The translations under genes and the position numbers were made by a program. This document shows, piece after piece, positions 1 to 64,000 of a stretch of 64,000 bases of DNA (within the stretch, counting starts at the first letter, position 1; every line of letters starts with the position of its first letter). This stretch comes from Thermoanaerobacter pseudethanolicus ATCC 33223. Its GTDB lineage: Bacteria > Bacillota > Thermoanaerobacteria > Thermoanaerobacterales > Thermoanaerobacteraceae. The DNA is taken from positions 1,809,001-1,873,000 of the forward strand of contig NC_010321.1 in the NCBI RefSeq assembly GCF_000019085.1, read 5' to 3'. Below the pieces are notes generated by a model. That model searched no databases and had not been told where the DNA came from. It saw nothing but the letters and a program-made list of their open reading frames with translations.

Positions 1-631
1 TGTCTCCTATCCGCTTTTCTAGTTTGGACATTATTATGTCGTGGTTTACTCTATCAAAGAACTTTTCTAAGTCCATATCTACAACCCATGTATATCCTTC
101 ATTTATATATGCTTCTGCGGCTTTTATTGCGTCTTTTGCACTGCGTCCTGGTCTAAATCCATAACTGCTATCAGAAAATGTATGGTTGTAGACTCTATTT
201 AGTATTTGGGCTATTGCTTGTTGTATTAGCCTATCTAGTGCTGTAGGTATTCCTAGTAGTCTTACTCCTCCATCTGGTTTGGAAATTTCTACTCTTCGCA
301 CTGGTTGTGGTTTGTATTTCCCCTCCAGCAGTTGTTGTTTTATGGTTGCCCAGTTTTCTTTGAGATACGGTAGAAGTTCATCTACTTCCATCCCATCGAC
401 TCCATGGCTTCCTTTATTTGCAACAACGCGCTTGTATGCTGCTCTCATGTTTCCTCGTTCTACTATCATTTCAAGCATCTTGCTGGTATATCTTTGTACA
501 TCGTTTCTTCTATCTTTTGACGCCGATGATATACTATGCACTTCCGTTGTCTTTTGAAATTCCATTTCTCTATTCAACGGATAGCCTCTTTGTTGAGTTG
601 TCTGCAGTCTCTGCATATCTTTCGAGTCCAT
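1..631 (-). CDS. ltrA: Group II intron reverse transcriptase/maturase, N-terminal 210 residues
   Basis: The intron-encoded protein reverse-transcribes and helps splice the intron RNA. The visible part starts at an ATG (629-631) preceded by AGGAGG. It contains the RT-0/RT-1 region (residues about 60-110, with YKPQPVRRVEISKPDGG), the class-typical LGIPTALDRLIQQA, YGFRPGRSAKDA, and the start of RT-3 with VVDMDLEKFFDRVNHD, the first catalytic aspartates of the palm. The reading frame is intact to the window edge, so the YADD box and maturase domain cannot be assessed. The motif spacing resembles bacterial class C intron proteins. No frameshift is seen, so the copy may be active. Confidence 0.93.
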   Translation of the reverse strand, partial: MDSKDMQRLQTTQQRGYPLNREMEFQKTTEVHSISSASKDRRNDVQRYTSKMLEMIVERGNMRAAYKRVVANKGSHGVDGMEVDELLPYLKENWATIKQQLLEGKYKPQPVRRVEISKPDGGVRLLGIPTALDRLIQQAIAQILNRVYNHTFSDSSYGFRPGRSAKDAIKAAEAYINEGYTWVVDMDLEKFFDRVNHDIIMSKLEKRIGD

Positions 632-1051
632 AAGATTTCCAAAACCTCCTAACGTTCGGCCCTTCCTTATCTATTCATGACTAGATAAGTACTATGACCT
701 CTGCTGACTTCTCAAGGTTCAACCATACATCACTGTATGGGTTGTCACTTCAGAGTTCACTTTAGTGACTTGTCCTTGAGACCTCCCCGGGTAAGAACGA
801 TAACTTTCATCTCATATATCTGCCAGATTTACTGTATGGGATTCGGGTAGTGTTGGACTTCGTTTTGTTACGCAAACTCATCCATCCCAATTCAGCCTCT
901 TATCTGGTTCTTGTTCATCAGACCGAGATTTTGCCTTAAGCTTCCTTCAGATTCCACCTCACGATGGACACCCTTGCTCTTGGCTAGTGGTTCCCACTAC
1001 CAAGCCCACAGCGGACTTTCACCGCCTAGCTATCGCCCATGCCGGGCGCAC
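1..1051 (-). mobile_element. Group II (class C) intron, 5' part, cut by window edge
   Basis: Read on the minus strand, the element begins at 1051 with the group II 5' consensus GTGCG followed by a structured GC-rich leader (about 1050-650) and an intron-encoded reverse transcriptase. The 3' domains V/VI lie outside the window. The base preceding the intron is the end of a Rho-independent terminator (hairpin plus T-run, 1054-1080). Insertion behind terminators is the known target habit of class C introns, and the encoded protein has class C-like motifs. The RNA structure was judged by eye only. Confidence 0.88.
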
Positions 1052-1053
1052 GT

Positions 1054-1080
1054 AAAAAAGACACCAAAATGGTGTCTTTT
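1054..1080 (-). terminator. Rho-independent terminator of the zinc-ribbon gene; group II intron target
   Basis: The AAAGACACC/GGTGTCTTT stem with a five-base loop is followed on the minus strand by a T-run, then TTAC and the intron 5' end. It ends transcription of the zinc-ribbon gene at 1121-1318 and is the 5' exon of the intron. Confidence 0.85.
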
Positions 1081-1120
1081 GTATAATCCTCTTTACTTTT
1101 CTTGCGAAAAAGTAAGGGGA

Positions 1121-1318
1121 TTATCTGCTCATGCCAAAAGCTTTCTTGTCTCTTCTAGCATTGTACTGATGGTTTCTTCTTTTTTTCGCTTCTCTGCACG
1201 CTTTACATCTTACAGGCTCATTTTGAAAGCCTTTCTCCGCATAAAACTGTTGTTCTCCTGCTGTCCACACAAACTCTTTTCCACAATCTTTGCACACTAA
1301 CACTTTGTCTTGATACAT
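1121..1318 (-). CDS. Small zinc-ribbon protein (65 aa)
   Basis: A short cytosolic protein with two cysteine pairs: CKDCG near residue 10 and CKAC near residue 38. They flank the conserved block EFVWTAGEQQFYAEKGF, which is typical of the 'probable zinc-ribbon' family found widely in clostridia and Chloroflexi. The function of this family is unknown. The C-terminus is very basic (KKRRNHQYNARRDKK), which fits nucleic-acid contact, but that is inference. An upstream in-frame ATG at 1354 would add 12 residues; the start at 1318 is preferred because GAGGGG lies 9 bases before it. Its terminator is the insertion site of the group IIC intron. Confidence 0.8.
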   Translation of the reverse strand: MYQDKVLVCKDCGKEFVWTAGEQQFYAEKGFQNEPVRCKACREAKKRRNHQYNARRDKKAFGMSR

Positions 1319-1352
1319 AACTAATAATCCCCTCACTTTGAATTTTTGGTTC

Positions 1353-1374
1353 AATATAATCTTTCGATTATATT
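1353..1374 (-). promoter_or_regulatory. Dyad upstream of the zinc-ribbon gene
   Basis: Nine-base arms AATATAATC and GATTATATT are separated by four bases, about 35 bp before the start codon and overlapping TATAAT-like promoter sequence. It may be an operator or a leader hairpin. No regulator is assigned. Confidence 0.35.
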
Positions 1375-1463
1375 ATACGTGTATTATATCACCTTAAACC
1401 TTAAATAGCAATAAAATTTTAATAAAATTTTTACGATCTCAAAATACAAATTCCGACATTTTA

Positions 1464-1492
1464 TTGTAAAATCCATCTAACAGTGGTATAAT
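1464..1492 (+). promoter_or_regulatory. Housekeeping promoter of the chemoreceptor gene
   Basis: TTGTAA and TATAAT are separated by 17 bp, with an extended -10 TGG just before TATAAT. It lies 57 bp upstream of the start codon, which has a GGAGGTG ribosome site. Confidence 0.65.
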
Positions 1493-1548
1493 ATATTTAT
1501 ACAACCGCTTGCATAACTTAATTCACCCATTTTGGAGGTGTTTGACTA

Positions 1549-3657
1549 ATGAAAAGGCAAAAAGGAATTCAAAAGAAAGAGTTAAAACTAAGGTTCCCTA
1601 AAATTTCGTTTTTTAAAATTCCTAAGGCAAACGTTAGACTAAATCTTTCAAACAGTGGCAGCGGCATATTTGCTAAATTAATGACCTTCATAGCCTTTAT
1701 AATAATCGTACCTCTCGCTTTCACTGGTTATATGTCTACAAGCAAGTCAATAAAAATTTTACAAGATACTATTAACATCTCTAATGCTGATACATTAGGA
1801 CTAATAAATAATTATGTAGACCTTTTCAAAAATGATATTGAAACTCAACTTATTATTCTCTCTGCCAATCCTCAAATTCTAAATTTTGGACAAGGTGATT
1901 TTGAAACTGATAAAAAGAATTTACAAGATTTATTTACAACCATTTTAAAAGCAAAAAGTACTAAAATATCTCTTATTTATTTTGCAACACCAGATAAAAA
2001 AATAATTCAATCTCCTGACCTTCCCCTCGACCCAAACTATGACCCTACCAGCCAGGAATGGTATAAAAAAGCTATTGAAAATCCGGATGCAATAATATGG
2101 ACTGGCCCTTACAGCAATGATGGGACAAATGGAGGAGTAGTTACTGTTTCAAAAGCCGTTAGAAGTTCTTTAACTTCAGCTGCTTCTGATGTCGTAGGAG
2201 TTTTGGCTTTTGACATAAATTTAGATTCTCTTTCTAACATGATTTCTTCTATAAAAGTAGGGAAAACAGGAAATGTGTATTTAATTTCTAATGAAGGCAT
2301 TATAATCGCTGATAAAGATAAGAAAAATTTATTTTCCTACATAACAAAATACGATTACGGCAAAAAGATTCTCTCTATGCAAGAAGGAAGTTTTGAGTAC
2401 AATGACAATGGAACAAATAAATTTGCATCTGTAAAAACTTTAAATAATTTTGGTTGGAAAGCTGCAATAACCATGGATTCTTCAGAACTTGCTGAAAAAA
2501 CTTCTCAAATAAAAGACAACACAATAATTTTTAGTTTAATAAGTCTTTTAATAGGAATATTAGTAGCGTATTTCTTCTCAAAAAATATTACTTCAAAAAT
2601 AGGAAAAGTCATGACAGTAATGAGCAAAGCTGCAAATGGGGATATGACACAAGAAGTAGAAGTGAAATCAAACGACGAAATAGGCAAGCTGGCTTTAAGC
2701 TTTAACCTTATGATAGATGGTATAAAAAGCCTCGTAGCCGACGTATTATCTGCCGCAAATTCTGTATACGAATATTCTAAAAAAGTATCCTTTGCATCAA
2801 ATAAAGCTGAGCAAATCACAAATGAAGTAGTTGCAGCTATGGAAGAAATAGCAAAAGGCGCGCAGGAGCAAGCAAAAGAAGCTGAAAAAGCTGCAACTAT
2901 TACCAATTTGTTAAGTCAAAATTTAGATGTGACAATGAAAAATTCAATGAATATAAATGAAGAAACTGATTCTGTAACAAAAGCAGCAAATACTGGATTA
3001 GAAAATATAAAAGAATTAAGCGAAAAGACTAAAGTCACAGAACTAATGCACAGCAAAGTGAAAGAATCTACTTCCTATTTAAAGAAAAAATCTCATGAAA
3101 TAGGAAAAATTGTAGAAACAATAACCGCAATAGCTGACCAAACCAATCTTTTATCATTAAATGCTGCAATTGAAGCAGCCCGTGCAGGAGAAGCCGGTCG
3201 CGGTTTTGCTGTAGTAGCCGAGGAAGTGAGAAAATTGGCAAATCAGTCTTCTGAAGCCGCTAAAAATATTGAAACTATTATAAAAGAAATACAGCAAAAC
3301 ATTGATGATACCCATAAAGTAGTAGAACAAGCAAGTGCTTCTATAGAAAAACAAAATGAATCTTTAGCAAAAACAGTTCATACTTTCTACGGCATTCAGC
3401 AAGCAGTAAATCGAATCGTAGAGGAGCTTAATAAACTCAATGACTCAATGGTGAAAATTTCTCAAAGCAGAAGTGAAATGTTAGATTCCATACAAAATAT
3501 CGCCGCAGTAACAGAAGAAGCTGCTGCCTCTACCCAAGAAATATCTTCTGCAACAGAGGAACAAAAAACTGCAATAGAAGAAATATCAAAATCCGCACAA
3601 GATTTGAGCAATATTGCCAATACCTTGATGAGTACAATAAATAAATTTAAAGTTTAA
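1549..3657 (+). CDS. Methyl-accepting chemotaxis protein with extracellular Cache-type sensor
   Basis: A transmembrane chemoreceptor that signals to the CheA/CheW kinase array. The 702 residues read in order: basic N-terminus, first membrane segment (about 41-62), an extracytoplasmic double-Cache-like sensor (about 65-320, containing [24 protein letters not shown]-like core features), second membrane segment (about 325-345), HAMP (about 345-400), then a long coiled-coil signalling domain with the diagnostic hairpin tip ([20 protein letters not shown] near residue 530). An extended -10 promoter is present. The gene is monocistronic and convergent with the fliT-like gene. The ligand cannot be predicted, although dCache domains often bind small metabolites such as amino acids. 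Confidence 0.93.
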
Positions 3658-3680
3658 AGAAGCGGCGATTTGCCGCTTCT
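3658..3680 (+). terminator. Terminator-like hairpin, left copy
   Basis: AGAAGCGG/CCGCTTCT stem begins at the end of the chemoreceptor stop codon. It lacks a T-run here. A 21/23-identical copy at 3943-3965 is followed by TTTTAG and a later T-run. The two copies bracket the structured element. Confidence 0.6.
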
Positions 3681-3685
3681 CAGAC

Positions 3686-3937
3686 TGTAGACAAACTTTC
3701 GTAAAGGAGATATTTTGCATAAGGAACGACTTGTGACAAAGCGGCAACAAAACTTAGCAAGGCCGAGGGTGGAGGCAGGGCCGAAGCCATGGATGGCGGA
3801 GGCGGGCACTAAGACAAGGATGTCGAATGTGCCCGGTACCCTGCCGGAACCCGAAGGTCGAGTTTAGTTTTGTCGCTTTGGAACATCGGAGTGACGTTGC
3901 AAAATATCTCCTTTGAATATTTTTGACTTTGTCAACA
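3686..3937. repeat. GC-rich palindromic structured element (MITE-like or large ncRNA)
   Basis: About 250 bp that stands out by GC content. Nested inverted pairs are visible: ends TGTAGACAAA (3686) and TTTGTCAACA (3928), 9 of 10 matching; a perfect 17-bp arm at 3703-3719 with 3898-3914; AAAGCGGCAACAAAACT (3738) with AGTTTTGTCGCTTT (about 3866); GGCC/GGTC, GGGT/ACCC and GGCAGGG/CCCTGCC toward the centre; and hairpins GCCAT-GG-ATGGC and GGGCAC...GTGCCC enclosing GACA-AGGA-TGTC. No ORF is present. The layered pairing implies folding as RNA or as a cruciform. The terminal repeats and the flanking 23-bp duplicated hairpin suggest a non-autonomous mobile element. I cannot assign a family. Confidence 0.7.
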
Positions 3938-3942
3938 AATTG

Positions 3943-3968
3943 AGAAGCGGTAATTTGCCGCTTCTTTT
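3943..3968 (+). terminator. Terminator hairpin, right copy
   Basis: Near-identical to 3658-3680, here followed on the plus strand by TTTTAG. It may be the original chemoreceptor terminator and also serve the convergent fliT-like gene. Confidence 0.6.
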
Positions 3969-4437
3969 AGCGTTTTTTATCTAAAAAATAACTGTCAGGT
4001 GTATAGTATTTAAGATATTCTATATACCCTTCTTTATTCTTCGACAATTCTTCTAATTTGTTTTCTATTTTTTCGGAAATAGCAGTTATATTTTGAAGAT
4101 TTTTATCGTCTTTCTCTTTTATTTTTTCCAAAAGGGCTTTTGTTTCTATAAAGAGTGCTTTCAATTTACTTATTTCTTCCGTAACTTTCCCTTCCAAAGC
4201 AAAAATACTTTCCACTTTATTTTGCTTTTTAAAAACATTATATAAAGGTATAAAATCGGCATCTAATTTGTCAATTTCTTCTATAATTTTTTGCTTTGTA
4301 GTAAGTAAATTTTTCAATTCTTCTAAATTGTTGGAAGTTATAGATACACCTATTTTTTCAGTAACCTCATAAAGTTCTTTCAATCTTTGAATTTTATCCT
4401 GTACAATTTGAGTAAGTTTTTCTACATTATTATGCAT
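3967..4437 (-). CDS. FliT/FlgN-like flagellar export chaperone
   Basis: A 156-residue, highly charged and mostly helical protein with no membrane segment. The coiled-coil-like pattern and the position directly behind fliS match FliT of Bacillus, the chaperone that binds FliD before export. Similarity to FlgN-type chaperones (PF05130) is equally possible from sequence alone. The start at 4437 is chosen because AAGGG overlaps the fliS stop with good spacing; an ATG at 4455 would add six residues inside fliS. The tight junction with fliS suggests translational coupling. The gene is last in the flaG-fliD-fliS unit. Confidence 0.7.
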   Translation of the reverse strand: MHNNVEKLTQIVQDKIQRLKELYEVTEKIGVSITSNNLEELKNLLTTKQKIIEEIDKLDADFIPLYNVFKKQNKVESIFALEGKVTEEISKLKALFIETKALLEKIKEKDDKNLQNITAISEKIENKLEELSKNKEGYIEYLKYYTPDSYFLDKKR

Positions 4438-4441
4438 CTCA

Positions 4442-4828
4442 TCAACCCTTCGCATAGACTTTCTCTCTAACTTTATTAAGGGCTACACTCCAAGTATTTC
4501 TCAATTCTATAGCAAATCCTTTTACTTCTTCTAAAATTGTCACGTCTTTTTTTACGTTAGCATCAATTAATCTTCTTAGCATATAGTCATATAAACTGTA
4601 CAAGTTTTTAGAAATATCATAATTCATATCCAAAGTAAGCATAAGCTCTGTAATAATGTCTTGTGCCCTTTGTATACTATTATTTGCTGCCATATAATCT
4701 TTTTTTTCTATCGCCCCTTTTGCTTCTTCTATAAACCTTATTATGCCATTGTAAAGCATCAGTACCAGCTCTTCAGGACTGGCTGTCAAAATCGCGTTTT
4801 CTTTGTACTGCTGATACGGATTTACCAT
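4442..4828 (-). CDS. fliS: Flagellar export chaperone FliS
   Basis: FliS binds the C-terminal helix of newly made flagellin and stops it polymerising in the cytosol before export. The 128-residue product begins MVNPYQQYKENAILTASPEELVLMLYNG, the hallmark FliS N-terminus (PYxxY and SPEELxxMLYxG), followed by a four-helix bundle. The start at 4828 has AGGGGGTG upstream; an in-frame ATG at 4879 lies inside the fliD end and is less likely. The gene follows fliD by 14 bp. Its client, flagellin, is encoded 8 kb away and here depends on intron splicing to obtain the C-terminal helix that FliS recognises. Confidence 0.95.
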   Translation of the reverse strand: MVNPYQQYKENAILTASPEELVLMLYNGIIRFIEEAKGAIEKKDYMAANNSIQRAQDIITELMLTLDMNYDISKNLYSLYDYMLRRLIDANVKKDVTILEEVKGFAIELRNTWSVALNKVREKVYAKG

Positions 4829-4842
4829 CACCGCACCCCCTT

Positions 4843-6402
4843 TTATTTCATCATAACCCCAATTTGTTGGCTCAACCACGCACTTTGAGAATTCATTTGT
4901 CCTACATACATTTCTAGCTGCGTAAATTGCGCGTAATACCTCTTTTCAAGGTCGTTTAAATATCTTTGCATTTGAGCAATCCTATCATCTATTTCTCTTA
5001 TCCTGTTTCCTATAAAGCTTGTATCGTAAAGCTGAGCGGTACTCCCTGCTTTTCTTGTTATGGCATCTATGCCTTGTTTTAAAGTATCATATAAATTTTG
5101 TGCAATGCCTGAAGTTTTCAAAGTAGTATTTCCATTAGAATCTGTCTCATAAACACCAGCAAATATCTTCATTACTTTGTCCAGATCATTTGCAATAGCA
5201 TCTTTTAACTTCGTTTCGTCGATATAAAGTTTTCCACCTTCATACCATTGTCCTGTAGTAATGCCAATTGAACTTAAAGAACCTACACCGGATACTGTCG
5301 ATGAAACAACATTTCTCATGGAGTAATATACTCGCATTAAAGTTTCGTCATTGTTTAAATTCCCTGACCTTGCCTTTTCTTCCCATAGTTTTATATCACT
5401 GTCTTTCATAGCTTGTTTTTGTTCAGAAGTCAAAGGTGGATAATCGTAATACCTTTTTTCTGTAAGCTTTGCATTAATCTTTGTAATTATATCATTGTAA
5501 CTGTCAACAAAGCTTTTTATTGTGTTATATATTTTGTCAACATCTGTTAAAACAGTAAGGGTTGTTGTGCTATTACTTGTTCCTGTAAGGGTAATATTTA
5601 TTCCTGCTACTGTGACATTGTTAGTTGAACTTGTCATTTGAACACCGTTAAAAGTAAATAGTGCATCTTGGCCTGTTATACCTCCAGTGTCCAAAACTTT
5701 TGAATCTAACTTTAACGTAGTTGTTAAAAAATTTTGAGCAGTTGGATCTGTAGTACCACTGAAATCAATCTTTGAATTTGTTCCAGTAAAATTTGATACC
5801 AAAAATAGCCTATCTAAGCCTGGGTCATATGTAGCACTTACACCTGTCTCATTAGTTTTGGCATTTATTGCAGCAACTACGTCTTTTATTGTCGCACCAT
5901 TTTTTATTATTATTTCTTTGTCATTTCCATCTAATCCTTTTAAATAAAGAGTTATATCGCTTCCCGTATTATTAAGTGCATTATACGTATATGTTCCATC
6001 AGAATTTTTAGTTGCAGCACCAATTTTATCTGTACTTGCAGTTGTAGCGGCTTGAGCCAATTGCGATACTGATATGGTATACGATCCATTCACCGCATTT
6101 GCCCCTGCTGTAGCGGTAGCAACTGAAGGATTTGACGATGTAACAGTTTTTGCCATAAAAGTTCCCTGCAATTTGAGCTTAAAAACATTGTCATTTCGGA
6201 GTGACATAAGCTGACTGTTTATATCCCTTAAATCCTCTTGTTGCCATTGATACCATTGCTTTTGTTGTTCTAATCTATCAAGAGGAATACTGGCAGCTCT
6301 TATTAACTGTTGTACAATAGAATCAGTATCGAGTCCTGTCGCAAGACCACTTATTCTTAATAAATTGCTCATATTGTAGCTATTCATACTTATTGGATCC
6401 AT
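4843..6402 (-). CDS. fliD: Flagellar hook-associated protein 2 (filament cap)
   Basis: FliD forms the pentameric cap at the filament tip, under which flagellin monomers fold into place. The 519-residue protein shows the N-terminal FliD domain (LLRISGLATGLDTDSIVQQL near residue 15, then LRDINSQLMSLRND), a variable Thr/Asn-rich middle, and a C-terminal coiled-coil region ending QMNSQSAWLSQQIGVMMK. Length is normal. The preceding GGGGGTA is a plausible ribosome site. It lies 14 bp downstream of flaG in the same transcript, driven by the sigma-28-type promoter ahead of flaG. Confidence 0.96.
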   Translation of the reverse strand: MDPISMNSYNMSNLLRISGLATGLDTDSIVQQLIRAASIPLDRLEQQKQWYQWQQEDLRDINSQLMSLRNDNVFKLKLQGTFMAKTVTSSNPSVATATAGANAVNGSYTISVSQLAQAATTASTDKIGAATKNSDGTYTYNALNNTGSDITLYLKGLDGNDKEIIIKNGATIKDVVAAINAKTNETGVSATYDPGLDRLFLVSNFTGTNSKIDFSGTTDPTAQNFLTTTLKLDSKVLDTGGITGQDALFTFNGVQMTSSTNNVTVAGINITLTGTSNSTTTLTVLTDVDKIYNTIKSFVDSYNDIITKINAKLTEKRYYDYPPLTSEQKQAMKDSDIKLWEEKARSGNLNNDETLMRVYYSMRNVVSSTVSGVGSLSSIGITTGQWYEGGKLYIDETKLKDAIANDLDKVMKIFAGVYETDSNGNTTLKTSGIAQNLYDTLKQGIDAITRKAGSTAQLYDTSFIGNRIREIDDRIAQMQRYLNDLEKRYYAQFTQLEMYVGQMNSQSAWLSQQIGVMMK

Positions 6403-6416
6403 CTTAATACCCCCAA

Positions 6417-6758
6417 CTATATTTTTCTATCCACAAAAAGTCCAGCTATTTTCCATAATCCTGCCACAAGGTCAAGTATTTTTTCAGGAGGAATCTCGTC
6501 AATAACTTCATTCGTATCGCTATCAACAATTTTGACCATTATTGTATTTGTAGGCTTGTGTACAGAAAATTCAAAATATGTATGATCGTTAATGCTTATT
6601 TTTCTATTTTCTTTATTAAGTGCACTGTTAAGTTTGTCATCATCCACAGGTTTACTAAGTATATCTTTTACTGCTTTTATTTCCTCTAATAGCCCACTAT
6701 CCTTTCTAAACTGCGAATTCACATGTCCTGTTCTCGCAGTATTAATCCCCTCCAACAT
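6417..6758 (-). CDS. flaG: FlaG family flagellar protein
   Basis: A 113-residue FlaG/YvyC-type protein. The conserved C-terminal half has FEFSVHKPTNTIMVKIVDSDTNEVIDEIPPEKILDLVAGL, with the IPPEK motif typical of the family. FlaG influences filament length in several bacteria; the mechanism is unclear. It is first in the flaG-fliD-fliS-fliT-like unit and has a near-consensus sigma-28 promoter at 6824-6850. In Bacillus this gene follows flagellin directly; here a 6-kb accessory block separates them. Confidence 0.9.
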   Translation of the reverse strand: MLEGINTARTGHVNSQFRKDSGLLEEIKAVKDILSKPVDDDKLNSALNKENRKISINDHTYFEFSVHKPTNTIMVKIVDSDTNEVIDEIPPEKILDLVAGLWKIAGLFVDRKI

Positions 6759-6823
6759 TACCGTTACTACCTCCTAAAATAAAATTTATCATTTGTAACA
6801 CCTTCTCCTCTTTGCTAATATAA

Positions 6824-6850
6824 ATATCGACATATATTTTAAAAAGTTTA
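6824..6850 (-). promoter_or_regulatory. Sigma-28 (SigD/FliA) promoter of flaG-fliD
   Basis: On the minus strand TAAA, a 15-bp spacer and GTCGATAT match the TAAA-N15-GCCGATAT consensus at 11 of 12 positions. It lies about 65 bp upstream of flaG. Confidence 0.8.
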
Positions 6851-6867
6851 AATTTTTTTATGTAAAC

Positions 6868-6930
6868 GCAAAAAGAAAAACAAGTAAAACAGCACTTTAT
6901 TTTACCTGTTTTACTTGTTTTTCTTTTTGC
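6868..6930 (-). terminator. 25-bp perfect inverted repeat overlapping the end of the Spo0E-like gene
   Basis: The arms at 6868-6892 and 6906-6930 are perfect complements with a 13-base loop containing the stop codon. One arm encodes the last residues of the Spo0E-like protein. On the minus strand the hairpin is followed by a T-rich tract (TTTACATAAAAAAA), so it may act as terminator, but the stem is unusually long and AT-rich. Confidence 0.6.
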
Positions 6931-7082
6931 ATATACATCACAATTAATTCGTCTAATTCACGGCTTAACTCCAAAGATTTAGGAAGTTCTAAATTAGATT
7001 CATTTAATTTCTTTTTTAGAAACTTTATCCTTTCAGCAATATCATTTTCTTCATAATAATGCTCTTTTATCACTTTCTCCAT
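6897..7082 (-). CDS. Spo0E-like aspartyl-phosphate phosphatase
   Basis: A 61-residue protein with the Spo0E signature SLELSRELDELIVMY (residues about 36-50), the SxxxD motif needed to dephosphorylate Spo0A~P. In Bacillus such proteins delay sporulation. The helical-hairpin length is normal for the family. GGAGG lies 10 bases before the ATG. The gene stands alone, divergent from asnB. Its last codons are part of a perfect 25-bp inverted repeat, so the C-terminal sequence KQVKQVK may be shaped by the hairpin rather than by protein function. Confidence 0.85.
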   Translation of the reverse strand: MEKVIKEHYYEENDIAERIKFLKKKLNESNLELPKSLELSRELDELIVMYMQKEKQVKQVK

Positions 7083-7221
7083 ATAAGCCGCATCCTCCTA
7101 AAACATTTATGTTTTTATTATATCATGTAGAAATTAAAAGTTCATTAGAAAATTATAACATGTATCAATGGCAAAAAAAGAGAATATATTTACTTATAGA
7201 TTTAAATTTAGGAGGATTTTT

Positions 7222-9063
7222 ATGTGTGGAATAACAGGATGGGTTAACTTCGATATGGACTTGTCACTTCAAAATGAAGTAATCGAAAAAATGACAAATA
7301 CCCTTAAAGAAAGAGGACCTGACGGCTCTGGAATATGGTTGTCAAAACATTGTGCTTTAGGCCATCGTCGATTAATTGTAATAGATCCACAAGGCGGAAG
7401 TCAACCAATGATAAAAAAATACGGTGAAAAAAATTTTGTCATTATCCATAATGGAGAACTCTACAATATGGATGAATTAAAAAACGAACTCATATCCTTG
7501 GGATATATTTTTAAAACCCGTTCAGATACTGAAATTATCTTGACATCTTATATAGAATGGGGTCCTTTATGTGTTAAAAAATTTAATGGAATATTTGCTT
7601 TTGCAATATGGGATGAAGTGCAAAACAGGCTTTTTATTGCCAGGGACCATCTCGGAATAAAGCCATTATTTTATACCATTAAAAATGGGTCTTTGATATT
7701 TGGCTCAGAAATCAAAGCAATATTAGCGCATCCTCATGTAAAACCAGAGATAGACTCTCAAGGTCTTGCAGAAATATTTGTAATGGGACCTTCAAGAACT
7801 CCCGGATGCGGTGTCTTTAAAGACATTAAAGAATTAAAAGCCGGGCATTATCTCATATTTACCAAAAATGGAGTAAACATAAACAAATACTGGTCATTAC
7901 AAAGTATTCCCCATGAAGATAGCCTTGAGAAAACGGCGGAAAAAATAAGGTATCTCCTTAAAGACTCATCAGTAAGACAACTTGTTTCAGACGTACCTTT
8001 ATGTTCATTGCTATCAGGTGGACTTGATTCAACTGCTGTATCTGCCTTTGCAAATGAAGAATTAAAACAAAAAGGTCAAAAACTTATAACATATTCTGTA
8101 GATTATGTGGGTAATGATAAATATTTTACGCCAAACAAGTTTCAGCCAAACTCTGATGCAGATTGGGTAAAATTTGTCGCAAAGAAACTTGACACAAACC
8201 ATAACTATGTATTTATAGATAATGAAGAACTTGCATATGCTCTAAAACCAGCCTTGTACGCTCGAGACCTGCCTGGTATGGCAGATATAGATTCATCTTT
8301 ATATCTATTTTTAAAAGAAGTAAAAAAAGGAGCCACAGTCGCTCTATCAGGAGAAGGTGCTGATGAAGTTTTTGGAGGTTATCCCTGGTTTAGAAACAAA
8401 GAAGCAATTGAGGCTAATACCTTCCCATGGATAAGAATGATCAATGAACGCATGAAATTACTTTTGCCAGAAGTTGTAAAATACATAAGACCTATAGAGT
8501 ATTTAAATGATAGATATAACGAGGCTTTAAATGAAGTGCCAAAGCTCACTGGAGAAGACCCCAAAAATACCAGAATGAGGGAAATGTTTTACCTTAACCT
8601 AACAAGATTTATGCCCATGCTTCTTGACAGAATGGATAGAATGAGTATGGCAGTAGGTTTTGAAGCAAGAGTACCTTATTTAGACTACAGGCTTGTAGAA
8701 TATGTATGGAATATACCGTGGGAAATGAAAAATTTAAATAACAGAGAAAAGGGAATATTGCGATATGCTCTAAAAGGTTACATCCCAAATGAAGTAATTG
8801 AAAGAAAAAAGAGTCCCTACCCTAAAACACACAATCCAGTATTTAAAAACATCGTTAAAAAATGGCTAAAACAAATAGTTGATGACAGTACATCGCCTTT
8901 ATTACAACTTGTAGATAAAAAAGCAATCGCAGAACTTATAGAAACAGATGCAAAAGCCTATGACCCTGCCTGGTTTTCACAGCTTATGGGCTCTCCACAG
9001 CTTTTCGCCTACCTCGTGCAAATAAATATGTGGCTAAAAGATTATAAAATTTCCATAGTGTAA
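7222..9063 (+). CDS. asnB: Asparagine synthase (glutamine-hydrolysing)
   Basis: Makes asparagine from aspartate, ATP and glutamine. The protein starts MCGITGW: Cys2 after Met removal is the N-terminal nucleophile of the glutaminase domain (about 1-190), with RGPDGSG and the NGELYN block. The C-terminal synthetase domain (about 220-600) has the PPi-loop LLSGGLDST and SGEGADEVFGGY. Its 613 residues fit the AsnB family. The start is fixed by the catalytic Cys and by GGAGG six bases upstream; an earlier in-frame ATG at 7168 would block the nucleophile. It is monocistronic and shares a bidirectional terminator with the convergent methyltransferase gene. Confidence 0.95.
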   Translation: MCGITGWVNFDMDLSLQNEVIEKMTNTLKERGPDGSGIWLSKHCALGHRRLIVIDPQGGSQPMIKKYGEKNFVIIHNGELYNMDELKNELISLGYIFKTRSDTEIILTSYIEWGPLCVKKFNGIFAFAIWDEVQNRLFIARDHLGIKPLFYTIKNGSLIFGSEIKAILAHPHVKPEIDSQGLAEIFVMGPSRTPGCGVFKDIKELKAGHYLIFTKNGVNINKYWSLQSIPHEDSLEKTAEKIRYLLKDSSVRQLVSDVPLCSLLSGGLDSTAVSAFANEELKQKGQKLITYSVDYVGNDKYFTPNKFQPNSDADWVKFVAKKLDTNHNYVFIDNEELAYALKPALYARDLPGMADIDSSLYLFLKEVKKGATVALSGEGADEVFGGYPWFRNKEAIEANTFPWIRMINERMKLLLPEVVKYIRPIEYLNDRYNEALNEVPKLTGEDPKNTRMREMFYLNLTRFMPMLLDRMDRMSMAVGFEARVPYLDYRLVEYVWNIPWEMKNLNNREKGILRYALKGYIPNEVIERKKSPYPKTHNPVFKNIVKKWLKQIVDDSTSPLLQLVDKKAIAELIETDAKAYDPAWFSQLMGSPQLFAYLVQINMWLKDYKISIV

Positions 9064-9077
9064 TAAATAAAAATACG

Positions 9078-9106
9078 CTAAATGGCGGGAAATCCCCGCC
9101 ATTTAG
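9078..9106. terminator. Bidirectional terminator between asnB and the methyltransferase
   Basis: CTAAATGGCGGG pairs with CCCGCCATTTAG. It lies just after the asnB stop and overlaps the stop codon of the convergent gene. Confidence 0.75.
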
Positions 9107-9882
9107 TATAAGCCCGTGCTATATTTTATTTTATTTAAATTTTCATCTTTTTTAGGCTTTCTAAATATAAATAAATGTTCATGCATAATCATATAAAAGT
9201 TATATTTCTCTACCTGTCTTTCCCAATAAGGTGTAGACTTACAATTATGTTGAACTTTTATAATGTCCTCCTTTAATACAAAACCATTCTTAAGGAAAAG
9301 TCTCATTACATAATATGAAAGAGGTATGTAATGCCCGCTTTTTCTTGTATCTCCTATTAAAATAGCACAATATCTGTCTTCTTTCAAAACTCTATAAAGT
9401 TCGATAACTCCTTTTTCCAACTCATCGCAAAATTTTTTAACATCAGATATATTTGATAAATCCCCTTCTATTCTCCCATTTGAATACTTTATAATATTTA
9501 AATACGGCGGATGCGTTATTATTAAATCAATGCTGATGTCACTAATCTCTTTTAAATTTCTCACATCCCCTACCCTTACAACCTGCTCATACTTATAATC
9601 TCCATCAAAGTCTAAATTTCTTTTAGTCAGCTCTACACTATCTGGATTGATATCAAAACCTATACCTCGCCTATTTAATATTTTAGTTTCTATTAGCGTT
9701 GTACCACTCCCAACCATAGGGTCGAGTACAAAATCTCCTTCCTGGGAATATCTTAATATAACATTCCTTGGAATTTGAGGTGCAAAATTGCCTCTGTAAT
9801 TTCCCTTATGCGTTTTCCATTTTCCCCTTTCAGGAAACGACCATACAGTAGTTATTTCTTTTTTAAAATCTATATCCTGCAT
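9103..9882 (-). CDS. DNA methyltransferase (amino-methylating, second MTase of the R-M locus)
   Basis: A 259-residue SAM-dependent DNA methylase. The SAM-binding motif I, VLDPMVGSGTT (near residue 52), precedes the catalytic motif IV, THPPY (near residue 125). The order is therefore I then IV, unlike the beta-class DpnA enzyme, where DPPY comes first. HPPY in place of DPPY/SPPY is a variant seen in small UPF0020-like or N4/N6 methylases. It overlaps the end of the DpnII-like endonuclease gene by 13 bp, so the three genes form one operon (dam-like, endonuclease, this gene). It probably protects the same or a related site; which base is methylated cannot be read from sequence. Confidence 0.82.
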   Translation of the reverse strand: MQDIDFKKEITTVWSFPERGKWKTHKGNYRGNFAPQIPRNVILRYSQEGDFVLDPMVGSGTTLIETKILNRRGIGFDINPDSVELTKRNLDFDGDYKYEQVVRVGDVRNLKEISDISIDLIITHPPYLNIIKYSNGRIEGDLSNISDVKKFCDELEKGVIELYRVLKEDRYCAILIGDTRKSGHYIPLSYYVMRLFLKNGFVLKEDIIKVQHNCKSTPYWERQVEKYNFYMIMHEHLFIFRKPKKDENLNKIKYSTGLY

Positions 9883-10793
9883 AATATTTCCTCCAATAAA
9901 CCAATACGCACAAAATGAAGATTTAACAAATAATCTATTTTCTCAAATCCTTTATGAATTTGATTTTTCTGTCCTCTCCATCCCTCTCCGTCTGTAATCC
10001 AAATAAATTCAAATCCATTATTTTTAAGTTCATTCTGTCTTTCTATGTAGGAATCCACTATTTCTTGAGGTTTTGAACCAGTTCCTGAATAAAAATTCAC
10101 TTCGATATTGATAACTTTTTTGTTGTCTTTGATTAAAATAAAATCAGCTTTTCTGTTTTTAATTGAAGAGTTAACCTCTATACCATAATTAGTTTCCAAA
10201 TATCCGAAATTTTTCTGAAATAAAACTCTTTCAAATCCTTTTTCCTTTGTTGCTATATCTTCAATAATTGGCTTTAATAATAATTCCATCGCATCTCCAC
10301 TTCTATTTTTCCTCGCATGGGTATCCATGCCTACTTCCACACCTATTACATAATCTTGTACGCTCTTCGTACCCATTTCCAGAAAAAATCTCTTTAAGCC
10401 TGTCTTATCAAAAAATTCTATAATATTATCAATATCTTCTGATGTAAGAGTTCTAGTGTTAAAGTCATAATTCACAATATCCAAGTTTTTATCTGTAAAA
10501 TCGCGAATTACTTTAAAATTAAGGTCTCGTATTGCTAATAAAATCGGTATAACAGGAAGCACTCGAGGATAATTTAATAAAATTTTTCTTAAGTCATTAT
10601 CAAACCGATTACTTCCTATTAAACTATTTAATATATTAAATTCTATTTTATGTTCTTCAACGTGTTTTCTTACTTTGTCCCAATCAACAAAAAAGTCATA
10701 ACTCCTATTTGTGTCCACAAGTGTATCATGAAATTTTTCTATTACACTTTCCTCATTTTCTACATTTAAGAATTCAATATATAATTCCTTCAT
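9870..10793 (-). CDS. DpnII-family type II restriction endonuclease (GATC)
   Basis: Predicted to cut unmethylated GATC. The 307-residue protein carries the blocks I recognise from DpnII: LNILNSLIGS near the N-terminus, YVIGVEVGMDTHARKNRSGDAME-type motif near residue 150, ADFILI...INIEVNFYSGTGSK (the PD-(D/E)xK-like core) and FIWITDGEGW. The start at 10793 follows GGGGG with 7-base spacing; an earlier ATG at 10811 sits within the dam-like gene. It lies between a Dam-type methylase and a second methylase, as in DpnII systems. Specificity is inferred from family. Confidence 0.88.
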   Translation of the reverse strand: MKELYIEFLNVENEESVIEKFHDTLVDTNRSYDFFVDWDKVRKHVEEHKIEFNILNSLIGSNRFDNDLRKILLNYPRVLPVIPILLAIRDLNFKVIRDFTDKNLDIVNYDFNTRTLTSEDIDNIIEFFDKTGLKRFFLEMGTKSVQDYVIGVEVGMDTHARKNRSGDAMELLLKPIIEDIATKEKGFERVLFQKNFGYLETNYGIEVNSSIKNRKADFILIKDNKKVINIEVNFYSGTGSKPQEIVDSYIERQNELKNNGFEFIWITDGEGWRGQKNQIHKGFEKIDYLLNLHFVRIGLLEEILCRI

Positions 10794-10803
10794 TTTAAGC
10801 CCC

Positions 10804-11766
10804 CTATTCATAATTCCTTATTATCAATTCACTTATATCTCCTCGTTTATCCCCATTACTGTTAATATATCTTTTTGCTTTTACCCTTTCAATAATAAAC
10901 CCTGCATACAATTCATCAAAAAAATTGTCATCTACATCTTCATTCTTGGGGTCCGAATTGCTAAGTATAAGATATGCGCCTTTTTTATCCATTTCTTTAA
11001 AAAACTGAGCTAACCGCCTCTGGTCATCATCATCAAACCCGTTCTCATTATAACTTGTAAAATTCGAAGTATTGTTTAAAGGGCGATAAGGAGGATCGAG
11101 ATAAACCAAAGTGTTTTTATGTATATACTTTTTGCTTTCTTCAAAATCTGCACAAATGACCTCTGTATTCTCTAACGCTTTACTTACTTCGATTAAATTG
11201 TCAGCATCACAAATAGTAGGGTTTTTATATTTCCCAAATGGTACATTGAATTCACCTTTTTTATTTAAACGATATAATCCATTAAAACATGTCTTGTTTA
11301 AAAAAATTAAGTCCGCTGCTCTTTTTACCCAGTCCAAATTGTAATTTACATAATCAAAATTATCCTTTTGTCTATTATACTCATCTCTAATGTTATAGTA
11401 AAAATCTTTCCTTTGTTCCTCTGATAATTTTAGATATTTCTCTTCCATGCTACTTAACTCATCAATTAATTCATTCACATTATTTTGAATTACTTTATAG
11501 CCTATTATTAGTTCTTTATTTATATCGATTAAAAACGATTCCTTAAATTTGAAATTTCTTTTTAAAAAGAAGAAAAATGCACCACCACCAACAAAAGGCT
11601 CAACATATCTCTCTATTTCACCACTTTGAATTAAAGAAGATGGCAACCTCTTATATAACTCATCTAATAACTGTGTTTTTCCGCCTGCCCATTTTAAAAA
11701 AGGCTTAGCATTATTTAAAATGCTTGATGATTTGTCTGAAATCTCTATCAAATTCAATGTTTGCAC
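10804..11766 (-). CDS. Dam-family adenine-specific DNA methyltransferase (GATC)
   Basis: Methylates adenine N6, by family in GATC, and so protects host DNA from the downstream endonuclease. The 320 residues include motif I FLKWAGGKTQLL (residues 23-34) and catalytic motif IV LVYLDPPYRPL (near residue 220), in the alpha-class order with a target-recognition region between (LIFLNKTCFNGLYR conserved block). Length fits DpnM/Dam. It is first in the restriction-modification operon, so it is made before the nuclease. Confidence 0.92.
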   Translation of the reverse strand: MQTLNLIEISDKSSSILNNAKPFLKWAGGKTQLLDELYKRLPSSLIQSGEIERYVEPFVGGGAFFFFLKRNFKFKESFLIDINKELIIGYKVIQNNVNELIDELSSMEEKYLKLSEEQRKDFYYNIRDEYNRQKDNFDYVNYNLDWVKRAADLIFLNKTCFNGLYRLNKKGEFNVPFGKYKNPTICDADNLIEVSKALENTEVICADFEESKKYIHKNTLVYLDPPYRPLNNTSNFTSYNENGFDDDDQRRLAQFFKEMDKKGAYLILSNSDPKNEDVDDNFFDELYAGFIIERVKAKRYINSNGDKRGDISELIIRNYE

Positions 11767-11898
11767 TTCACCATCACTTCCCTTTAAGCTTGTCTCTTAA
11801 AATAATTATATCATCAATTTTTAAAGTGAAAAAGTTTTGTTCGCAATTTCTCCTAATGTTAATGATAAATTTGGTTTTTACCGCTATAGCTACATTTA

Positions 11899-11907
11899 TG
11901 TTATAAT
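11899..11907 (+). promoter_or_regulatory. Extended -10 element before the homing endonuclease gene
   Basis: TGTTATAAT lies 34 bp upstream of the ATG. A clear -35 is not seen. Confidence 0.45.
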
Positions 11908-11941
11908 AAAGTTAAAAATAATCTGAAGGGCTGATGATTTT

Positions 11942-12955
11942 ATGAACAAATTAGAATATTTGCAAAAATTTTATCCTAATACGGACAATAAAATTCTAGC
12001 AGAGCATCTCGGTATATCTGAGCAATCAGTCAGGAGATTGGCATCAAAATATAATATCAGAAAAAGTAAAGAGTATATGAAAAAACAGCATGAATTACTT
12101 TTAAAAGCAAAAGAAACTAAATATCTCTCGAGTATTCCAGATTTACATCCAACCAATTATCAATTAAATATAATTGTCGGTAGTATTTTAGGTGATGGAA
12201 ATTTGTCATATGCACCAAGAGGCAGAAATGCTTATTATAGAGAACACTTTTGTCAAGAACAATATGAATATAGATTATGGAAATGTACACAACTAAAAGA
12301 TTTAGGATTCAAAATTAATAAAAATAACACTTTAAAATCAATATCACATCCAATATTCTCTGCTTTGTATGAAAAATTTTATATTAATAAAAAGAAAACA
12401 ATCACTTATGACAACATCAAATTGCTCAATGAACCAGTAGGGCTTGCATGTTTATATATGGATGATGGTACTTTGGTTATTTCAAAAAATAATAAACCTA
12501 ATATAACTGTTAACCCTATTATAACATTATATACACTGAATTTTAGTGAAGAAGAAAATATTATATTGCAAGAACACATTTATAAAAGTTTTAATATTAG
12601 ATTTAATTTAAAACGACATCCAGATGGAAAAAAATATATTTTAACACTTGGGAAAAGAGAAGAAATTTTTAATTTTATAGATGTTGTGAAACCCTACGTC
12701 TCTCAAATAAGCAAAATGGATTATAAATGGAATATTGATAAAAGAATCCGTAAAGAAAGCAAAAATGTCAAAAGAATAAATTTAAGTAATTTTTATAGCC
12801 GGAAATTTCTTTCGTATACAAATGATGAGATAGACAAAATTATTGACTTTAAAAGAAGAGGCTTCTCAGATAAAGAAATTGCTAATAAGTTAAATAGAAC
12901 GTATTGGGGTATAGTATGGAAAATAAGAGACTTAAAAGCCAAAAATATGATTTGA
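11942..12955 (+). CDS. Free-standing LAGLIDADG homing endonuclease
   Basis: A 337-residue protein with two LAGLIDADG helices: IIVGSILGDGN (about 77-87) and VGLACLYMDDGT (about 166-177). Each supplies an acidic catalytic residue, so it is a monomeric two-motif enzyme resembling the LAGLIDADG_2 family. It is flanked by helix-turn-helix-like segments at both ends: NKILAEHLGISEQSVRRLASKY (about 16-37) and DEIDKIIDFKRRGFSDKEIA near the C-terminus. It lies outside any intron, on the strand opposite to flagellin, and its stop is 24 bp from the flagellin stop. The flagellin gene holds an ORF-less group I intron, so this enzyme may cut intronless flagellin alleles. The frame is intact. Confidence 0.88.
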   Translation: MNKLEYLQKFYPNTDNKILAEHLGISEQSVRRLASKYNIRKSKEYMKKQHELLLKAKETKYLSSIPDLHPTNYQLNIIVGSILGDGNLSYAPRGRNAYYREHFCQEQYEYRLWKCTQLKDLGFKINKNNTLKSISHPIFSALYEKFYINKKKTITYDNIKLLNEPVGLACLYMDDGTLVISKNNKPNITVNPIITLYTLNFSEEENIILQEHIYKSFNIRFNLKRHPDGKKYILTLGKREEIFNFIDVVKPYVSQISKMDYKWNIDKRIRKESKNVKRINLSNFYSRKFLSYTNDEIDKIIDFKRRGFSDKEIANKLNRTYWGIVWKIRDLKAKNMI

Positions 12956-12972
12956 GGGAGGCAAAGCCTCCC
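12956..12972. terminator. Bidirectional hairpin between endonuclease and flagellin genes
   Basis: GGGAGGC-AAA-GCCTCCC directly follows the endonuclease stop and precedes the flagellin stop on the other strand. T-runs are short on both sides. Confidence 0.6.
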
Positions 12973-12979
12973 TTTAGTG

Positions 12980-14570
12980 TTATCTGAGTAATTGCAATAC
13001 TGTTTGTGGTAACTGATTTGCCTGAGCTCTTCCAGGCCGGTTCCTTTCGGATACCGAATAGATCATATCTTCATCCTATCAATTCTCTGATAGGAGCCGG
13101 GCGCTTCGGGATTTCTCCCTACGGACTTCAGCACCATAGGCTTTATGCCCTTAGGTGGTATGTCCTGATCGTTGAACCTTCTCCAACCTTTCGGTCCAGG
13201 AGCTTGGCTGCTGGTTGGCCAATCCCTTTATTTTTCAAACCATCGCACTTGCCGTTTCCGGCTATGCTGTGGTATAAAGGGCTCTAAGGCTTTTCCAGCA
13301 ATTCACCCGGTGATACTCCTGAGAATTGCTTCTCAGGACGCCTGTGAGAAATGGTTCATGCAGCCATTCTCTCAAGCATTGCGGTCGCTGCTTGGTTGAG
13401 GATATTGTTCTTTGTGAATTCCATCATTTCTTTTGCCATGTCTACATCTCTAATGCGAGATTCAGCTGCTGTGAGGTTTTCTGCTGCTGTGCCAAGGTTG
13501 TTGATTGTGTGTTCAAGTCTATTCTGATATGCACCAAGTTTAGAGCGTTCTGTAGATACCGTATCAATAGCTGATTGAAGTTTAGTAATAGCTGCATTCG
13601 CTGCGCTCTGTGTTGTAACATCAATTCCACCGATGGTAAAAGTTGTATTAGCAGTTACTGCAGCTCCCAGCGTAAATAAAGTTTTACCTTGCAGGTCTAC
13701 AAACGTTTTGTCATCTGCACTCTTACCAATTATTTCACCAGAAGCGTTTTTAAGCACTTTATTTGTGAAATCATACGTGTAAGTACCTGCATCTAAACCT
13801 TCATTGGTAACTGTAGCTACACCCGTTGCATTCGTACCATTAATTGTAATTTGCCCAGAGATAACCGGATCATTAAAGCTAATCGCGTCATTTGCTGCGT
13901 TTGTATAACTCTTACCATCCGTACTGGTCGCAACAATATTGCCTGCTTGGTCTTTTAAAAGATACTTGGTTCCATCATAGGATACAGTATAGGTACCATC
14001 ACTAATTAATGAACCACTTGCTGCTGGGGTAAAAGTACCTGTGATGCTGTAAGTAACACCTCCGACTACCTGTAAAGCATAACCTCGCATATCATTTATT
14101 GTAAGTGACAAATTTTGATTTTCATTAGCACCAATTTGGAAAATACCTTTGAAACTACCATCTAAAAGTTTTTGTGTGTTAAATTCAGTAGTTCGCCCTA
14201 TACGGCCCAGTTCCTGTGCTAATTGATCTATTTCTTTTTGAATTTGTGCCCTATCTGATGCTGTGTTAGTGTCATTTGCGGCTTGAACAGCTAATTCCCT
14301 CATTCTCTGAAGTATTGCCTGAGTTTCATTCAATGCACCTTCTGCTGTCTGAATGAGAGATATGCCATCTTGAGCATTTCTTTGAGCTTGGTTAAGTCCA
14401 GCTATTTGTGCTCTCATTTTTTCTGAAATTGCAAGGCCTGCCGCGTCATCTCCTGCTCTGTTGATTCTATAGCCTGATGAGAGTTTTTCTAAAGATTTTT
14501 GTGTGTTTGCAGTGTTAATTGAAAGTGCTCTCCATGCGTTTAACGCACTTAAGTTGTGATTGATAATCAT
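12980..14570 (-). CDS. hag: Flagellin, interrupted by a group I intron (exons 14570-13375 and 13028-12980)
   Basis: Main filament protein. The first exon encodes the N-terminal D0/D1 region (MIINHNLSALNAWRALSINT..., with LSSGYRINRAGDDAAGLAISEKM), a variable Thr/Gly-rich centre and most of the C-terminal D1 (AKEMMEFTKNNILNQAATAML). Read straight on, the frame ends five codons later (ERMAA, 404 residues), without the C-terminal D0 helix. The missing AQANQLPQTVLQLLR lies at 13028-12980. Joining the exons gives 1,245 nt, an intact 414-residue flagellin. AAGGAGGAAGGA before the ATG supplies the ribosome site and GGA motifs suited to CsrA. A sigma-28 promoter lies at 14676-14702. The exact junction is set by restoring the frame and may be off by a base. 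Confidence 0.9.
13029..13374 (-). ncRNA. Group I self-splicing intron in flagellin (IA-like, ORF-less)
   Basis: Coordinates are plus-strand positions; all pairings are on minus-strand RNA. P2 is 13318-13337 (CCTGAGAA-GCAA-TTCTCAGG). P3 pairs CCGGGTG (13304-13310) with CGCCCGG (13097-13103). The P element is AATTGCTGGAAAAGCC (13288-13303) and Q is CCAGCAGCCAAGC (about 13202-13214), giving P4 GCTGG/CCAGC. P7 pairs GATCA (13166-13170) with TGATC (13061-13065) within R- and S-like sequences (GTTCAACGATCAG; AAGATATGATC). P8 is CCTATCA/TGATAGG, and P9 is TTCGG/CCGAA. Extra hairpins between P7 and the second P3 strand fit P7.1/P7.2 of subgroup IA. The intron starts after a U and ends in G. A candidate guide is GGCTGCAT (13358-13365), but the usual U-G pair at the 5' site is not clear. 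Confidence 0.9.
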
Positions 14571-14675
14571 GTTATCCTTCCTCCTTGAATTTTTTATTTG
14601 GCATCCTTGCCATGGTTTTAAAAGGTTTTAAGACTCACAGTTGGCCAACTGTTTCATCTTTTGTTTTCACTATAT

Positions 14676-14702
14676 ATATCGAGATATTTTTGATTTACTT
14701 TA
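14676..14702 (-). promoter_or_regulatory. Sigma-28 promoter of flagellin
   Basis: Minus strand TAAA, 15-bp spacer, CTCGATAT. It overlaps the csrA stop codon and lies about 105 bp before the flagellin start, leaving a leader that can carry CsrA sites. Confidence 0.8.
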
Positions 14703-14927
14703 GCGTTTTTTAATAAAATTTTCTATTTTACTCAAAGCTTCTTTGTTTACAGATGCAGCTTTTAAATTCTCGTCTTTGATTTCTACAAGCTCTTTTCTTA
14801 AAACAGATATGTTTTTTGGCGCAGTAATTCCCAATTTTATTTGGCCATCAACAATTTCTAATATTTTAATTTCTATGCCTTCCCCTATAATTATGGCCTG
14901 ACCTACTTTACGCGTTAGAATAAGCAT
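14700..14927 (-). CDS. csrA: Translational regulator CsrA
   Basis: A 75-residue RNA-binding dimer that in Bacillus blocks flagellin translation by covering GGA motifs at the ribosome site. The protein starts MLILTRKVGQAIIIGEGIEIKILEI, a textbook CsrA start, with ITAPKNISVLRKEL in the second half. It overlaps the fliW stop by 20 bp, so the antagonist pair is translationally coupled. The downstream flagellin leader has AAGGAGGAAGGA. Confidence 0.96.
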   Translation of the reverse strand: MLILTRKVGQAIIIGEGIEIKILEIVDGQIKLGITAPKNISVLRKELVEIKDENLKAASVNKEALSKIENFIKKR

Positions 14928-15360
14928 TTTTAAGTTCCTCCAATATTGGATGCTTTATTAAGTATTCATCATTGTCAAGAATAGCTTGTTTGCCTTTGTT
15001 ATTTTTAGCATTTATAATTATAGGGGCTTTTAGGTTTGCTGTCATTTTTTCTATTTCATCGGGGATTACTACAATTACATATATAAGAAGGTGGTTTATA
15101 TCCTCTATTTGAAGAGCTTGTATTAATTCTTCATCAATTTCAAAGGTATAATTAGGTTTAAAAACTCTAGGGTCAATAACTACAAACGCTATATCTGTAT
15201 TATCAATTGCTTGAAGCCATTTAAAAGGCATGTCTTCTCTATTGTCAGTGATTATTAAAAAATTGTGTAAGTCTTCAAAACCTGGTATTCCTTCTTCAAA
15301 GTAAATGACGTCATCAGGATTGTATTCTATGATGCCAAAGTTTTTTGTATTTATCTGCAT
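14908..15360 (-). CDS. fliW: Flagellar assembly factor FliW
   Basis: FliW binds either flagellin or CsrA. When flagellin is exported, FliW is free to bind CsrA and relieve repression of flagellin translation. The 150-residue protein has FEEGIPGFEDLHNFLI (near residue 22) and PFKWLQAIDN, both conserved in the family. It lies upstream of and overlaps csrA. Because flagellin binding by FliW involves the D0/C-terminal region, unspliced flagellin would be expected to disturb this loop (inference). Confidence 0.95.
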   Translation of the reverse strand: MQINTKNFGIIEYNPDDVIYFEEGIPGFEDLHNFLIITDNREDMPFKWLQAIDNTDIAFVVIDPRVFKPNYTFEIDEELIQALQIEDINHLLIYVIVVIPDEIEKMTANLKAPIIINAKNNKGKQAILDNDEYLIKHPILEELKNAYSNA

Positions 15361-15449
15361 ATTGGTTCCTCGCTTTCATATTGGAGTCTTTATAGAGTCT
15401 TTCTTTAGGGTATAGTATCCTCCGGCTTAGGATGACGTATGATATAAGA

Positions 15450-16007
15450 TCATATCCTTCTATCAAGATTATTTCCTACATATTGTATCTTTATTGATGG
15501 ATATTGCCTCATATATATATTTACATGTGCCGGTATCACAGATATTTGAGGCTTATGAGGTATTGCTTTTATTTCTACACCGCCTAACTCCCAACTTATT
15601 TTTAAATATCCTTCAAACCATATTTTGGGTCGTGACTTTGGCATGAGGTCAATTGTAAATGTAACCTCATGCTCCATCGCTTTTTTAGCTAACTCTGCAA
15701 TAGCATTTTGATGGTTTTCTATAGAGGCAAGAAAACGCCCCTCTTCAGCAATTTTACCTATTGCTTCAAGAGCTATTTGTTTGCTCATCTGGGCTTCATC
15801 ATGGACAAGGTCAAAAATACTTTTAAGCCCTGATTCATAAAAACACTGATACTGATCTATATGTACCTGAGGAAGTTTTTGGTCTATTTCCATTTTTGCA
15901 GGTATTTGTTTTATTTCAAGGTCTGCTTTTGGGCTTTGTATAGAAATTTGGGCAGGAGTAGTGTCTATACCTATCCTGCCAAAAGTTTGATTTATTACTA
16001 TATTCAT
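15450..16007 (-). CDS. DUF6470 (YviE-like) flagellar-locus protein
   Basis: A 185-residue soluble protein of unknown function. The repetitive N-terminus (IGIDTTPAQISIQSPKADLEIKQIPAKMEID...) and the conserved QYQCFYESG are typical of the YviE/DUF6470 family found between flgL and fliW. Position and length match B. subtilis yviE. It lies 4 bp after flgL, so it is co-transcribed with the hook-filament junction genes. No membrane segment or signal peptide is seen. Confidence 0.82.
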   Translation of the reverse strand: MNIVINQTFGRIGIDTTPAQISIQSPKADLEIKQIPAKMEIDQKLPQVHIDQYQCFYESGLKSIFDLVHDEAQMSKQIALEAIGKIAEEGRFLASIENHQNAIAELAKKAMEHEVTFTIDLMPKSRPKIWFEGYLKISWELGGVEIKAIPHKPQISVIPAHVNIYMRQYPSIKIQYVGNNLDRRI

Positions 16008-16011
16008 ATTA

Positions 16012-16905
16012 TCACCTTAAAAAGTCTATAAGACTAGGTTGCATAATACGAGCTCCCGCAGCTAGTGATGCTCTATACACATTTTCATCCATTTTGAGAT
16101 TTGTAATAACTTGTGCCAAATCTGCATCCTCACTTTTTGAAAGAAGCGCTGTGAAATTGTAGTTATCATCTTGGAGCCTATTTTGTATAAGGTCAATTCT
16201 GTTTGATTTTGCACCTACTTCTGCTCTTACTGCCAATACATTTTCCATCTGTTTATCCACATCAACTATTAAATTGCTTACAGCCTGATGGTCTCCTGAG
16301 TCTAAAGCGCTTTTTAGATTATCCATCATAACAAGAAGTTGAGAAGTTCCTGTCAAATCTACATCAAAAACTTTATCTCCCGGTACATTTACAGCTATTT
16401 TATTTCCCCCTGCTCCTACTTCAAACTCTATTAGGCCATTATCACCATTATAAGAATTGTTATCCTCACTGAAAGGCTGTGTGGTTGTTTTAAAGCCTGC
16501 AAATATATACCTTCCATTGTATTGGGTATTCCCTACTTGTATCATTTGCGCTTTTAACTGCTCTATCTCGTTAGCCATTTTTTGCATATCAGCCTGCGTC
16601 AAAGTTCCATTCGCACCCTGGACGGCTAATTCTCTTGTTCGCTGCAATAGGTCACCCAATTGATTTAAAGCAGAATCAGTAATGTCTAACCACGATTTTG
16701 CATAATCAGCATTTTTGGTATAAGCGTCGTTTCTTGCCATATCTGTCCTAATCCGCAAGCTGGTAGCTACGGCAACTGGATCATCAGAAGGCCTTGATAT
16801 TTTTTTGCCTGTAGATAACATGTTTTGATTTTTTTGTAATTTTTCAAGGTTATTGTGGTAATTGTTCAAAAAATTTGTCACAAGCATACCATCAGTAACT
16901 CTCAC
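16012..16905 (-). CDS. flgL: Hook-filament junction protein FlgL
   Basis: The second junction protein between hook and filament. The 297 residues begin RVTDGMLVTNFLNNYHNNLEKLQKNQNMLSTGKKISRPSDDP, the flagellin-like N-terminus of FlgL, and end with a flagellin-like C-terminal helix (YRASLAAGARIMQPSLIDFL). Translation starts at a GTG (16905) with GGCGGGTG upstream. It follows flgK by 16 bp. Confidence 0.94.
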   Translation of the reverse strand: MRVTDGMLVTNFLNNYHNNLEKLQKNQNMLSTGKKISRPSDDPVAVATSLRIRTDMARNDAYTKNADYAKSWLDITDSALNQLGDLLQRTRELAVQGANGTLTQADMQKMANEIEQLKAQMIQVGNTQYNGRYIFAGFKTTTQPFSEDNNSYNGDNGLIEFEVGAGGNKIAVNVPGDKVFDVDLTGTSQLLVMMDNLKSALDSGDHQAVSNLIVDVDKQMENVLAVRAEVGAKSNRIDLIQNRLQDDNYNFTALLSKSEDADLAQVITNLKMDENVYRASLAAGARIMQPSLIDFLR

Positions 16906-16921
16906 TTTTTACACCCGCCTT

Positions 16922-18364
16922 TTATCTTCCTACAATACCCATTCTATTTATAAGAGTATCTAAAAGTTCATCAATGGCTGTTATCACTCTTGCAGAAGCA
17001 GCATAGGATTTTTGATACTTTAACATGTTTGTCATCTCTTCGTCTAAAGATACACCAGATACCGATTGTCTGTTTAAATCAATTTGTTTTACCATGAATT
17101 CCTGATTTTTTTGCATTAAATTTGCTTGCTGTGCATCCACTCCAAGATTTGATATTAAAGACCTTGCAAAGTCATCAAATGTGGCTCCATTCAGCACTGC
17201 ATTGCCTTGATCCCTTAAAGCAATAAGCTTTAATGCATTTGTGTTATCGCCCGGAAGAGTAGCCGTACTTGATGCAGCAGCTATTTTCTCAAGTCCATCT
17301 GCTGCAAGAATATCTGAACTTACTTTAATTAACTTCGCATATTGAACTGTGGAATCATATGGAGTAGTAAAATCAGTGAAAAGCGGAATTCCTGTAGAAC
17401 CGTCAAGGCCATAACCTGCTTTATGTACTTCATTTATCGCTTGTGCTATACTATATGCTAATTTATTCCATTCATTTATATAATAGGGTACTCCTTTTAT
17501 CCCGTTGGTGCCATCTCCATCTCTCATATCGAGTAAGCCTTTTAATATACCACTTGAAGGGTTTACAGGTGCCCCTGTTAAATCCCATACCACAGCACCT
17601 GTATTATTTAGACTCATCGTAAATGCAGTTGACCCATCTACCAAAGCTTGTCCCGCTATATCGATTCTGAAATTTCTATTGGAGTCTTCATATGTAGTGA
17701 TATTGACAAGTTTAGAAAGTTGATCAACAAGAAGATTTCTCTGGTCTCTTAAGTCATTTGCTGTTTGTCCGGTAAGTTCAAATCTATATATTTCATTATT
17801 TAATTTACTTATTCTCTCAGCATAAGAATTTATCTCTGCAATTCTACTTTGTATGGTAGAATTTAATTCATTCAATTTATCATAAAGGTGCTGATATACA
17901 GTATTAAAAGTATCAGCAAGAGCAATAGCTCTTTCTCTAACTTCTGCTCTTACCGTCAAACTTTCTGGATTCTTGGATAACTCTTGAAGGGAATTAAAAA
18001 AGTCATTAAGCACTGTGTTTATTCCGCTATCCGAAGGTTCGTTAAATATATCCTCAACAGCAGCTAAAACTTGCGCTTTTGTTTCCCATTCACCCAAAAA
18101 TTTATTTTCCCTTCTGAATTGGTTGTCTAAAAATTGGTCGCGGATTTGCCTTATATCCTGTATTTTTACGCCTTCTCCTATGGCTTTTCCCCATTGGTCA
18201 TACATACCAAAAGTAGTGGGTGGTGCAATTGAGGCCATATCTACTACTTGACGAGTATACCCAGGGGTATTAGCATTAGCAATATTGTGTCCAGTAACAT
18301 CCAAAGCCTTTTGGCTTACAAACAATCCTGTCTTTGCTATTTCTAATCCTTGAAAAGTAGACAT
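16922..18364 (-). CDS. flgK: Hook-filament junction protein FlgK
   Basis: Caps the hook before filament growth. The 480-residue protein opens STFQGLEIAKTGLFVSQKALDVTGHNIANANTPGYTRQ, the rod/hook-type N-terminal domain, and ends with the matching C-terminal helix (MLKYQKSYAASARVITAIDELLDTLINRMG). The start at 18364 has AGGGGG six bases upstream. Upstream in-frame codons overlap flgN and lack a site. It is co-transcribed with flgN and flgL. Confidence 0.95.
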   Translation of the reverse strand: MSTFQGLEIAKTGLFVSQKALDVTGHNIANANTPGYTRQVVDMASIAPPTTFGMYDQWGKAIGEGVKIQDIRQIRDQFLDNQFRRENKFLGEWETKAQVLAAVEDIFNEPSDSGINTVLNDFFNSLQELSKNPESLTVRAEVRERAIALADTFNTVYQHLYDKLNELNSTIQSRIAEINSYAERISKLNNEIYRFELTGQTANDLRDQRNLLVDQLSKLVNITTYEDSNRNFRIDIAGQALVDGSTAFTMSLNNTGAVVWDLTGAPVNPSSGILKGLLDMRDGDGTNGIKGVPYYINEWNKLAYSIAQAINEVHKAGYGLDGSTGIPLFTDFTTPYDSTVQYAKLIKVSSDILAADGLEKIAAASSTATLPGDNTNALKLIALRDQGNAVLNGATFDDFARSLISNLGVDAQQANLMQKNQEFMVKQIDLNRQSVSGVSLDEEMTNMLKYQKSYAASARVITAIDELLDTLINRMGIVGR

Positions 18365-18374
18365 CTTCATCCCC

Positions 18375-18851
18375 CTATGCCTTTTTGTCAATTAGGCTGG
18401 TGTATTTTTTTATATTGCCATTATTCCCATAAACACCATCATCACTTTCTAAGGCACTTGATATTGTTTGAATAGAATAATTTACATATTCTAACGCTTG
18501 TTCAATTAAAGCAGCATTTAATTTGTTTCTTTCTTCAAGTTCTTTTAAAATATTAGTCAGATTATATTTGATATCTTTTAGGTTTTCTGCTTCTTCTGAA
18601 GAAATTGATTCTATCAAGTCGGTTATTGTCATTTTGCCTTCTATATCAATCTTCTCCAATATATCCTCTCTTTGTTCTTCTAATTCCATTAGTTTTTTTA
18701 TAAGTTGCTTCTCTATTTGCACTATTTCATCTAATTCTTTTATTTTTCCCGCAATTATAATATCAGTTTTTTTTATCGCTAAGTCTAATAAAACTTTGTA
18801 AATTTCTGTTTCTCCCCTTAATACATCTACAAGCTTTTGGCTATTAGCCAT
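18375..18851 (-). CDS. flgN: FlgN-type export chaperone
   Basis: A 158-residue helical, charged protein without membrane segments, placed between flgM and flgK exactly as yvyG/flgN in Bacillus. FlgN escorts FlgK and FlgL to the export gate. Sequence similarity is weak, as usual for this family, so the call leans on position, size and predicted coiled coil. A GTG at 18860 is an alternative start, but AAGGG is better spaced for 18851. Confidence 0.82.
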   Translation of the reverse strand: MANSQKLVDVLRGETEIYKVLLDLAIKKTDIIIAGKIKELDEIVQIEKQLIKKLMELEEQREDILEKIDIEGKMTITDLIESISSEEAENLKDIKYNLTNILKELEERNKLNAALIEQALEYVNYSIQTISSALESDDGVYGNNGNIKKYTSLIDKKA

Positions 18852-18867
18852 TGCCAGCACACCCTTT

Positions 18868-19143
18868 TTAAATTTTTTTATTCAACAATATTCCCTTAAG
18901 AATAGCATCCGCCACATCTTCAGCTTTTACATTGTAAGTCCCAGCACTCAGCATTGCCTTTATGTTTTCAATCTTTTGATTCTTTATCTTTTCAAATTCA
19001 TTTGAACTTTGTGCAAGTTTAATTGCTTCTTCTGATATCTCAACTTTATCCTTTATCTCCGCTTTCTTGCTAGCAACTTTTTCTACTGCATCTACTCGAT
19101 AAACTGACATTATTTTTTCAATGTTGTTGTTATAAATTTTCAT
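18868..19143 (-). CDS. flgM: Anti-sigma-28 factor FlgM
   Basis: Holds sigma-28 inactive until hook completion lets FlgM be secreted. The 91-residue protein has a disordered, charged N-terminus and the conserved C-terminal sigma-binding part (KDKVEISEEAIKLAQ...IENIKAMLSAGTYNVKAEDVADAIL). The start at 19143 follows GGGGG at good spacing. A near-perfect sigma-28 promoter lies directly upstream, giving the expected feedback on its own target sigma. Confidence 0.9.
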   Translation of the reverse strand: MKIYNNNIEKIMSVYRVDAVEKVASKKAEIKDKVEISEEAIKLAQSSNEFEKIKNQKIENIKAMLSAGTYNVKAEDVADAILKGILLNKKI

Positions 19144-19168
19144 TTTTAACACCCCCGTACTACTACTA

Positions 19169-19195
19169 ATATCGACTTAATAATTTAAAAGTTTA
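19169..19195 (-). promoter_or_regulatory. Sigma-28 promoter of flgM
   Basis: Minus strand TAAA, 15-bp spacer, GTCGATAT; 11 of 12 consensus positions. It lies in the gap between yvyF and flgM. Confidence 0.82.
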
Positions 19196-19204
19196 ATATA
19201 AAAA

Positions 19205-19621
19205 TCATTTTTTCTTTTTTTGATTCTCATAAACGTACAGTCTTTCTCCTGTTTGTTTTTCTTCTTCTTTGTCATCGGATTGAATCGAATAGCCTTTCAT
19301 TAATTCCTTAGCTAATTTGGTTTTGCACTCGTCACAAAACCTACCTGTAAGTATTGGTTTACCACATCTTTCGCACCTAAGACCTATATTGACGTTATTA
19401 GAGGTTAAAATAAGCCTGCCTTCCTTTAAAAAATCCATTATTTTCTTTGTAGAAACCTGTGTATTTTGAGATATTTCCAGCATGGTAGCCGAGGGATGTG
19501 TATCTAAATAATCCCTCACTTTCATAAAATCTTCTTCATCCTGTCTATAGCACACTGGACATAGGTCAATTCCTGTGTACGTGTAAAGCCTTCCGCACCT
19601 TTTACAATTTCTTATTTCCAT
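19205..19621 (-). CDS. YvyF/TIGR03826-type flagellar operon zinc protein
   Basis: A 138-residue protein with two zinc-finger-like cysteine pairs at each end: CKRCGRLY...CPVCYR (about 6-25) and CERCGKPILTGRFCDECK (about 86-103). They flank a helix-turn-helix-like segment (SATMLEISQNTQVSTKKIMDFLKEG). It matches the YvyF family that sits between comFC and flgM in Bacillus. Its role in flagellar gene control is suspected but not established. It lies 38 bp downstream of comFC. Confidence 0.85.
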   Translation of the reverse strand: MEIRNCKRCGRLYTYTGIDLCPVCYRQDEEDFMKVRDYLDTHPSATMLEISQNTQVSTKKIMDFLKEGRLILTSNNVNIGLRCERCGKPILTGRFCDECKTKLAKELMKGYSIQSDDKEEEKQTGERLYVYENQKKKK

Positions 19622-19659
19622 TTCCTTTCATCCCCCTTTTTGATACTTCAAACACCCCA

Positions 19660-20349
19660 TTACATATTTTTACCCGTTGCTATGGTAGCCACATATACAT
19701 CTTTTGCCCCATTTTCTTTTAAGACTTTGGCACACTCGTCCAAAGTAGCACCTGTTGTCAACACGTCGTCTACCAGTAACACATTTTTCCCAACAATAGT
19801 ATCTTTGTAAGTCACTTTAAAAGCACCCTTTACGTTTTCTATCCTCTCTTCTTTGTGCAAAGCAGTCTGGGTTGTTGTATTTCTCACTCTTCTTAAAGCC
19901 TTAGACATAAAAATATTCAATCGATAAGAAAGTTCTCTTGCTAAAAGTTCTGACTGATTGTAACCTCTTTCGTCAAGTCTAATTTTGTGAAGAGGAACAG
20001 GTACTATGACATCTATAGGCCAGTTCATTTTTTTAACTGCATCAGCCATATAGTCTGCAAAAAAAGGTGCCAATTCTCTCTCTTTGAAATATTTGAACCG
20101 CCCTATTAAGTCTTTTACAACACCATCGTATTCAAAAGGACTTATATTTTGTTTAAATTCATGACCATGTTCTAAACAATCAGGACATGTTCCTTCATAG
20201 TCTATTGGTTTACCACAAATACTACACCTATTACCCTCAATAAATTTTAATGTGCTTTTGCATTTGTCGCATAAATACCCTGTTTTTATAACAGTTTTAC
20301 AAATAATGCAGGTTGTTTTTGGTGGAAATAAAAGGTCTAAAAAAATCAT
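19660..20349 (-). CDS. comFC: ComF family phosphoribosyltransferase-like protein
   Basis: A 229-residue cytosolic protein with an N-terminal four-cysteine zinc site (CIICKTVIKTGYLCDKC, then CSICGKPIDYEGTCPDC) and a type I phosphoribosyltransferase fold with the PRPP loop NVLLVDDVLTTGATLDEC near residue 190. ComFC is required for DNA uptake in naturally competent Firmicutes. It is first of the comFC-yvyF-flgM cluster and has a possible sigma-28 -10 element upstream. The comFA helicase gene that normally precedes it is absent; recD2 takes that place. Confidence 0.9.
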   Translation of the reverse strand: MIFLDLLFPPKTTCIICKTVIKTGYLCDKCKSTLKFIEGNRCSICGKPIDYEGTCPDCLEHGHEFKQNISPFEYDGVVKDLIGRFKYFKERELAPFFADYMADAVKKMNWPIDVIVPVPLHKIRLDERGYNQSELLARELSYRLNIFMSKALRRVRNTTTQTALHKEERIENVKGAFKVTYKDTIVGKNVLLVDDVLTTGATLDECAKVLKENGAKDVYVATIATGKNM

Positions 20350-20391
20350 CTTTATTGCCCCTTATTGCAATTCACTTTTCTTTTATATTTT

Positions 20392-20418
20392 ATATCGGCA
20401 TTATTAAATTAAAATTAA
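20392..20418 (-). promoter_or_regulatory. Possible sigma-28 promoter before comFC
   Basis: A perfect GCCGATAT -10 on the minus strand, with 15 bp to a weaker -35 (TTAA instead of TAAA). It lies 43 bp upstream of comFC. Confidence 0.55.
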
Positions 20419-20475
20419 TTAAAAAATTATCATTTTACAGTAAATTTTCCTCTATTTTGTGTAAAATCGTAATAT

Positions 20476-22683
20476 TTAGTTTACATACAAAAGTGCTTTT
20501 TTAAGCCTTGAAAGAAGCCCTGAATATCTTTTTGAGATTCTATTGTTGTCAATCATAAATTTCAAATATTTCTCTTGACCTACCAAAATAACCAATTTCT
20601 TCGCCCTTGTAACGGCAGTGTACAAAAGGTTTCTTGTTAATAGCATAGGGGGTCCATAAGTAATTGGCATTATGACAACAGGAAATTCACTGCCTTGGCT
20701 TTTGTGTACTGTTATAGCATAAGACAAATTTAGTTCATTCAAGTCAGAAAAGTCATAAGTGACAAATTTTTCGTCGTCAAAATATACAGTCAATTCCTGT
20801 AATTCTTCGTCTATTGATTGAATTATTCCTATATCTCCGTTAAACACTCCTTCTCCTTCTTCATCGCCTTTTTTCCATTTTATCTTGTAGTTATTTTTTA
20901 TTTGCATCACTTTATCCCCCACCCTGAAGACAAACTCCTTCATTATTTTTTCGGCTTTAGTTTTGTCGTGGGGATTTAATGCTTTTTGCAGCTCTAAATT
21001 TAAATTGTGAACACCAATTATCCCTTTTCTCATAGGGGTGAGTACTTGAATATCATTAATAGGATGAAATCCATAAGCTTTAGGAAGTCTGTTTGTCACA
21101 AGCTCCAATATGGTTTTTAATATATCCTCTTGGGTGTTAGCATTTATAAAAAAGAAATCACTATTTTTATCGTTATAGGTTGGATATTCTCCATTATTTA
21201 TCTTGTGAGCATTTACTACTATCAAACTTTGCTTTTGCTGTCTAAAAATTTCTTTTAAACGTATCACTTTTACTATTCCACTGTCTATTATATCTCTTAG
21301 GACATTTCCGGCTCCAACAGATGGAAGCTGATCAGCATCCCCTACTAAAATCAGTTTTGCCCCTATAGGTAGGGCTTTTAATAAAGCATTCATAAGCAAT
21401 ATATCTACCATTGAAGCTTCGTCAACTATTATAACGTCGTATTTTAATGGATCTTTTTCATTTTTGTTAAAGCCCTTCCCTTCTTCCTCCGAATAAGTAT
21501 ATTCTAAAAGCCTATGAATAGTCTTCGCCTCTTTTCCAGTAGCTTCCGTTATCCTTTTTGCGGCTCTTCCTGTTGGGGCTGCAAGAGCCACTTTTTTACC
21601 AGCTTTTTCAAAAATACGTATTATACAATTTATTATTGTAGTCTTTCCTGTGCCTGGTCCTCCCGTTATGACAACAACAGAATTTTTAACAGCTTCTTCA
21701 ACAGCCAATTTTTGATTTTCTGCTAACAAAATACCTGTTTCTTTTTCAAAATTTTTAATTTCTTTTTGGACATCTATGCCTAAATCTTCATTTTCCATTA
21801 GTGTCATGTTAAACAATCTCTCTGCTGTGTGTAATTCAGCTATATAGTAAGGTATATAGTAAATTCCTACAGTATCATCTTCAAAAGTTTCAATATGTAT
21901 TTTTTCATTTTGTACTAAAAGCACAAAAGAATCCTCTACTTCTTCTTCGCTCACTTCTAACAAACTTGCTGCTTCTTTTTTTAACAATTCTTTCGGCACA
22001 TAGGTGTGACCATTTGCCGCATACTGCATCAAAACATATCGAGTACCAGAAGATATGCGATATAGAGAATGAGGGTCAACTCCTAGGCTCTCTGCTATTT
22101 TGTCTGCAGTTTTAAATCCTATTCCAAATATATCGTCAGCCAATCTGTAAGGGTTTTGCTTAATAATTTCAATCGCGTTGTTTCCGTATTCTTTATAAAT
22201 CTTTATAGCCATTGCAGTGGAAATACCGTACCCCTGCAAAAACACCATCACTTCTTTTATGCCCTTTTGCATTTCATAAGCTTCACAAATTCTTTTTATC
22301 TTCTCATCGCTTAGACCTTTTATTTCTTTTAATCTTTCTGGTGCAGTTTCAATTATATTTAAAGAATCAACGCCAAACTTTTTTACAATTTTTCTTGCTG
22401 TAACAGGACCTATTCCAGGAATTAAGCCAGAAGATAAAAACTTTTCTATTCCTTCTAAAGTGGTGGGAGCCAAGGTTTCATAATTTAAAACCCTAATTTG
22501 CTCACCATAATCAGGATGTTCTACCCATTCTCCTTCAATTTTAATTCTTTCCCCAATGTTTACATAAGGCATATAACCTACAGCAGTGACTACTAAACCT
22601 TGGGTACTTAATTCTAAAACCGTATAACCATTTTGTTCATTTCTAAAAATTATTTCTTCAACTACACCCTCTATGTCAATCAT
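20476..22683 (-). CDS. recD2: ATP-dependent RecD2-like DNA helicase
   Basis: A 735-residue 5'-3' helicase of the RecD2 type, linked to DNA repair and replication-fork maintenance outside RecBCD. The N-terminal OB-like and helix-hairpin-helix region (LIPGIGPVTARKIVKKFG near residue 90) is followed by SF1B motor motifs: Walker A GGPGTGKTT (near 345), Walker B VDEASMVD, VGDADQLPSVGAG and the final AITVHKSQGSEFP/YTAVTRAKK. Full length. It stands upstream of comFC with a 126-bp gap. Confidence 0.95.
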   Translation of the reverse strand: MIDIEGVVEEIIFRNEQNGYTVLELSTQGLVVTAVGYMPYVNIGERIKIEGEWVEHPDYGEQIRVLNYETLAPTTLEGIEKFLSSGLIPGIGPVTARKIVKKFGVDSLNIIETAPERLKEIKGLSDEKIKRICEAYEMQKGIKEVMVFLQGYGISTAMAIKIYKEYGNNAIEIIKQNPYRLADDIFGIGFKTADKIAESLGVDPHSLYRISSGTRYVLMQYAANGHTYVPKELLKKEAASLLEVSEEEVEDSFVLLVQNEKIHIETFEDDTVGIYYIPYYIAELHTAERLFNMTLMENEDLGIDVQKEIKNFEKETGILLAENQKLAVEEAVKNSVVVITGGPGTGKTTIINCIIRIFEKAGKKVALAAPTGRAAKRITEATGKEAKTIHRLLEYTYSEEEGKGFNKNEKDPLKYDVIIVDEASMVDILLMNALLKALPIGAKLILVGDADQLPSVGAGNVLRDIIDSGIVKVIRLKEIFRQQKQSLIVVNAHKINNGEYPTYNDKNSDFFFINANTQEDILKTILELVTNRLPKAYGFHPINDIQVLTPMRKGIIGVHNLNLELQKALNPHDKTKAEKIMKEFVFRVGDKVMQIKNNYKIKWKKGDEEGEGVFNGDIGIIQSIDEELQELTVYFDDEKFVTYDFSDLNELNLSYAITVHKSQGSEFPVVIMPITYGPPMLLTRNLLYTAVTRAKKLVILVGQEKYLKFMIDNNRISKRYSGLLSRLKKALLYVN

Positions 22684-22854
22684 AGCCGATTCTCCTGTTT
22701 TAATTCTTTTCTTTATTTAATTTTACCTTATATTTAAAGCAAATTAAAGCCAATTCATTTCTTTTTTTCAATTTTTGTGGTATAATTAAGGTAGCGAAGC
22801 GTTTACAAAACATAAATTCTATGGCATTTAAAAAAGATATATAAAAAATGCCAT

Positions 22855-22876
22855 AAGCCCGGGTTTACCCGGGCTT
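22855..22876 (-). terminator. metK terminator
   Basis: AAGCCCGGG/CCCGGGCTT stem just behind the metK stop; on the minus strand ATGGCATTTTTTATAT follows. Confidence 0.75.
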
Positions 22877-22882
22877 TCAAAT

Positions 22883-24070
22883 TTATATTCCTGCCAACTT
22901 TTTTAATATATCTACTTTGTCTGTTTTCTCCCATGGGAGGTCTAAGTCGTGTCTTCCAAAGTGGCCATAAGCTGCAACTTGTCTATAAATAGGTCTTCTT
23001 AAATCTAAATCCCTAATTATAGCTGCAGGTCTTAAATCAAAAACTTGTTTTACAATTTCCGAAATCTTTTCATCTGATATTTTACCTGTGCCAAAAGTAT
23101 CAATACCTATTTCAAGAGGTGTAGCAACACCTATCGCATAAGCTAATTGCACTTCACACTTCTTAGCAAGTCCTGCTGCCACAATATTTTTTGCCACATA
23201 TCTTGCAGCATAACTTGCGGATCTATCAACTTTTGTAGGGTCTTTACCAGAAAAAGCTCCGCCCCCGTGCCTTGCATATCCGCCATAGGTGTCTACAATA
23301 ATTTTTCTTCCTGTAAGTCCGCTATCACCTTGAGGTCCACCAATTACAAACCTTCCTGTGGGATTTACAAAAATTTTAGTCTTATCATCTATCATATTTT
23401 CAGGAATTATAGGTTTTATTACATGTTCAATAATATCTCTTTCAATAGTATCGTGATCAATCTCAGGTGCATGTTGAGCTGATACTACAACAGAATCTAC
23501 CCTCACAGGCTTATCATCTTCATACTCTACTGTTACTTGTGTTTTACCATCTGGTCTTAAATAGCTTAATGTCCCGTTCTTTCTAACTTCCGCCAGTCTT
23601 CTTGCAAGCTTGTGAGCTAGCATTATAGGCATAGGCATTAATTCTTCTGTTTCATCGCAAGCAAAACCAAACATTAAACCCTGGTCTCCAGCGCCAATAG
23701 CCTCAATTTCCGAATCTGAAAGTTCTCCTCTTTTAGCTTCTAATGCCTTGTCCACACCGAGGGCAATATCCGGTGATTGCTCATCAATAGAAGTGATAAC
23801 CGCACAAGTATCAGCGTCAAAACCGAATTTTGCTCTAGTATAGCCAATTTCTTCTACTACTTTCCTTACAACTTTCGGAATATCTACATAGCACTGAGTA
23901 GTAATTTCTCCCATTACTAAAACCAAACCGGTAGTTACAGCAGTCTCACAAGCAACTCTGGCATAGGGATCTTTTTTCAAAATTTCATCTAATATTGCGT
24001 CAGAAATCTGATCACAAATTTTATCAGGATGCCCCTCTGTGACTGATTCAGATGTAAACAGTCTACGCAT
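22883..24070 (-). CDS. metK: S-adenosylmethionine synthase
   Basis: Joins methionine and ATP to form SAM. The 395-residue enzyme has the N-terminal [23 protein letters not shown], the hexapeptide-containing [12 protein letters not shown] (near 117) and the P-loop-like [16 protein letters not shown]. Full length with AAGGAGG before the ATG. It is controlled by a SAM-I riboswitch in its leader, a direct product-feedback loop. Confidence 0.98.
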
Positions 24071-24097
24071 TTTTTCTATTCCTCCTTAAAAACAAAA

Positions 24098-24240
24098 TAA
24101 AACCCCTTCCAAAAGAAGAGGCACATACCCTCATCTTTCAGAAGCATGCTTCTGAGAGAATTAGCACCTTGTCCTATAGGACAGGTTGCTGGGTTTCATC
24201 GGGCTCTTTCCCTCCACCTCTCTTGATAAGAGCATGTTAT
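24098..24240 (-). ncRNA. SAM-I (S-box) riboswitch of metK
   Basis: On the minus strand the aptamer starts CTCTTATCAAGAGAGGTGGAGGG, then GCCCGATGAAACCCAGCAACC and the closing P1 strand GATGAGGG. The expression platform is a terminator with stem CCTCTTC/GGAAGGGG followed by TTTTATTTT at about 24098-24125. High SAM should favour termination before metK. Confidence 0.95.
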
Positions 24241-24300
24241 TAAATTTTCTGATGTCTACTATAGCACACTTTATCTACTATGTCAAATATTTTTGCATCA

Positions 24301-24333
24301 AAAAAAGAGCATGCCAAAACATGCTCTTTTTTG
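24301..24333 (-). terminator. Rubrerythrin terminator
   Basis: AAAGAGCATG-CCAAAA-CATGCTCTTT with flanking A/T runs, just behind the rubrerythrin stop. Confidence 0.85.
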
Positions 24334-24344
24334 AAAAATTATAT

Positions 24345-24848
24345 TTAAAATACTACAAATTTTTCTCCAGGAACTCCACATACAGGACATTTTTCTGGCA
24401 ATACATCAACAGAGGTATATCCACAAACGGGACATATGTAAACTTTTGATATCTTTATGTCTTCTCCTTTTAATGCTGCTTCTTTTGCTTCAGTGTACAA
24501 TTTTGCATGTATTTTTTCAGCCTCAATAGCATAATGTATGCTTTTTTTAGCTCCAGATTCCTCTTGAAGTTCTGCAACAGCATTATAAGCAGGATACATC
24601 TCTTCTACTTCAAAGGTTTCCCCTTCTATAGCTTTTTCAAGATTTTCTACTGTATTTCCAACTTCTCCAAGAGTTTTGTAATGATTTGTGGCATGTACCA
24701 ATTCAGCATAGGAAATAGCCCTGAAAAGTCTTGCAATATTAGGTTTGCCTTCTTTTTCAGCTACATCAGCAAAAATTTGATATCTCATGTGAGCTTGACT
24801 CTCTCCAGCATAGGCTTCACTAAGATTATGTCTCGTCATTTCTCTCAT
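24345..24848 (-). CDS. rbr: Rubrerythrin
   Basis: A peroxide-detoxifying enzyme typical of anaerobes. The 167-residue protein has an N-terminal ferritin-like four-helix domain with di-iron ligand motifs (EAYAGESQAHMRYQ, HYAIEAEKIHAKLY) and a C-terminal rubredoxin-like domain with two Cys pairs (CPVCGY near 139, CPVCG near 155). The domain order and length are classical. It is monocistronic with a strong terminator. Confidence 0.93.
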   Translation of the reverse strand: MREMTRHNLSEAYAGESQAHMRYQIFADVAEKEGKPNIARLFRAISYAELVHATNHYKTLGEVGNTVENLEKAIEGETFEVEEMYPAYNAVAELQEESGAKKSIHYAIEAEKIHAKLYTEAKEAALKGEDIKISKVYICPVCGYTSVDVLPEKCPVCGVPGEKFVVF

Positions 24849-24956
24849 AAAAGATTCCTCCCTAATTAAATTTTTATTAATAAATAATAATTTTCTCTTT
24901 CAAATAATATTATACTACACTTTTTTACCATGTCAAGACATTTGAAGGAGAAAAAT

Positions 24957-24982
24957 AAAAAAGACCTTACGGTCTTTTTTTC
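24957..24982 (-). terminator. Terminator of the tRNA operon
   Basis: AAAGACC-TTAC-GGTCTTT with a T-run on the minus strand, directly behind tRNA-Tyr. Confidence 0.85.
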
Positions 24983-24984
24983 AA

Positions 24985-25070
24985 TGGTGGAGGGAGATGG
25001 ATTCGAACCATCGAAGGCGACAGCCAACAGATTTACAGTCTGCCCCCTTTGGCCACTTGGGTATCCCTCC
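24985..25070 (-). tRNA. tRNA-Tyr (GTA)
   Basis: A class II tRNA of 86 nt with a long variable arm. Acceptor GGAGGGA/TCCCTCC, anticodon loop CTGTAAA with GTA, T-loop GGTTCGAATCC, and the 3' CCA is encoded. Last of three tRNAs in one minus-strand unit. Confidence 0.96.
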
Positions 25071-25091
25071 ACAATATTTAATTTTTGAAAA

Positions 25092-25167
25092 TGGTGGTCG
25101 CAATAGGACTCGAACCTATGACCCCCTGCTTGTAAGGCAGGTGCTCTCCCAGCTGAGCTATACGACC
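25092..25167 (-). tRNA. tRNA-Val (TAC)
   Basis: 76 nt with acceptor GGTCGTA/TGCGACC, anticodon loop CTTACAA with TAC, T-loop GGTTCGAGTCC and an encoded CCA. It lies between tRNA-Pro and tRNA-Tyr. Confidence 0.96.
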
Positions 25168-25171
25168 ACAA

Positions 25172-25247
25172 TGGTCGGGATGGAGGGACTTGAACCCCCG
25201 ACCCCATGCTCCCAAAGCACGTGCGCTACCAACTGCGCCACATCCCG
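25172..25247 (-). tRNA. tRNA-Pro (TGG)
   Basis: 76 nt with acceptor CGGGATG/CATCCCG, anticodon loop TTTGGGA with TGG, T-loop GGTTCAAGTCC and an encoded CCA. First of the three-tRNA unit. Confidence 0.95.
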
Positions 25248-25404
25248 ACATCAGTGACGAAATAAATTATAATAGAAAAAATGAAATTTCACAATAGGCA
25301 TAAAAGCTTAAAAATGGCCGTTTTATTGATTTATCGCTTGCAATCTTTAAATTTTTTAAGAATACGTCATATTTTAAAGTGTCTGCACAAAATACCACAT
25401 AAGG

Positions 25405-25944
25405 TCATTTCGCGGCAAAATATTTATTTGCTATTTCTACAAGATAATTTATCTCTTCGGAAGAAAGTTTATTTTTCAATATGTTTAATAATCTTTCATT
25501 ATCTTCCTTTGTTAATCCTTTCTCTGCCATCTTCATAATCTTATCCATATCCTCTTTCCCTAACTTCTGTAAAATTTCCATTACCTTTGCCTTCTGAGAA
25601 GCTTCCATTTTATCTTGTATTTCCAATATTTCTTCTACAGTAATCACTTTTTCTTTTTTATCTTTTTCATTTTCTTGTGTTGTAGTTTTATCTACATTTT
25701 GCTCAAGAGCTTGGCTTGAATATTTTTCTTCTTCTCTTGAAATTTTTGTAGTCTTAGACTCATTATATTTTTCTACATTTTCTATTTCCCTATCCCACAT
25801 CTGTTTCCCTGCGGGATATACTTCATCAAAAGTTTTAATTTCCTCCTTATTCTTATGTTCTTTAAAATATGTTTTTAACATAAACATAGTAGTAGCTGAC
25901 AAAAATACCGCGATTAGAATTATGTAAACTGTATATTTTTTCAT
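25405..25944 (-). CDS. Membrane-anchored charged protein of unknown function
   Basis: A 179-residue protein with one N-terminal membrane segment (about 5-24, YTVYIILIAVFLSATTMFML) and no signal-cleavage site, so probably anchored with the rest outside. The middle is low-complexity and Lys/Glu/Thr-rich. The C-terminal 80 residues look helical and repeat a pattern ...KVMEILQKLGKEDMDKIMKMAEKGLT..., similar to MotE/FliG-middle-like or spore-associated 'DUF' helical segments. No family is assigned. It is transcribed alone, divergent from yyaC. Confidence 0.65.
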   Translation of the reverse strand: MKKYTVYIILIAVFLSATTMFMLKTYFKEHKNKEEIKTFDEVYPAGKQMWDREIENVEKYNESKTTKISREEEKYSSQALEQNVDKTTTQENEKDKKEKVITVEEILEIQDKMEASQKAKVMEILQKLGKEDMDKIMKMAEKGLTKEDNERLLNILKNKLSSEEINYLVEIANKYFAAK

Positions 25945-26039
25945 TTTTGAAAACCTCCCATTATTTTAACTGTACACATTTATTATTCCTTCCCTTAATT
26001 TTTTAATTCAGTTTATTATTAAAAAGGGAGGCTTCAATT

Positions 26040-26552
26040 ATGGAAGAATTAAGGCTTAAATATGATGATGATAACGCCGTTTATTTCATAGCTAATTTTT
26101 TAAATTCCTATTTAAGCCCTAATTCAGTTTTTTTATGTATTGGTACAGATAAATTTATAAGCGACTCCTTAGGTCCTATCGTAGGAAATCTGTTAACAAA
26201 ATCACTTCCACCAACTTACTTTGTTTACGGTACCTTAAAGAGGCCAATTCACGCTATAAACTTAGAAGAAAATATAAAATACATAAAAAAGAAGCATCCT
26301 AATAGTAAAATTATAGCTATAGATGCTTCTTTGGGAGACAAAGAAAGTATAGGAAAAATCTCAATAAAAAAAGCCCCACTGTACCCTGGAAAAGGGGTGG
26401 GGAAAATGCTTCCTCCTGTTGGAGATATTTCAATAGTAGGCATTGTCGATGTATATGACTCATTGCCATTAAATTCAATTAGATTAGGCTTTGTTTTTGA
26501 TATTGCAGAAACAATAGCAGAAGGAATTTATTTAGCTTTGAAACATTCATAA
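26040..26552 (+). CDS. yyaC: Spore protease YyaC-like protein (DUF1256)
   Basis: A 170-residue protein of the YyaC family, related in fold to the GPR germination protease and hydrogenase-maturation proteases. Family motifs include FLCIGTDKFISDSLGPIVG (about 32-50), IAIDASLGDKES and PGKGVGKMLPPVGDISIVGIVD. It is conserved in endospore formers. The precise substrate is not established. AGGGAGG lies before the ATG. It converges on the GerM-type lipoprotein gene 4 bp away. Confidence 0.88.
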   Translation: MEELRLKYDDDNAVYFIANFLNSYLSPNSVFLCIGTDKFISDSLGPIVGNLLTKSLPPTYFVYGTLKRPIHAINLEENIKYIKKKHPNSKIIAIDASLGDKESIGKISIKKAPLYPGKGVGKMLPPVGDISIVGIVDVYDSLPLNSIRLGFVFDIAETIAEGIYLALKHS

Positions 26553-26556
26553 TTTT

Positions 26557-28011
26557 TTATTTTAATTTTAAAGGTATAGAAACTAAATTTTGTATAGAAC
26601 CATCTTTAGGGCTTAAAGAGAAAACTTGAAGAATCCCATTTTGCGGCTCTTTTAAAGGCTTATAGGAAATTATAGCTTCGAAATCCCCCCAAGAAGGAGC
26701 AGCGTCAGTTGCTTGGACAAAACTCTCATTTAAAATATTGCCATTGCTACCAATTAGCCTTATATTTACCCCTCCTTCAAATACTCTTGCCTTTCCTATT
26801 ACTTTGAAGGGGCTTGAAACCACATCATTTTTGGCTGGAGCCATTACTTTTATATTAAGCTCATAAGAAATGCTACTGTTATCTGAAACAATTATCGCTC
26901 TTGCTTCCTTGTCTTTCGTAAGTATTATACCTAATTCGTCTCCTACTTTTATTTCCGAAAAGCTGATATCCCTTTCAGCATATTTAATTCCCCCTTCAGG
27001 GTCATAACTAACCTTTGCCATGAAGTGGATAATAGCATTCGGTAGTACTTTTATATCTGGTCCCGCTTCATTTCTTAAATCCTGAGCATCCTGGTATTCC
27101 CTCTCAATAGTAATAATTCTATTTGCATAATCAATAGCCTTTACTTTTCCATAAATAAAGGATTCACCTTTTAAAGGATCTGTCTCAGGTATTGGAGTGA
27201 ACTCAGCCGATACATTGCTAATAACCCATATATAATTATCTCCTTCTCCAAGAGGTTGAATTAATTTTATGCTATATACTTTATTGTCATGTACTGCTTC
27301 TATATCAGCTGTCCCATCACTTTTCTTTTTTAATGTCAGCTCATTTTGACTTCCTAAACCTATTACACCTCCCTCTTTTCTAAGAAGTTGAATAGGGTCA
27401 AAACGCCATGTTTCTTTCCCTAAATCTGCTCTTTCTTGTAATTTCTTTATCCTCTCTGGGTTATTGTATACATCGCCTACTAATATCATTCTTTTTAAAG
27501 GATCTAAACCTATTTTGTATTTTCCTATTGCATCTACCTTGTTCCCTTCTATTAAAATTTGAACATTGTTTACACTAGGAATATCTGTTAATACATTTAC
27601 AAGAGCAGCAACCTTTAGTTTGTCTATCTGCTCATTGTCACTCTCTTGAAGAAATTCTTTAGACAAGTTTACAAAAACTGTCCCTTCTTGCATATCTATA
27701 GAAAGCAGTTTTGTTCCAATTGGAAACACCGGTTTTGCATATTCATCCGTAGGTCCTTTAATCATTTCAAGTATTACTTGCTTCAAAACATCTGCATCTT
27801 TGGGAATAAATCTTCTTTCTAAAATTAAGCCATTCATTTTATCATTTAAAAAATAAAGTGAAATTTCTTTAGACATATCTTGAGACATACCTTGACTTAA
27901 AGGCCTAGGATTTATAGGCGGATTATCATCCTTGTTGCTAAAATCTTGAGCGCACCCCGACACCATCAAAACAAATAGCAAACTCACAATTAATAATAGA
28001 ATCTTTTTCAC
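26557..28011 (-). CDS. GerMN/Gmad2-domain lipoprotein (spore germination type)
   Basis: A 484-residue exported lipoprotein. The signal peptide ends in a lipobox (LMVSGCAQ), so Cys is lipidated. A GerMN domain follows (about 55-155: ISLYFLNDKMNGLILERRFIP...VFVNLSKEFL), then a unique middle domain and a C-terminal Gmad2 immunoglobulin-like domain (about 395-484: KVMAPAKNDVVSSPFKVIGKARVFEGGVNIRL). GerMN proteins take part in sporulation or germination envelopes in Bacillus. The start is probably a GTG at 28011 after GGAGGGGGAAGG; the ATG at 28029 lacks a ribosome site. It lies downstream of a two-component system on the same strand. Confidence 0.85.
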   Translation of the reverse strand: MKKILLLIVSLLFVLMVSGCAQDFSNKDDNPPINPRPLSQGMSQDMSKEISLYFLNDKMNGLILERRFIPKDADVLKQVILEMIKGPTDEYAKPVFPIGTKLLSIDMQEGTVFVNLSKEFLQESDNEQIDKLKVAALVNVLTDIPSVNNVQILIEGNKVDAIGKYKIGLDPLKRMILVGDVYNNPERIKKLQERADLGKETWRFDPIQLLRKEGGVIGLGSQNELTLKKKSDGTADIEAVHDNKVYSIKLIQPLGEGDNYIWVISNVSAEFTPIPETDPLKGESFIYGKVKAIDYANRIITIEREYQDAQDLRNEAGPDIKVLPNAIIHFMAKVSYDPEGGIKYAERDISFSEIKVGDELGIILTKDKEARAIIVSDNSSISYELNIKVMAPAKNDVVSSPFKVIGKARVFEGGVNIRLIGSNGNILNESFVQATDAAPSWGDFEAIISYKPLKEPQNGILQVFSLSPKDGSIQNLVSIPLKLK

Positions 28012-28108
28012 CCTTCCCCCTCCTTTCATTATTTTTTCTTTAATTTAATAATACTACTTTTTCAATATCCAAATAATTAAATAAGCATAAAAAAATTATT
28101 AAAAAAAA

Positions 28109-29509
28109 TTAATCCTTTTTCTTTTTAGGCAAAGTAATTCTAAATACAGTTCCTTCTCCCACTTTACTTTCCACTGTGACTTTACCTTCATGAATATCTA
28201 TTATCTCCTTAGCAATAGCGAGTCCTAAGCCAAAACCACCACTTTTTTTAGACCTTGCAGTATCTCCCCTTGTAAATCGGTCAAATATCTTGGGAAGAGT
28301 TTCTTCACTTATACCCATACCATTATCCGCTATCGTAAGGTAAATATTGTTTTCATCTTCTTCTAAACCTACTATCACATTCCCTCCATCATGAGTGTAT
28401 TTTATTCCATTTTCTACTATGTTATAGACCATCCTATAAAACCTGTCGGGATCAACTTCTGCAAAAACATTATTTTCTCCTTTAAATTCAAGGTTTATCT
28501 CTTTCGTTTTTGCAAGAGGGAGAAGACTTTCTATTACATCTAATATAATCTCGCTAATCTCACTTTTCCTAACTTTTACTGCTTTAATCTTATCCATTCT
28601 CGCTAATTCTAACAAGTCATTTACCAACCTTGTCATCCTATTCAGCTCTCCGTCCACATCCTTTAATATTTCTTTATAAAATTTTATATCTTGATTTTTG
28701 CTATTTATGAGAGATTCTATCAACGCTTTTACTGATGCCAGAGGAGTTTTTAGTTCATGAGAAGCATCTGAAACAAATCTTTTCCGCTCTTCATCTATTT
28801 TCATTAAACTGAAACTCATCTTATTAAAAGCATTAGCCAATTTTCCAATTTCATCATTGCTTTTTACCTCAACTTTGTAGTCCAATTTCCCTTGAGATAA
28901 AATATTTGTTGCTTCTGTTAATCGTTTTAAAGGATTAGTAATGTAAGAAGCCACTAAAAGGCTTAAAAGGCTTACCAAAAATCCAATACCTGTAAAAGTA
29001 TATATCATGCGATATTTTATAGAGTTTAAAAGATCTATTATATTATCTATAGAAGAAGATATAAGTATTGCTCCTACTACATTGTTTTTTGCTATAACGG
29101 GAACTGCAGTATACATCGCCCAACCTACACCATTTATATCATGAATACTTGTAGAACCCTTGCCATTTAAAGCCTCTTTTATATCGCTGTAATCCTTTAT
29201 TACTTTTCCTTCAAATTCCTTTGAGGAAGCAGAATCTACCAATACTCTTCCATTTATATTAGTGAAAAGTATTCTTGAATTTATTTGTTTTGCATACTCC
29301 ATTATAGTGGGCTCAATCAAATAAGAAGAAGTAGTACCTACAAATCTTGATACAAAATTAGATACCATATTGGCTTGCATTAAATTATTGACTCTGACAT
29401 TGTCTAAATAGCTTCTTTCAATATAACGGTAAAGATAAAGCCCAGTTAATGCCAATGAAATTATTAAAATTATTAAATATAAAGAAAAGATTTTCCACCT
29501 TAAACTCAT
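28109..29509 (-). CDS. Sensor histidine kinase
   Basis: A 466-residue membrane kinase. Two membrane segments (about 7-27 and 168-190) bound an extracytoplasmic sensor, followed by HAMP (about 190-240), a dimerisation domain with phospho-acceptor His251 (DASHELKTPLASV), and the ATPase with N box NIVENGIKYT, DNGMGI and GGFGLGLAIAKEI. It belongs to the PhoR/ResE/WalK-like class. It overlaps no gene but follows the regulator by 10 bp, so the pair is one operon. The signal is unknown. Confidence 0.93.
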   Translation of the reverse strand: MSLRWKIFSLYLIILIISLALTGLYLYRYIERSYLDNVRVNNLMQANMVSNFVSRFVGTTSSYLIEPTIMEYAKQINSRILFTNINGRVLVDSASSKEFEGKVIKDYSDIKEALNGKGSTSIHDINGVGWAMYTAVPVIAKNNVVGAILISSSIDNIIDLLNSIKYRMIYTFTGIGFLVSLLSLLVASYITNPLKRLTEATNILSQGKLDYKVEVKSNDEIGKLANAFNKMSFSLMKIDEERKRFVSDASHELKTPLASVKALIESLINSKNQDIKFYKEILKDVDGELNRMTRLVNDLLELARMDKIKAVKVRKSEISEIILDVIESLLPLAKTKEINLEFKGENNVFAEVDPDRFYRMVYNIVENGIKYTHDGGNVIVGLEEDENNIYLTIADNGMGISEETLPKIFDRFTRGDTARSKKSGGFGLGLAIAKEIIDIHEGKVTVESKVGEGTVFRITLPKKKKD

Positions 29510-29519
29510 TTTATCACCT

Positions 29520-30197
29520 TTACTTCATATAGTATCCTGCACCCCATTTGGTGAAAATATATTGAGGATTTGCAGGGTCATCTTCAATTTTCTCCCTAAG
29601 TTTTCTCACATGCACTGTAACAGTATTTGTATCACCGTAAAAATCAAATCCCCATATCAAGTCTAACAATTTATCTTTCGTATAGACTTTTCCTGGATTA
29701 GAAGCTAACAACACTAAAATTTCAAATTCTTTATTTGTAAGCTCAATTCTCTTCCCTCTCTTGTAAACTGCTCTTTCGGGAATATTTATATAAAGTTCTC
29801 CCCTTCTTATTTCATCTTTCCGCTTAGTATAAGGATTTGTAGCTCTTCTTAAAAGTGCTCTTATTCGCGCAGTAAGCTCTCTAGTATTAAAGGGCTTCGC
29901 TAAATAATCATCAGCTCCTATTTCTATCCCTACAATCTTGTCAATATCGTCTCCTCTTGCAGTAAGCATAATTATGGGAATATTTGAAAAAGTCCTTATC
30001 TCTCTACATACCGAAAAACCGTCTAACTTAGGAAGCATAATATCTAAAATTACAAGGTCATAATTCCCTAAACGAACTTTGTCAAGCCCTTCTTCTCCAT
30101 CGTAAGCGGCGTCAACTTCAAATCCTTCTTCTTCTAAAGAAAGTTTTAACCCTTTTACAAACATCTCTTCATCATCTATAATTAACAATTTTTCCAT
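29520..30197 (-). CDS. OmpR-family response regulator
   Basis: A 225-residue two-domain regulator. The receiver has the acidic pair DDE (residues 8-10), phospho-acceptor Asp52 in LVILDIMLPK, and K near 102. The winged-helix output domain ends VTVHVRKLREKIEDDPANPQYIFTKWGAGYYM. The start at 30197 follows GGAGGGAGG; an upstream ATG at 30233 has no ribosome site. It is paired with the downstream histidine kinase. Confidence 0.94.
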   Translation of the reverse strand: MEKLLIIDDEEMFVKGLKLSLEEEGFEVDAAYDGEEGLDKVRLGNYDLVILDIMLPKLDGFSVCREIRTFSNIPIIMLTARGDDIDKIVGIEIGADDYLAKPFNTRELTARIRALLRRATNPYTKRKDEIRRGELYINIPERAVYKRGKRIELTNKEFEILVLLASNPGKVYTKDKLLDLIWGFDFYGDTNTVTVHVRKLREKIEDDPANPQYIFTKWGAGYYMK

Positions 30198-30238
30198 ATA
30201 TACCTCCCTCCTGACACCAGTATACCACAACAATTTAT

Positions 30239-30268
30239 AAAAAAAATAGCCTTATCGGCTATTTTTTT
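30239..30268 (-). terminator. Terminator of the LacI-type gene
   Basis: AAAAAATAGCC-TTATC-GGCTATTTTTT overlaps the last codons and stop of the LacI gene; also symmetrical for the plus strand. Confidence 0.8.
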
Positions 30269-31268
30269 CTTCTCCAAAGCCAGTAGATTCTCTTACAATC
30301 AACTGATGAGGCAAAATAACATGCATTTCTTCAATAGGTTCTTTTGCTAAAAGTTTTGTTAAAAGTCTCATGCTTACAGCCCCTATGTCATAAGCAGGCT
30401 GTTGTATTGTAGTAATCGTCGGTCTAAAAATAGTAGAAATGTAAGTATTGTCAAAACCTACTACATGGATGTTTTCTGGCACTTTAAGATTTGAGTCAAA
30501 TATGGCGTTTATGGCAGCAGCTGCCATATCATCTGATGCTGCAAATACTGCATCTACCTTGTATTCTAAAAGCTTTAGCATAGCTAAATACGCTTTGCGA
30601 GTTTTAAACTCTCCTTCTACTACTAATTCAGGATCATATTTTATGCCGTGTTCTTCGAGAGCTCTCTTGTAACCTTCAATCCTTTGAAGCCCTCCTATAG
30701 GGTCATGCATAGGTCCTGAAATCATACCTATTTTTTTGCGTCCTAAAGAAATCAAGTATTTTACTGCGTCGTATGCAGCTTTTTCATTATCAATCATAAC
30801 ACTAGGAAATCTCTTATCTTTGTCCTGAGTACCTGCCAGCACCACTGGTACACCAAATTCGTTAAACGTTTGTATAACACTATCCCTTACTATATCCCCC
30901 ATAAAGATAATTCCGTCTACTTGCTTTTCTCCTAATATTTCTATATATTTGACTTCCTTTTCCTCTTTTTGGTCAGTATTGCACAAAAATATGTTATAAT
31001 TATACATCGCAGCAATATCCTCTATTCCTCTAACTACCTCAGGATAGAAAGTACTAGAAATATCAGGGACTATAAGCCCTATAGTATGAGTCTTTTGGAT
31101 CTTTAAACTACGTGCTAACGCATTAGGCTTATATCCTGTCTTTTTTATAGCCTCTAACACTCTCTGCCTCGTCTCGTCTGTAACAACAGCACTGTTATTT
31201 AATACTCTAGAAACCGTAGCAATTGAAACCTTTGCTTCTCTCGCCACATCTTTTATCGTTGCACTCAT
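30252..31268 (-). CDS. LacI-family transcriptional regulator
   Basis: A 338-residue repressor. The N-terminal helix-turn-helix TIKDVAREAKVSIATVSRVLNNS is followed by the periplasmic-binding-like effector domain (HTIGLIVPDISSTFYPEVVRGIE). It resembles CcpA/sugar-responsive regulators. Ligand and targets are unknown; no sugar operon is adjacent, so it may act at a distance. An AT-rich stretch just upstream contains AAAGCGAAAACG on the minus strand, similar to half of a LacI/CcpA operator, which could serve autoregulation. Confidence 0.92.
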   Translation of the reverse strand: MSATIKDVAREAKVSIATVSRVLNNSAVVTDETRQRVLEAIKKTGYKPNALARSLKIQKTHTIGLIVPDISSTFYPEVVRGIEDIAAMYNYNIFLCNTDQKEEKEVKYIEILGEKQVDGIIFMGDIVRDSVIQTFNEFGVPVVLAGTQDKDKRFPSVMIDNEKAAYDAVKYLISLGRKKIGMISGPMHDPIGGLQRIEGYKRALEEHGIKYDPELVVEGEFKTRKAYLAMLKLLEYKVDAVFAASDDMAAAAINAIFDSNLKVPENIHVVGFDNTYISTIFRPTITTIQQPAYDIGAVSMRLLTKLLAKEPIEEMHVILPHQLIVRESTGFGEEKNSR

Positions 31269-31356
31269 TGTACATCACTCCCAGGATTAATCGTTTTCGC
31301 TTTATGTTATTTTACTTTTTAAAAAGAATTTTGTCAATAGATTTTTTCAATTTTTT

Positions 31357-31509
31357 TCATTCATTTTCATGAATTTTTTTGACTGACTCATCTTTTAACT
31401 CTATTTTTTGTTCTTTTTCGTAAAATAGAGGCAAAAAAGAGAATAACATATATAAAATCCCAACAAATATAATAACCAAACTGATAAATTTTATAATCAT
31501 ACCTTCCAT
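31357..31509 (-). CDS. Small single-pass membrane protein (50 aa)
   Basis: A short ORF starting MEGMIIKFIS with AGGTG six bases before the ATG. Residues about 5-28 are hydrophobic (IIKFISLVIIFVGILYMLFS), followed by a charged tail (YEKEQKIELKDESVKKIHENE). No homologue is recognised. It lies between the HAD-gene terminator and the LacI gene. Evidence is the ribosome site, membrane-helix pattern and intact frame; it could still be spurious. Confidence 0.55.
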   Translation of the reverse strand: MEGMIIKFISLVIIFVGILYMLFSFLPLFYEKEQKIELKDESVKKIHENE

Positions 31510-31530
31510 GGTCATCACCTAAAATAAAAA

Positions 31531-31561
31531 AATATATTACCGCCTGGCGGTAATATATTTT
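31531..31561 (-). terminator. Terminator of the HAD phosphatase gene
   Basis: AATATATTACCGCC with GGCGGTAATATATT, an almost perfect palindrome 25 bp behind the HAD stop. Confidence 0.7.
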
Positions 31562-31585
31562 ATTCCCTTTTGTTTAAACTAGTTA

Positions 31586-32407
31586 CTATACTGCTACTGT
31601 CTTTTTATTTAAGAAAAATTTATCTATTGCATGAGCAACTCCATCTTCATCATTTGATAAAGTTGTATAATCCGCTTTTATCTTTACAATGTCAGGAGCG
31701 TTCCCCATAGCTACTCCCAATCCTGCATATTCTATCATTGACAGGTCATTTAGATTGTCTCCAATCGCCACTACCTGCTCTCTTTTTATACTGTACATAT
31801 TGGCAAGAGTTTTTAAAGCATTGCCCTTGCTTACTCCTTTTGCATTAATCTCTAAATGTCCTCCTCCAGAAGTAGAAATGGTTAATCTTTTTGAAATTTC
31901 GTCGTAAATTTCTGCATCAATAGAAATAGGATTTTTCATATCATTTATCGCATAGATTTTAGCCGTCACGCCTCCCGTCCTTTTAAGAAATTCCTCTAAA
32001 TTCCCCACCGCATTTACAGTAACATTGTTAAAAGAAAGGTACCACTCTACTCTATCAGTTATTTCTTCCACGTATAGCTCATCATCGATATAGAGGTTTA
32101 TATGATATCCAATTTCTTTTAACAATCTTATCGCAAATATCGCATCTTCTGTCTGTATAGGATTGTAATAGTACACCTTTTTAGTATAAATATCTTTTAT
32201 TAAAGCACCATTATAAGAAATCACTGGAGCATTAATATTAAGCTCAAGAGCATAAGGTAGTATAGAAGAAAACATACGTCCAGTAGCAATAGTAAAAATG
32301 ACTCCCCTTGAAATCACCTCTTTTATTGCTTCTTTATTTTTATCAGAGATTTCAGAATTACTATTTAATAAGCTCCCATCAGCATCTGTGACAAAAAGTT
32401 TATACAT
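31586..32407 (-). CDS. Cof-type HAD-superfamily phosphatase
   Basis: A 273-residue cytosolic sugar-phosphate or cofactor phosphatase. Motif I is FVTDADGSLL (residues 4-13; Asp nucleophile, with DAD where many have DLD), motif II TIATGR, motif III K and motif IV VVAIGDNLNDLSMI. The Cof-type cap domain lies in the middle. AGGGG precedes the ATG at 32407. The natural substrate cannot be told from sequence. Confidence 0.9.
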   Translation of the reverse strand: MYKLFVTDADGSLLNSNSEISDKNKEAIKEVISRGVIFTIATGRMFSSILPYALELNINAPVISYNGALIKDIYTKKVYYYNPIQTEDAIFAIRLLKEIGYHINLYIDDELYVEEITDRVEWYLSFNNVTVNAVGNLEEFLKRTGGVTAKIYAINDMKNPISIDAEIYDEISKRLTISTSGGGHLEINAKGVSKGNALKTLANMYSIKREQVVAIGDNLNDLSMIEYAGLGVAMGNAPDIVKIKADYTTLSNDEDGVAHAIDKFFLNKKTVAV

Positions 32408-32628
32408 ATTCTTCAACCCCTATTTTTTATTTATCCCTCATCTATATTATAACAGTTTGTAAATTTACATACTATATCATAAATTGTTATAAAACGTTAC
32501 CACTGAAAATTTTACATTATAAAAAGTTTTTTAACAAACTTTATGGTAAAAGATTGGAATAAATGTAAATGAATATTTTCAAAACCCATCAACAATACTA
32601 TATATGAAGACTTAGAAAGGGTGACATT

Positions 32629-33303
32629 ATGTTAATACTGTTTTTCCGCACCTTAATTTTATACGCTCTTGTGGTAATATTTATGAGAATTTCAGGAAAA
32701 CAACAAATAGGTCAGCTTCAACCCTACGAACTAGTTATCGCAATCATGATAGCAGACTTAGTAGCAATCCCTATGCAAAACAAAGGAATCCCTCTTTTAT
32801 CAGGTATTATACCTATCTTAACCCTTTTAGTCTCACAACTTTTTTTATCCTACTTATCAATGAAGAGCTTAAGAGCAAGAGCTATAATTTGCGGTACACC
32901 TACTATTTTAATTGAAAAAGGAAAAATTCTAACATCTCAACTTCAAAAAGAACGCTACAATATAAATGACCTTTTGGAAGAATTGAGAGTAAAAGGTTAT
33001 CCTAATATAGCTGATGTTGAATATGCAATACTTGAAACAAATGGCAGTTTAAGTGTAATACCAAAAAGTTGCAAAAAACCCGTGACTCCCCAAGACTTAA
33101 ATTTAACTCCTCAATACGAAGGATTGCCACTTCCTATAATAATAGACGGAAGAATTATGCATCAAAACATGCAGAAAGCAGGTATTGACATGGAATGGTT
33201 AAATGAACAACTTAAAATGTGGAAAATACAAAATGTCAAAGAAGTACTTTTTGCTTCTTTAGATACTAATAAAGTTCTGACTGTTTACAGAAAGGAAGGT
33301 TAA
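32629..33303 (+). CDS. YetF/DUF421 membrane protein
   Basis: A 224-residue protein with three N-terminal membrane segments (about 3-24, 34-54, 58-78) and a C-terminal cytosolic pair of small domains. Diagnostic motifs are MRISGKQQIGQLQPYELVIAIMIADL, and the block GTPTILIEKGKI...LQKERYNINDLLEELRVKGYPNIADVEYAILETNGSLSV. In Bacillus, YetF-type proteins are linked to spore or envelope functions; the mechanism is unknown. It is followed by a DUF4363 gene, the usual partner. Confidence 0.9.
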   Translation: MLILFFRTLILYALVVIFMRISGKQQIGQLQPYELVIAIMIADLVAIPMQNKGIPLLSGIIPILTLLVSQLFLSYLSMKSLRARAIICGTPTILIEKGKILTSQLQKERYNINDLLEELRVKGYPNIADVEYAILETNGSLSVIPKSCKKPVTPQDLNLTPQYEGLPLPIIIDGRIMHQNMQKAGIDMEWLNEQLKMWKIQNVKEVLFASLDTNKVLTVYRKEG

Positions 33304-33305
33304 AT

Positions 33306-33689
33306 GTGCGATATGTAGTTCCTTTGATGATATCTATTGTCGCTTTCGTCCTGCTTTTAGATATTGTATCTTTTAAATACCTTGATAAAACCTCTGAAAA
33401 TTTAAATAAAATGCTGACAGTGGTACAGCAAAACATAGAAAAAGAACATTGGAAAGAAGCAAAGAAAAGCATTGAAAAAGCAGAAAGAGAATGGAAAAAA
33501 ATAGGTAAGAAGTGGGCAATACTGGTAGAACACAGGGAAATTGATGAAATAGAAATAAACATGGAAAAATTAAAAAGTTATGTAGAGACAAAAAACAAAG
33601 ATTTAAGCATGGCACAACTTAAAGCTATTAAAATGTTAATAAGACATATACCCCAAAATGAAAAACCGACTCTTGAAAATATCCTTTAA
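33306..33689 (+). CDS. DUF4363 family protein
   Basis: A 127-residue protein with an N-terminal membrane anchor (about 4-22) and a helical, charged extracytoplasmic part (ENLNKMLTVVQQNIEKEHWKEAKKSIEKAEREWKKIGKKWAILVEHREID), typical of DUF4363. The GTG start at 33306 lies just past the yetF stop with GGAAGG in front. Frequent pairing of the two families suggests a shared membrane function, otherwise unknown. Confidence 0.85.
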   Translation: MRYVVPLMISIVAFVLLLDIVSFKYLDKTSENLNKMLTVVQQNIEKEHWKEAKKSIEKAEREWKKIGKKWAILVEHREIDEIEINMEKLKSYVETKNKDLSMAQLKAIKMLIRHIPQNEKPTLENIL

Positions 33690-33955
33690 TCTGTAATTTT
33701 ATGCTTGGTATAATTATAGCTTTTTTCACCCCACTTTAATGCCTCTTTCCCGCATTAATATTGACTTTGTCAATTTTGGGTTTGGCATATTTGGACACAT
33801 TTCGGCACCTTTGGGCATCTTTTGGGCACCAAAATGGCACCAAAAAGATATTTTCTTCCATTTTAAAACCCCATACTCCTACATCATATATAAGGGTATG
33901 GGGTATCTATATTTTAAAAAATGTATACTTATACAAAGTTATTTTAGAAAAATTT
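33690..33955. other. Intergenic region with GGCACC-rich stretch
   Basis: A run at about 33779-33852 repeats TTTGG(G)CAnn and GGGCACCAAAATGGCACC, resembling sequence beyond the integrase remnant at 38225 (GGGCACCAAA). It may be a decayed integrase tail or attachment region. No convincing gene is present. An extended -10 (TTGGTATAAT) occurs near 33705. Confidence 0.35.
33873..33908 (-). terminator. Terminator of the MFS gene
   Basis: CCCCATAC...GTATGGGG, followed on the minus strand by TTTTAAAAT, 50 bp behind the MFS stop. Confidence 0.65.
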
Positions 33956-35206
33956 CTATTTCTGCATGGCTGCTTTTTCCTTTTTCTTTCTATCTTTTAA
34001 ACTAAAAAACGCAATCAATATACCAATTATTGATAAAATAGACGTTATATAAAAATTAAATACATAGCTTCCAAGAATATCTCTTATAGATCCTGAGATC
34101 AAATTCCCCAAGATAGCGCCAACACCATAAGCAGTAAATAGAAAACCATAGTTCTTGCTATAATGCAGTGTCCCAAAGAACTGTGCAGTGGCAGTTGGTA
34201 CTATTGACAGCCAACCACCCAAACTCAACCACAAACAGCTAAAAGTTATCATGAACAAGACTACTCTGCCTTCTTTTGCAAACAACATACCTAATGAAGA
34301 AAAAAGTATTATGACAAAATTAAGCATTGCAGCATTTCTTGGAGTAATTTTATCCGTCAAGAAGCCAAAAAGTGGCCTGCCAATTCCGTTAAATATAGCA
34401 AAAATGGAGACCGATATGGCAGCAGCATCTGGCGATAATTTTATTATCTCTTGCCCCACAGGACTTGATATTCCAATTGCCATCAAACCACTCAATGTCC
34501 CTATAACAAAACATAACCACAAGCCCCAGAAAGTAGTCGTCTTTAACATTGTCGAAGGATTGTATGATTGGACATCTTTTGTTCTGTTAGATTCTGTTTT
34601 GATATACCCTTCATCTTTTGACGGAAACTTAAGAGGTATTGACAATAAAACAATTACAAAAAAGAATACTATCCCTAAAATCCTGAATGTGAAAAGAGGT
34701 CCATACAAATCTATAAGTTTTCTTGCAATGGGTGCTGTAATAAGAGGTGACATTCCAAAACCCAAAACGGTCAGTCCCACTACAAACCCTCTTTTGTCTT
34801 CAAACCACTTTGTAGAAACTGCAATTGGTGCTCCATAGGCAACTCCTACTCCAGTTCCAGCAATAATTCCATATCCTATTGTTAGCAATAATAAGTTTGA
34901 AGAAAAACCAGCTAACATCCATCCAATACCAACCAAAATACCACCTATTATTGATACTAACTTTGGTCCATATTTGTCCAAAAATCTTCCGGCAATTGGC
35001 ATAAATATTGCGTAAAATACAAGAAAGAACATATAGGGCAAACTACTTTCAGTAGCACTTATTTCAAATAACTCTTCTAAAGGTTTTCTAAAAATGCTCC
35101 ACGAATAGACAGAGCCGAGGCAGAAGTTCATGGTCAGTCCCAAAGCTATGTAAATCCAGCGCGTTTTACTGCTTGGAAGTCTTTGAAAGTAAGATTCTTT
35201 ACGCAT
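33956..35206 (-). CDS. MFS transporter, OFA (oxalate/formate antiporter-like) family
   Basis: A 416-residue, 12-segment permease. The N-terminus ([33 protein letters not shown]) and [35 protein letters not shown] between helices 4 and 5 match OFA-type carriers of organic anions. The start at 35206 has GGGAGGAGG upstream and overlaps the end of purE by 8 bp, so it is co-transcribed with purK-purE. The substrate is unknown; the genetic link to purine genes is unusual. Confidence 0.85.
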
Positions 35207-35726
35207 TTTGCCTCCTCCCAAGATACTCTTCATACCCGATATTTTCTAAGTCTTTAGCCTTTTCTTCTACTTCTTTTCTCATTTTCTCTTTAAATTCAAT
35301 TATTTTTTCTCTAATCTCAGGATACTTTATGCCAAGGATTTCAGCTGCCAAAATTCCAGCATTTTTGGCATTATTTATTGCTACAGTTGCAACTGGCACT
35401 CCTGCTGGCATCTGGACAATTGACAAAAGAGAATCCAAACCATTTAATGAAGATGTTTTTACTGGAACTCCAATAACTGGCAAAGAGGAAATTGCTGCAA
35501 CCATTCCAGGAAGATGTGCAGCGCCGCCAGCACCGGCAATAATCACATCTATCCCTCTTTGTTCAGCCTCTTTTGCATATTTGAACATCCTCTCAAGGGT
35601 TCTGTGAGCAGAGACAATTGTTATCTCATATTCAACACCAAAATCCTCCAGGACTTTTGCTGCTTCTTTCATAACTGGCAAATCTGAATCACTACCCATG
35701 ATAATCCCAGCCAATGGCTTTTTCAT
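35199..35726 (-). CDS. purE: N5-carboxyaminoimidazole ribonucleotide mutase
   Basis: Converts N5-CAIR to CAIR in purine synthesis. The 175-residue class I enzyme has [12 protein letters not shown] (residues 8-19) and the SAHRT motif (near 44), and [13 protein letters not shown]. It overlaps purK by 4 bp (ATGA arrangement). The neighbouring purK makes its substrate. Confidence 0.96.
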
Positions 35727-36883
35727 CTTTCCACCTCCGATTTAATTTTCAATCTTTCCTTTACTTTTTTAGCCTTTTCTATTGCACTGTCTAAATTATC
35801 ATCAACTATTGTAACATGCCCCATTTTTCTGTAAGGACTTGTTAGTCTTTTGCCGTAAAAATGAAATGAAACCCCTTCAATTGAGAGTACTTCCTCTAAG
35901 CCTTCTATCAAAGGCACCCCTCTATACCCTTTTTCACCAAGAAGATTTATCATAACTGCTGGAGATAACAATTCGGTTGATCCTAATGCAAAACCACAAA
36001 TTGCTCTTAAGTGTTGTTCAAATTGGCTGGTTACACAAGCTTCTATTGTATAATGCCCAGAGTTATGTGGTCTTGGCGCAATTTCATTTATCAATATTTT
36101 CTTATCTTTTGTTAAAAACATCTCTATACCAAAAATGCCAATACCATCAAGAGCTTCAACTGCCTTAATTGCTATCTCTTTTACATTTTCCTCTATTTCT
36201 TTTTCAATCCTAGCAGGTGCAATTAACAAATCAAGAATATTCGCAGATTCGTCAAAAACCATCTCTACAACTGGATAACATTTTATTTCACCTTGTAAAT
36301 TACGAGCAACCATAACTGCTAATTCCTTTCCCATATCGACAAATTCTTCAATCAAAGAGTCTACCCTCAACATTTTGTCTAAATCATTTTTATCTTTAAT
36401 AACAACAACACCTCTGCCATCATATCCTCCTTTTGTAGCTTTTTGAATAAATGGAAAACCAAATTTTTCAAAGAAAGATACCTCAAAATTCTCCACCTTT
36501 TCAAATCTTGGCACAGGAAGATTAGCACCTTTTAGCACCTGTTTTTGTTTTAGTTTATCTTGAATAATTTCTAAAGAATAAGGTGAGGGGTATATTTTAT
36601 ACCCTTTATCAAATAGTTCTTTCAAAATGGCCGTATTGATATGTTCTATCTCATAAGTGGTGACATCGCTTTTTTCTACAAGCTCTTTCAATTTGTTCTC
36701 ATTGTAATAATCACCAATAATTTGTTCATCTGCAACCTGTGTTGCTGGACATTCAGGATTTGGATCTAAGATAATAACATAAAAACCCATTTGCTTTGCC
36801 TTTTGAGCAAACATTTTTCCTAACTGTCCGCCACCAATTATGCCAATTTTCATTATTGGATAACCAAAAATCCTCTTAGTCAT
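35723..36883 (-). CDS. purK: N5-carboxyaminoimidazole ribonucleotide synthase
   Basis: An ATP-grasp enzyme that makes N5-CAIR from AIR, bicarbonate and ATP. The N-terminal Rossmann-like start [24 protein letters not shown] is at residue 11, followed by ATP-grasp motifs ([20 protein letters not shown]) and [18 protein letters not shown]. The 386-residue frame begins at 36883, but the ATG at 36853 fits the family start better; neither has a strong ribosome site (AGGAGAG is 14 bases before the first). It leads the purK-purE-MFS unit behind a structured leader. The other pur genes are not nearby. Confidence 0.93.
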
Positions 36884-37017
36884 TCTTTCTAAAAACGTCT
36901 CTCCTTTCTAATAGATTCGCACAAGGATAATTAGAAGATAACAAATAACTTCCTCATAGACAAAATCCATTATCTCCCAATTTTACTTTCGCAATAATCT
37001 TTAAAAAATTTTTCTAT

Positions 37018-37061
37018 AAGTACAAAAAATCTCTTTTTTAAGTACAAAAAATCTCTTTTTT
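37018..37061 (-). repeat. Perfect 22-bp tandem duplication in the purK leader
   Basis: Two adjacent identical copies (37018-37039, 37040-37061). On the minus strand each contains AAAAAAGAGATTTTTT, a possible A6-GAGA-T6 hairpin. It lies between a structured leader element and purK. Confidence 0.75.
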
Positions 37062-37076
37062 ATCAAATGTTTTGAT

Positions 37077-37120
37077 GCCAAATCCTGAGTTTTGTGGAGG
37101 TTTACCTCCTATAATTTGGC
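37077..37120 (-). promoter_or_regulatory. Structured leader element upstream of purK
   Basis: Outer stem GCCAAAT/ATTTGGC encloses a perfect hairpin GGAGGT-AA-ACCTCC (on the minus strand) and an unpaired CACAAAACTCAGG. It is followed by ATCAAA-ACA-TTTGAT and the tandem duplication. It does not match a riboswitch class known to me. It may regulate purK-purE. Confidence 0.45.
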
Positions 37121-37176
37121 AAACAATACATATACATCCTTAAATTGTATTTTTAACCTTAGCAACACAACAAAAA

Positions 37177-37219
37177 AAGCCACTCTTTGCAAAAATAAAA
37201 GCTTTGCAAATAGTGGCTT
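37177..37219 (-). terminator. Terminator of the DUF2294 gene
   Basis: AAGCCACTATTTGCAAA pairs with TTTGCAAAGAGTGGCTT, then a seven-T run on the minus strand. Confidence 0.85.
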
Positions 37220-37266
37220 ACCTCGCAACTGGCTTTTTAAAGCCCTTTGCTTGGTCTGCCAATTTT

Positions 37267-37626
37267 TCAAGCCAAGCGCTTTTCTAAATTTTCATTGAGA
37301 GTTATCACTATAACTTTCTCACCATTGGTTGTATTTACATCAGAATATATTCCCGCAATATCAACATCAATGACCTCTTTTATAAGACTTGCTAAATCCT
37401 CTTTTGCATTTTCAAATAATGTAACTCTCACTTTCTTGATAAGCTCTACACCTTCTTTTGTCTGGGCAAGTTTTTTCTCGCTAGGGCTGAGAAAACCTAT
37501 TAATCTTACAACTATAATATCTTCTGTTATTATAGTCTTTATCTGTTTAGGGCCCCTACCCATATACTCCATTTCAAACTTGCTAACAGCTTCGCTGATC
37601 TTTGCCTCAATTTGTCCTTTTGTCAT
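37267..37626 (-). CDS. DUF2294 family protein
   Basis: A 119-residue cytosolic protein of the DUF2294 family: KISEAVSKFEMEYMGRGPKQIKTIITEDIIVVRLIGFLSPSEKKLA followed by VRVTLFENAKEDLASLIKEVIDVDIAGIYSDVNTTNGEKVIVITL. The family occurs in Firmicutes and cyanobacteria and has no established biochemical role. It is monocistronic with its own strong terminator. Plain spacing to neighbours gives no functional clue. Confidence 0.85.
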   Translation of the reverse strand: MTKGQIEAKISEAVSKFEMEYMGRGPKQIKTIITEDIIVVRLIGFLSPSEKKLAQTKEGVELIKKVRVTLFENAKEDLASLIKEVIDVDIAGIYSDVNTTNGEKVIVITLNENLEKRLA

Positions 37627-37924
37627 ACCCTGTCTTCACTACCATCATTTAATCTAGTTATCAGTATAGCAAAATGAAATTTTGATGTCAAGATTTATTC
37701 AAAAAGGGATAGTGTCAAGATACTGTAGGATAATTTTTAGCGACAACCCCTGAAATATCTTAAATCAATGGTTTCCTGTTATGCTTGTTTTTCTTAATTT
37801 TTTTATATTATATTTTCATATTTTATTGCCCTCAAAATTCTATATATCGGTGTCACTTTTCCTATGCTCAACACTGTGATATTGTTTATTTTTTCATTCA
37901 CAGATGGTTTTATCCTTTTTACTA
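37627..37924. other. Intergenic region, no gene recognised
   Basis: AT-rich sequence before the integrase remnant. Any N-terminal integrase coding here is too decayed to recognise. A short GGGATAGTGTCAAGATACTG stretch could be the end of a mobile element, but no partner end was found. Confidence 0.3.
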
Positions 37925-38183
37925 CCTCTTTTACACTCGAAAGGGCACTTATATTCATCCCAGAGCCTTCAATAGTAAATACTACAAATTGCGTGAAAAA
38001 GCCGGTTTAGAAAAAGATAAGAATCTTCATGCATTAAGATATACTTTTGCTGCACGATTATTAGAAGCGGGAGTACAGTTAAAAGTTGTACAAAAACTTT
38101 TCGGACATACTCAAATATCTACTACAGCAGATATATATTCTCATGTGTTGCTAGAGGTAAAAAGAGATTCTGTTAAAAATTAG
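37925..38183 (+). pseudogene. Tyrosine recombinase (integrase), C-terminal remnant
   Basis: From about 37930 the translation reads [26 protein letters not shown], then LHALRYTFAARLLEAGVQLKVVQKLFGHTQISTTADIYSHV. These are the C-terminal catalytic boxes of phage-type integrases: the HxxR box (HALR), the His of GHT and the Tyr nucleophile in IYSHV. The N-terminal arm-binding domain and first catalytic Arg are missing. After SHVLLEVKRDSVKN the frame stops early, and tail-like coding continues in another frame (KVFRKLK). It is a non-functional leftover of an integrated element. Confidence 0.82.
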
Positions 38184-38386
38184 AAAAGTATTTCGAAAAT
38201 TAAAATGAGGCTAAATAAATATTTTGGGCACCAAATAACTTTAATTTGTTATGCAAACCATAAAGCCTTATATTTAAGCGATGTTTCAGAGCAAATTTAA
38301 AACTTACTCATAAATTCTGTAACTTTATGAAACAATGTGTTATAATATAAGCATAAAAACCCTTTTAAAAGAAAGGGGGAACAATT

Positions 38387-39151
38387 GTGGAATCACGAAT
38401 AACTACAAAACGCGTAATAATAGGGCCAGATAATTTTAAAAAAGTAATCGATCTATCCTCTCCCTCTAAAATAGGACTGCCAAAAGGCCAAATTGATACA
38501 GATTTTTTGTCCCAAATAAAACCCGGCAATAGTTTTGAAGTACAAGGGATAAAATATCACGTGCTTAACTGCGATACTTTTGACTACATAATGCACTCCT
38601 TAAAGCGCCAAACACAAATTGTCTATCCTAAAGAAGCTTGTTATATAGCAATGCGCCTTGACATTTTTCCAGGCAAAAGAGTAGGTGAAGCAGGAACAGG
38701 CTCTGGAGCTTTCACTGTATACCTCTCTCGCGCTGTGGGACCTTATGGAAGAGTATATACATATGAACAAAGAGAAGAATTTTATAAGCTTGCACAAAAT
38801 AATCTCAGCGAATTTTCGGAATTTGACAATGTCATAATGTACAATAAATCTATAAATGATGGAATCAAAGAAAGAGATTTGGACGCATTTTTCTTAGATG
38901 TTAGAAAACCGTGGGAAGTTTTAGAAGAAGTAAGAAAAGCGCTAAAACCTGCAGGACACTTAGGAATATTAGTCCCTACCACAAATCAAGTATCTGAAAG
39001 TTTGGCTGCACTTGAGGAAAATGGATTTTATATTTCAGAAGTAAGTGAAATCCTACTTAGAAAATACAAGTTAAATCCTCAAAGATTAAGGCCAGAAGAC
39101 CTGATGGTAGGTCACACAGGTTATCTCATTTTTGCAAGGAAGCTAGAATAG
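38387..39151 (+). CDS. trmI: tRNA (adenine-N1)-methyltransferase, TrmI-like
   Basis: Predicted to methylate A58 in the T-loop of tRNA, a stabilising mark in thermophiles. The 254-residue protein has a TrmI-type N-terminal domain, then YPKEACYIAMRLDIFPGKRVGEAGTGSGAFT (SAM motif I near 105), LDAFFLDVRKPWEVL (motif IV region) and a C-terminal sheet. The GTG start at 38387 follows GGGGG. It is monocistronic; the pan operon follows with its own promoter. Confidence 0.88.
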   Translation: MESRITTKRVIIGPDNFKKVIDLSSPSKIGLPKGQIDTDFLSQIKPGNSFEVQGIKYHVLNCDTFDYIMHSLKRQTQIVYPKEACYIAMRLDIFPGKRVGEAGTGSGAFTVYLSRAVGPYGRVYTYEQREEFYKLAQNNLSEFSEFDNVIMYNKSINDGIKERDLDAFFLDVRKPWEVLEEVRKALKPAGHLGILVPTTNQVSESLAALEENGFYISEVSEILLRKYKLNPQRLRPEDLMVGHTGYLIFARKLE

Positions 39152-39163
39152 TAATTGTCTTTA

Positions 39164-39192
39164 TTGACTCTATAAAAACATTGTGCTATTTT
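39164..39192 (+). promoter_or_regulatory. Promoter of the pan operon
   Basis: TTGACT, 17-bp spacer, TATTTT. It lies about 50 bp before the leader RNA element. Confidence 0.5.
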
Positions 39193-39240
39193 AAAAGTGG
39201 TGGTATCTTCATAGAACCACACACTTCATAAAAATTCAAT

Positions 39241-39290
39241 AGGGCTCATTTCGGCCCCGCCAGGATCACAAGACCGGGACGGGAGATAAA
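39241..39290 (+). ncRNA. pan RNA motif (candidate riboswitch) in the pantothenate operon leader
   Basis: The segment around CAAGACCGGGACGGGAGA, with pairing of upstream GGCCCCG to CGGGACGGG, resembles the pan RNA motif known upstream of panB-type operons in Firmicutes. The genes that follow are panB, panC and panD, as expected. Recognition is from memory of the motif; a covariance search is needed to confirm. Confidence 0.65.
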
Positions 39291-39294
39291 AAAT

Positions 39295-39321
39295 TACCTT
39301 CCCATCGGTGGAAGGTTTTTG
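39295..39321 (+). terminator. Leader terminator (attenuator) of the pan operon
   Basis: ACCTTCC-CATCGG-TGGAAGGTTTTTG, a terminator ahead of the first gene's ribosome site. GGGAGA (39281) can also pair with TCTCCC (39326) around it, linking the terminator to the upstream RNA element. Confidence 0.75.
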
Positions 39322-39352
39322 TTTGTCTCCCATGTAAAAGGAGGGATAAAAG

Positions 39353-40243
39353 TTGAAAATTGGATTTGTCGGGGCTGGTGTTGTAGGAACAAGCCTCGCT
39401 TTTTTGTTATCGCAAAAGGGTATTAATATATCAGGTTTTTTAAGTAGAAATTTAGAATCAGCTAAAAGATCAGCAAAATTTACACAATCTAAAGCCTTTT
39501 ATAATTATGAAGAGATTATTACAAATTCTGATGTAATCATAATAAGTACAAATGACAGTAGCATACCAGAAGTAGTAAATAATTTAAGTCAGTACAAGGA
39601 AATACTTAAAGAAAAAATTTTTGCTCATTTAAGTGGAGCTTTAAATTTAGAAGTTTTAAACCCTGTTAAAGATGAAAATAATTTTATCATGGTAATGCAT
39701 CCTATACAAACGTGCCCCTCTGTATCAGCAGCTTTAGAACTTCTCCCAAAATCCTATTTCACTTTAGAAGGGGATAAAAAAGCAGTTGAAATTGGAAAAG
39801 AAATTGTAAATAAAATATCAGGTAAATACATAGTTTTAAACAATATAGTAAGACCCCTTTATCATGCTGCTTGTGTTGTAGCCTCAAATTACCTTGTAGC
39901 TCTTTCAAAATTTAGTTTGCTTCTTTTAAAAGAATCAGGTTTTCCTTTTGAAAATTATCCTGATGCATTAATCCCTTTAATGGAAGGAACTTTAAAAAAT
40001 ATAAAAGAAAATGGAATAGCTAAAGCCTTGACAGGCCCTATAGCAAGAGGAGATATAAATACTGTAAAACTTCATCTTGAAAATATAAAAGATCCAAGTC
40101 TTGAAGAGCTTTATAAAAGTTTGGGTAAATTAACTCTTGAGATTGCTTATGAAAAAGGAAGTTTTAACGATGAAAAATATTTTGAATTGGAGGGTATATT
40201 AAATGGAGGAAAAAGTATCAACTCTCACACTAAGGAAATTTAA
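39353..40243 (+). CDS. DUF2520 Rossmann-fold oxidoreductase, candidate ketopantoate reductase
   Basis: A 296-residue NAD(P)-binding protein. The N-terminal Rossmann motif is MKIGFVGAGVVGTSLAFLLSQKG and the C-terminal domain is DUF2520 (HPIQTCPSVSAALELL..., HAACVVASNYLVALSKFS). It starts with TTG after GGAGGG and overlaps panB by 41 bp, so it is the first gene of the pantothenate operon. Classic panE is not seen here. The position suggests it performs or supports reduction of ketopantoate to pantoate (inference); DUF2520 proteins otherwise lack a settled role. Confidence 0.88.
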   Translation: MKIGFVGAGVVGTSLAFLLSQKGINISGFLSRNLESAKRSAKFTQSKAFYNYEEIITNSDVIIISTNDSSIPEVVNNLSQYKEILKEKIFAHLSGALNLEVLNPVKDENNFIMVMHPIQTCPSVSAALELLPKSYFTLEGDKKAVEIGKEIVNKISGKYIVLNNIVRPLYHAACVVASNYLVALSKFSLLLLKESGFPFENYPDALIPLMEGTLKNIKENGIAKALTGPIARGDINTVKLHLENIKDPSLEELYKSLGKLTLEIAYEKGSFNDEKYFELEGILNGGKSINSHTKEI

Positions 40244-41027
40244 GAAAGAAGGAAGAAAGATAACAGCTTTAACTGCTTATGACTTCCCCACAGCTAAAAT
40301 CCTTGACAATTGCGGAATTGACATGATTTTAGTAGGAGATTCTCTCGGGATGGTGGTTTTAGGATACGAAAGCACAATACCTGTCACAATGGAAGACATG
40401 ATACATCACACAAAAGCCGTTTCAAGGGCAGTCAATCGTGCATTTATAGTTGCTGACATGCCTTTTATGTCATATCACATATCAAAAGAACAGGCTATGA
40501 CAAATGCTGCAAGGCTTATTGCAGAAGGCGGAGCCCACGCCGTAAAATTAGAAGGAGGAGAAGAAATAGCTTCAATAGTCAAAGCCATAGTAGACGCAGG
40601 AATACCAGTGGTAGGTCATCTCGGTCTCACTCCTCAATCAGTCCATCAACTGGGAGGGTATAAAGTCCAAGGCAAAGAAAAGGAACAAGCAAAAAAGATT
40701 TTTAACGATGCCAAAGTATTAGAACAAGCAGGTATATGTGCCCTTGTGCTTGAAAGCATTCCAATGGAGCTTGCAAAAAACATTACAGAAAATATTTCAG
40801 TTCCAACTATTGGAATAGGTGCCGGTCCTTACTGCGATGGTCAAATCCTTGTCACCCACGACATGCTGGGAATAACTCAAGGTCATAGGCCTAAATTTGT
40901 AAAACAATACGCAGATATTGAAAAAATAATGATTGATGGCATAAATGCTTACATTAAAGAAGTACAACAAGTCTTATTCCCAGATGAAGAACATTCTTTT
41001 ACTTTAGAAAAGAGGGAGAATAAATGA
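40203..41027 (+). CDS. panB: 3-methyl-2-oxobutanoate hydroxymethyltransferase
   Basis: Makes ketopantoate from 2-oxoisovalerate and methylene-THF. The 274-residue TIM-barrel enzyme has ALTAYDFPTAKILDNCGIDMILVGDSLGMV (Mg-binding region), GGAHAVKLEGG, and GHLGLTPQSVHQLGGYKVQG. GGAGGG lies before the ATG inside the end of the preceding gene. It overlaps panC by 4 bp. Confidence 0.97.
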   Translation: MEEKVSTLTLRKFKKEGRKITALTAYDFPTAKILDNCGIDMILVGDSLGMVVLGYESTIPVTMEDMIHHTKAVSRAVNRAFIVADMPFMSYHISKEQAMTNAARLIAEGGAHAVKLEGGEEIASIVKAIVDAGIPVVGHLGLTPQSVHQLGGYKVQGKEKEQAKKIFNDAKVLEQAGICALVLESIPMELAKNITENISVPTIGIGAGPYCDGQILVTHDMLGITQGHRPKFVKQYADIEKIMIDGINAYIKEVQQVLFPDEEHSFTLEKRENK

Positions 41028-41875
41028 TAGTAACAGATAAAATTAGTAATGTAAGAAATATAATTAAAGAACAAAAATTGTCAGGTAAAAAAATTGGACT
41101 TGTACCTACAATGGGATATTTGCACGAAGGCCATTTGTCCCTCGTAAGAATTGCAAAAAAGCATTCAGATTTTGTAGCTGTAAGCATATTTGTAAATCCA
41201 ATTCAATTCGGACCTAATGAAGACTTTGATAGATATCCTCGAGACTTGGAAAGGGATTTAAAACTTCTTGAAAAAGAAGGCTGTGACCTTGTTTTTGCTC
41301 CTTCTGTAGAGGAAATGTATCCTTCTGAACTTCTCACAACGGTAAATGTAGATAAAATCACTGAAAAACTTTGTGGAGCTTTCAGGCCCGGTCATTTTAA
41401 AGGCGTCACAACAGTTGTGGCAAAATTATTTAACATTTTCACACCAGACATAGCAGTTTTTGGACAAAAAGATGCACAACAAGTTGCAGTGATAAAGAAA
41501 ATGGTGGAAGACTTAAATTTTCCTGTAGAAATAATTAAAGCCCCTATTGTAAGGGAAAGTGACGGTTTAGCAATGAGTTCAAGAAATGTATATCTAAATC
41601 CTGAAGAAAGAAAAGCAGCCCTAATACTTTCAAAATCTCTAAAAGAAGCTGAAAAATTACTTCTAAATGGCGAAAGAAATGCTAATACTATAATAAAAAA
41701 AGTAAATGAAGTCTTAAACTCAGAGCCTTTGTGCAAAGTGCAATATGTCTCCTGCGTTCATCCTGATACATTAGAAGACTTAACTTATATAAAAGATAAA
41801 GCACTTATTGCAATAGCTTGCTTTATTGGGACAACAAGGCTTATAGATAATCTATTGTGGGGGGAAAATATATAA
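41024..41875 (+). CDS. panC: Pantothenate synthetase
   Basis: Condenses pantoate and beta-alanine with ATP. The 283-residue enzyme has the HIGH-like [12 protein letters not shown] (near residue 30), [20 protein letters not shown] and the KMSKS-like MSSRNVYL (near 184). The start overlaps the panB stop (ATGA) and the stop overlaps the panD start. Confidence 0.97.
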
Positions 41876-42228
41876 TGCAAAGGTTTATGATGAAATCTAA
41901 AATACACAGAGCAATTGTAACAGATGCCAACTTAAATTACCAGGGTTCTATAACAATTGATAAAAATTTAATGGAACTTGCTGATATACTGCCAAATGAA
42001 AAAGTACAAGTTTTAAATATCAACAACGGTGCACGATTTGACACTTACGCAATAGAAGGCGAAAGAGGCTCAGGTACAATATGCATAAACGGTGCAGCAG
42101 CAAGACTATGTCAGGTAGGCGATATAATCATCATAATATCTTATGCAATAATGGATGATGAGGAAGCCAAAAATTATAAGCCTAAAGTAATATTTGTAGA
42201 TGAAAACAATAAACCTGTAAATATGTAA
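41875..42228 (+). CDS. panD: Aspartate 1-decarboxylase (pyruvoyl-dependent)
   Basis: Supplies beta-alanine for panC. The 117-residue proenzyme has [19 protein letters not shown]; cleavage before the Ser of GS yields the pyruvoyl group. [29 protein letters not shown] follows. The ATG at 41875 overlaps the panC stop (TAATG). A methionine five codons later is an alternative start. Last gene of the operon, followed by a terminator. Confidence 0.96.
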
Positions 42229-42230
42229 AA

Positions 42231-42277
42231 ATTTAATGGTACAAGGTACATATTTAAAGTACCTGGTACCATTAAAT
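42231..42277. terminator. Bidirectional terminator between panD and the FAD oxidoreductase gene
   Basis: ATTTAATGGTAC...GTACCATTAAAT plus inner AGGTAC/GTACCT, nearly perfect over 19 bp with a 9-base loop. It overlaps the stop of the convergent gene. Confidence 0.75.
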
Positions 42278-43609
42278 ATAAGCCCCTTGCTTTAATAAAA
42301 TGTTTCTCAACATTTCTACATCAACATTTGAAACTTTTATATCTTCTTTTGCTGCTATACTTGCGGCTGTCCCTGCTGCTTGCCCAGTTGCCATAGCAAT
42401 TGGGGAAACTCTTATTGCTGCATTTGCTTCATGTGTTGATGATATGCATCTGCCTGACACAAGTAAATTATCTACTTTTTTACTATACAAACTTCTATAT
42501 GGTATATCATAATCACTTCCCTCTTTAAGTTTCAGGTAAACAACGTCCTCACCCTCCGGAGAATGTATATCAACAGGATAACCTCCTTTTGCAATGCAGT
42601 CATCAAAACGCTTGTTTGAAACAAGGTCTTCAGCTGTTAATATATATTCACCAACTATTTTTCTAGTTTCTCTCACTCCTATTTGCGGACCTGTTGAAAT
42701 CAATATGCAATTTTCAAAACCAGGTATTCTTTTTTTCATAAAGTTAAACAACTCAATGGCTTGGCTTCTGCCGATTATTTCACCTTTAGTTAAATCTTCT
42801 ATATCTGTACCATTTAGCCTTTGTACCCTTGTCATGTTTACTATAACTTCACCCGGTGTATTTGTTTCAAAAAATAATACCATGTCTCTTTCAAAATTTA
42901 TTTCTCCTTTTTTTCTTGCCTCTTTTAATATAGAATAAAAGCCGTTTACCGATAGTCTTTTTGCTTTTATGATTTTTTCTTTATCTACCATTCTAAATTC
43001 AGTTGGATTATTTAGCATATATTCTTTTATTTTTTTTATATCTACATTGCCTATTCTCACATTCATTGTCATCGGTTGTGTCAAGTTATCCTGAGGTCTT
43101 CCTAATAAATAATTAACGCCACACCTTATAGCAAGGTCTGCATCTCCTGTTGAATCTATATAAATTTTGCTTTTTATAGTCATTTCCCCTGATTTGTTCA
43201 CAATTTTAATTGATTTTATCTTGCTTCCATCCATCTCAACGCCCGATAAATAGCTGTGAAATAGTATTTCTACACCACTATCTATAAGCATCTTTTGCAA
43301 AGTATATTTCATAAGTTCTACATCAAAAGGTGTTACAGTGCTTACAAACCCAGTTGTGTCAATCACATGGCCGGGGCTTCCACCAACTTTCACAAGATTA
43401 TCTACTATCTCTTGTGGTATTCCTTTTACAACCTGTCTATCGCCCGCATGAAACGTCATCATAGGACCAACACCCATATTTGTAAGCGTACCACCAGGAA
43501 ATCCATATCGTTCAATTAGAAGAGTTTGAGCTCCATTTCTTGCAGATGCTATTGCTGCAACTGTACCTGATACGCCACCACCAACAACAACTACGTCATA
43601 TAGTTTCAT
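42272..43609 (-). CDS. FAD-dependent oxidoreductase (FAD_oxidored family)
   Basis: A 445-residue flavoprotein with the dinucleotide-binding start YDVVVVGGGVSGTVAAIASARNGAQTLLIER, YGFPGGTLTNMGVGP, IDSTGDADLAIRCG and the C-terminal LLVSGRCISSTHEANAAIRVSPIAMATGQAAGTAA, all typical of PF12831 proteins. Its substrate is unknown. The ATG at 43609 with AGGTGA lies just after the stop of the HExxH gene, so it is the last gene of a six-gene unit that also holds a hydantoinase-like protein, a TIM barrel, DUF4127 and a permease. Confidence 0.88.
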   Translation of the reverse strand: MKLYDVVVVGGGVSGTVAAIASARNGAQTLLIERYGFPGGTLTNMGVGPMMTFHAGDRQVVKGIPQEIVDNLVKVGGSPGHVIDTTGFVSTVTPFDVELMKYTLQKMLIDSGVEILFHSYLSGVEMDGSKIKSIKIVNKSGEMTIKSKIYIDSTGDADLAIRCGVNYLLGRPQDNLTQPMTMNVRIGNVDIKKIKEYMLNNPTEFRMVDKEKIIKAKRLSVNGFYSILKEARKKGEINFERDMVLFFETNTPGEVIVNMTRVQRLNGTDIEDLTKGEIIGRSQAIELFNFMKKRIPGFENCILISTGPQIGVRETRKIVGEYILTAEDLVSNKRFDDCIAKGGYPVDIHSPEGEDVVYLKLKEGSDYDIPYRSLYSKKVDNLLVSGRCISSTHEANAAIRVSPIAMATGQAAGTAASIAAKEDIKVSNVDVEMLRNILLKQGAYI

Positions 43610-43617
43610 TCTATCAC

Positions 43618-44148
43618 CTACCATATATCATAAAATTCTTTTACAAATGCATGTGCAGCTATTTCACTCAAGGCTCTCAATTTTCTTTTTAGAACAAATG
43701 GCCCGATTTTTATCTGTATTTTTTTTATTTCACTTGTTAATCCAATATATTTGGTCTCTAAATGGTGAAAATATTCATGGGTCAGAAATAAATCTACAAC
43801 TTTTTCGTAATCTCTCCAAAAAATATAGTTATCCGGTATAGAAGGAACAAATATGTTTTGTATATTTTTTTTATAAAGGGTAATCTTTTTTTCTCCACTG
43901 TTATAATCACTAAAAATAGCATAATCAGGATTATAACTTTTTTCATCAGTTTCTACAAGTATATTTTCTTGAAATATTAATTGCCTTATATTTTTGTCTT
44001 TTATTTTTTTTGCCTCTTTGATTCCTCTATCCCATGCCATCTCTAGTATATCATTAAGATTAAGTTCAGATATCCTATTGTAATAAATATCAAATTTTAA
44101 CTCCTGGCTAATTAATTGTTGTTTATCAAGAAATACAGATGGTATCAT
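43618..44148 (-). CDS. Putative HExxH zinc-peptidase-like protein, unknown
   Basis: A 176-residue protein with no recognised family. It contains LFLTHEYFHHLET (near residue 121), a zinc-peptidase-type HExxH, followed about 38 residues later by LSEIAAHAFVKEFYD, whose Glu could be the third ligand as in gluzincin-like folds. No signal peptide or membrane segment is seen. It lies 4 bp downstream of the hydantoinase-like gene and overlaps the FAD gene region closely, so it is surely co-transcribed. Whether it is a protease or a metal enzyme of the pathway is unknown. Confidence 0.7.
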   Translation of the reverse strand: MIPSVFLDKQQLISQELKFDIYYNRISELNLNDILEMAWDRGIKEAKKIKDKNIRQLIFQENILVETDEKSYNPDYAIFSDYNSGEKKITLYKKNIQNIFVPSIPDNYIFWRDYEKVVDLFLTHEYFHHLETKYIGLTSEIKKIQIKIGPFVLKRKLRALSEIAAHAFVKEFYDIW

Positions 44149-44152
44149 TTCA

Positions 44153-46300
44153 TCACCTTTTACTTAATAATATGAGTATCCGGTCATTATCAGATAAACC
44201 GCCTATTTCTACCTTCGCCAGTGAAATTATTTGTTCTTTGTCAATAAGTCCTGATAAGTCTACTATTCTATTTGGTAGTATGATAAAGCAGTCAGGAATT
44301 TCAGCTCCACCATCACCGTAAAATATGTTTTGTTCTAATGCTTTGTTTAAATAATTTTCAAAGTTTGTTATATTTGTTCTATATACTTTACCGTTATTTT
44401 TGTTAAGTCTTATAACTCCTTCTTTGTCTATTACCATTACGCTTTCTATTTTTTGTGATAACAATCCAAAAAATTTCTTCTTGTTTTCTATGCCTTTTAC
44501 GATATACATTGAACCTGTTTCATCGATTATTTGAACGTTTTTTGCTGACTCGAGCTTCATTGATTGAGCTGCTATTTTCTTTATTTCTTCTCGTCCTAAA
44601 TTCCTGTTTAATATGTCCTTCGAACGCAACTCTGTAGCTCCTGTCGCAATTGCCCTCACTATATTTTTCTGTGAGTCTATTTCTACATATATTTCTACTG
44701 TTTCCTCTAATGCTCCCGATTTTATCACTGCTTCTTTTGCTTCGTTTCTTATTGACAATATGTCTTTTTCAGTAGGATTTTGTATGGTACGCTCTACTAT
44801 TTCTCTTACCATTGCAAGTGCTACACCTATTGTAGAGATCACCTGGGCGTTTTTGGCTATTCTATGGTCCATACCCATCATTTTTGCAACATAGGGAACT
44901 ATTGATGCACTTCCTCCTCCCCCACCTACAAGTACTGTAGTAGATTTGTCAAGTTTGTAATCAGTAAGAAGTTGTTCAACAACTTTTATTACTTTCATGC
45001 TCGCAATGTCCATAATTTTCTTTGCTACTTCTTCAACTGTTTTATTAAGTTTTTTCGCAATTGGTTCTAAGGCCCTTCTTGCAGCTTCTACATTACCATA
45101 GGCATAATCTTCTGGTCTTACATATCCTAATACGTTTGCTGCACAGGATACAGTTACTGCAAATACTTTTCCATTCTTGCTTTTGATTGCAACATAATTA
45201 TCAGGATCGTTCTTTTTTGGTTTTATATATACTATTTCAGGTTCTATTATTTCTTCTGGATCGCTGTAGACTGCATAAGGTAAATTTGCAATATGAGCAC
45301 TTCTGGGTCCAACGTCTTCTATATCTTTGTCACCAAGCCTTATCATACTTCCCCCTGCTATTCCTACCGTTCTTACGTCAAGAGAATTAAGATATGTTTT
45401 ATGCCCTCCAATTTCCGCATAGTTTACCATTACTTTGCCTGTTTTTATTGCAGAGATATCTGTACTTGTTCCTCCAACTTCAAGGAATATGCCATCAGAT
45501 ATTTTTTCATACATAAGGGCACCCGCTACACCTGCAGCAGGTCCTGAAAGCAAGGTAAGTATTGGTCTTTTTCTCACTTCTGCTATACTCATTACTCCTC
45601 CGTCACCTCTCATTATCATAAGAGGTGCCTTTATGCCGGATTTCTTTACGCTTTCTTCTGTCATGTTTGCTGTTTCTATCATTTTGGGAAGTATGCATGC
45701 GTTTATTGCTGCGGTCCTTGTCCTTATTTTTAATCCGTATAGCTTTGTTATTTCGTGCGTTGCTGTCACCGGAAGTCCTTTTTGTTCTACAATCTCTATT
45801 ATTCTATTCTCTGTTGTTGGATCGTCCACTGAAAAGGCTTGAGCAGCAACAACTGCTCCTATCTCTTGCGTCTTTAACTCTTCGATTTTCATTTCTACGT
45901 TTTTTTCAAATTCGTCGTCTAATTCAACATATTTATTTACAATCTTTAATATTTTACCTGGTGCAAGTTCTATATCTTGTATATTTGTATCGCTTTTTAC
46001 TTTAATACCTTCAATCCCCCTCCCTGCAGCTATAATGCCAACAGGAACAACATCACCTTCTAATAATGCATTTGTTGCCTGTGTTGTACCATGAGCTATA
46101 AACAAGACATCTCCTGGCTTAATGTTGTACTCATCCATAAGTTTTTTAAGTACATCAATAATGCCTTTCGCGACTCCCTCTTTTGCAGTATGAGTTGTGG
46201 GAAGCTTTACTGTCCCTATTAATTCATAAGTGTCATTATCTATGGCAACCGCATCTGTGAATGTTCCTCCAACATCTATACCGATTCTTACTTTCAACAT
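44153..46300 (-). CDS. Hydantoinase/oxoprolinase family protein (HyuA-like)
   Basis: A 715-residue ATP-using amidohydrolase-type protein. The N-terminal hydantoinase domain starts RIGIDVGGTFTDAVAIDNDTYELIGTVKLPTT. The central hydantoinase/oxoprolinase domain contains LLSGPAAGVAGALMYEKISDGIFLEVGGTSTDISAI with actin-like phosphate loops, and TTVLVGGGGGSASIVPYVAK. The C-terminal 200 residues are unlike typical HyuA. No HyuB partner is present, which suggests a role other than classic hydantoin cleavage. It is second-to-middle in the 42-50 kb operon. Confidence 0.88.
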   Translation of the reverse strand: MLKVRIGIDVGGTFTDAVAIDNDTYELIGTVKLPTTHTAKEGVAKGIIDVLKKLMDEYNIKPGDVLFIAHGTTQATNALLEGDVVPVGIIAAGRGIEGIKVKSDTNIQDIELAPGKILKIVNKYVELDDEFEKNVEMKIEELKTQEIGAVVAAQAFSVDDPTTENRIIEIVEQKGLPVTATHEITKLYGLKIRTRTAAINACILPKMIETANMTEESVKKSGIKAPLMIMRGDGGVMSIAEVRKRPILTLLSGPAAGVAGALMYEKISDGIFLEVGGTSTDISAIKTGKVMVNYAEIGGHKTYLNSLDVRTVGIAGGSMIRLGDKDIEDVGPRSAHIANLPYAVYSDPEEIIEPEIVYIKPKKNDPDNYVAIKSKNGKVFAVTVSCAANVLGYVRPEDYAYGNVEAARRALEPIAKKLNKTVEEVAKKIMDIASMKVIKVVEQLLTDYKLDKSTTVLVGGGGGSASIVPYVAKMMGMDHRIAKNAQVISTIGVALAMVREIVERTIQNPTEKDILSIRNEAKEAVIKSGALEETVEIYVEIDSQKNIVRAIATGATELRSKDILNRNLGREEIKKIAAQSMKLESAKNVQIIDETGSMYIVKGIENKKKFFGLLSQKIESVMVIDKEGVIRLNKNNGKVYRTNITNFENYLNKALEQNIFYGDGGAEIPDCFIILPNRIVDLSGLIDKEQIISLAKVEIGGLSDNDRILILLSKR

Positions 46301-46324
46301 TATCTCCTCCTTATGGAAATTATA

Positions 46325-47005
46325 CTAAAGCCTGTTAATAGCTTTTCTGTATTCACTTGTAGCTTTTTCTACTTGTTCTGGGTTGTTGCCTGTAACAACA
46401 GCACCAATCATAAAACCTTTAGCACCAATATTATAAAGATCTTCTACTTCTTCAGGTAGAATAATCCTTTGAGTAGGTACAACTACCGGTTTATTGACAC
46501 ATTCAACTATTTCTCTATACCTCATTAAATCTGCTAAATGAATAGTATCGCTTTTATCTTCCGGTAACATATCCGCTTCAATTATATCAACATTTAAATA
46601 GTTCAATGTCTTTATTTCATCAATAGTATAATCTCTCGTTATCGCAGACATTATTGTAAGCCCCGATTTATAAATATATAAGGGCATATGATGAACGAAC
46701 ATTGATATAAAGTCAAAACCAATATCTTTTAATATTTTAATTTCTTCTTTTTCAATACAAGATTCATCTCCCCCTGGCACAATGCCTACAGGTATGTTGA
46801 CTTTTCTTACAATTTCCTCTAGAATATCTACTTGTTCTATTAGTCTTGGAAACCTATTGCCACTTGCTCTATGAAAAACATTTGTATGGACCTTAATTGC
46901 ATCGGCACCACCATTGACTGCCGCCAAAGCAAGTTCTAAAGTATTTTGAGGGAGACTAACAATAAGTGTCATTTTATTGCTTTTTAACCTTTCAATCAAT
47001 CTCAT
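46325..47005 (-). CDS. TIM-barrel protein, unknown enzyme
   Basis: A 226-residue beta/alpha-barrel-like protein. The pattern MTLIVSLPQNTLELALAAVNGGADAIKVHTNVF, ending PEEVEDLYNIGAKGFMIGAVVTGNNPEQVEKA, recalls phosphate-binding barrel enzymes such as NanE or HisA/TrpF relatives (late GAKGFMIGAVV loop), but no family is certain. No membrane segment. It lies between DUF4127 and the hydantoinase-like gene with 25-bp gaps. Confidence 0.7.
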   Translation of the reverse strand: MRLIERLKSNKMTLIVSLPQNTLELALAAVNGGADAIKVHTNVFHRASGNRFPRLIEQVDILEEIVRKVNIPVGIVPGGDESCIEKEEIKILKDIGFDFISMFVHHMPLYIYKSGLTIMSAITRDYTIDEIKTLNYLNVDIIEADMLPEDKSDTIHLADLMRYREIVECVNKPVVVPTQRIILPEEVEDLYNIGAKGFMIGAVVTGNNPEQVEKATSEYRKAINRL

Positions 47006-47030
47006 AATAATATCACCCCTCTAGAAAAAT

Positions 47031-48536
47031 TTATATTTGAACTTTAACATCCACTTTTATTTCAAATGTCCTATTCCATGGAAAAGAGCATTCAATGTGA
47101 TAATCTTTTATTTGCAAATTTTCTAAAATCTTAATAGGTTTATTTAATATTGATTTCTTAATAATCTCATCATGTTTTTTCATAAGTTCACATAATATTA
47201 TATTATAATTGTATTTAAACTCTCTAAATAAATGGATATTTTCTCCTTCCTTTTGTAAAATTTTATTTATTTTTGGGCGAACTATGCTTTGGTATAAAAA
47301 GTCATCATAAAACCTTTCTATAAGAAATTCAAGAAATAATTTACTGTCCTTATTCTCTTCATATAACAAAGCATAAAATAAGAGTCCTGTCCCAATACTA
47401 TTTGAAGCCGTATTCCAGGCTGTATATCCATATATTTCATGTAATAAGTTGTTTTTCGAAAGAAAATAAATAAGTTCTTTCCAGCCTCCATTGGCATGAC
47501 ATAAATCAAATATTATAATTTTGTGATTTTTTATATAGGCATCTAGTTCTTCATCATTTATATAAACATCTTCAGCTTTAACACCTTCAAGGTATTTATA
47601 ATGGTCATCATCAATCCAAATAATGTCATCAAATATTTTAGGCGTTATTATATATAAAATTATCTGATCATTTACTTCATTTATATCAAAACCAGCGGCT
47701 TTGATATGCAAATCTAAAGTTTCGTAAATTGGTATGTTTTCGTATTGTGCTACTACATATCTTAGACGATCATTATCATACACTAACCTTCCAATTTTCA
47801 TTCTTGAAATATCATTCAATACCCTTACAAATAAAATCTGACCAAACTCGTCAGCACCTGGCATCATCATTATCTTTTCTTCAAGACCTAATTCTCTTAT
47901 TTTTGTAAGCAGTCTTTCCTGCTCTAAAAGATGAATTCCTATTTTATCACAATCTTCTTGACCTAAAACCAAAAAATCTATTATTCCCTCATTTACCAAA
48001 TCGATTGAGATATTATTAACTTCATGATTGCGTCTTCTGGCTTTTAAATAACCATCAAGAATAGACTTAGGAATTATCTTTTCAAGCTCTTTTATTCTAC
48101 TAAAATTTTCGTGTTCATTATAAGCTAGGGAAGAATATTCATTAATCAGTTTCCAATATTCATATGTTTTTTCGTCTTTCACACTTATAGATGTTCTCAT
48201 AATTATATTAAAGGCATATACCTTGCAATTACTATTATTCTTTTTAAACTCTCTAATAGATTCTGCAAACCCATACGGAACAACATTTAAATTCATTTCT
48301 CTACTTGCAATTAAACCACCATAGGCTAACATATCTATAGATAAAATAAGATAATCTACATTACGGAGATTCATCAACCACTTTCTTATATATTCTACAT
48401 CCCCATGAGTAGTAAATTTACCCAGCTTTTCTTCAGTCGGTGTAATAATATCTATTCCCTTGATTTTAGCTGCTTTTAATATAAAATCATAATTGCAGGG
48501 TCTGTTGTCAAGCGGAATATACGCTATCTTTAGCAC
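47031..48536 (-). CDS. DUF4127 family protein
   Basis: A 501-residue cytosolic protein beginning LKIAYIPLDNRPCNYDFILKAAKIKG, the hallmark of DUF4127. Other blocks are DYLILSIDMLAYGGLIASRE, LGQEDCDKIGIHLLEQ, MPGADEFGQILFVR, and IIFDLCHANGGWKELIY...TAWNTASNSIGTGL. The family has no known activity, although the conserved Asp/Asn/His residues look enzymatic. The start is probably a GTG at 48536 after AGGAGGG. It is co-directional with the permease and hydantoinase-like genes. Confidence 0.88.
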   Translation of the reverse strand: MLKIAYIPLDNRPCNYDFILKAAKIKGIDIITPTEEKLGKFTTHGDVEYIRKWLMNLRNVDYLILSIDMLAYGGLIASREMNLNVVPYGFAESIREFKKNNSNCKVYAFNIIMRTSISVKDEKTYEYWKLINEYSSLAYNEHENFSRIKELEKIIPKSILDGYLKARRRNHEVNNISIDLVNEGIIDFLVLGQEDCDKIGIHLLEQERLLTKIRELGLEEKIMMMPGADEFGQILFVRVLNDISRMKIGRLVYDNDRLRYVVAQYENIPIYETLDLHIKAAGFDINEVNDQIILYIITPKIFDDIIWIDDDHYKYLEGVKAEDVYINDEELDAYIKNHKIIIFDLCHANGGWKELIYFLSKNNLLHEIYGYTAWNTASNSIGTGLLFYALLYEENKDSKLFLEFLIERFYDDFLYQSIVRPKINKILQKEGENIHLFREFKYNYNIILCELMKKHDEIIKKSILNKPIKILENLQIKDYHIECSFPWNRTFEIKVDVKVQI

Positions 48537-48576
48537 TGTATCTGCCCTCCTCAAAAAATTTATAGTTATATTATCC

Positions 48577-48608
48577 TATAAAGGGGGGGGAATAACCTCC
48601 CCCTTTTC
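48577..48608 (-). terminator. GC hairpin with G8 tract between permease and DUF4127 genes
   Basis: On the minus strand AAAGGGGGAGG can pair with CCCCCCCCTTT across a short loop, followed by TTTATAGG. It may attenuate or stabilise the downstream mRNA. Confidence 0.5.
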
Positions 48609-48615
48609 CTTCTTT

Positions 48616-49911
48616 TTACCATTTAAAAAGCGCTACATATATAATATCTAACAATACAACAATTAACATATATGGTAATGTCTTTTTCAGAATGGTTGTT
48701 GTATCTGTATTTGTAAAGTATGCAGTCCAAACGTTATGAGTATTAGTAGGGTCACACACACCTTGAATATTGCCTGTAGCAATCAATGCACCCATAATAG
48801 CTTGAGGAGGTAATATACCTGCTGAAATCATGAGGGCAGCAACACCACTCCCTAGTCCCCATAAGTTTAAAGGTCCTCTGTAAAGTGCCAATGGTGATAG
48901 TATCACAAAAAATAATACATATCCAATTTTCGAAGTTGGTAAAATTTTGGAAATAATTGGAGAAATTAGTGCTGCAGTTGTTTTATCCATAACAGCGAGT
49001 AAAAGCATACCAATCCCTATCATCAAACCTAGTGCAGGTGCGACATCCTTTATCCCCTCAATTATTGAACTTGTAAGTAGATTTTTTATTTCGCGGGGTC
49101 TTGTTGTCAAAATACCATAAAGAATACCTATTAACATTGCTGATATTATATCTATCTGAATTGGTTTGCCTTCTGCATCTTTAAAGATTAATGGCCATAT
49201 GAAAAGGAGTAAAACGGGTATGATTGGCGTCAAAAGAGCATACCAAGAAGCGCGAGGCTTTTCTTCCTGAGTTTCTGTGGGCATTGCCCAAGCAGTAACA
49301 GTCTTCTTTTTCGGTACATTGATAAATATAAACAATAAAAGAACAACTGCTGCAATTATTCCAAAAGCTAAGGCAAAGCTTTTTATTGTTGCCATATCAA
49401 GGTTTAAAGCACTTTGGTAAAAAGCATAGTTCATAACATTAAATAAACCTCCTAAATTTAACCCCATGAGCAACAATGAAGCAGCAATAACTGGTTCAAT
49501 TCCTACTGATATTAAAATGGGTAAAACAATCGTTCCTACCATTATTACAGATCCTAAGCCTCCGAGAGAAGTAAATATAAGAGCAACTGCAAAGGTTATT
49601 GCTAATGCAACGATAATCGGCCTGTCTCCCCCTAATTCTGCAGCAGTTCTTACAATGCTTTCAGAAATTCCTGTTTTGTTTATTATCTGCGCTAAAATTG
49701 CACCAAATATTGCAGCAGCCATTGCGCTTTGAAGCCTCACAGCTCCAGCACCTATTATGTTCGATAAAATGTAATTTAAAGGCATCCCAGCTATTATAGC
49801 AATAACAATAGCCATTGATGGTAGTGCTAAAAGCGCAGGCATTTTTTGTGTAACCATTAAGTACGCAAAGAAGACAAACACTAAAATGATTAAAATACCT
49901 TGGACACTCAT
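48616..49911 (-). CDS. Multi-pass permease, gluconate/citrate-H+ symporter-like
   Basis: A 431-residue inner-membrane carrier with about 11-12 hydrophobic segments. The two-fold pattern, AAAIFGAILAQIINKTGISESIVRTAAELGGDRP in the first half and PLALYRGPLNLWGLGSGVAALMI in the second, resembles the ion-transporter superfamily (GntP/DcuC/CitMHS). ATG at 49911 has AAGGAGGG in front. It heads the 42-50 kb operon, so it likely imports the pathway substrate, probably an organic acid or amide (inference). Confidence 0.82.
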   Translation of the reverse strand: MSVQGILIILVFVFFAYLMVTQKMPALLALPSMAIVIAIIAGMPLNYILSNIIGAGAVRLQSAMAAAIFGAILAQIINKTGISESIVRTAAELGGDRPIIVALAITFAVALIFTSLGGLGSVIMVGTIVLPILISVGIEPVIAASLLLMGLNLGGLFNVMNYAFYQSALNLDMATIKSFALAFGIIAAVVLLLFIFINVPKKKTVTAWAMPTETQEEKPRASWYALLTPIIPVLLLFIWPLIFKDAEGKPIQIDIISAMLIGILYGILTTRPREIKNLLTSSIIEGIKDVAPALGLMIGIGMLLLAVMDKTTAALISPIISKILPTSKIGYVLFFVILSPLALYRGPLNLWGLGSGVAALMISAGILPPQAIMGALIATGNIQGVCDPTNTHNVWTAYFTNTDTTTILKKTLPYMLIVVLLDIIYVALFKW

Positions 49912-49990
49912 AAAAACCCTCCTTAAATTTTTATTGAGTTTCGCGAATCCCTCAAAACTCATACTGATTGAAGGATTCCATATTTATTTC

Positions 49991-50063
49991 CAAAGGGATT
50001 CCCTTGTTTTTATTTGTTTTCCAGTATTTTCAGCAAAGAAAACTATAGATAGGAATCCCTTTG
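49991..50063. repeat. 12-bp perfect inverted repeat in the permease leader
   Basis: CAAAGGGATTCC (49991-50002) and GGAATCCCTTTG (50052-50063), with 49 bp between, lie in the 267-bp gap between the permease and the secreted-protein gene. They may be operator halves or leader hairpin arms. Confidence 0.55.
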
Positions 50064-50178
50064 AAAAATCAAATAAATCCAAAATGTCTATTATTTTTAT
50101 TAAAATCCTTGTTATAAATTAGAAGAAACATCTAATTCAATTTAAATTTTTTGCATTAACAATAGTAGACATTGAAAT

Positions 50179-52191
50179 TTAATTGCCACTTTCAACATAA
50201 AATACATACTCGCCGATCTGAGGCACCCTAGTTGAATTCCCGGCTGCATCTTTTACATAGAAAGCCAATGTATGAGGCCCTGGTGCAAGAGGTGATGTAA
50301 CCTGGTAAAACATAATGTTATTTTTTGAATCGTATGTAACAGGTCTTGACACACCATCTAATTTAATTGCAAAATATACAGGCCCGCTACCCTCATCATA
50401 CACTCTGGCAGAAATAAGAGGTGTAGTTGTATTTATAACTTCTCCTTCAGCTGGATACATATCAGAAATAATTGGAGGAATTGTATCTAGAATCACTCTA
50501 ATTGGAGACGACGGTAAGCTTTTTGTACCATCACTATATATAGCTTCTGCCGTAATTACATTTACTCCTTCTAAAAGATATACTTGTGAACTAAATATAC
50601 CTTCTTCATTAGCTCTTATATCAGTTACTTTTGTTGTTTCAGCAGTATTTTCGTTGTATATCGTTAAAGTAATAATTGAGCCAGGTTCAGCTCTCCCTGA
50701 GACATTTATAATTGGATAATTAGTAGGCGACTTTGGAATATCCAAAATTGGCGGTTGAGGAACATTTTCAAGAATCACTTTCCTTTCTGCAGAAAACTCA
50801 CTTACTCTTCCTGCAGGGTCCACAGCTCTTGCCTGTATAATATTCTCTCCCCTTGACAATACTATGTTATCTATAAATATACCATCTGAACCAGTTTTTG
50901 CTTCTTTTTGCTTAATACCATTCACATAAATTTCTACTTTAGTACCTGGATAAGATTCCCCTGAAATACTTATATTTGCTTCTTTGCTGCTCTCTGGAAT
51001 AGAATTTATAGTAGGTATAGGTATATCTACAGGAATTTTCTGCTCTACTTGAGGAAACAAAATTTTTACATGTGTCATATCTTTTAGTGCTTCATCCTGA
51101 CGACCAGTTAATACCGGCAATTGTTCCCATATACCATTATTAAATCTAACCTCTACATCATACCTTGGTCTCAAATAGCGTGAAAAAAGCGGTGCCACAC
51201 CGTCAGGGGATGGAGAATTTTCATCCAAGGGCCCTATAATCATCCACTGGGTTAATGCCCAGGCATTTCCCATTTCTGGACTGAATGAATGATGGACTGG
51301 CAAAATCTGAAAACCACCTTTGTCGTTTTCCCCTGCCTGATCCAACGTTCCCCTAAACACAGGAGCGGTACTTATGCATATCACGCCTGTATGATTTGCT
51401 CTAACTTTCGATAAGCCTGTGTAAAGAGTCCCTTCGAACCTGCCAACACCTTCTACCGGTTTTATAACTCTGGCAATGGTTTTAGTTCGGATAGTCCTAC
51501 CTTCCTGATAGACTATCTCAACTTTCCCGTCTATACGGTTTTCAAATATTATTTCCCTAGGATATAACACGGGTTTTTTTACCTTTATTACCAGCACATC
51601 TTTAGGAGCAGGAACCCAATTCTCCGGCAATGAAACTAGTTTTCCATCTCTTTCTAAATATACTTCATTCCCTACAAAGGGAGCAAGTTCTTTTGAAAAG
51701 ATGTAGGTACCTGATGGAATATTGGTCCAAATACCGGAATCTGCAGCGGTATAAGAACCGTAATTCGGCGGAGGTGAGAAAAATTCTTCTGGCAATATAC
51801 TGACCATTACTCCTCTCCCTTCTGGAAACGCAGGATCTTGGTCATTATGGCCTACTTTAATATGTATAGCATTAGTAGCCGAAGCTGCCACTTGACCTAC
51901 CTTGGCCCAGCCACTGGCCCGGTAGCCATTGGGATTGTTCCTTACGGCAGGCTGAACAACTTTGCCCACAGGGATCCAGGATCTACCCTTATCATAACTT
52001 ACTTCAATGGCTCCGTTAAAATCATTCATTATCCTTATCCAATGGATATCCTCGGCATGGCTTTTGTTTTCAGGCATAACCTCCGGGGTAGGTTCGCCAT
52101 AACCTTTATAGCCTTCTTCCGCTACCACCTTGGAAAGCAACATGCCAACAATAAGTAAAACCATAAGCACCAAGGTAAATAACCTTTTCAT
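50179..52191 (-). CDS. Secreted modular protein with Ig-like repeats
   Basis: A 670-residue protein with a signal peptide (LFTLVLMVLLIVGMLLSKVVAEEG). The N-terminal 390 residues form unique domains rich in Trp/Gly/Pro. The C-terminal half holds three Ig-like modules: IPTINSIPESSKEANISISGESYPGTKVEIYVNG, PPILDIPKSPTNYPIINVSGRAEPGSIITLTIYN, and PPIISDMYPAEGEVINTTTPLISARVYDEGSGP. There is no LPxTG or S-layer motif, so it is released or held non-covalently. It has normal GGAGG spacing to the ATG at 52191. It lies between the permease operon and the ROK regulator. Function unknown. Confidence 0.8.
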   Translation of the reverse strand: MKRLFTLVLMVLLIVGMLLSKVVAEEGYKGYGEPTPEVMPENKSHAEDIHWIRIMNDFNGAIEVSYDKGRSWIPVGKVVQPAVRNNPNGYRASGWAKVGQVAASATNAIHIKVGHNDQDPAFPEGRGVMVSILPEEFFSPPPNYGSYTAADSGIWTNIPSGTYIFSKELAPFVGNEVYLERDGKLVSLPENWVPAPKDVLVIKVKKPVLYPREIIFENRIDGKVEIVYQEGRTIRTKTIARVIKPVEGVGRFEGTLYTGLSKVRANHTGVICISTAPVFRGTLDQAGENDKGGFQILPVHHSFSPEMGNAWALTQWMIIGPLDENSPSPDGVAPLFSRYLRPRYDVEVRFNNGIWEQLPVLTGRQDEALKDMTHVKILFPQVEQKIPVDIPIPTINSIPESSKEANISISGESYPGTKVEIYVNGIKQKEAKTGSDGIFIDNIVLSRGENIIQARAVDPAGRVSEFSAERKVILENVPQPPILDIPKSPTNYPIINVSGRAEPGSIITLTIYNENTAETTKVTDIRANEEGIFSSQVYLLEGVNVITAEAIYSDGTKSLPSSPIRVILDTIPPIISDMYPAEGEVINTTTPLISARVYDEGSGPVYFAIKLDGVSRPVTYDSKNNIMFYQVTSPLAPGPHTLAFYVKDAAGNSTRVPQIGEYVFYVESGN

Positions 52192-52493
52192 TTTCACTTC
52201 CTCCCATCTCCCTATTTTGTGATTAACTCAATTAAGCTTTTTAAATCTCATTTTTCGCTAAATTTTAACTGTTTAAAGTACAACTTTTGCTTAATAGCTT
52301 ACTTTTTGCTTTAACATGCTTAGCACTCTTTTAAAATCGAGCAGGCGTATTAAGTTTTGTCTTTGTTGTTTTTGTATTTTTTACTATTTTACTTGTTCCA
52401 TGTTTAAACTCATATCAAGGCTTAATTTACTATTTAATTGCTAATAATGATATTTTTTACTTTGATATTTGCTTTATTTTGGATTTAACTATT
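52192..52493. other. AT-rich intergenic region
   Basis: No gene is seen. Some TTTTGCTTnA repeats (about 52286-52325) might be regulator contacts, but this is weak. Confidence 0.3.
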
Positions 52494-53615
52494 TTATTTA
52501 TAAAAATCCACATTGTGGATTTTTATCGGCATTTCATACTGGTTAAATAAAGTTGATAGAGTTTCCTCTATACAACCATATAATGTAGCTTCTTCGTTAA
52601 GTAATGATTTCTGAATATCACATAATAAATTATCTCCTTGAAGCTTTGCTTTAACAATATCTATTAAACCTTGATGTCCTATATATCCGTGAAATATAAT
52701 ACAGTCTGGATCTATATAATGCTGGATGTGTTTTATTATTTTTGTTAAAAAATCCACCAAATTCATCAAAAGATTTATAGCTCGTGTTTTATTAGATTTA
52801 AAATCATTAATTAATTTCCCAATTTCTTCGTATCCGTTTTTTCTCAATATATTAATATCAACTAAAGATATCATACTTTCTTCAATTCTTCCGAGGTATC
52901 CTCTCCCTGGTTTTACTATATTCCCATTATCTACAATTGCAAAACAAGCATTTTCTCTCAGATCTCTGTCTATATTTATTACAACAATTCTCTTTTTTTC
53001 GGCTTTATTCTTTACTTTTGACCATTCCCCAAGTGCCATCATATGAATATCACTTGCAAATTTAATTTTAACATTCGGAAATTTTTTACTTAATTTTTCA
53101 TGTAAATCAACATCTTTTAGAGATTGTATTCCTTTTATTAAAAATCTATTTTCAATATAATCAAAATATCCAGGTGCAGCTATGCAAATGTTTAAAAGTT
53201 TGTCAACAAATATGTTATAACTGCTTAAAATACGTGTAATTCCGCTAACAATAGAAAATACTAAATCATTACCATCTGCACCATTTACACTTATTTTATC
53301 CTTTGCAATGATATCACCATATAAGTTCATTAAATAAACGCTCATATCAGTTTTATTGATAATCACGGTGCTAAAGTATCCAAAATTCTTATTAAATTTA
53401 TACAGAACAGGCTTTCTACCTCCCGATGAATCACCTATACCCGATTGTATTATTTTTCCCTCTTCCACTAACTCATCCACTATTTTTGATACAGACGGTA
53501 GACTAATACCAGTAATTTTTGAAATTTCAATTTTTGAAATAAATTCTTCATTTCTTATACAGGATAGAATCAGTTCTTTATTCAGTTCTTTTGATACTTT
53601 ACTATTAAAAGCCAT
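52494..53615 (-). CDS. ROK-family transcriptional regulator
   Basis: A 373-residue repressor of the XylR/NagC type. The N-terminal winged helix (KELILSCIRNEEFISKIEISKITGISLPSVSKIVDELVEEGKI) is followed by a ROK sugar-kinase-like domain. The usual zinc motif CxCGxxGC is absent and the ATP/sugar motifs are degenerate, so ligand type is uncertain. It has AGGAGG before the ATG. It probably controls the secreted-protein gene and permease operon downstream on the same strand, by proximity. Confidence 0.85.
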   Translation of the reverse strand: MAFNSKVSKELNKELILSCIRNEEFISKIEISKITGISLPSVSKIVDELVEEGKIIQSGIGDSSGGRKPVLYKFNKNFGYFSTVIINKTDMSVYLMNLYGDIIAKDKISVNGADGNDLVFSIVSGITRILSSYNIFVDKLLNICIAAPGYFDYIENRFLIKGIQSLKDVDLHEKLSKKFPNVKIKFASDIHMMALGEWSKVKNKAEKKRIVVINIDRDLRENACFAIVDNGNIVKPGRGYLGRIEESMISLVDINILRKNGYEEIGKLINDFKSNKTRAINLLMNLVDFLTKIIKHIQHYIDPDCIIFHGYIGHQGLIDIVKAKLQGDNLLCDIQKSLLNEEATLYGCIEETLSTLFNQYEMPIKIHNVDFYK

Positions 53616-53984
53616 AATAACCTCCTATTATTTTCGTCATTTTATAAAATAGACCTCGTTAGGTTTCTTTATTTACTTTTTATAATACTTATTTAAATTA
53701 AATTAGTTAGTATTTATCAAAATATTTCTTGTTCTATTTCGGCTTATTAATTTAAAATAAATAAGTTTGTAATATATATATTCTACATTATTTTTAAAAA
53801 TCCTTCTTAACCTCATTAAAAAATAAAAATTTTTTAATGTATCAACTCTGCGTTTCAATTTTATATTAATTAAAGCCATTTTTTTTACTTTAGCCTATGA
53901 CATCTATATTACCATGTCGCTTTGTCAATATAAAAAACAAAAGATGTTTAATTGATTTACACAAAATTTGTGCAGCTTCATGAC

Positions 53985-54027
53985 TATAAAAAAAGAGCTA
54001 GAATGCACCACCTTTGCATGGCTCTTA
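53985..54027 (-). terminator. Second terminator downstream of the aconitase gene
   Basis: AAGAGCC/GGCTCTT-type stem with inner ATGCA/TGCAT pairing, followed by a seven-T run on the minus strand. Confidence 0.7.
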
Positions 54028-54072
54028 TTAAATATTTATCAGATTATGTACAATTACATCCAAATACAAACT

Positions 54073-54110
54073 AAACCCCACTTTTTAAGCTCATAAAAAG
54101 TGGGGTTTGT
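54073..54110 (-). terminator. Aconitase terminator
   Basis: AAACCCCACTTTTTA pairs with TAAAAAGTGGGGTTT around a short loop, 40 bp behind the stop. Confidence 0.85.
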
Positions 54111-54151
54111 TGTTACTCTAAAGCACTTACTTTAAAGCAAGTACCTTTGTT

Positions 54152-56071
54152 TTATTTCTTTTTACTTTTTACAAAATTTATCATACCGCCTGCTATTAAT
54201 ATCTCTCTGTTTCTATCCGAAACATCAAGAGTTACTTCAAATGTTTTTCCTTTTGTGACATTTACTATTATGATTTTTTTACCACTTCTTACTTGTTCTA
54301 CAGCATTTTCTATCTTTAAAACATCCCCAACCTCAATGTCTTCATAATCTTTTTCATCTACAAAAGTAAGAGGAAGAATTCCACTATTTATAAGGTTTGC
54401 TTTGTGTATTCTCGCAAATGACTTTGCTATGACAGCCTTTACTCCCAGTTGAAGCGGAGCCAATGCTGCGTGCTCTCGGCTGGAGCCTTGTCCGTAATTG
54501 CTTCCTCCGACAATTATGCCACCGCCCCATTCAATCGCTCTCTTAGAAAAGTTTTCATCTATTATTTCGAAGCAATGTTTAGCAAGTTCAGGGATATTAG
54601 ACCTTAAGGGTAACAATTTAGCATTTGAAGGCATTATATGGTCTGTAGTTATGTCATCTCCTACTTTAATTAGCACCCTCTTTTCTATATCAGAAAGAGG
54701 TGTATTGAGAGGGAATGGCTTTATATTAGGTCCTTTTATTATCTCCACCTTTTCCCTATCCTCTGGCGGTTTTATAATCATATTATCATTAATTTCAAAT
54801 TTCTCCACATAAGGTACTTCAGGTGCTTCCCCTAACTCTCTCGGATCTATTAAATACCCTGTCAAAGCTGCAGCAGCAGCAACTTCAGGGCTTACTAGGT
54901 ATACTGATGCCGACTTTGTACCACTTCTGCCGTAAAAGTTTCTATTAAAGGTTCTAATCGAAATTGCACCTGTTGCAGGGGCTTGCCCCATACCAATACA
55001 GGGGCCACAAGCGCTTTCGAGTATTCTTGCACCTGCCGATATCAGGTCTGAAAGTGCACCATTTTTTGCAAGCATGTTAAGAACTTGTCTTGAACCTGGA
55101 GCAATTACAAGACTTACATGTTCTAGAATAACCTTGCCTCTCAATATGGAAGCAACTTTCATCAAATCAGCATAAGAGGAATTTGTACATGACCCTATAG
55201 CAACTTGGTCAACTTTTGGCCTTCCTGCGTCTTTAACTTTTACAACATTATCAGGGCTATGAGGAAGTGCTACTAAAGGTTCCAGTTCATCAAGGTTTAT
55301 TTCAATGACCTCATCGTATTCTGCATCTTCATCGGCAGCCAAAGGCACAAATACCTCTTCTCTTCCTTGGGCTTTTAAAAATTCATACGTCCTTTCATCC
55401 GATGGAAAAATTGATGTAGTAGCCCCTAATTCCGCGCCCATATTAGCAATTGTGGCTCTTTCGGGCACTGATAGGGTTTTTACCCCATCCCCTGAATATT
55501 CAAAAATCTTCCCAACGCCACCCTTTACAGTCAGTCTCCTTAAAAGCTCCAATATTACATCCTTTGCCGATACCCAAGGTCTAAGTTTCCCAGTAAGCCT
55601 TACATTGACAATGGAAGGCATAATAATCCTGTAAGGCTCTCCCGCCATAGCCAAAGCAACATCTAATCCACCTGCTCCTATAGCTAACATTCCTAACCCA
55701 CCTGCTGTTGGCGTATGGCTATCAGAACCTAAAAGAGTTTTCCCAGGCCTTCCGAATCTTTCGAGATGTACCTGATGGCAAATTCCATTGCCCGGTCTTG
55801 AAAAATATATGCCGTATTTTGCTGCAACAGTCTGGATGTATTTGTGGTCATCAGCATTTTCAGGACCTTGCTGCAATGTATTGTGGTCAATGTAAGCAAC
55901 CGAAAGTTCAGTTTTTACCCTATCTATTCCAAGAGCTTCTAACTGTAGGTACGCCATTGTACCAGTGGAGTCTTGAGTCAAAGTTTGGTCAATTTTAATG
56001 GCTATTTCTTGACCTTTCACCATTTCTCCTTCGATGAGGTGAGAAGATAGTATTTTCTGCGTAAGATTCAT
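54152..56071 (-). CDS. acnA: Aconitate hydratase
   Basis: Isomerises citrate or homocitrate analogues through a [4Fe-4S] cluster. The 639-residue protein has the three cysteine ligands in GSCTNSSYADL (near 295) and SACGPCIGMG (near 355), the DSHTPTAGGLGMLAIGAGGLD motif and the C-terminal swivel domain GGSNYGQGSSREHAALAPL. Single-chain order and size match clostridial aconitases rather than two-subunit LeuCD. GGAG precedes the ATG at 56071. It lies 24 bp downstream of a homocitrate/Re-citrate synthase homologue, so both form an operon. Confidence 0.9.
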   Translation of the reverse strand: MNLTQKILSSHLIEGEMVKGQEIAIKIDQTLTQDSTGTMAYLQLEALGIDRVKTELSVAYIDHNTLQQGPENADDHKYIQTVAAKYGIYFSRPGNGICHQVHLERFGRPGKTLLGSDSHTPTAGGLGMLAIGAGGLDVALAMAGEPYRIIMPSIVNVRLTGKLRPWVSAKDVILELLRRLTVKGGVGKIFEYSGDGVKTLSVPERATIANMGAELGATTSIFPSDERTYEFLKAQGREEVFVPLAADEDAEYDEVIEINLDELEPLVALPHSPDNVVKVKDAGRPKVDQVAIGSCTNSSYADLMKVASILRGKVILEHVSLVIAPGSRQVLNMLAKNGALSDLISAGARILESACGPCIGMGQAPATGAISIRTFNRNFYGRSGTKSASVYLVSPEVAAAAALTGYLIDPRELGEAPEVPYVEKFEINDNMIIKPPEDREKVEIIKGPNIKPFPLNTPLSDIEKRVLIKVGDDITTDHIMPSNAKLLPLRSNIPELAKHCFEIIDENFSKRAIEWGGGIIVGGSNYGQGSSREHAALAPLQLGVKAVIAKSFARIHKANLINSGILPLTFVDEKDYEDIEVGDVLKIENAVEQVRSGKKIIIVNVTKGKTFEVTLDVSDRNREILIAGGMINFVKSKKK

Positions 56072-56095
56072 TGCCTTCACTCCTGTAACATAATT

Positions 56096-57247
56096 TTATA
56101 TAGCCTTTTCTCTGTTTTTGATAACATCCTCATAAAGGTACATAAGCTCTTTGTCAAAAAGCGGCCTCTTAAGCTGTATAGCTAATTTTCTGACATGCGG
56201 CAAAAGCAAATTTGCTTCTTCTTCTGTTAAAACTCTGCCGTATTCTTTAAACTTATTTATAAGAGCCGCAGTGCCAGAATGCTTGCCTATCACAATCTGC
56301 CTTTCAAGGCCTACTTCATCAGGGTTAAATATTTCATATGTGTGAGGATTTTTAAGGGCACCATCTACATGAATACCTGACTCATGGGCAAAGACATTTG
56401 TTCCAACTATAGCTTTCCATGCTGGCAACTGTCTTCCTGAGGCTAAAGCAACGTATTCGGAAATTTCCCTAAATCTAGTTGTATCTATTCCTAAATCTAT
56501 TTTGTAGACGTGCTTTAATGCCATTACAACCTCTTCTAAAGCAGCATTTCCGGCTCTTTCGCCAAGGCCATTTACAGTAACTCCTATAAAATTAGCTCCT
56601 GCTCTCATACCCGCAAGAGCATTTGCAGTAGCCATTCCAAAGTCGTTGTGGGTATGCATTTCAATATCAATGTCAACAGCTTCTTTTATTGCTTTGACCA
56701 TATCATATGTTTTAAAAGGATCCAAAAATCCTACGGTGTCGCAAAATCTCAAACGATCGGCTCCTGCTTGTTTTGCACATTTCGCAAATTCAATAAGGAA
56801 GTTCATATCTGTACGAGATGCATCTTCTGCGTTGACAGAAACATATACCCCTTCTTTTTTAGCAAATTTCACTGCTTCAGTCATATTGTCCAAAACCCAT
56901 TGCCTTGTCTTTTTAAGCTTGTGCTCAATGTGAATATCCGAAGTAGACACAGAGATTGCAACAGCATCAACACCACATTCTAAAGATTCTTGAACATCTT
57001 TTACAACCGCTCTATTCCACGCCATTATGCTGGCATTCAATCCAAGCTTTGCAATTTTTGTAACTGTTTCTTTTTCGTCTCCTCCCATTGTGGGAATACC
57101 TACTTCTAATTGATCTATTCCAATTTCATCTAACATTTGCGCAATTCTGATTTTTTCATTATTTGCAAACACAACTCCTGCAGTTTGCTCTCCATCCCTT
57201 AAAGTTGTGTCAACAATGTACACTTTCTTACCCTTTTTAAGAGTCAT
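56096..57247 (-). CDS. Homocitrate synthase family enzyme, candidate Re-citrate synthase
   Basis: A 383-residue acyltransferase of the LeuA/NifV family: VDTTLRDGEQTAGVVF (residues 12-27), EVGIPTMGG, HTHNDFGMATANALAGMRAGANFIGVTVNGLGERAGNAALEEV and GIHVDGALKNPHTYEIFNP. It condenses acetyl-CoA with a 2-oxoacid. Similarity is closest to NifV-type homocitrate synthase, but no nif genes are near and the next gene is aconitase. Re-citrate synthases of anaerobic clostridia come from this family, so citrate formation for glutamate synthesis is plausible (inference). GGGGGA lies before the ATG. Confidence 0.88.
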   Translation of the reverse strand: MTLKKGKKVYIVDTTLRDGEQTAGVVFANNEKIRIAQMLDEIGIDQLEVGIPTMGGDEKETVTKIAKLGLNASIMAWNRAVVKDVQESLECGVDAVAISVSTSDIHIEHKLKKTRQWVLDNMTEAVKFAKKEGVYVSVNAEDASRTDMNFLIEFAKCAKQAGADRLRFCDTVGFLDPFKTYDMVKAIKEAVDIDIEMHTHNDFGMATANALAGMRAGANFIGVTVNGLGERAGNAALEEVVMALKHVYKIDLGIDTTRFREISEYVALASGRQLPAWKAIVGTNVFAHESGIHVDGALKNPHTYEIFNPDEVGLERQIVIGKHSGTAALINKFKEYGRVLTEEEANLLLPHVRKLAIQLKRPLFDKELMYLYEDVIKNREKAI

Positions 57248-57343
57248 CGAACTTCCCCCTTCAAAAACTCTTTATAACATATTTTATATGTATCTCCTCT
57301 TAAAGTCAATAGTATTTTGCAATTTTAGATTATAAAAATTGCA

Positions 57344-57377
57344 AAACCCGAACTAAAAGCAAATTTAGTTCGGGTTT
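57344..57377 (-). terminator. Terminator of the antiterminator gene
   Basis: AAACCCGAACTAAA pairs with TTTAGTTCGGGTTT, directly behind the licT-like stop. Confidence 0.85.
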
Positions 57378-57378
57378 G

Positions 57379-58206
57379 TTAAATAGTATTGATTAATCGC
57401 TGAATGTGTATTGCAATATATCCTGTTTCTTCTTCAGGAACTTTCTTTTGGAGGGTGTCTTCTATTATTTTTGATACTTGCATTGCTATATTGTAAGCCT
57501 TTTTAAATTTCTTCTTTATTGATACTAAAAGTTCGTTTGTCACAGGGGCATTTTTTTCTACTCTGTCAATAGCAAACCGCAAGTGGGTTACAAGCCTTAT
57601 ATAATCAATTGAATCTCTGTCAATATACTTACCTAAGTGTTTTTCAATTGTAGACACTAATTGAGATACCAATCTGGTATTTTTCACAGTATTTGATAAA
57701 CCAGCATTTTCTAAAGCAGCATGCAAGTGAAGAGCTATAAAACCCGCCTCATCCTCAGGAAGTGAAATGTTAAGTCTTTGATTTATCAATTCTAACGCTT
57801 TTAATGCAATATTGTAATCATCTTTATATAAAGCTTTTATCTCTATATCAAAAGGATTTTTTATTTCTATTCCCATATTTATTCTTTCAATCGCAAAGGC
57901 AATGTGATCAGCAAGTGCAATGTGTATATGCTCATTAAGTTTTTTGCCTTTTATTTTTTCTGCCATCGCTATTATTTCTTCTGCAATACCTATTACATCT
58001 CCTCTTATCTTTTCCATCAACTCAGAAAACTTAATTTTATTAACATCTTCTTGTACATAGAATATTTTTTCCAACTTATCTTCTTCAATAATATCACCTG
58101 GTCTTTTGCCAAATCCTATACCTTTTCCAACGACTATGCATTCCATACCTTTATCGTCTTTTGCCATACACACATTATTGTTAAGAACTTTTACCACTTG
58201 ATACAT
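57379..58206 (-). CDS. BglG/LicT-family transcriptional antiterminator
   Basis: A 275-residue RNA-binding antiterminator. The N-terminal CAT RNA-binding domain (YQVVKVLNNNVCMAKDDKGMECIVVGKGIGFGKRPGD, residues 2-38) is followed by two PTS regulation domains, PRD1 (about 70-165, HIALADHIAFAIERIN) and PRD2 (about 175-275, RLVTHLRFAIDRV), each with conserved His that PTS proteins phosphorylate. The ATG at 58206 has GTGAGG in front. It is last in the nagE-type IICB, IIA, antiterminator unit. Its RNA target is probably the leader at 60268-60326 and perhaps 61639-61695. Confidence 0.93.
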   Translation of the reverse strand: MYQVVKVLNNNVCMAKDDKGMECIVVGKGIGFGKRPGDIIEEDKLEKIFYVQEDVNKIKFSELMEKIRGDVIGIAEEIIAMAEKIKGKKLNEHIHIALADHIAFAIERINMGIEIKNPFDIEIKALYKDDYNIALKALELINQRLNISLPEDEAGFIALHLHAALENAGLSNTVKNTRLVSQLVSTIEKHLGKYIDRDSIDYIRLVTHLRFAIDRVEKNAPVTNELLVSIKKKFKKAYNIAMQVSKIIEDTLQKKVPEEETGYIAIHIQRLINTI

Positions 58207-58223
58207 AATTAATACCTCACTTT

Positions 58224-58709
58224 TCACTTGAGGTATACTCTCATAATCTTTGTCTTTCCTGCTTTTACTTCCTCACCATAAGATTCTTTTACAATTTTAT
58301 CCACTATATCCATATTAGTAATAATAATTGGAGATGTCAAGGGATGTTCTTTTTTAACCAATTCCATATCAAATTTAAGCAACTTATTTCCTATTTTCAC
58401 TTTTTCACCTTCTGAAACAAAACTTTCAAATCCATTTCCTTTCATTTCTACTGTGTCCATCCCAATATGAATTAGTATTTCTAATCCTTCTTCTGTTTTT
58501 ATTCCCAAAGCATGTTTTGTAGGAAATAATTGTATAAGAGTTCCATTAACCGGTGAATATACAATACCTTCTGTGGGTTCTAATGCCACTCCATCTCCTA
58601 CCATTTTTCGAGAAAATACAGGATCTGGCACATCTTCAATTTTTAATAATATACCATTAATAGGAGAATATATATCTACGTATTTTTTCTTTTTAAATAT
58701 GTTAAACAT
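58224..58709 (-). CDS. PTS glucose-family IIA protein
   Basis: A 161-residue cytosolic phosphocarrier of the Crr/IIA-Glc type. It passes phosphate from HPr to the IIB domain. Conserved features: IYSPINGILLKIEDVPDPVFSRKMVGDGVAL, the helper His in FPTKHALGI and the phospho-acceptor His in EILIHIGMDTVEMKG. ATG at 58709 has AAAGGG nine bases upstream. It stands between the IICB gene and the antiterminator. In E. coli NagE this domain is fused to IICB; here it is separate. Confidence 0.94.
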   Translation of the reverse strand: MFNIFKKKKYVDIYSPINGILLKIEDVPDPVFSRKMVGDGVALEPTEGIVYSPVNGTLIQLFPTKHALGIKTEEGLEILIHIGMDTVEMKGNGFESFVSEGEKVKIGNKLLKFDMELVKKEHPLTSPIIITNMDIVDKIVKESYGEEVKAGKTKIMRVYLK

Positions 58710-58785
58710 GTATACCATCCCTTTCTGTATTTTAATAATATCTTATTATACCCATATATTTCAAACTTCTTAAAATAATTTTGAT

Positions 58786-58806
58786 GGCGGCCAGTTTACG
58801 GCCGCC
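58786..58806 (-). terminator. GC-rich hairpin behind the PTS IICB gene
   Basis: GGCGGCC-AGTTTAC-GGCCGCC, followed by ATCAAAATTATTTT on the minus strand; probably a weak terminator or RNA processing stem before the IIA gene. Confidence 0.5.
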
Positions 58807-58821
58807 TAAAACATTTTCACC

Positions 58822-60222
58822 TTAAATTTTACCTCCTGCTTTTTTCATGTGTTTTTTCATTTCTTGTGCAATCAAATCAGCTTTTGTACCAACAATTACT
58901 TGCAATGCATTTTTGCCCATTCTCATTACGCCTGTCGCCCCTAACTTTTTAAGTTTATCATCGTCTATTATTGTATCGTCTTTTACAGTCAAGCGCAATC
59001 TTGTTATGCAAGCCTCCAAAGACTGTATATTTTCTACTCCACCCAATACCTCTACGTATTGTGCAGCAATACCTCCAATTTCTGATTTTGACAATTCTTT
59101 ATACTGATCTGTTGCTTCTTCTTCTAATCTGCCAGGAGTTGGCAAATTGAATTTTACTATTACGTAATAGAAAATTACATAGTATATTGCTCCGTATATG
59201 ATACCTATCAAAAGAAGTAATAGCGGTTTGGTAGATATGCCATAGCTTAATACATAGTCAATAAGACCAGCCGAAAAACCAAAACCAGCTTTTATTCCAA
59301 GAATATAAGTTATAGCGAGAGACAAACCTGTCAAAAGGGCGTGTATTACATAAAGTACTGGTGCCAAGAACATAAATGCAAATTCGATGGGTTCAGTAAT
59401 ACCCGTTAAAAGAGCTGTAAGAGCTGCACTTATTAACACACCAGACACAACTTTTCTTTGATTCGGCCTAGCTGCTGCCCACATAGCCAGTGCTGCTGCT
59501 GGAAGTCCAAACATCATAATCGGATAAAATCCGGCCATAAAGATACCTGCAGTCGGGTCTCCTGCAAAGAACCTGTTTAAATCGCCAGTTACAACTTCGC
59601 CAGCTGCTGTCTTAAATGTACCAAAAACAAACCAGACAAGACTGTTTATAACGTGATGAAGTCCAAAAGGAATCAAAAGCCTATTTAGCACACCGTATAC
59701 AAATACTCCAAGTGCTCCTGCGCCAATTATCCACTCACCAAGCGCATATATGCCATTCTGTATTGGAGGCCATACATACCCCATCACAAGTGCCAGTACA
59801 ATTGCAGCAAATGCCGTTACAATTGGAACAAATCTCTTTCCTCCAAAGAAACCTAAGAAATCAGGAAGTTTAATATCATGGTATTTGTTATACAAATAAC
59901 CTGCGATGATACCCATCAATATACCGCCTAAAACACCCATATTGATGTCTTTGTTTATTGTGGTAGCACCTTTTGTCAGTACAAAATAGCCTACCGCTGC
60001 AGCAAGAGCCGCAACTCCGTCCCCTTCTGCAAAACCTATTGCAATACCTATAGCAAAGATGAGGGGTAAATTGTCAAATACCGCTGCACCTGCCTGCATG
60101 ATAAAAGGAATGTTGAAAACATCAGGTGCTCCAAGCCTTAAAAGCAATGCTGCTGCAGGTAAAACTGCAACTGGAAGCATTAAGGCTTTACCAAGTTTTT
60201 GAACACTTGCTAACCACTTCAT
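58822..60222 (-). CDS. nagE: PTS N-acetylglucosamine-type IICB permease
   Basis: Imports and phosphorylates an amino sugar, probably N-acetylglucosamine. The 466-residue protein closely follows NagE: N-terminal LGKALMLPVAVLPAAALLLRLG, TKGATTINKDINMGVLGGI, KLPDFLGFFGGKRFVPI, LNRLLIPFGLHHVINSLVWF, and TGITEPIEFAFMFLAPVLY in the IIC part (about 10 membrane segments), then a C-terminal IIB domain with phospho-Cys in LEACITRLRLTV. It has its own promoter, a dyad operator and an antitermination leader. Glucose specificity is possible, but the motifs fit NagE better. Confidence 0.9.
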   Translation of the reverse strand: MKWLASVQKLGKALMLPVAVLPAAALLLRLGAPDVFNIPFIMQAGAAVFDNLPLIFAIGIAIGFAEGDGVAALAAAVGYFVLTKGATTINKDINMGVLGGILMGIIAGYLYNKYHDIKLPDFLGFFGGKRFVPIVTAFAAIVLALVMGYVWPPIQNGIYALGEWIIGAGALGVFVYGVLNRLLIPFGLHHVINSLVWFVFGTFKTAAGEVVTGDLNRFFAGDPTAGIFMAGFYPIMMFGLPAAALAMWAAARPNQRKVVSGVLISAALTALLTGITEPIEFAFMFLAPVLYVIHALLTGLSLAITYILGIKAGFGFSAGLIDYVLSYGISTKPLLLLLIGIIYGAIYYVIFYYVIVKFNLPTPGRLEEEATDQYKELSKSEIGGIAAQYVEVLGGVENIQSLEACITRLRLTVKDDTIIDDDKLKKLGATGVMRMGKNALQVIVGTKADLIAQEMKKHMKKAGGKI

Positions 60223-60267
60223 ACAAAAACCTCCTTATTTTTATTTTTCAGGCATTTAATATAAAAA

Positions 60268-60326
60268 GAGCCGGCAAGGTAATAACACCTCAACCGGCTC
60301 ATGCCTGCTTTTGCAGTAACACGCCG
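60268..60326 (-). promoter_or_regulatory. RAT antiterminator site overlapping a leader terminator, upstream of nagE
   Basis: Minus strand: RAT hairpin 60295-60326 with outer stem CGGC/GCCG, loops GTGTTAC and GGCATGA and apical TGC-AAAA-GCA, the BglG-family target fold. It overlaps the 5' arm of a terminator, GAGCCGG...CCGGCTC with TTTTTAT (60268-60300). Binding of the antiterminator would block termination. Confidence 0.85.
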
Positions 60327-60334
60327 TAATTTAG

Positions 60335-60350
60335 TATTCGTTTACGAATA
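60335..60350. promoter_or_regulatory. Dyad operator at the nagE transcription start
   Basis: TATTCGT-TT-ACGAATA, perfect 7-bp arms, overlapping the last base of the -10 and the predicted start. It is a likely repressor site; the regulator is not identified. Confidence 0.6.
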
Positions 60351-60378
60351 TTATATAATCTATTTTACAGTTTGTCAA
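60350..60378 (-). promoter_or_regulatory. Consensus promoter of nagE
   Basis: TTGACA, 17-bp spacer, TATAAT on the minus strand: a perfect sigma-A promoter, consistent with strong transcription that is then controlled by repressor and antiterminator. Confidence 0.85.
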
Positions 60379-60464
60379 TAACTAATTTTCCCTTCTTAGG
60401 CACCTACTTAAATTTTACTTATTATAATTTCGCATATATCTTTAAGTCGCATCCTCGTTTTTCA

Positions 60465-60656
60465 TTGAATTATTTGAAAAATAATTTTATAATAAAATTA
60501 ACCAATAAGTTGAAAATATATTTAACCTGGAGGTTGTACTGATGCCATTGCCAATAGCATAAAAGTGAGTATCTTCGATGACCTCACTATAAATTTAAAA
60601 GACATATTCAAAAGAGTGTAAAAAGGCCTATGGCGAATTCATCATAGGCCTTTTTT
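60465..60656 (+). other. Candidate small transcription unit with mini-ORFs
   Basis: Plus-strand promoter TTGAAT-17-TATAAT (60465-60493), GGAGG (60529-60533), then ATG at 60542 with ideal spacing opening a six-codon ORF MPLPIA. Beside it, in another frame, 60565-60621 reads VSIFDDLTINLKDIFKRV from a GTG. A hairpin terminator with six Ts ends the unit at 60656. It could be a leader-peptide RNA, a frameshifted small gene or an sRNA. Confidence 0.45.
60622..60656. terminator. Bidirectional terminator
   Basis: AAAGGCCTATG...CATAGGCCTTTTTT, serving the DUF7916 gene (minus) and the small plus-strand unit. Confidence 0.85.
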
Positions 60657-60666
60657 ATAACCATAA

Positions 60667-61614
60667 TTACTTATTCAAAGAATATGCCATTCTCCTATAA
60701 GTATGCCTTACTCCTCTTATGGCAATAGACAGTGCCATTATGTTTTCAGGAAGTGCTACTCCTGCATATCCTGCATCTCCTATATGCTGTATGTCTGCCC
60801 CTGCCATTTTTGATTGAACCCCGATAAATTCTATTGTGCTTTTTTGTGAACCTTCTTGTGAGGTGCCAATTGTAGTCATTGCTAATGCACCTACTTGATG
60901 TATTGCATCTATCTGTCTTTTTGCAAGTTTTAAATCAATTCCTGGAACAGTACCAGGCGCTGGTATCAAAACACAGTCGGCACCTGCTTTCACAAAATCT
61001 TTTAAAATTTTGTCTTCATATATGTTTCCTGAGCCAGCACCGTGCATTTTTCCGGCAATAATCATCATATTTTCACCCAAAATCTCTTTTGCTAATTCTA
61101 TTCCTTTTATTATCGTGCCTACACTTACTCCTGTATTGGGATTCCCAGTTATAACGATATAATCAAATCCGTATTCTTTAGCTTTTAAAAGATTTTCTTT
61201 ATTTAATTTTCGTCCCTCTACATATTCTACTCCTTCAGGAACAGGCTCTATATTTACACCTATAAACCTTCCAACAATTTTTTTAACTCTCTTGATGTAG
61301 TCAAAATCTTCTGCGTTTTTGGAGGCTATTTCGACTATTTTTTGTAATTCGGAAGGCTCAGCTGAAAAGTTAATTTCTACGTCATCTATGCCAAAAATAA
61401 ATGGTTTTTGAAAATCAAAAAAATTCAACGTAATCATATCACTGCCAAAAGCCGCTGCAAGCTCCATGTTTGATACTCCATAAACCAGCGGTGGAACTGT
61501 TACAATAGTCTCTGCCATTACCGTCCTTCCTTCGGAAGTTTTGATTGTTTCAATGAGTGTATTTTTGTCCATTCTCTCAATGTCTTTCATTGTAAGCTCA
61601 AAAATCCTTTTCAT
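60667..61614 (-). CDS. DUF7916-type TIM-barrel-like protein, sugar-regulated
   Basis: A 315-residue cytosolic protein. Blocks RIFELTMKDIERMDKNTLIETIKTSEGRTVMAETIVTVPPLVYGVSNMELAAAFGSDMITLN and the later DCVLIPAPGTVPGID and GADIQHIGDAGYAGVALPENIMALSIAIRGVRHTYRRM match a family often annotated as haloacid-dehalogenase-like or DUF7916 and found beside PTS genes. The fold looks like a TIM barrel; activity unknown. It has its own consensus promoter and a leader that closely resembles the nagE antitermination leader. Confidence 0.78.
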   Translation of the reverse strand: MKRIFELTMKDIERMDKNTLIETIKTSEGRTVMAETIVTVPPLVYGVSNMELAAAFGSDMITLNFFDFQKPFIFGIDDVEINFSAEPSELQKIVEIASKNAEDFDYIKRVKKIVGRFIGVNIEPVPEGVEYVEGRKLNKENLLKAKEYGFDYIVITGNPNTGVSVGTIIKGIELAKEILGENMMIIAGKMHGAGSGNIYEDKILKDFVKAGADCVLIPAPGTVPGIDLKLAKRQIDAIHQVGALAMTTIGTSQEGSQKSTIEFIGVQSKMAGADIQHIGDAGYAGVALPENIMALSIAIRGVRHTYRRMAYSLNK

Positions 61615-61638
61615 AAAAATCCTCCTCTCTCAAAATTA

Positions 61639-61695
61639 AAAGCTGGCAAGGTAATAGCTACCTTACCAGCTCATGCCGTAACCCGTCGCACGCTG
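61639..61695 (-). promoter_or_regulatory. Variant antitermination leader of the DUF7916 gene
   Basis: Shares GGCATGAGC(C/T)GG and TATTACCTTGCC(G/A)GCT with the nagE leader. Terminator stem AGCTGGTAAGGTA/TACCTTGCCAGCT is followed by TTTTAATTTT. Outer RAT-like stem CAGC/GCTG (61692-61695, 61667-61670) overlaps the terminator, but the canonical apical TGC-AAAA-GCA hairpin is missing. Confidence 0.65.
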
Positions 61696-61704
61696 TTTAA
61701 CTAA

Positions 61705-61733
61705 ATTATATACCATGAAGTAGTGTATGTCAA
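61705..61733 (-). promoter_or_regulatory. Consensus promoter of the DUF7916 gene
   Basis: TTGACA, 17-bp spacer, TATAAT on the minus strand, just behind the chemoreceptor stop. Confidence 0.85.
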
Positions 61734-61736
61734 TTA

Positions 61737-63383
61737 TTACAACTGCATCACTATACTTGTAATTTTCTGCATATTAGCTTTTTGATTTTCTGCATATTCA
61801 ACTTGTTCTTTTATGTGTTCAAGATTTTTTAAATTATTTTCATCTACTACATTTATCTCTGCAAGAAGCTGCTCAGATGAGGCAAGTAATTCTTCTACTT
61901 GTGCAGATATATTTTGTGATGCTGCCATTACGTTTTTCATGGCCTGCAGCGTTTGACTAGAACTTACAGCTGTCTCTTCTGCCGCAACAGAAATTTCACT
62001 AATAATATCAGCGACTTTGTCAAACCCTTCTTTTGTCTGCTCAAATATATCTAATACTTTATTTACCTCCTGAGATGCTTTTGTAGAATTATCAATGTTT
62101 TTGATGACATTATCCACAGTATTTCTTGTAAATTGGGTAAGAGATTCTATTATTTCTCCTATTCTTTCTACACTTTCTGTCGATTGCGCTGCAAGTTTTC
62201 TTATTTCCTCTGCTACGACCGCAAATCCTCTTCCATTTTCTCCAGCTCTTGCTGCTTCAATTGCCGCATTAAGTGCCAAAAGATTCGTCTGTTCCGCTAT
62301 ATCTGATATTGAATAAAGAATATCTTTTATACCACCCATTCTTTTCTCTAGTTCATTCAGTTGTTTTGAAGTATTTTTGGAGTTTTCCAAGCTTTCTTGT
62401 AAAGATTCAATTAATGATTTAACTTCTTCTCCTTGCCTGTTTGCATTTTCTTCTATTTCTTTGATTCTCATCATTGCTTCATTCATGTCTCTCATAAGTT
62501 TATCGGAGACTTGTGACAAATTTTCATTAGTCTGTGAAACTTTAGTAATAGACTCAGCAACTTCATTTATATTTTCTGAAATTATGTTAATCCCATTCAC
62601 TAAATCCTCTAAACCTTGTTTTGAAGAAGTTATGTTCATAGTATTTTCTTCTGATTTGTTTCTTATGTTTACCGCGTAATTCATGACTTCTTCTGATTGC
62701 TTTTCTGCATTTATAATTTCAGAATTAATAAGTTTTGCATATTTCCTTAATTTTCTTGTTATTATCGCTGCATAAATTAAAATTATCAATAGTATTACAA
62801 TACTCATTCCCAGTGATATGTAAAAATTTCTTTTATTACTTTCTATCATTTGATTAAAATAAGGTAAAAAGCCCTGGGAATATGTAGAGCTAAAATCATT
62901 CAAAGCACTTTGTATACGATTCAAATAATAAGTAATAGTTACTACTTTGTCGCTATCATTAACAGAGTCATACTTTTCGGGTAATTCATTTACTGCTTTC
63001 TTTAGGTCCTGAATACCTTCTTTAATTAGCAATAAATTTTTATTAAGTGAGTCGTAATTCTTGGTATTTTTATAGTCATCTAAGCTATTTTGGATATTAG
63101 CAATGTAGATCTCCATTGAACTAATTGGAACTCCAACGGAAAAATTTGTCGTATTGCCATTCATATAGTCATTTAAAGTTTGTTGAATATTGCCACTTAA
63201 TACCGCAATTTGAACTTGGGCATTTGACACGTTAATGACTTGATTTACCACATATTTTCTTAATTTTTCAATGTTGTTAATAGTATTTATAAGTCCTAAA
63301 TTCACAATCACCGAAAGTATAACTGTTAAAATGCCTATAATTACAAAAGATCGCACAACCTGAGCTCGAATAGTTTTTCCCAT
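61737..63383 (-). CDS. Methyl-accepting chemotaxis protein with four-helix-bundle-like sensor
   Basis: A 548-residue chemoreceptor. The N-terminal membrane segment (about 10-32) and second segment (about 190-212) enclose a small helical sensor (about 35-188) resembling the 4HB_MCP type. A HAMP domain is not obvious; a coiled coil leads into the signalling domain with the tip motif [39 protein letters not shown] (near residue 365). A sigma-28-like promoter lies upstream, fitting motility control, unlike the chemoreceptor at 1549, which has a housekeeping promoter. Confidence 0.93.
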
Positions 63384-63427
63384 TTACACTTCTCCCCTCT
63401 AACTAAAAATAAAAATTCCGTATTTAT

Positions 63428-63454
63428 TTATCGGTTTAAATCGGCAAAAATTTA
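63428..63454 (-). promoter_or_regulatory. Sigma-28-like promoter of the second chemoreceptor
   Basis: Minus strand TAAA, 15-bp spacer, ACCGATAA (6 of 8 to GCCGATAT), 45 bp before the ATG. Confidence 0.6.
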
Positions 63455-63462
63455 ATAGAAAT

Positions 63463-63505
63463 AAGCGGTTCTTCTTACAAAACACTAAAAAGAACCGCTT
63501 TTTTG
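63463..63505 (-). terminator. Terminator behind the nucleoside phosphorylase gene
   Basis: AAGCGGTTCTT pairs with AAGAACCGCTT; T-rich on both sides, just after the phosphorylase stop. Confidence 0.8.
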
Positions 63506-64000
63506 TTACTCAAATATTAATGTTGGCCTTTCCACAGGCTCATCAGAGAGAAGAATATACTTTTTAATTTCATTTAAAGCCCATTCAGCTTTACCCTCAT
63601 CATTAGCATATATTGTAGCAATAGGCTCACCTTTTCTAACTATATCTCCAACTTTTCCACCTAGCATTATACCAACTGCTAAATCTATTTTGTCTTCTTT
63701 TTTCTCTCTTCCCGCTCCTAACTTCATCGCTACAAGGCCTAAATCTAAAGCCATCATGTCTTTTATATATACATCCCTGTCGGCAATCCAAGGTCTTACA
63801 TACTTAGCCTGTGGTAAAAGTGAAAAATCGTCAACTACTCTTTCATCTCCACCTTGAGCCTTTATAAATTCTTTAAATTTTTGTAGGGCTTTTCCGCTAT
63901 CAAGCGCTTCTTTTAGTTTTGCCCTCGCCTCTGTATCGTCTTTTGCAACACCTGCAATTTGAAGCATATCAGAACCAAGTAGCATACATACTTCCAATAA
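63506..64000 (-). CDS. pdp: Pyrimidine-nucleoside phosphorylase, C-terminal 164 residues
   Basis: Splits pyrimidine nucleosides into base and ribose-1-phosphate. The visible part reads LEVCMLLGSDML through ARAKLKEALDSGKALQKFKEFIKAQGGD to the C-terminal PYNP domain: VRPWIADRDVYIKDMMALDLGLVAMKLGAGREKKEDKIDLAVGIMLGGKVGDIVRKGEPIATIYA. The length after the window edge fits the family's end. The N-terminal catalytic half lies outside. The reading frame continues intact to base 64000. Confidence 0.93.
   Translation of the reverse strand, partial: LLEVCMLLGSDMLQIAGVAKDDTEARAKLKEALDSGKALQKFKEFIKAQGGDERVVDDFSLLPQAKYVRPWIADRDVYIKDMMALDLGLVAMKLGAGREKKEDKIDLAVGIMLGGKVGDIVRKGEPIATIYANDEGKAEWALNEIKKYILLSDEPVERPTLIFE

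Follow-up and report, generated by a model that had tools for sequence, protein, structure and literature searches.

The leader of the pantothenate operon in the window, by which we mean the whole 64,000-nucleotide stretch of Thermoanaerobacter pseudethanolicus ATCC 33223 DNA analyzed here, carries a pan RNA element followed by an intrinsic terminator, and one strand of the second pan hairpin (P2) has three alternative partners. The reading that we favor, and consider fairly likely, is that this pan-type leader senses pantothenate/CoA supply, with the P2 strand switching first into an antiterminator and then into a pairing with a segment beyond the terminator (A′). Sequence comparison across families makes such a switching strand a well-supported model for attenuation; for translation, the model is suggestive.

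Results

Layout of the leader and its operon

An Rfam covariance-model search identified the pan-like element noticed in an earlier sequence-only reading as RF01749 (54.5 bits; gathering score 36.2). The match spans 39197-39286 on the forward strand, covers the full model (1-92 of 92; E value 9.9e-7 in the 64 kb window) and is the single one found in the whole 2,362,816-base genome. The two tandem hairpins of the motif, P1 and P2, are both present with two bulged A residues each. The span first given for the element, 39241-39331, takes in the linker hairpin, P2, the terminator and TCTCCC but misses P1. The operon panG-panB-panC-panD begins 66 nt past pan, which places the element upstream of panB, panC and panD as expected for this motif (Table 1).

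The predicted transcription start lies near the first pan base. The promoter scan returned one site where 1.7 are expected from shuffles and is weak alone; in relatives, a similar TTGACA/T plus TGNTATTTT could be read by eye upstream of pan. The product of the first gene is probably a ketopantoate reductase, and we take it to be of the same family as YkpB of B. subtilis. We call this gene panG because the B. subtilis ketopantoate reductase YkpB bears the name PanG in the available excerpt of its description (PMC11487621).

Elsewhere in the window, a group I intron match (13038-13357, minus strand, 58.5 bits) lies immediately 3′ of a flagellin-like gene (13356-14570, minus strand), and an ORF on the strand opposite the intron (11942-12955) resembles a homing endonuclease, both gene likenesses being judged by eye. 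Two group II intron domain matches fall within 659-968 on the minus strand.

Table 1. Features of the pan leader and operon (positions in the window).
Feature	Position	Strand	Details and basis
Probable promoter	39164-39192	+	TTGACT, 17 nt, extended -10 TG-N-TATTTT
pan hairpin P1	39197-39224	+	Bulged A39205, A39221; Rfam alignment, fold
Extra linker hairpin, GGGCTC..GGCCC	39242-39257	+	C39257 common to P2 base; fold, sequence
pan hairpin P2	39257-39282	+	Bulged A39265, A39279; 3′ strand is part of switching strand; Rfam alignment, folds
Switching strand GGGACGGGAGATAA	39276-39289	+	P2 3′ strand plus tail
Antiterminator partner ATTACCTTCCC	39293-39303	+	Overlaps terminator left arm; minimum-energy folds, cross-family tests
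Intrinsic terminator hairpin	39296-39316	+	U-rich tail 39317-39324; terminator scan, fold, enrichment
A′, TTGTCTCCC	39323-39331	+	3′ side of the A:A′ pairing; partner GGGAGATAA, 39281-39289
Shine-Dalgarno AGGAGGG	39339-39345	+	7 nt after A′; sequence
panG-like gene	39353-40243	+	TTG start; ORF; Rossmann + DUF2520, Pfam PF10728, E 3e-37
panB, ketopantoate hydroxymethyltransferase	40203-41027	+	ORF; PF02548, E 1.9e-121 at matching genome place
panC, pantothenate synthetase	41024-41875	+	ORF; named from sequence alone
panD, aspartate decarboxylase	41857-42228	+	ORF; named from sequence alone

A proposed switching strand and antiterminator

The intrinsic terminator reported after the element is present, with a U-rich tail, and lies between the putative sensor and the gene, as in an attenuator. 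Four terminator-like sites were found in 601 bases, both strands counted, against 0.5 expected. Of 144 pan loci, 132 were analyzed, leaving out six without a called start, one whose gene is 424 nt away and five with too-short leaders. A terminator was called in 119 of these 132 leaders compared with 122 of 660 shuffles, and the 13 leaders without one by the threshold used were left out of the antiterminator tests.

The switching strand can pair with the P2 5′ strand, with the left arm of the terminator or with the segment beyond it, and these pairings exclude one another on paper. In minimum-energy folds of the growing transcript, computed at 37 °C with kinetics ignored, the base of P2 is closed up to 39300. 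When the transcript ends within 39302-39314, the P2 3′ strand and tail are paired with the terminator left arm; at 39316, this antiterminator has given way to P2 plus the terminator; and from 39328 the A:A′ helix is added, with the terminator inside it. The source organism, a Thermoanaerobacter, is a thermophile.

Within the window, the antiterminator is no better than those obtained by shuffling the arm (p 0.761), and the case for it therefore rests on cross-family comparison. Per-locus shuffling reached p 0.05 in 26 of the 119 leaders, a test of low power, given that a run of pyrimidines remains able to pair with purine runs after shuffling. Our main test was swapping between families. Over 45 families, the mean duplex energy was -10.32 for a leader's own strands, -8.79 (sd 0.28) for between-family swaps and -7.90 for shuffled strands; the longest helix was 6.05 for own and 5.46 for swapped strands, with none of 1000 swaps reaching the own value. 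Changed tails are matched by changed arms (CGGAAGG/CCTTTCG, CAGAGGG/CCTTCTG and CGAATGC/GCATTTG), and the complement of the last three P2 bases and first two tail bases occurs in the arm of 74 of the 119 leaders (31.4 expected). For the order of genome G381, which we infer to be the Bacillales, own and swapped antiterminators are equal (-7.26 and -7.25) because both strands hardly vary, though the antiterminator is better than shuffled (-5.47). Taken with the terminator enrichment, the antiterminator supports the earlier proposal of attenuation via pan.

A longer pairing that encloses the terminator

The sequence-only reading had noted that GGGAGA (39281-39286) can pair with TCTCCC (39326-39331). 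This pairing exists and extends further, with GGGAGATAA and TTGTCTCCC forming nine of nine pairs, one of them G-U, and it is kept in relatives. The duplex, A:A′, reaches -15.6 kcal/mol (shuffle p 0.010, 300 shuffles), and the leader's minimum-energy fold contains it. It is kept in 11 of the 16 panG leaders in the window's family for which a terminator was called: two of seven in the window's genus, the one leader of a second genus and all eight of a third. When pairs were counted in a hand-set register, one leader, L004, proved to be altered on both sides (GGAAGA with TCTTCC), while in nine others U-A takes the place of the window's U-G, or of a mismatch-free variant thereof. In the other five panG leaders of the window's genus A′ is absent; they have a GGGAAA tail in common and have lost TCTCCC, and the called terminator is still present. 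Across the 45 families of the first set, A:A′ is weakly better than swaps (-10.16 versus -9.04, sd 0.65), and the enclosing helix is therefore a feature of some lineages. Given this weak signal and the losses in the genus, we rejected the idea that A:A′ belongs to every pan leader.

In the order of G381, pan occurs in 125 of 150 genomes, and the 73 loci taken (42 families) lie near panB, save one that is further off. The enclosing helix was tested at 61 of them (37 families), the 12 loci without a called terminator being left out. Pairing of the pan-to-terminator segment with the post-terminator segment gave -22.91 for own partners and -17.61 (sd 0.55) for family swaps; with the conserved tail removed, the values were -13.00 and -9.57 (sd 0.49). 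None of 200 swaps reached the own value in either comparison, and the helix beat 95 of 100 shuffles at 49 of the 61 loci.

Six terminator-less leaders picked by eye, five from this order and L298 from another, were also folded. A helix between pan and the Shine-Dalgarno sequence was as stable in 0 of 200 shuffles for L338 and L350, in 3 of 200 for L351 and in 4 of 200 for L298, where a wider fold contained the helix again (7 of 200); the remaining two, L053 (16 of 200) and L343 (50 of 200), had no clear A:A′ helix. Since control cannot act at that terminator in such leaders, it is natural to read a translational role there, and the helix in four of the six suggests a second, translational layer.

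Genes under pan and the probable effector

Genes under pan were tallied at 234 loci, close relatives included (16 loci labelled by hand; near contig ends, the register is off for L303 and perhaps for L310). These were panB (100), panG (92), panC (13), an ECF S component (8), a PanS-type transporter (6), an OPT transporter (3), BirA with ECF S (2), a BioY-family protein with ECF S and CoaX (2), ECF S with CoaX (1) and an amidohydrolase (1), and six loci had no near assignable gene. ECF S and BioY were assigned from Pfam; NCBIfam gave best E values of 1.7e-110 for the CoaX of L141 and 1.1e-92 for the PanS of L109, the latter with a score of 310.9, below the cut-off of 400 bits. Because pan stands before genes for pantothenate synthesis, uptake and a kinase, we consider pantothenate, CoA or an intermediate the probable effector; synthesis genes, PanS, an ECF S component and type III pantothenate kinase under one motif limit the candidates to the pantothenate-CoA route.

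Across the window's family, pan and panB occur together in 16 of 20 genomes and both are missing from two; pan occurs alone in one (G007) and panB alone in one (G015), where it sits 944 bases from a contig end. At the G007 locus (L015, 1501-1588), pan and a terminator stem remain with no pan gene after them and no panB match in the genome, apparently a relic after operon loss.

At L083 and L103, a BioY-family protein, ECF S and type III pantothenate kinase lie behind one pan leader. Since PanU, a BioY-like protein of B. subtilis, takes up pantothenate according to the excerpt available (PMC11487621), BioY-family genes under pan are possible pantothenate carriers, and the member at these two loci may carry pantothenate rather than biotin. 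In family f97 (L093, L113 and L115), pan precedes an OPT-family transporter, matched by Pfam for L093 and read by eye for the others, through which a CoA precursor may be taken up. In family f66 (L127, L131 and L132), a good Shine-Dalgarno sequence for the ECF S gene stands just past the pan end, with no in-frame ATG, GTG or TTG at the right distance; the ATT or ATA found there suggests a rare start codon.

Discussion

We propose the following direction of control. Without effector, the P2 base would open once the terminator left arm has been made, and the P2 3′ strand and tail (39276-39287) would pair with 39293-39303, blocking the terminator so that panGBCD is transcribed. An effector, either a metabolite or a protein sensing one, would keep P2 shut; the strand would be unavailable, the terminator would form and transcription would stop. 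A:A′ more probably acts at a later stage, in the readthrough RNA, where the same P2 strand would re-pair with A′. This long helix would let the terminator hairpin form harmlessly inside it and leave exposed the Shine-Dalgarno sequence that lies 7 nt downstream. If P2 stays shut, A:A′ would lose its first pairs and translation should fall. A broader claim is that pan leaders form a widespread class of two-layer switches: a single strand would be handed from P2 to the antiterminator and on to the post-terminator segment, so that transcription and translation are both set by one binding event, with the RNA itself as sensor and CoA or a CoA precursor as ligand; we regard this combination as a real but minor possibility.

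The proposed mechanism leaves two kinds of sensor to weigh. That pan is a metabolite riboswitch for pantothenate, a phosphorylated intermediate or CoA, built from two like hairpins, and not a protein target, is a proposal we hold tentatively and place just short of probable. The genes under pan, spanning synthesis, uptake and a kinase, favor it, as does the precedent of the guanidine-II riboswitch (mini-ykkC), which also has two like stem-loops and was once an orphan and a weak candidate before ligand binding was demonstrated, as the excerpt available recounts (PMC7266159). The sequence of guanidine-II differs from that of pan, however, and ligand binding by pan is putative. Furthermore, in the available portion of the 2010 description, which deals with hairpins and gene context, Weinberg et al. 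took the simple dimeric form as suggestive of a dimeric protein partner (PMC2864571).

A different role for A:A′ would be that of a bridge rather than a release of the Shine-Dalgarno sequence: the helix would stack under P2 and set the Shine-Dalgarno sequence beside pan, where a bound regulator could block the ribosome, much as one would in leaders with the Shine-Dalgarno sequence immediately after P2. The distance from the end of A′ to the Shine-Dalgarno sequence has a median of 10 nt (IQR 7-11, n=61, versus an IQR of 3-14 in shuffles), and in L017, L018, L020 and L021 the Shine-Dalgarno sequence directly follows or overlaps the pan end, both of which would suit a bridge. So would the lack of any excess of Shine-Dalgarno hairpins over shuffles. 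Pairing between A′ and the Shine-Dalgarno sequence likewise did not exceed shuffles, and direct sequestration by A′ was accordingly kept only as a possibility. On the other hand, A:A′ runs two bases into the P2 base at 57 of the 61 loci, which a pure bridge would not need, although with 47.0 expected from shuffles this argument is weak. Overall, we judge the bridge unlikely, though by no means negligible.

It is also conceivable, if quite improbable, that there is no switch, with pan being a protein-binding or stability element, the hairpin a constitutive terminator or processing site, and A:A′ a by-product of purine- and pyrimidine-rich leaders. The negative antiterminator test in the window alone would fit this, and we found no experiment in the literature read. 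However, the between-family swaps control for composition, and neither the antiterminator (0/1000) nor A:A′ without its conserved tail (0/200) was equaled by them. Finally, the part of the earlier attenuation proposal in which GGGAGA-TCTCCC is itself the deciding pairing, choosing between terminator and antiterminator, is almost certainly wrong: although the pairing is real and 11 of 16 family leaders keep it, A:A′ cannot itself decide termination because the terminator lies inside it and it needs bases transcribed only after the U tract. The minimum-energy folds hold helix and terminator together, and the five panG leaders of the genus that lack the helix still have a called terminator.

The switching strand adds to a motif already known. 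Pan (RF01749; Weinberg et al. 2010) was described as two hairpins with two bulged A residues each upstream of pantothenate genes, all of which the window shares; the portion of that description available contains no antiterminator, no coupling to a terminator and no long enclosing helix (PMC2864571). Available excerpts of transcriptome papers mention pan (PMC4634765; PMC5670726). The literature searched (supplements and subscription journals lay outside its scope) yielded no pan ligand, leader mechanism or description of an expression platform, and the remark in the sequence-only reading that no ligand is established stands. The nearest mechanism is that of the B. subtilis trp leader and TRAP, in which, as the excerpt available describes, one effector governs both attenuation and Shine-Dalgarno availability in the readthrough RNA (PMC12288461). 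By analogy, the pan leader possibly works similarly without being a member of that system: the RNA and regulator are unrelated, the translational layer of pan is a suggested one, and the hairpin sequestering the Shine-Dalgarno sequence in readthrough RNA that would make it TRAP-like did not rise above chance.

An orphan regulatory RNA is thus given a concrete, testable mechanism. The defined switching strand and the natural variants without a terminator or long helix lend themselves to single-base and compensating changes with termination as the readout. Should the RNA itself sense CoA or a CoA precursor as its ligand, pan would be a riboswitch for that pathway.
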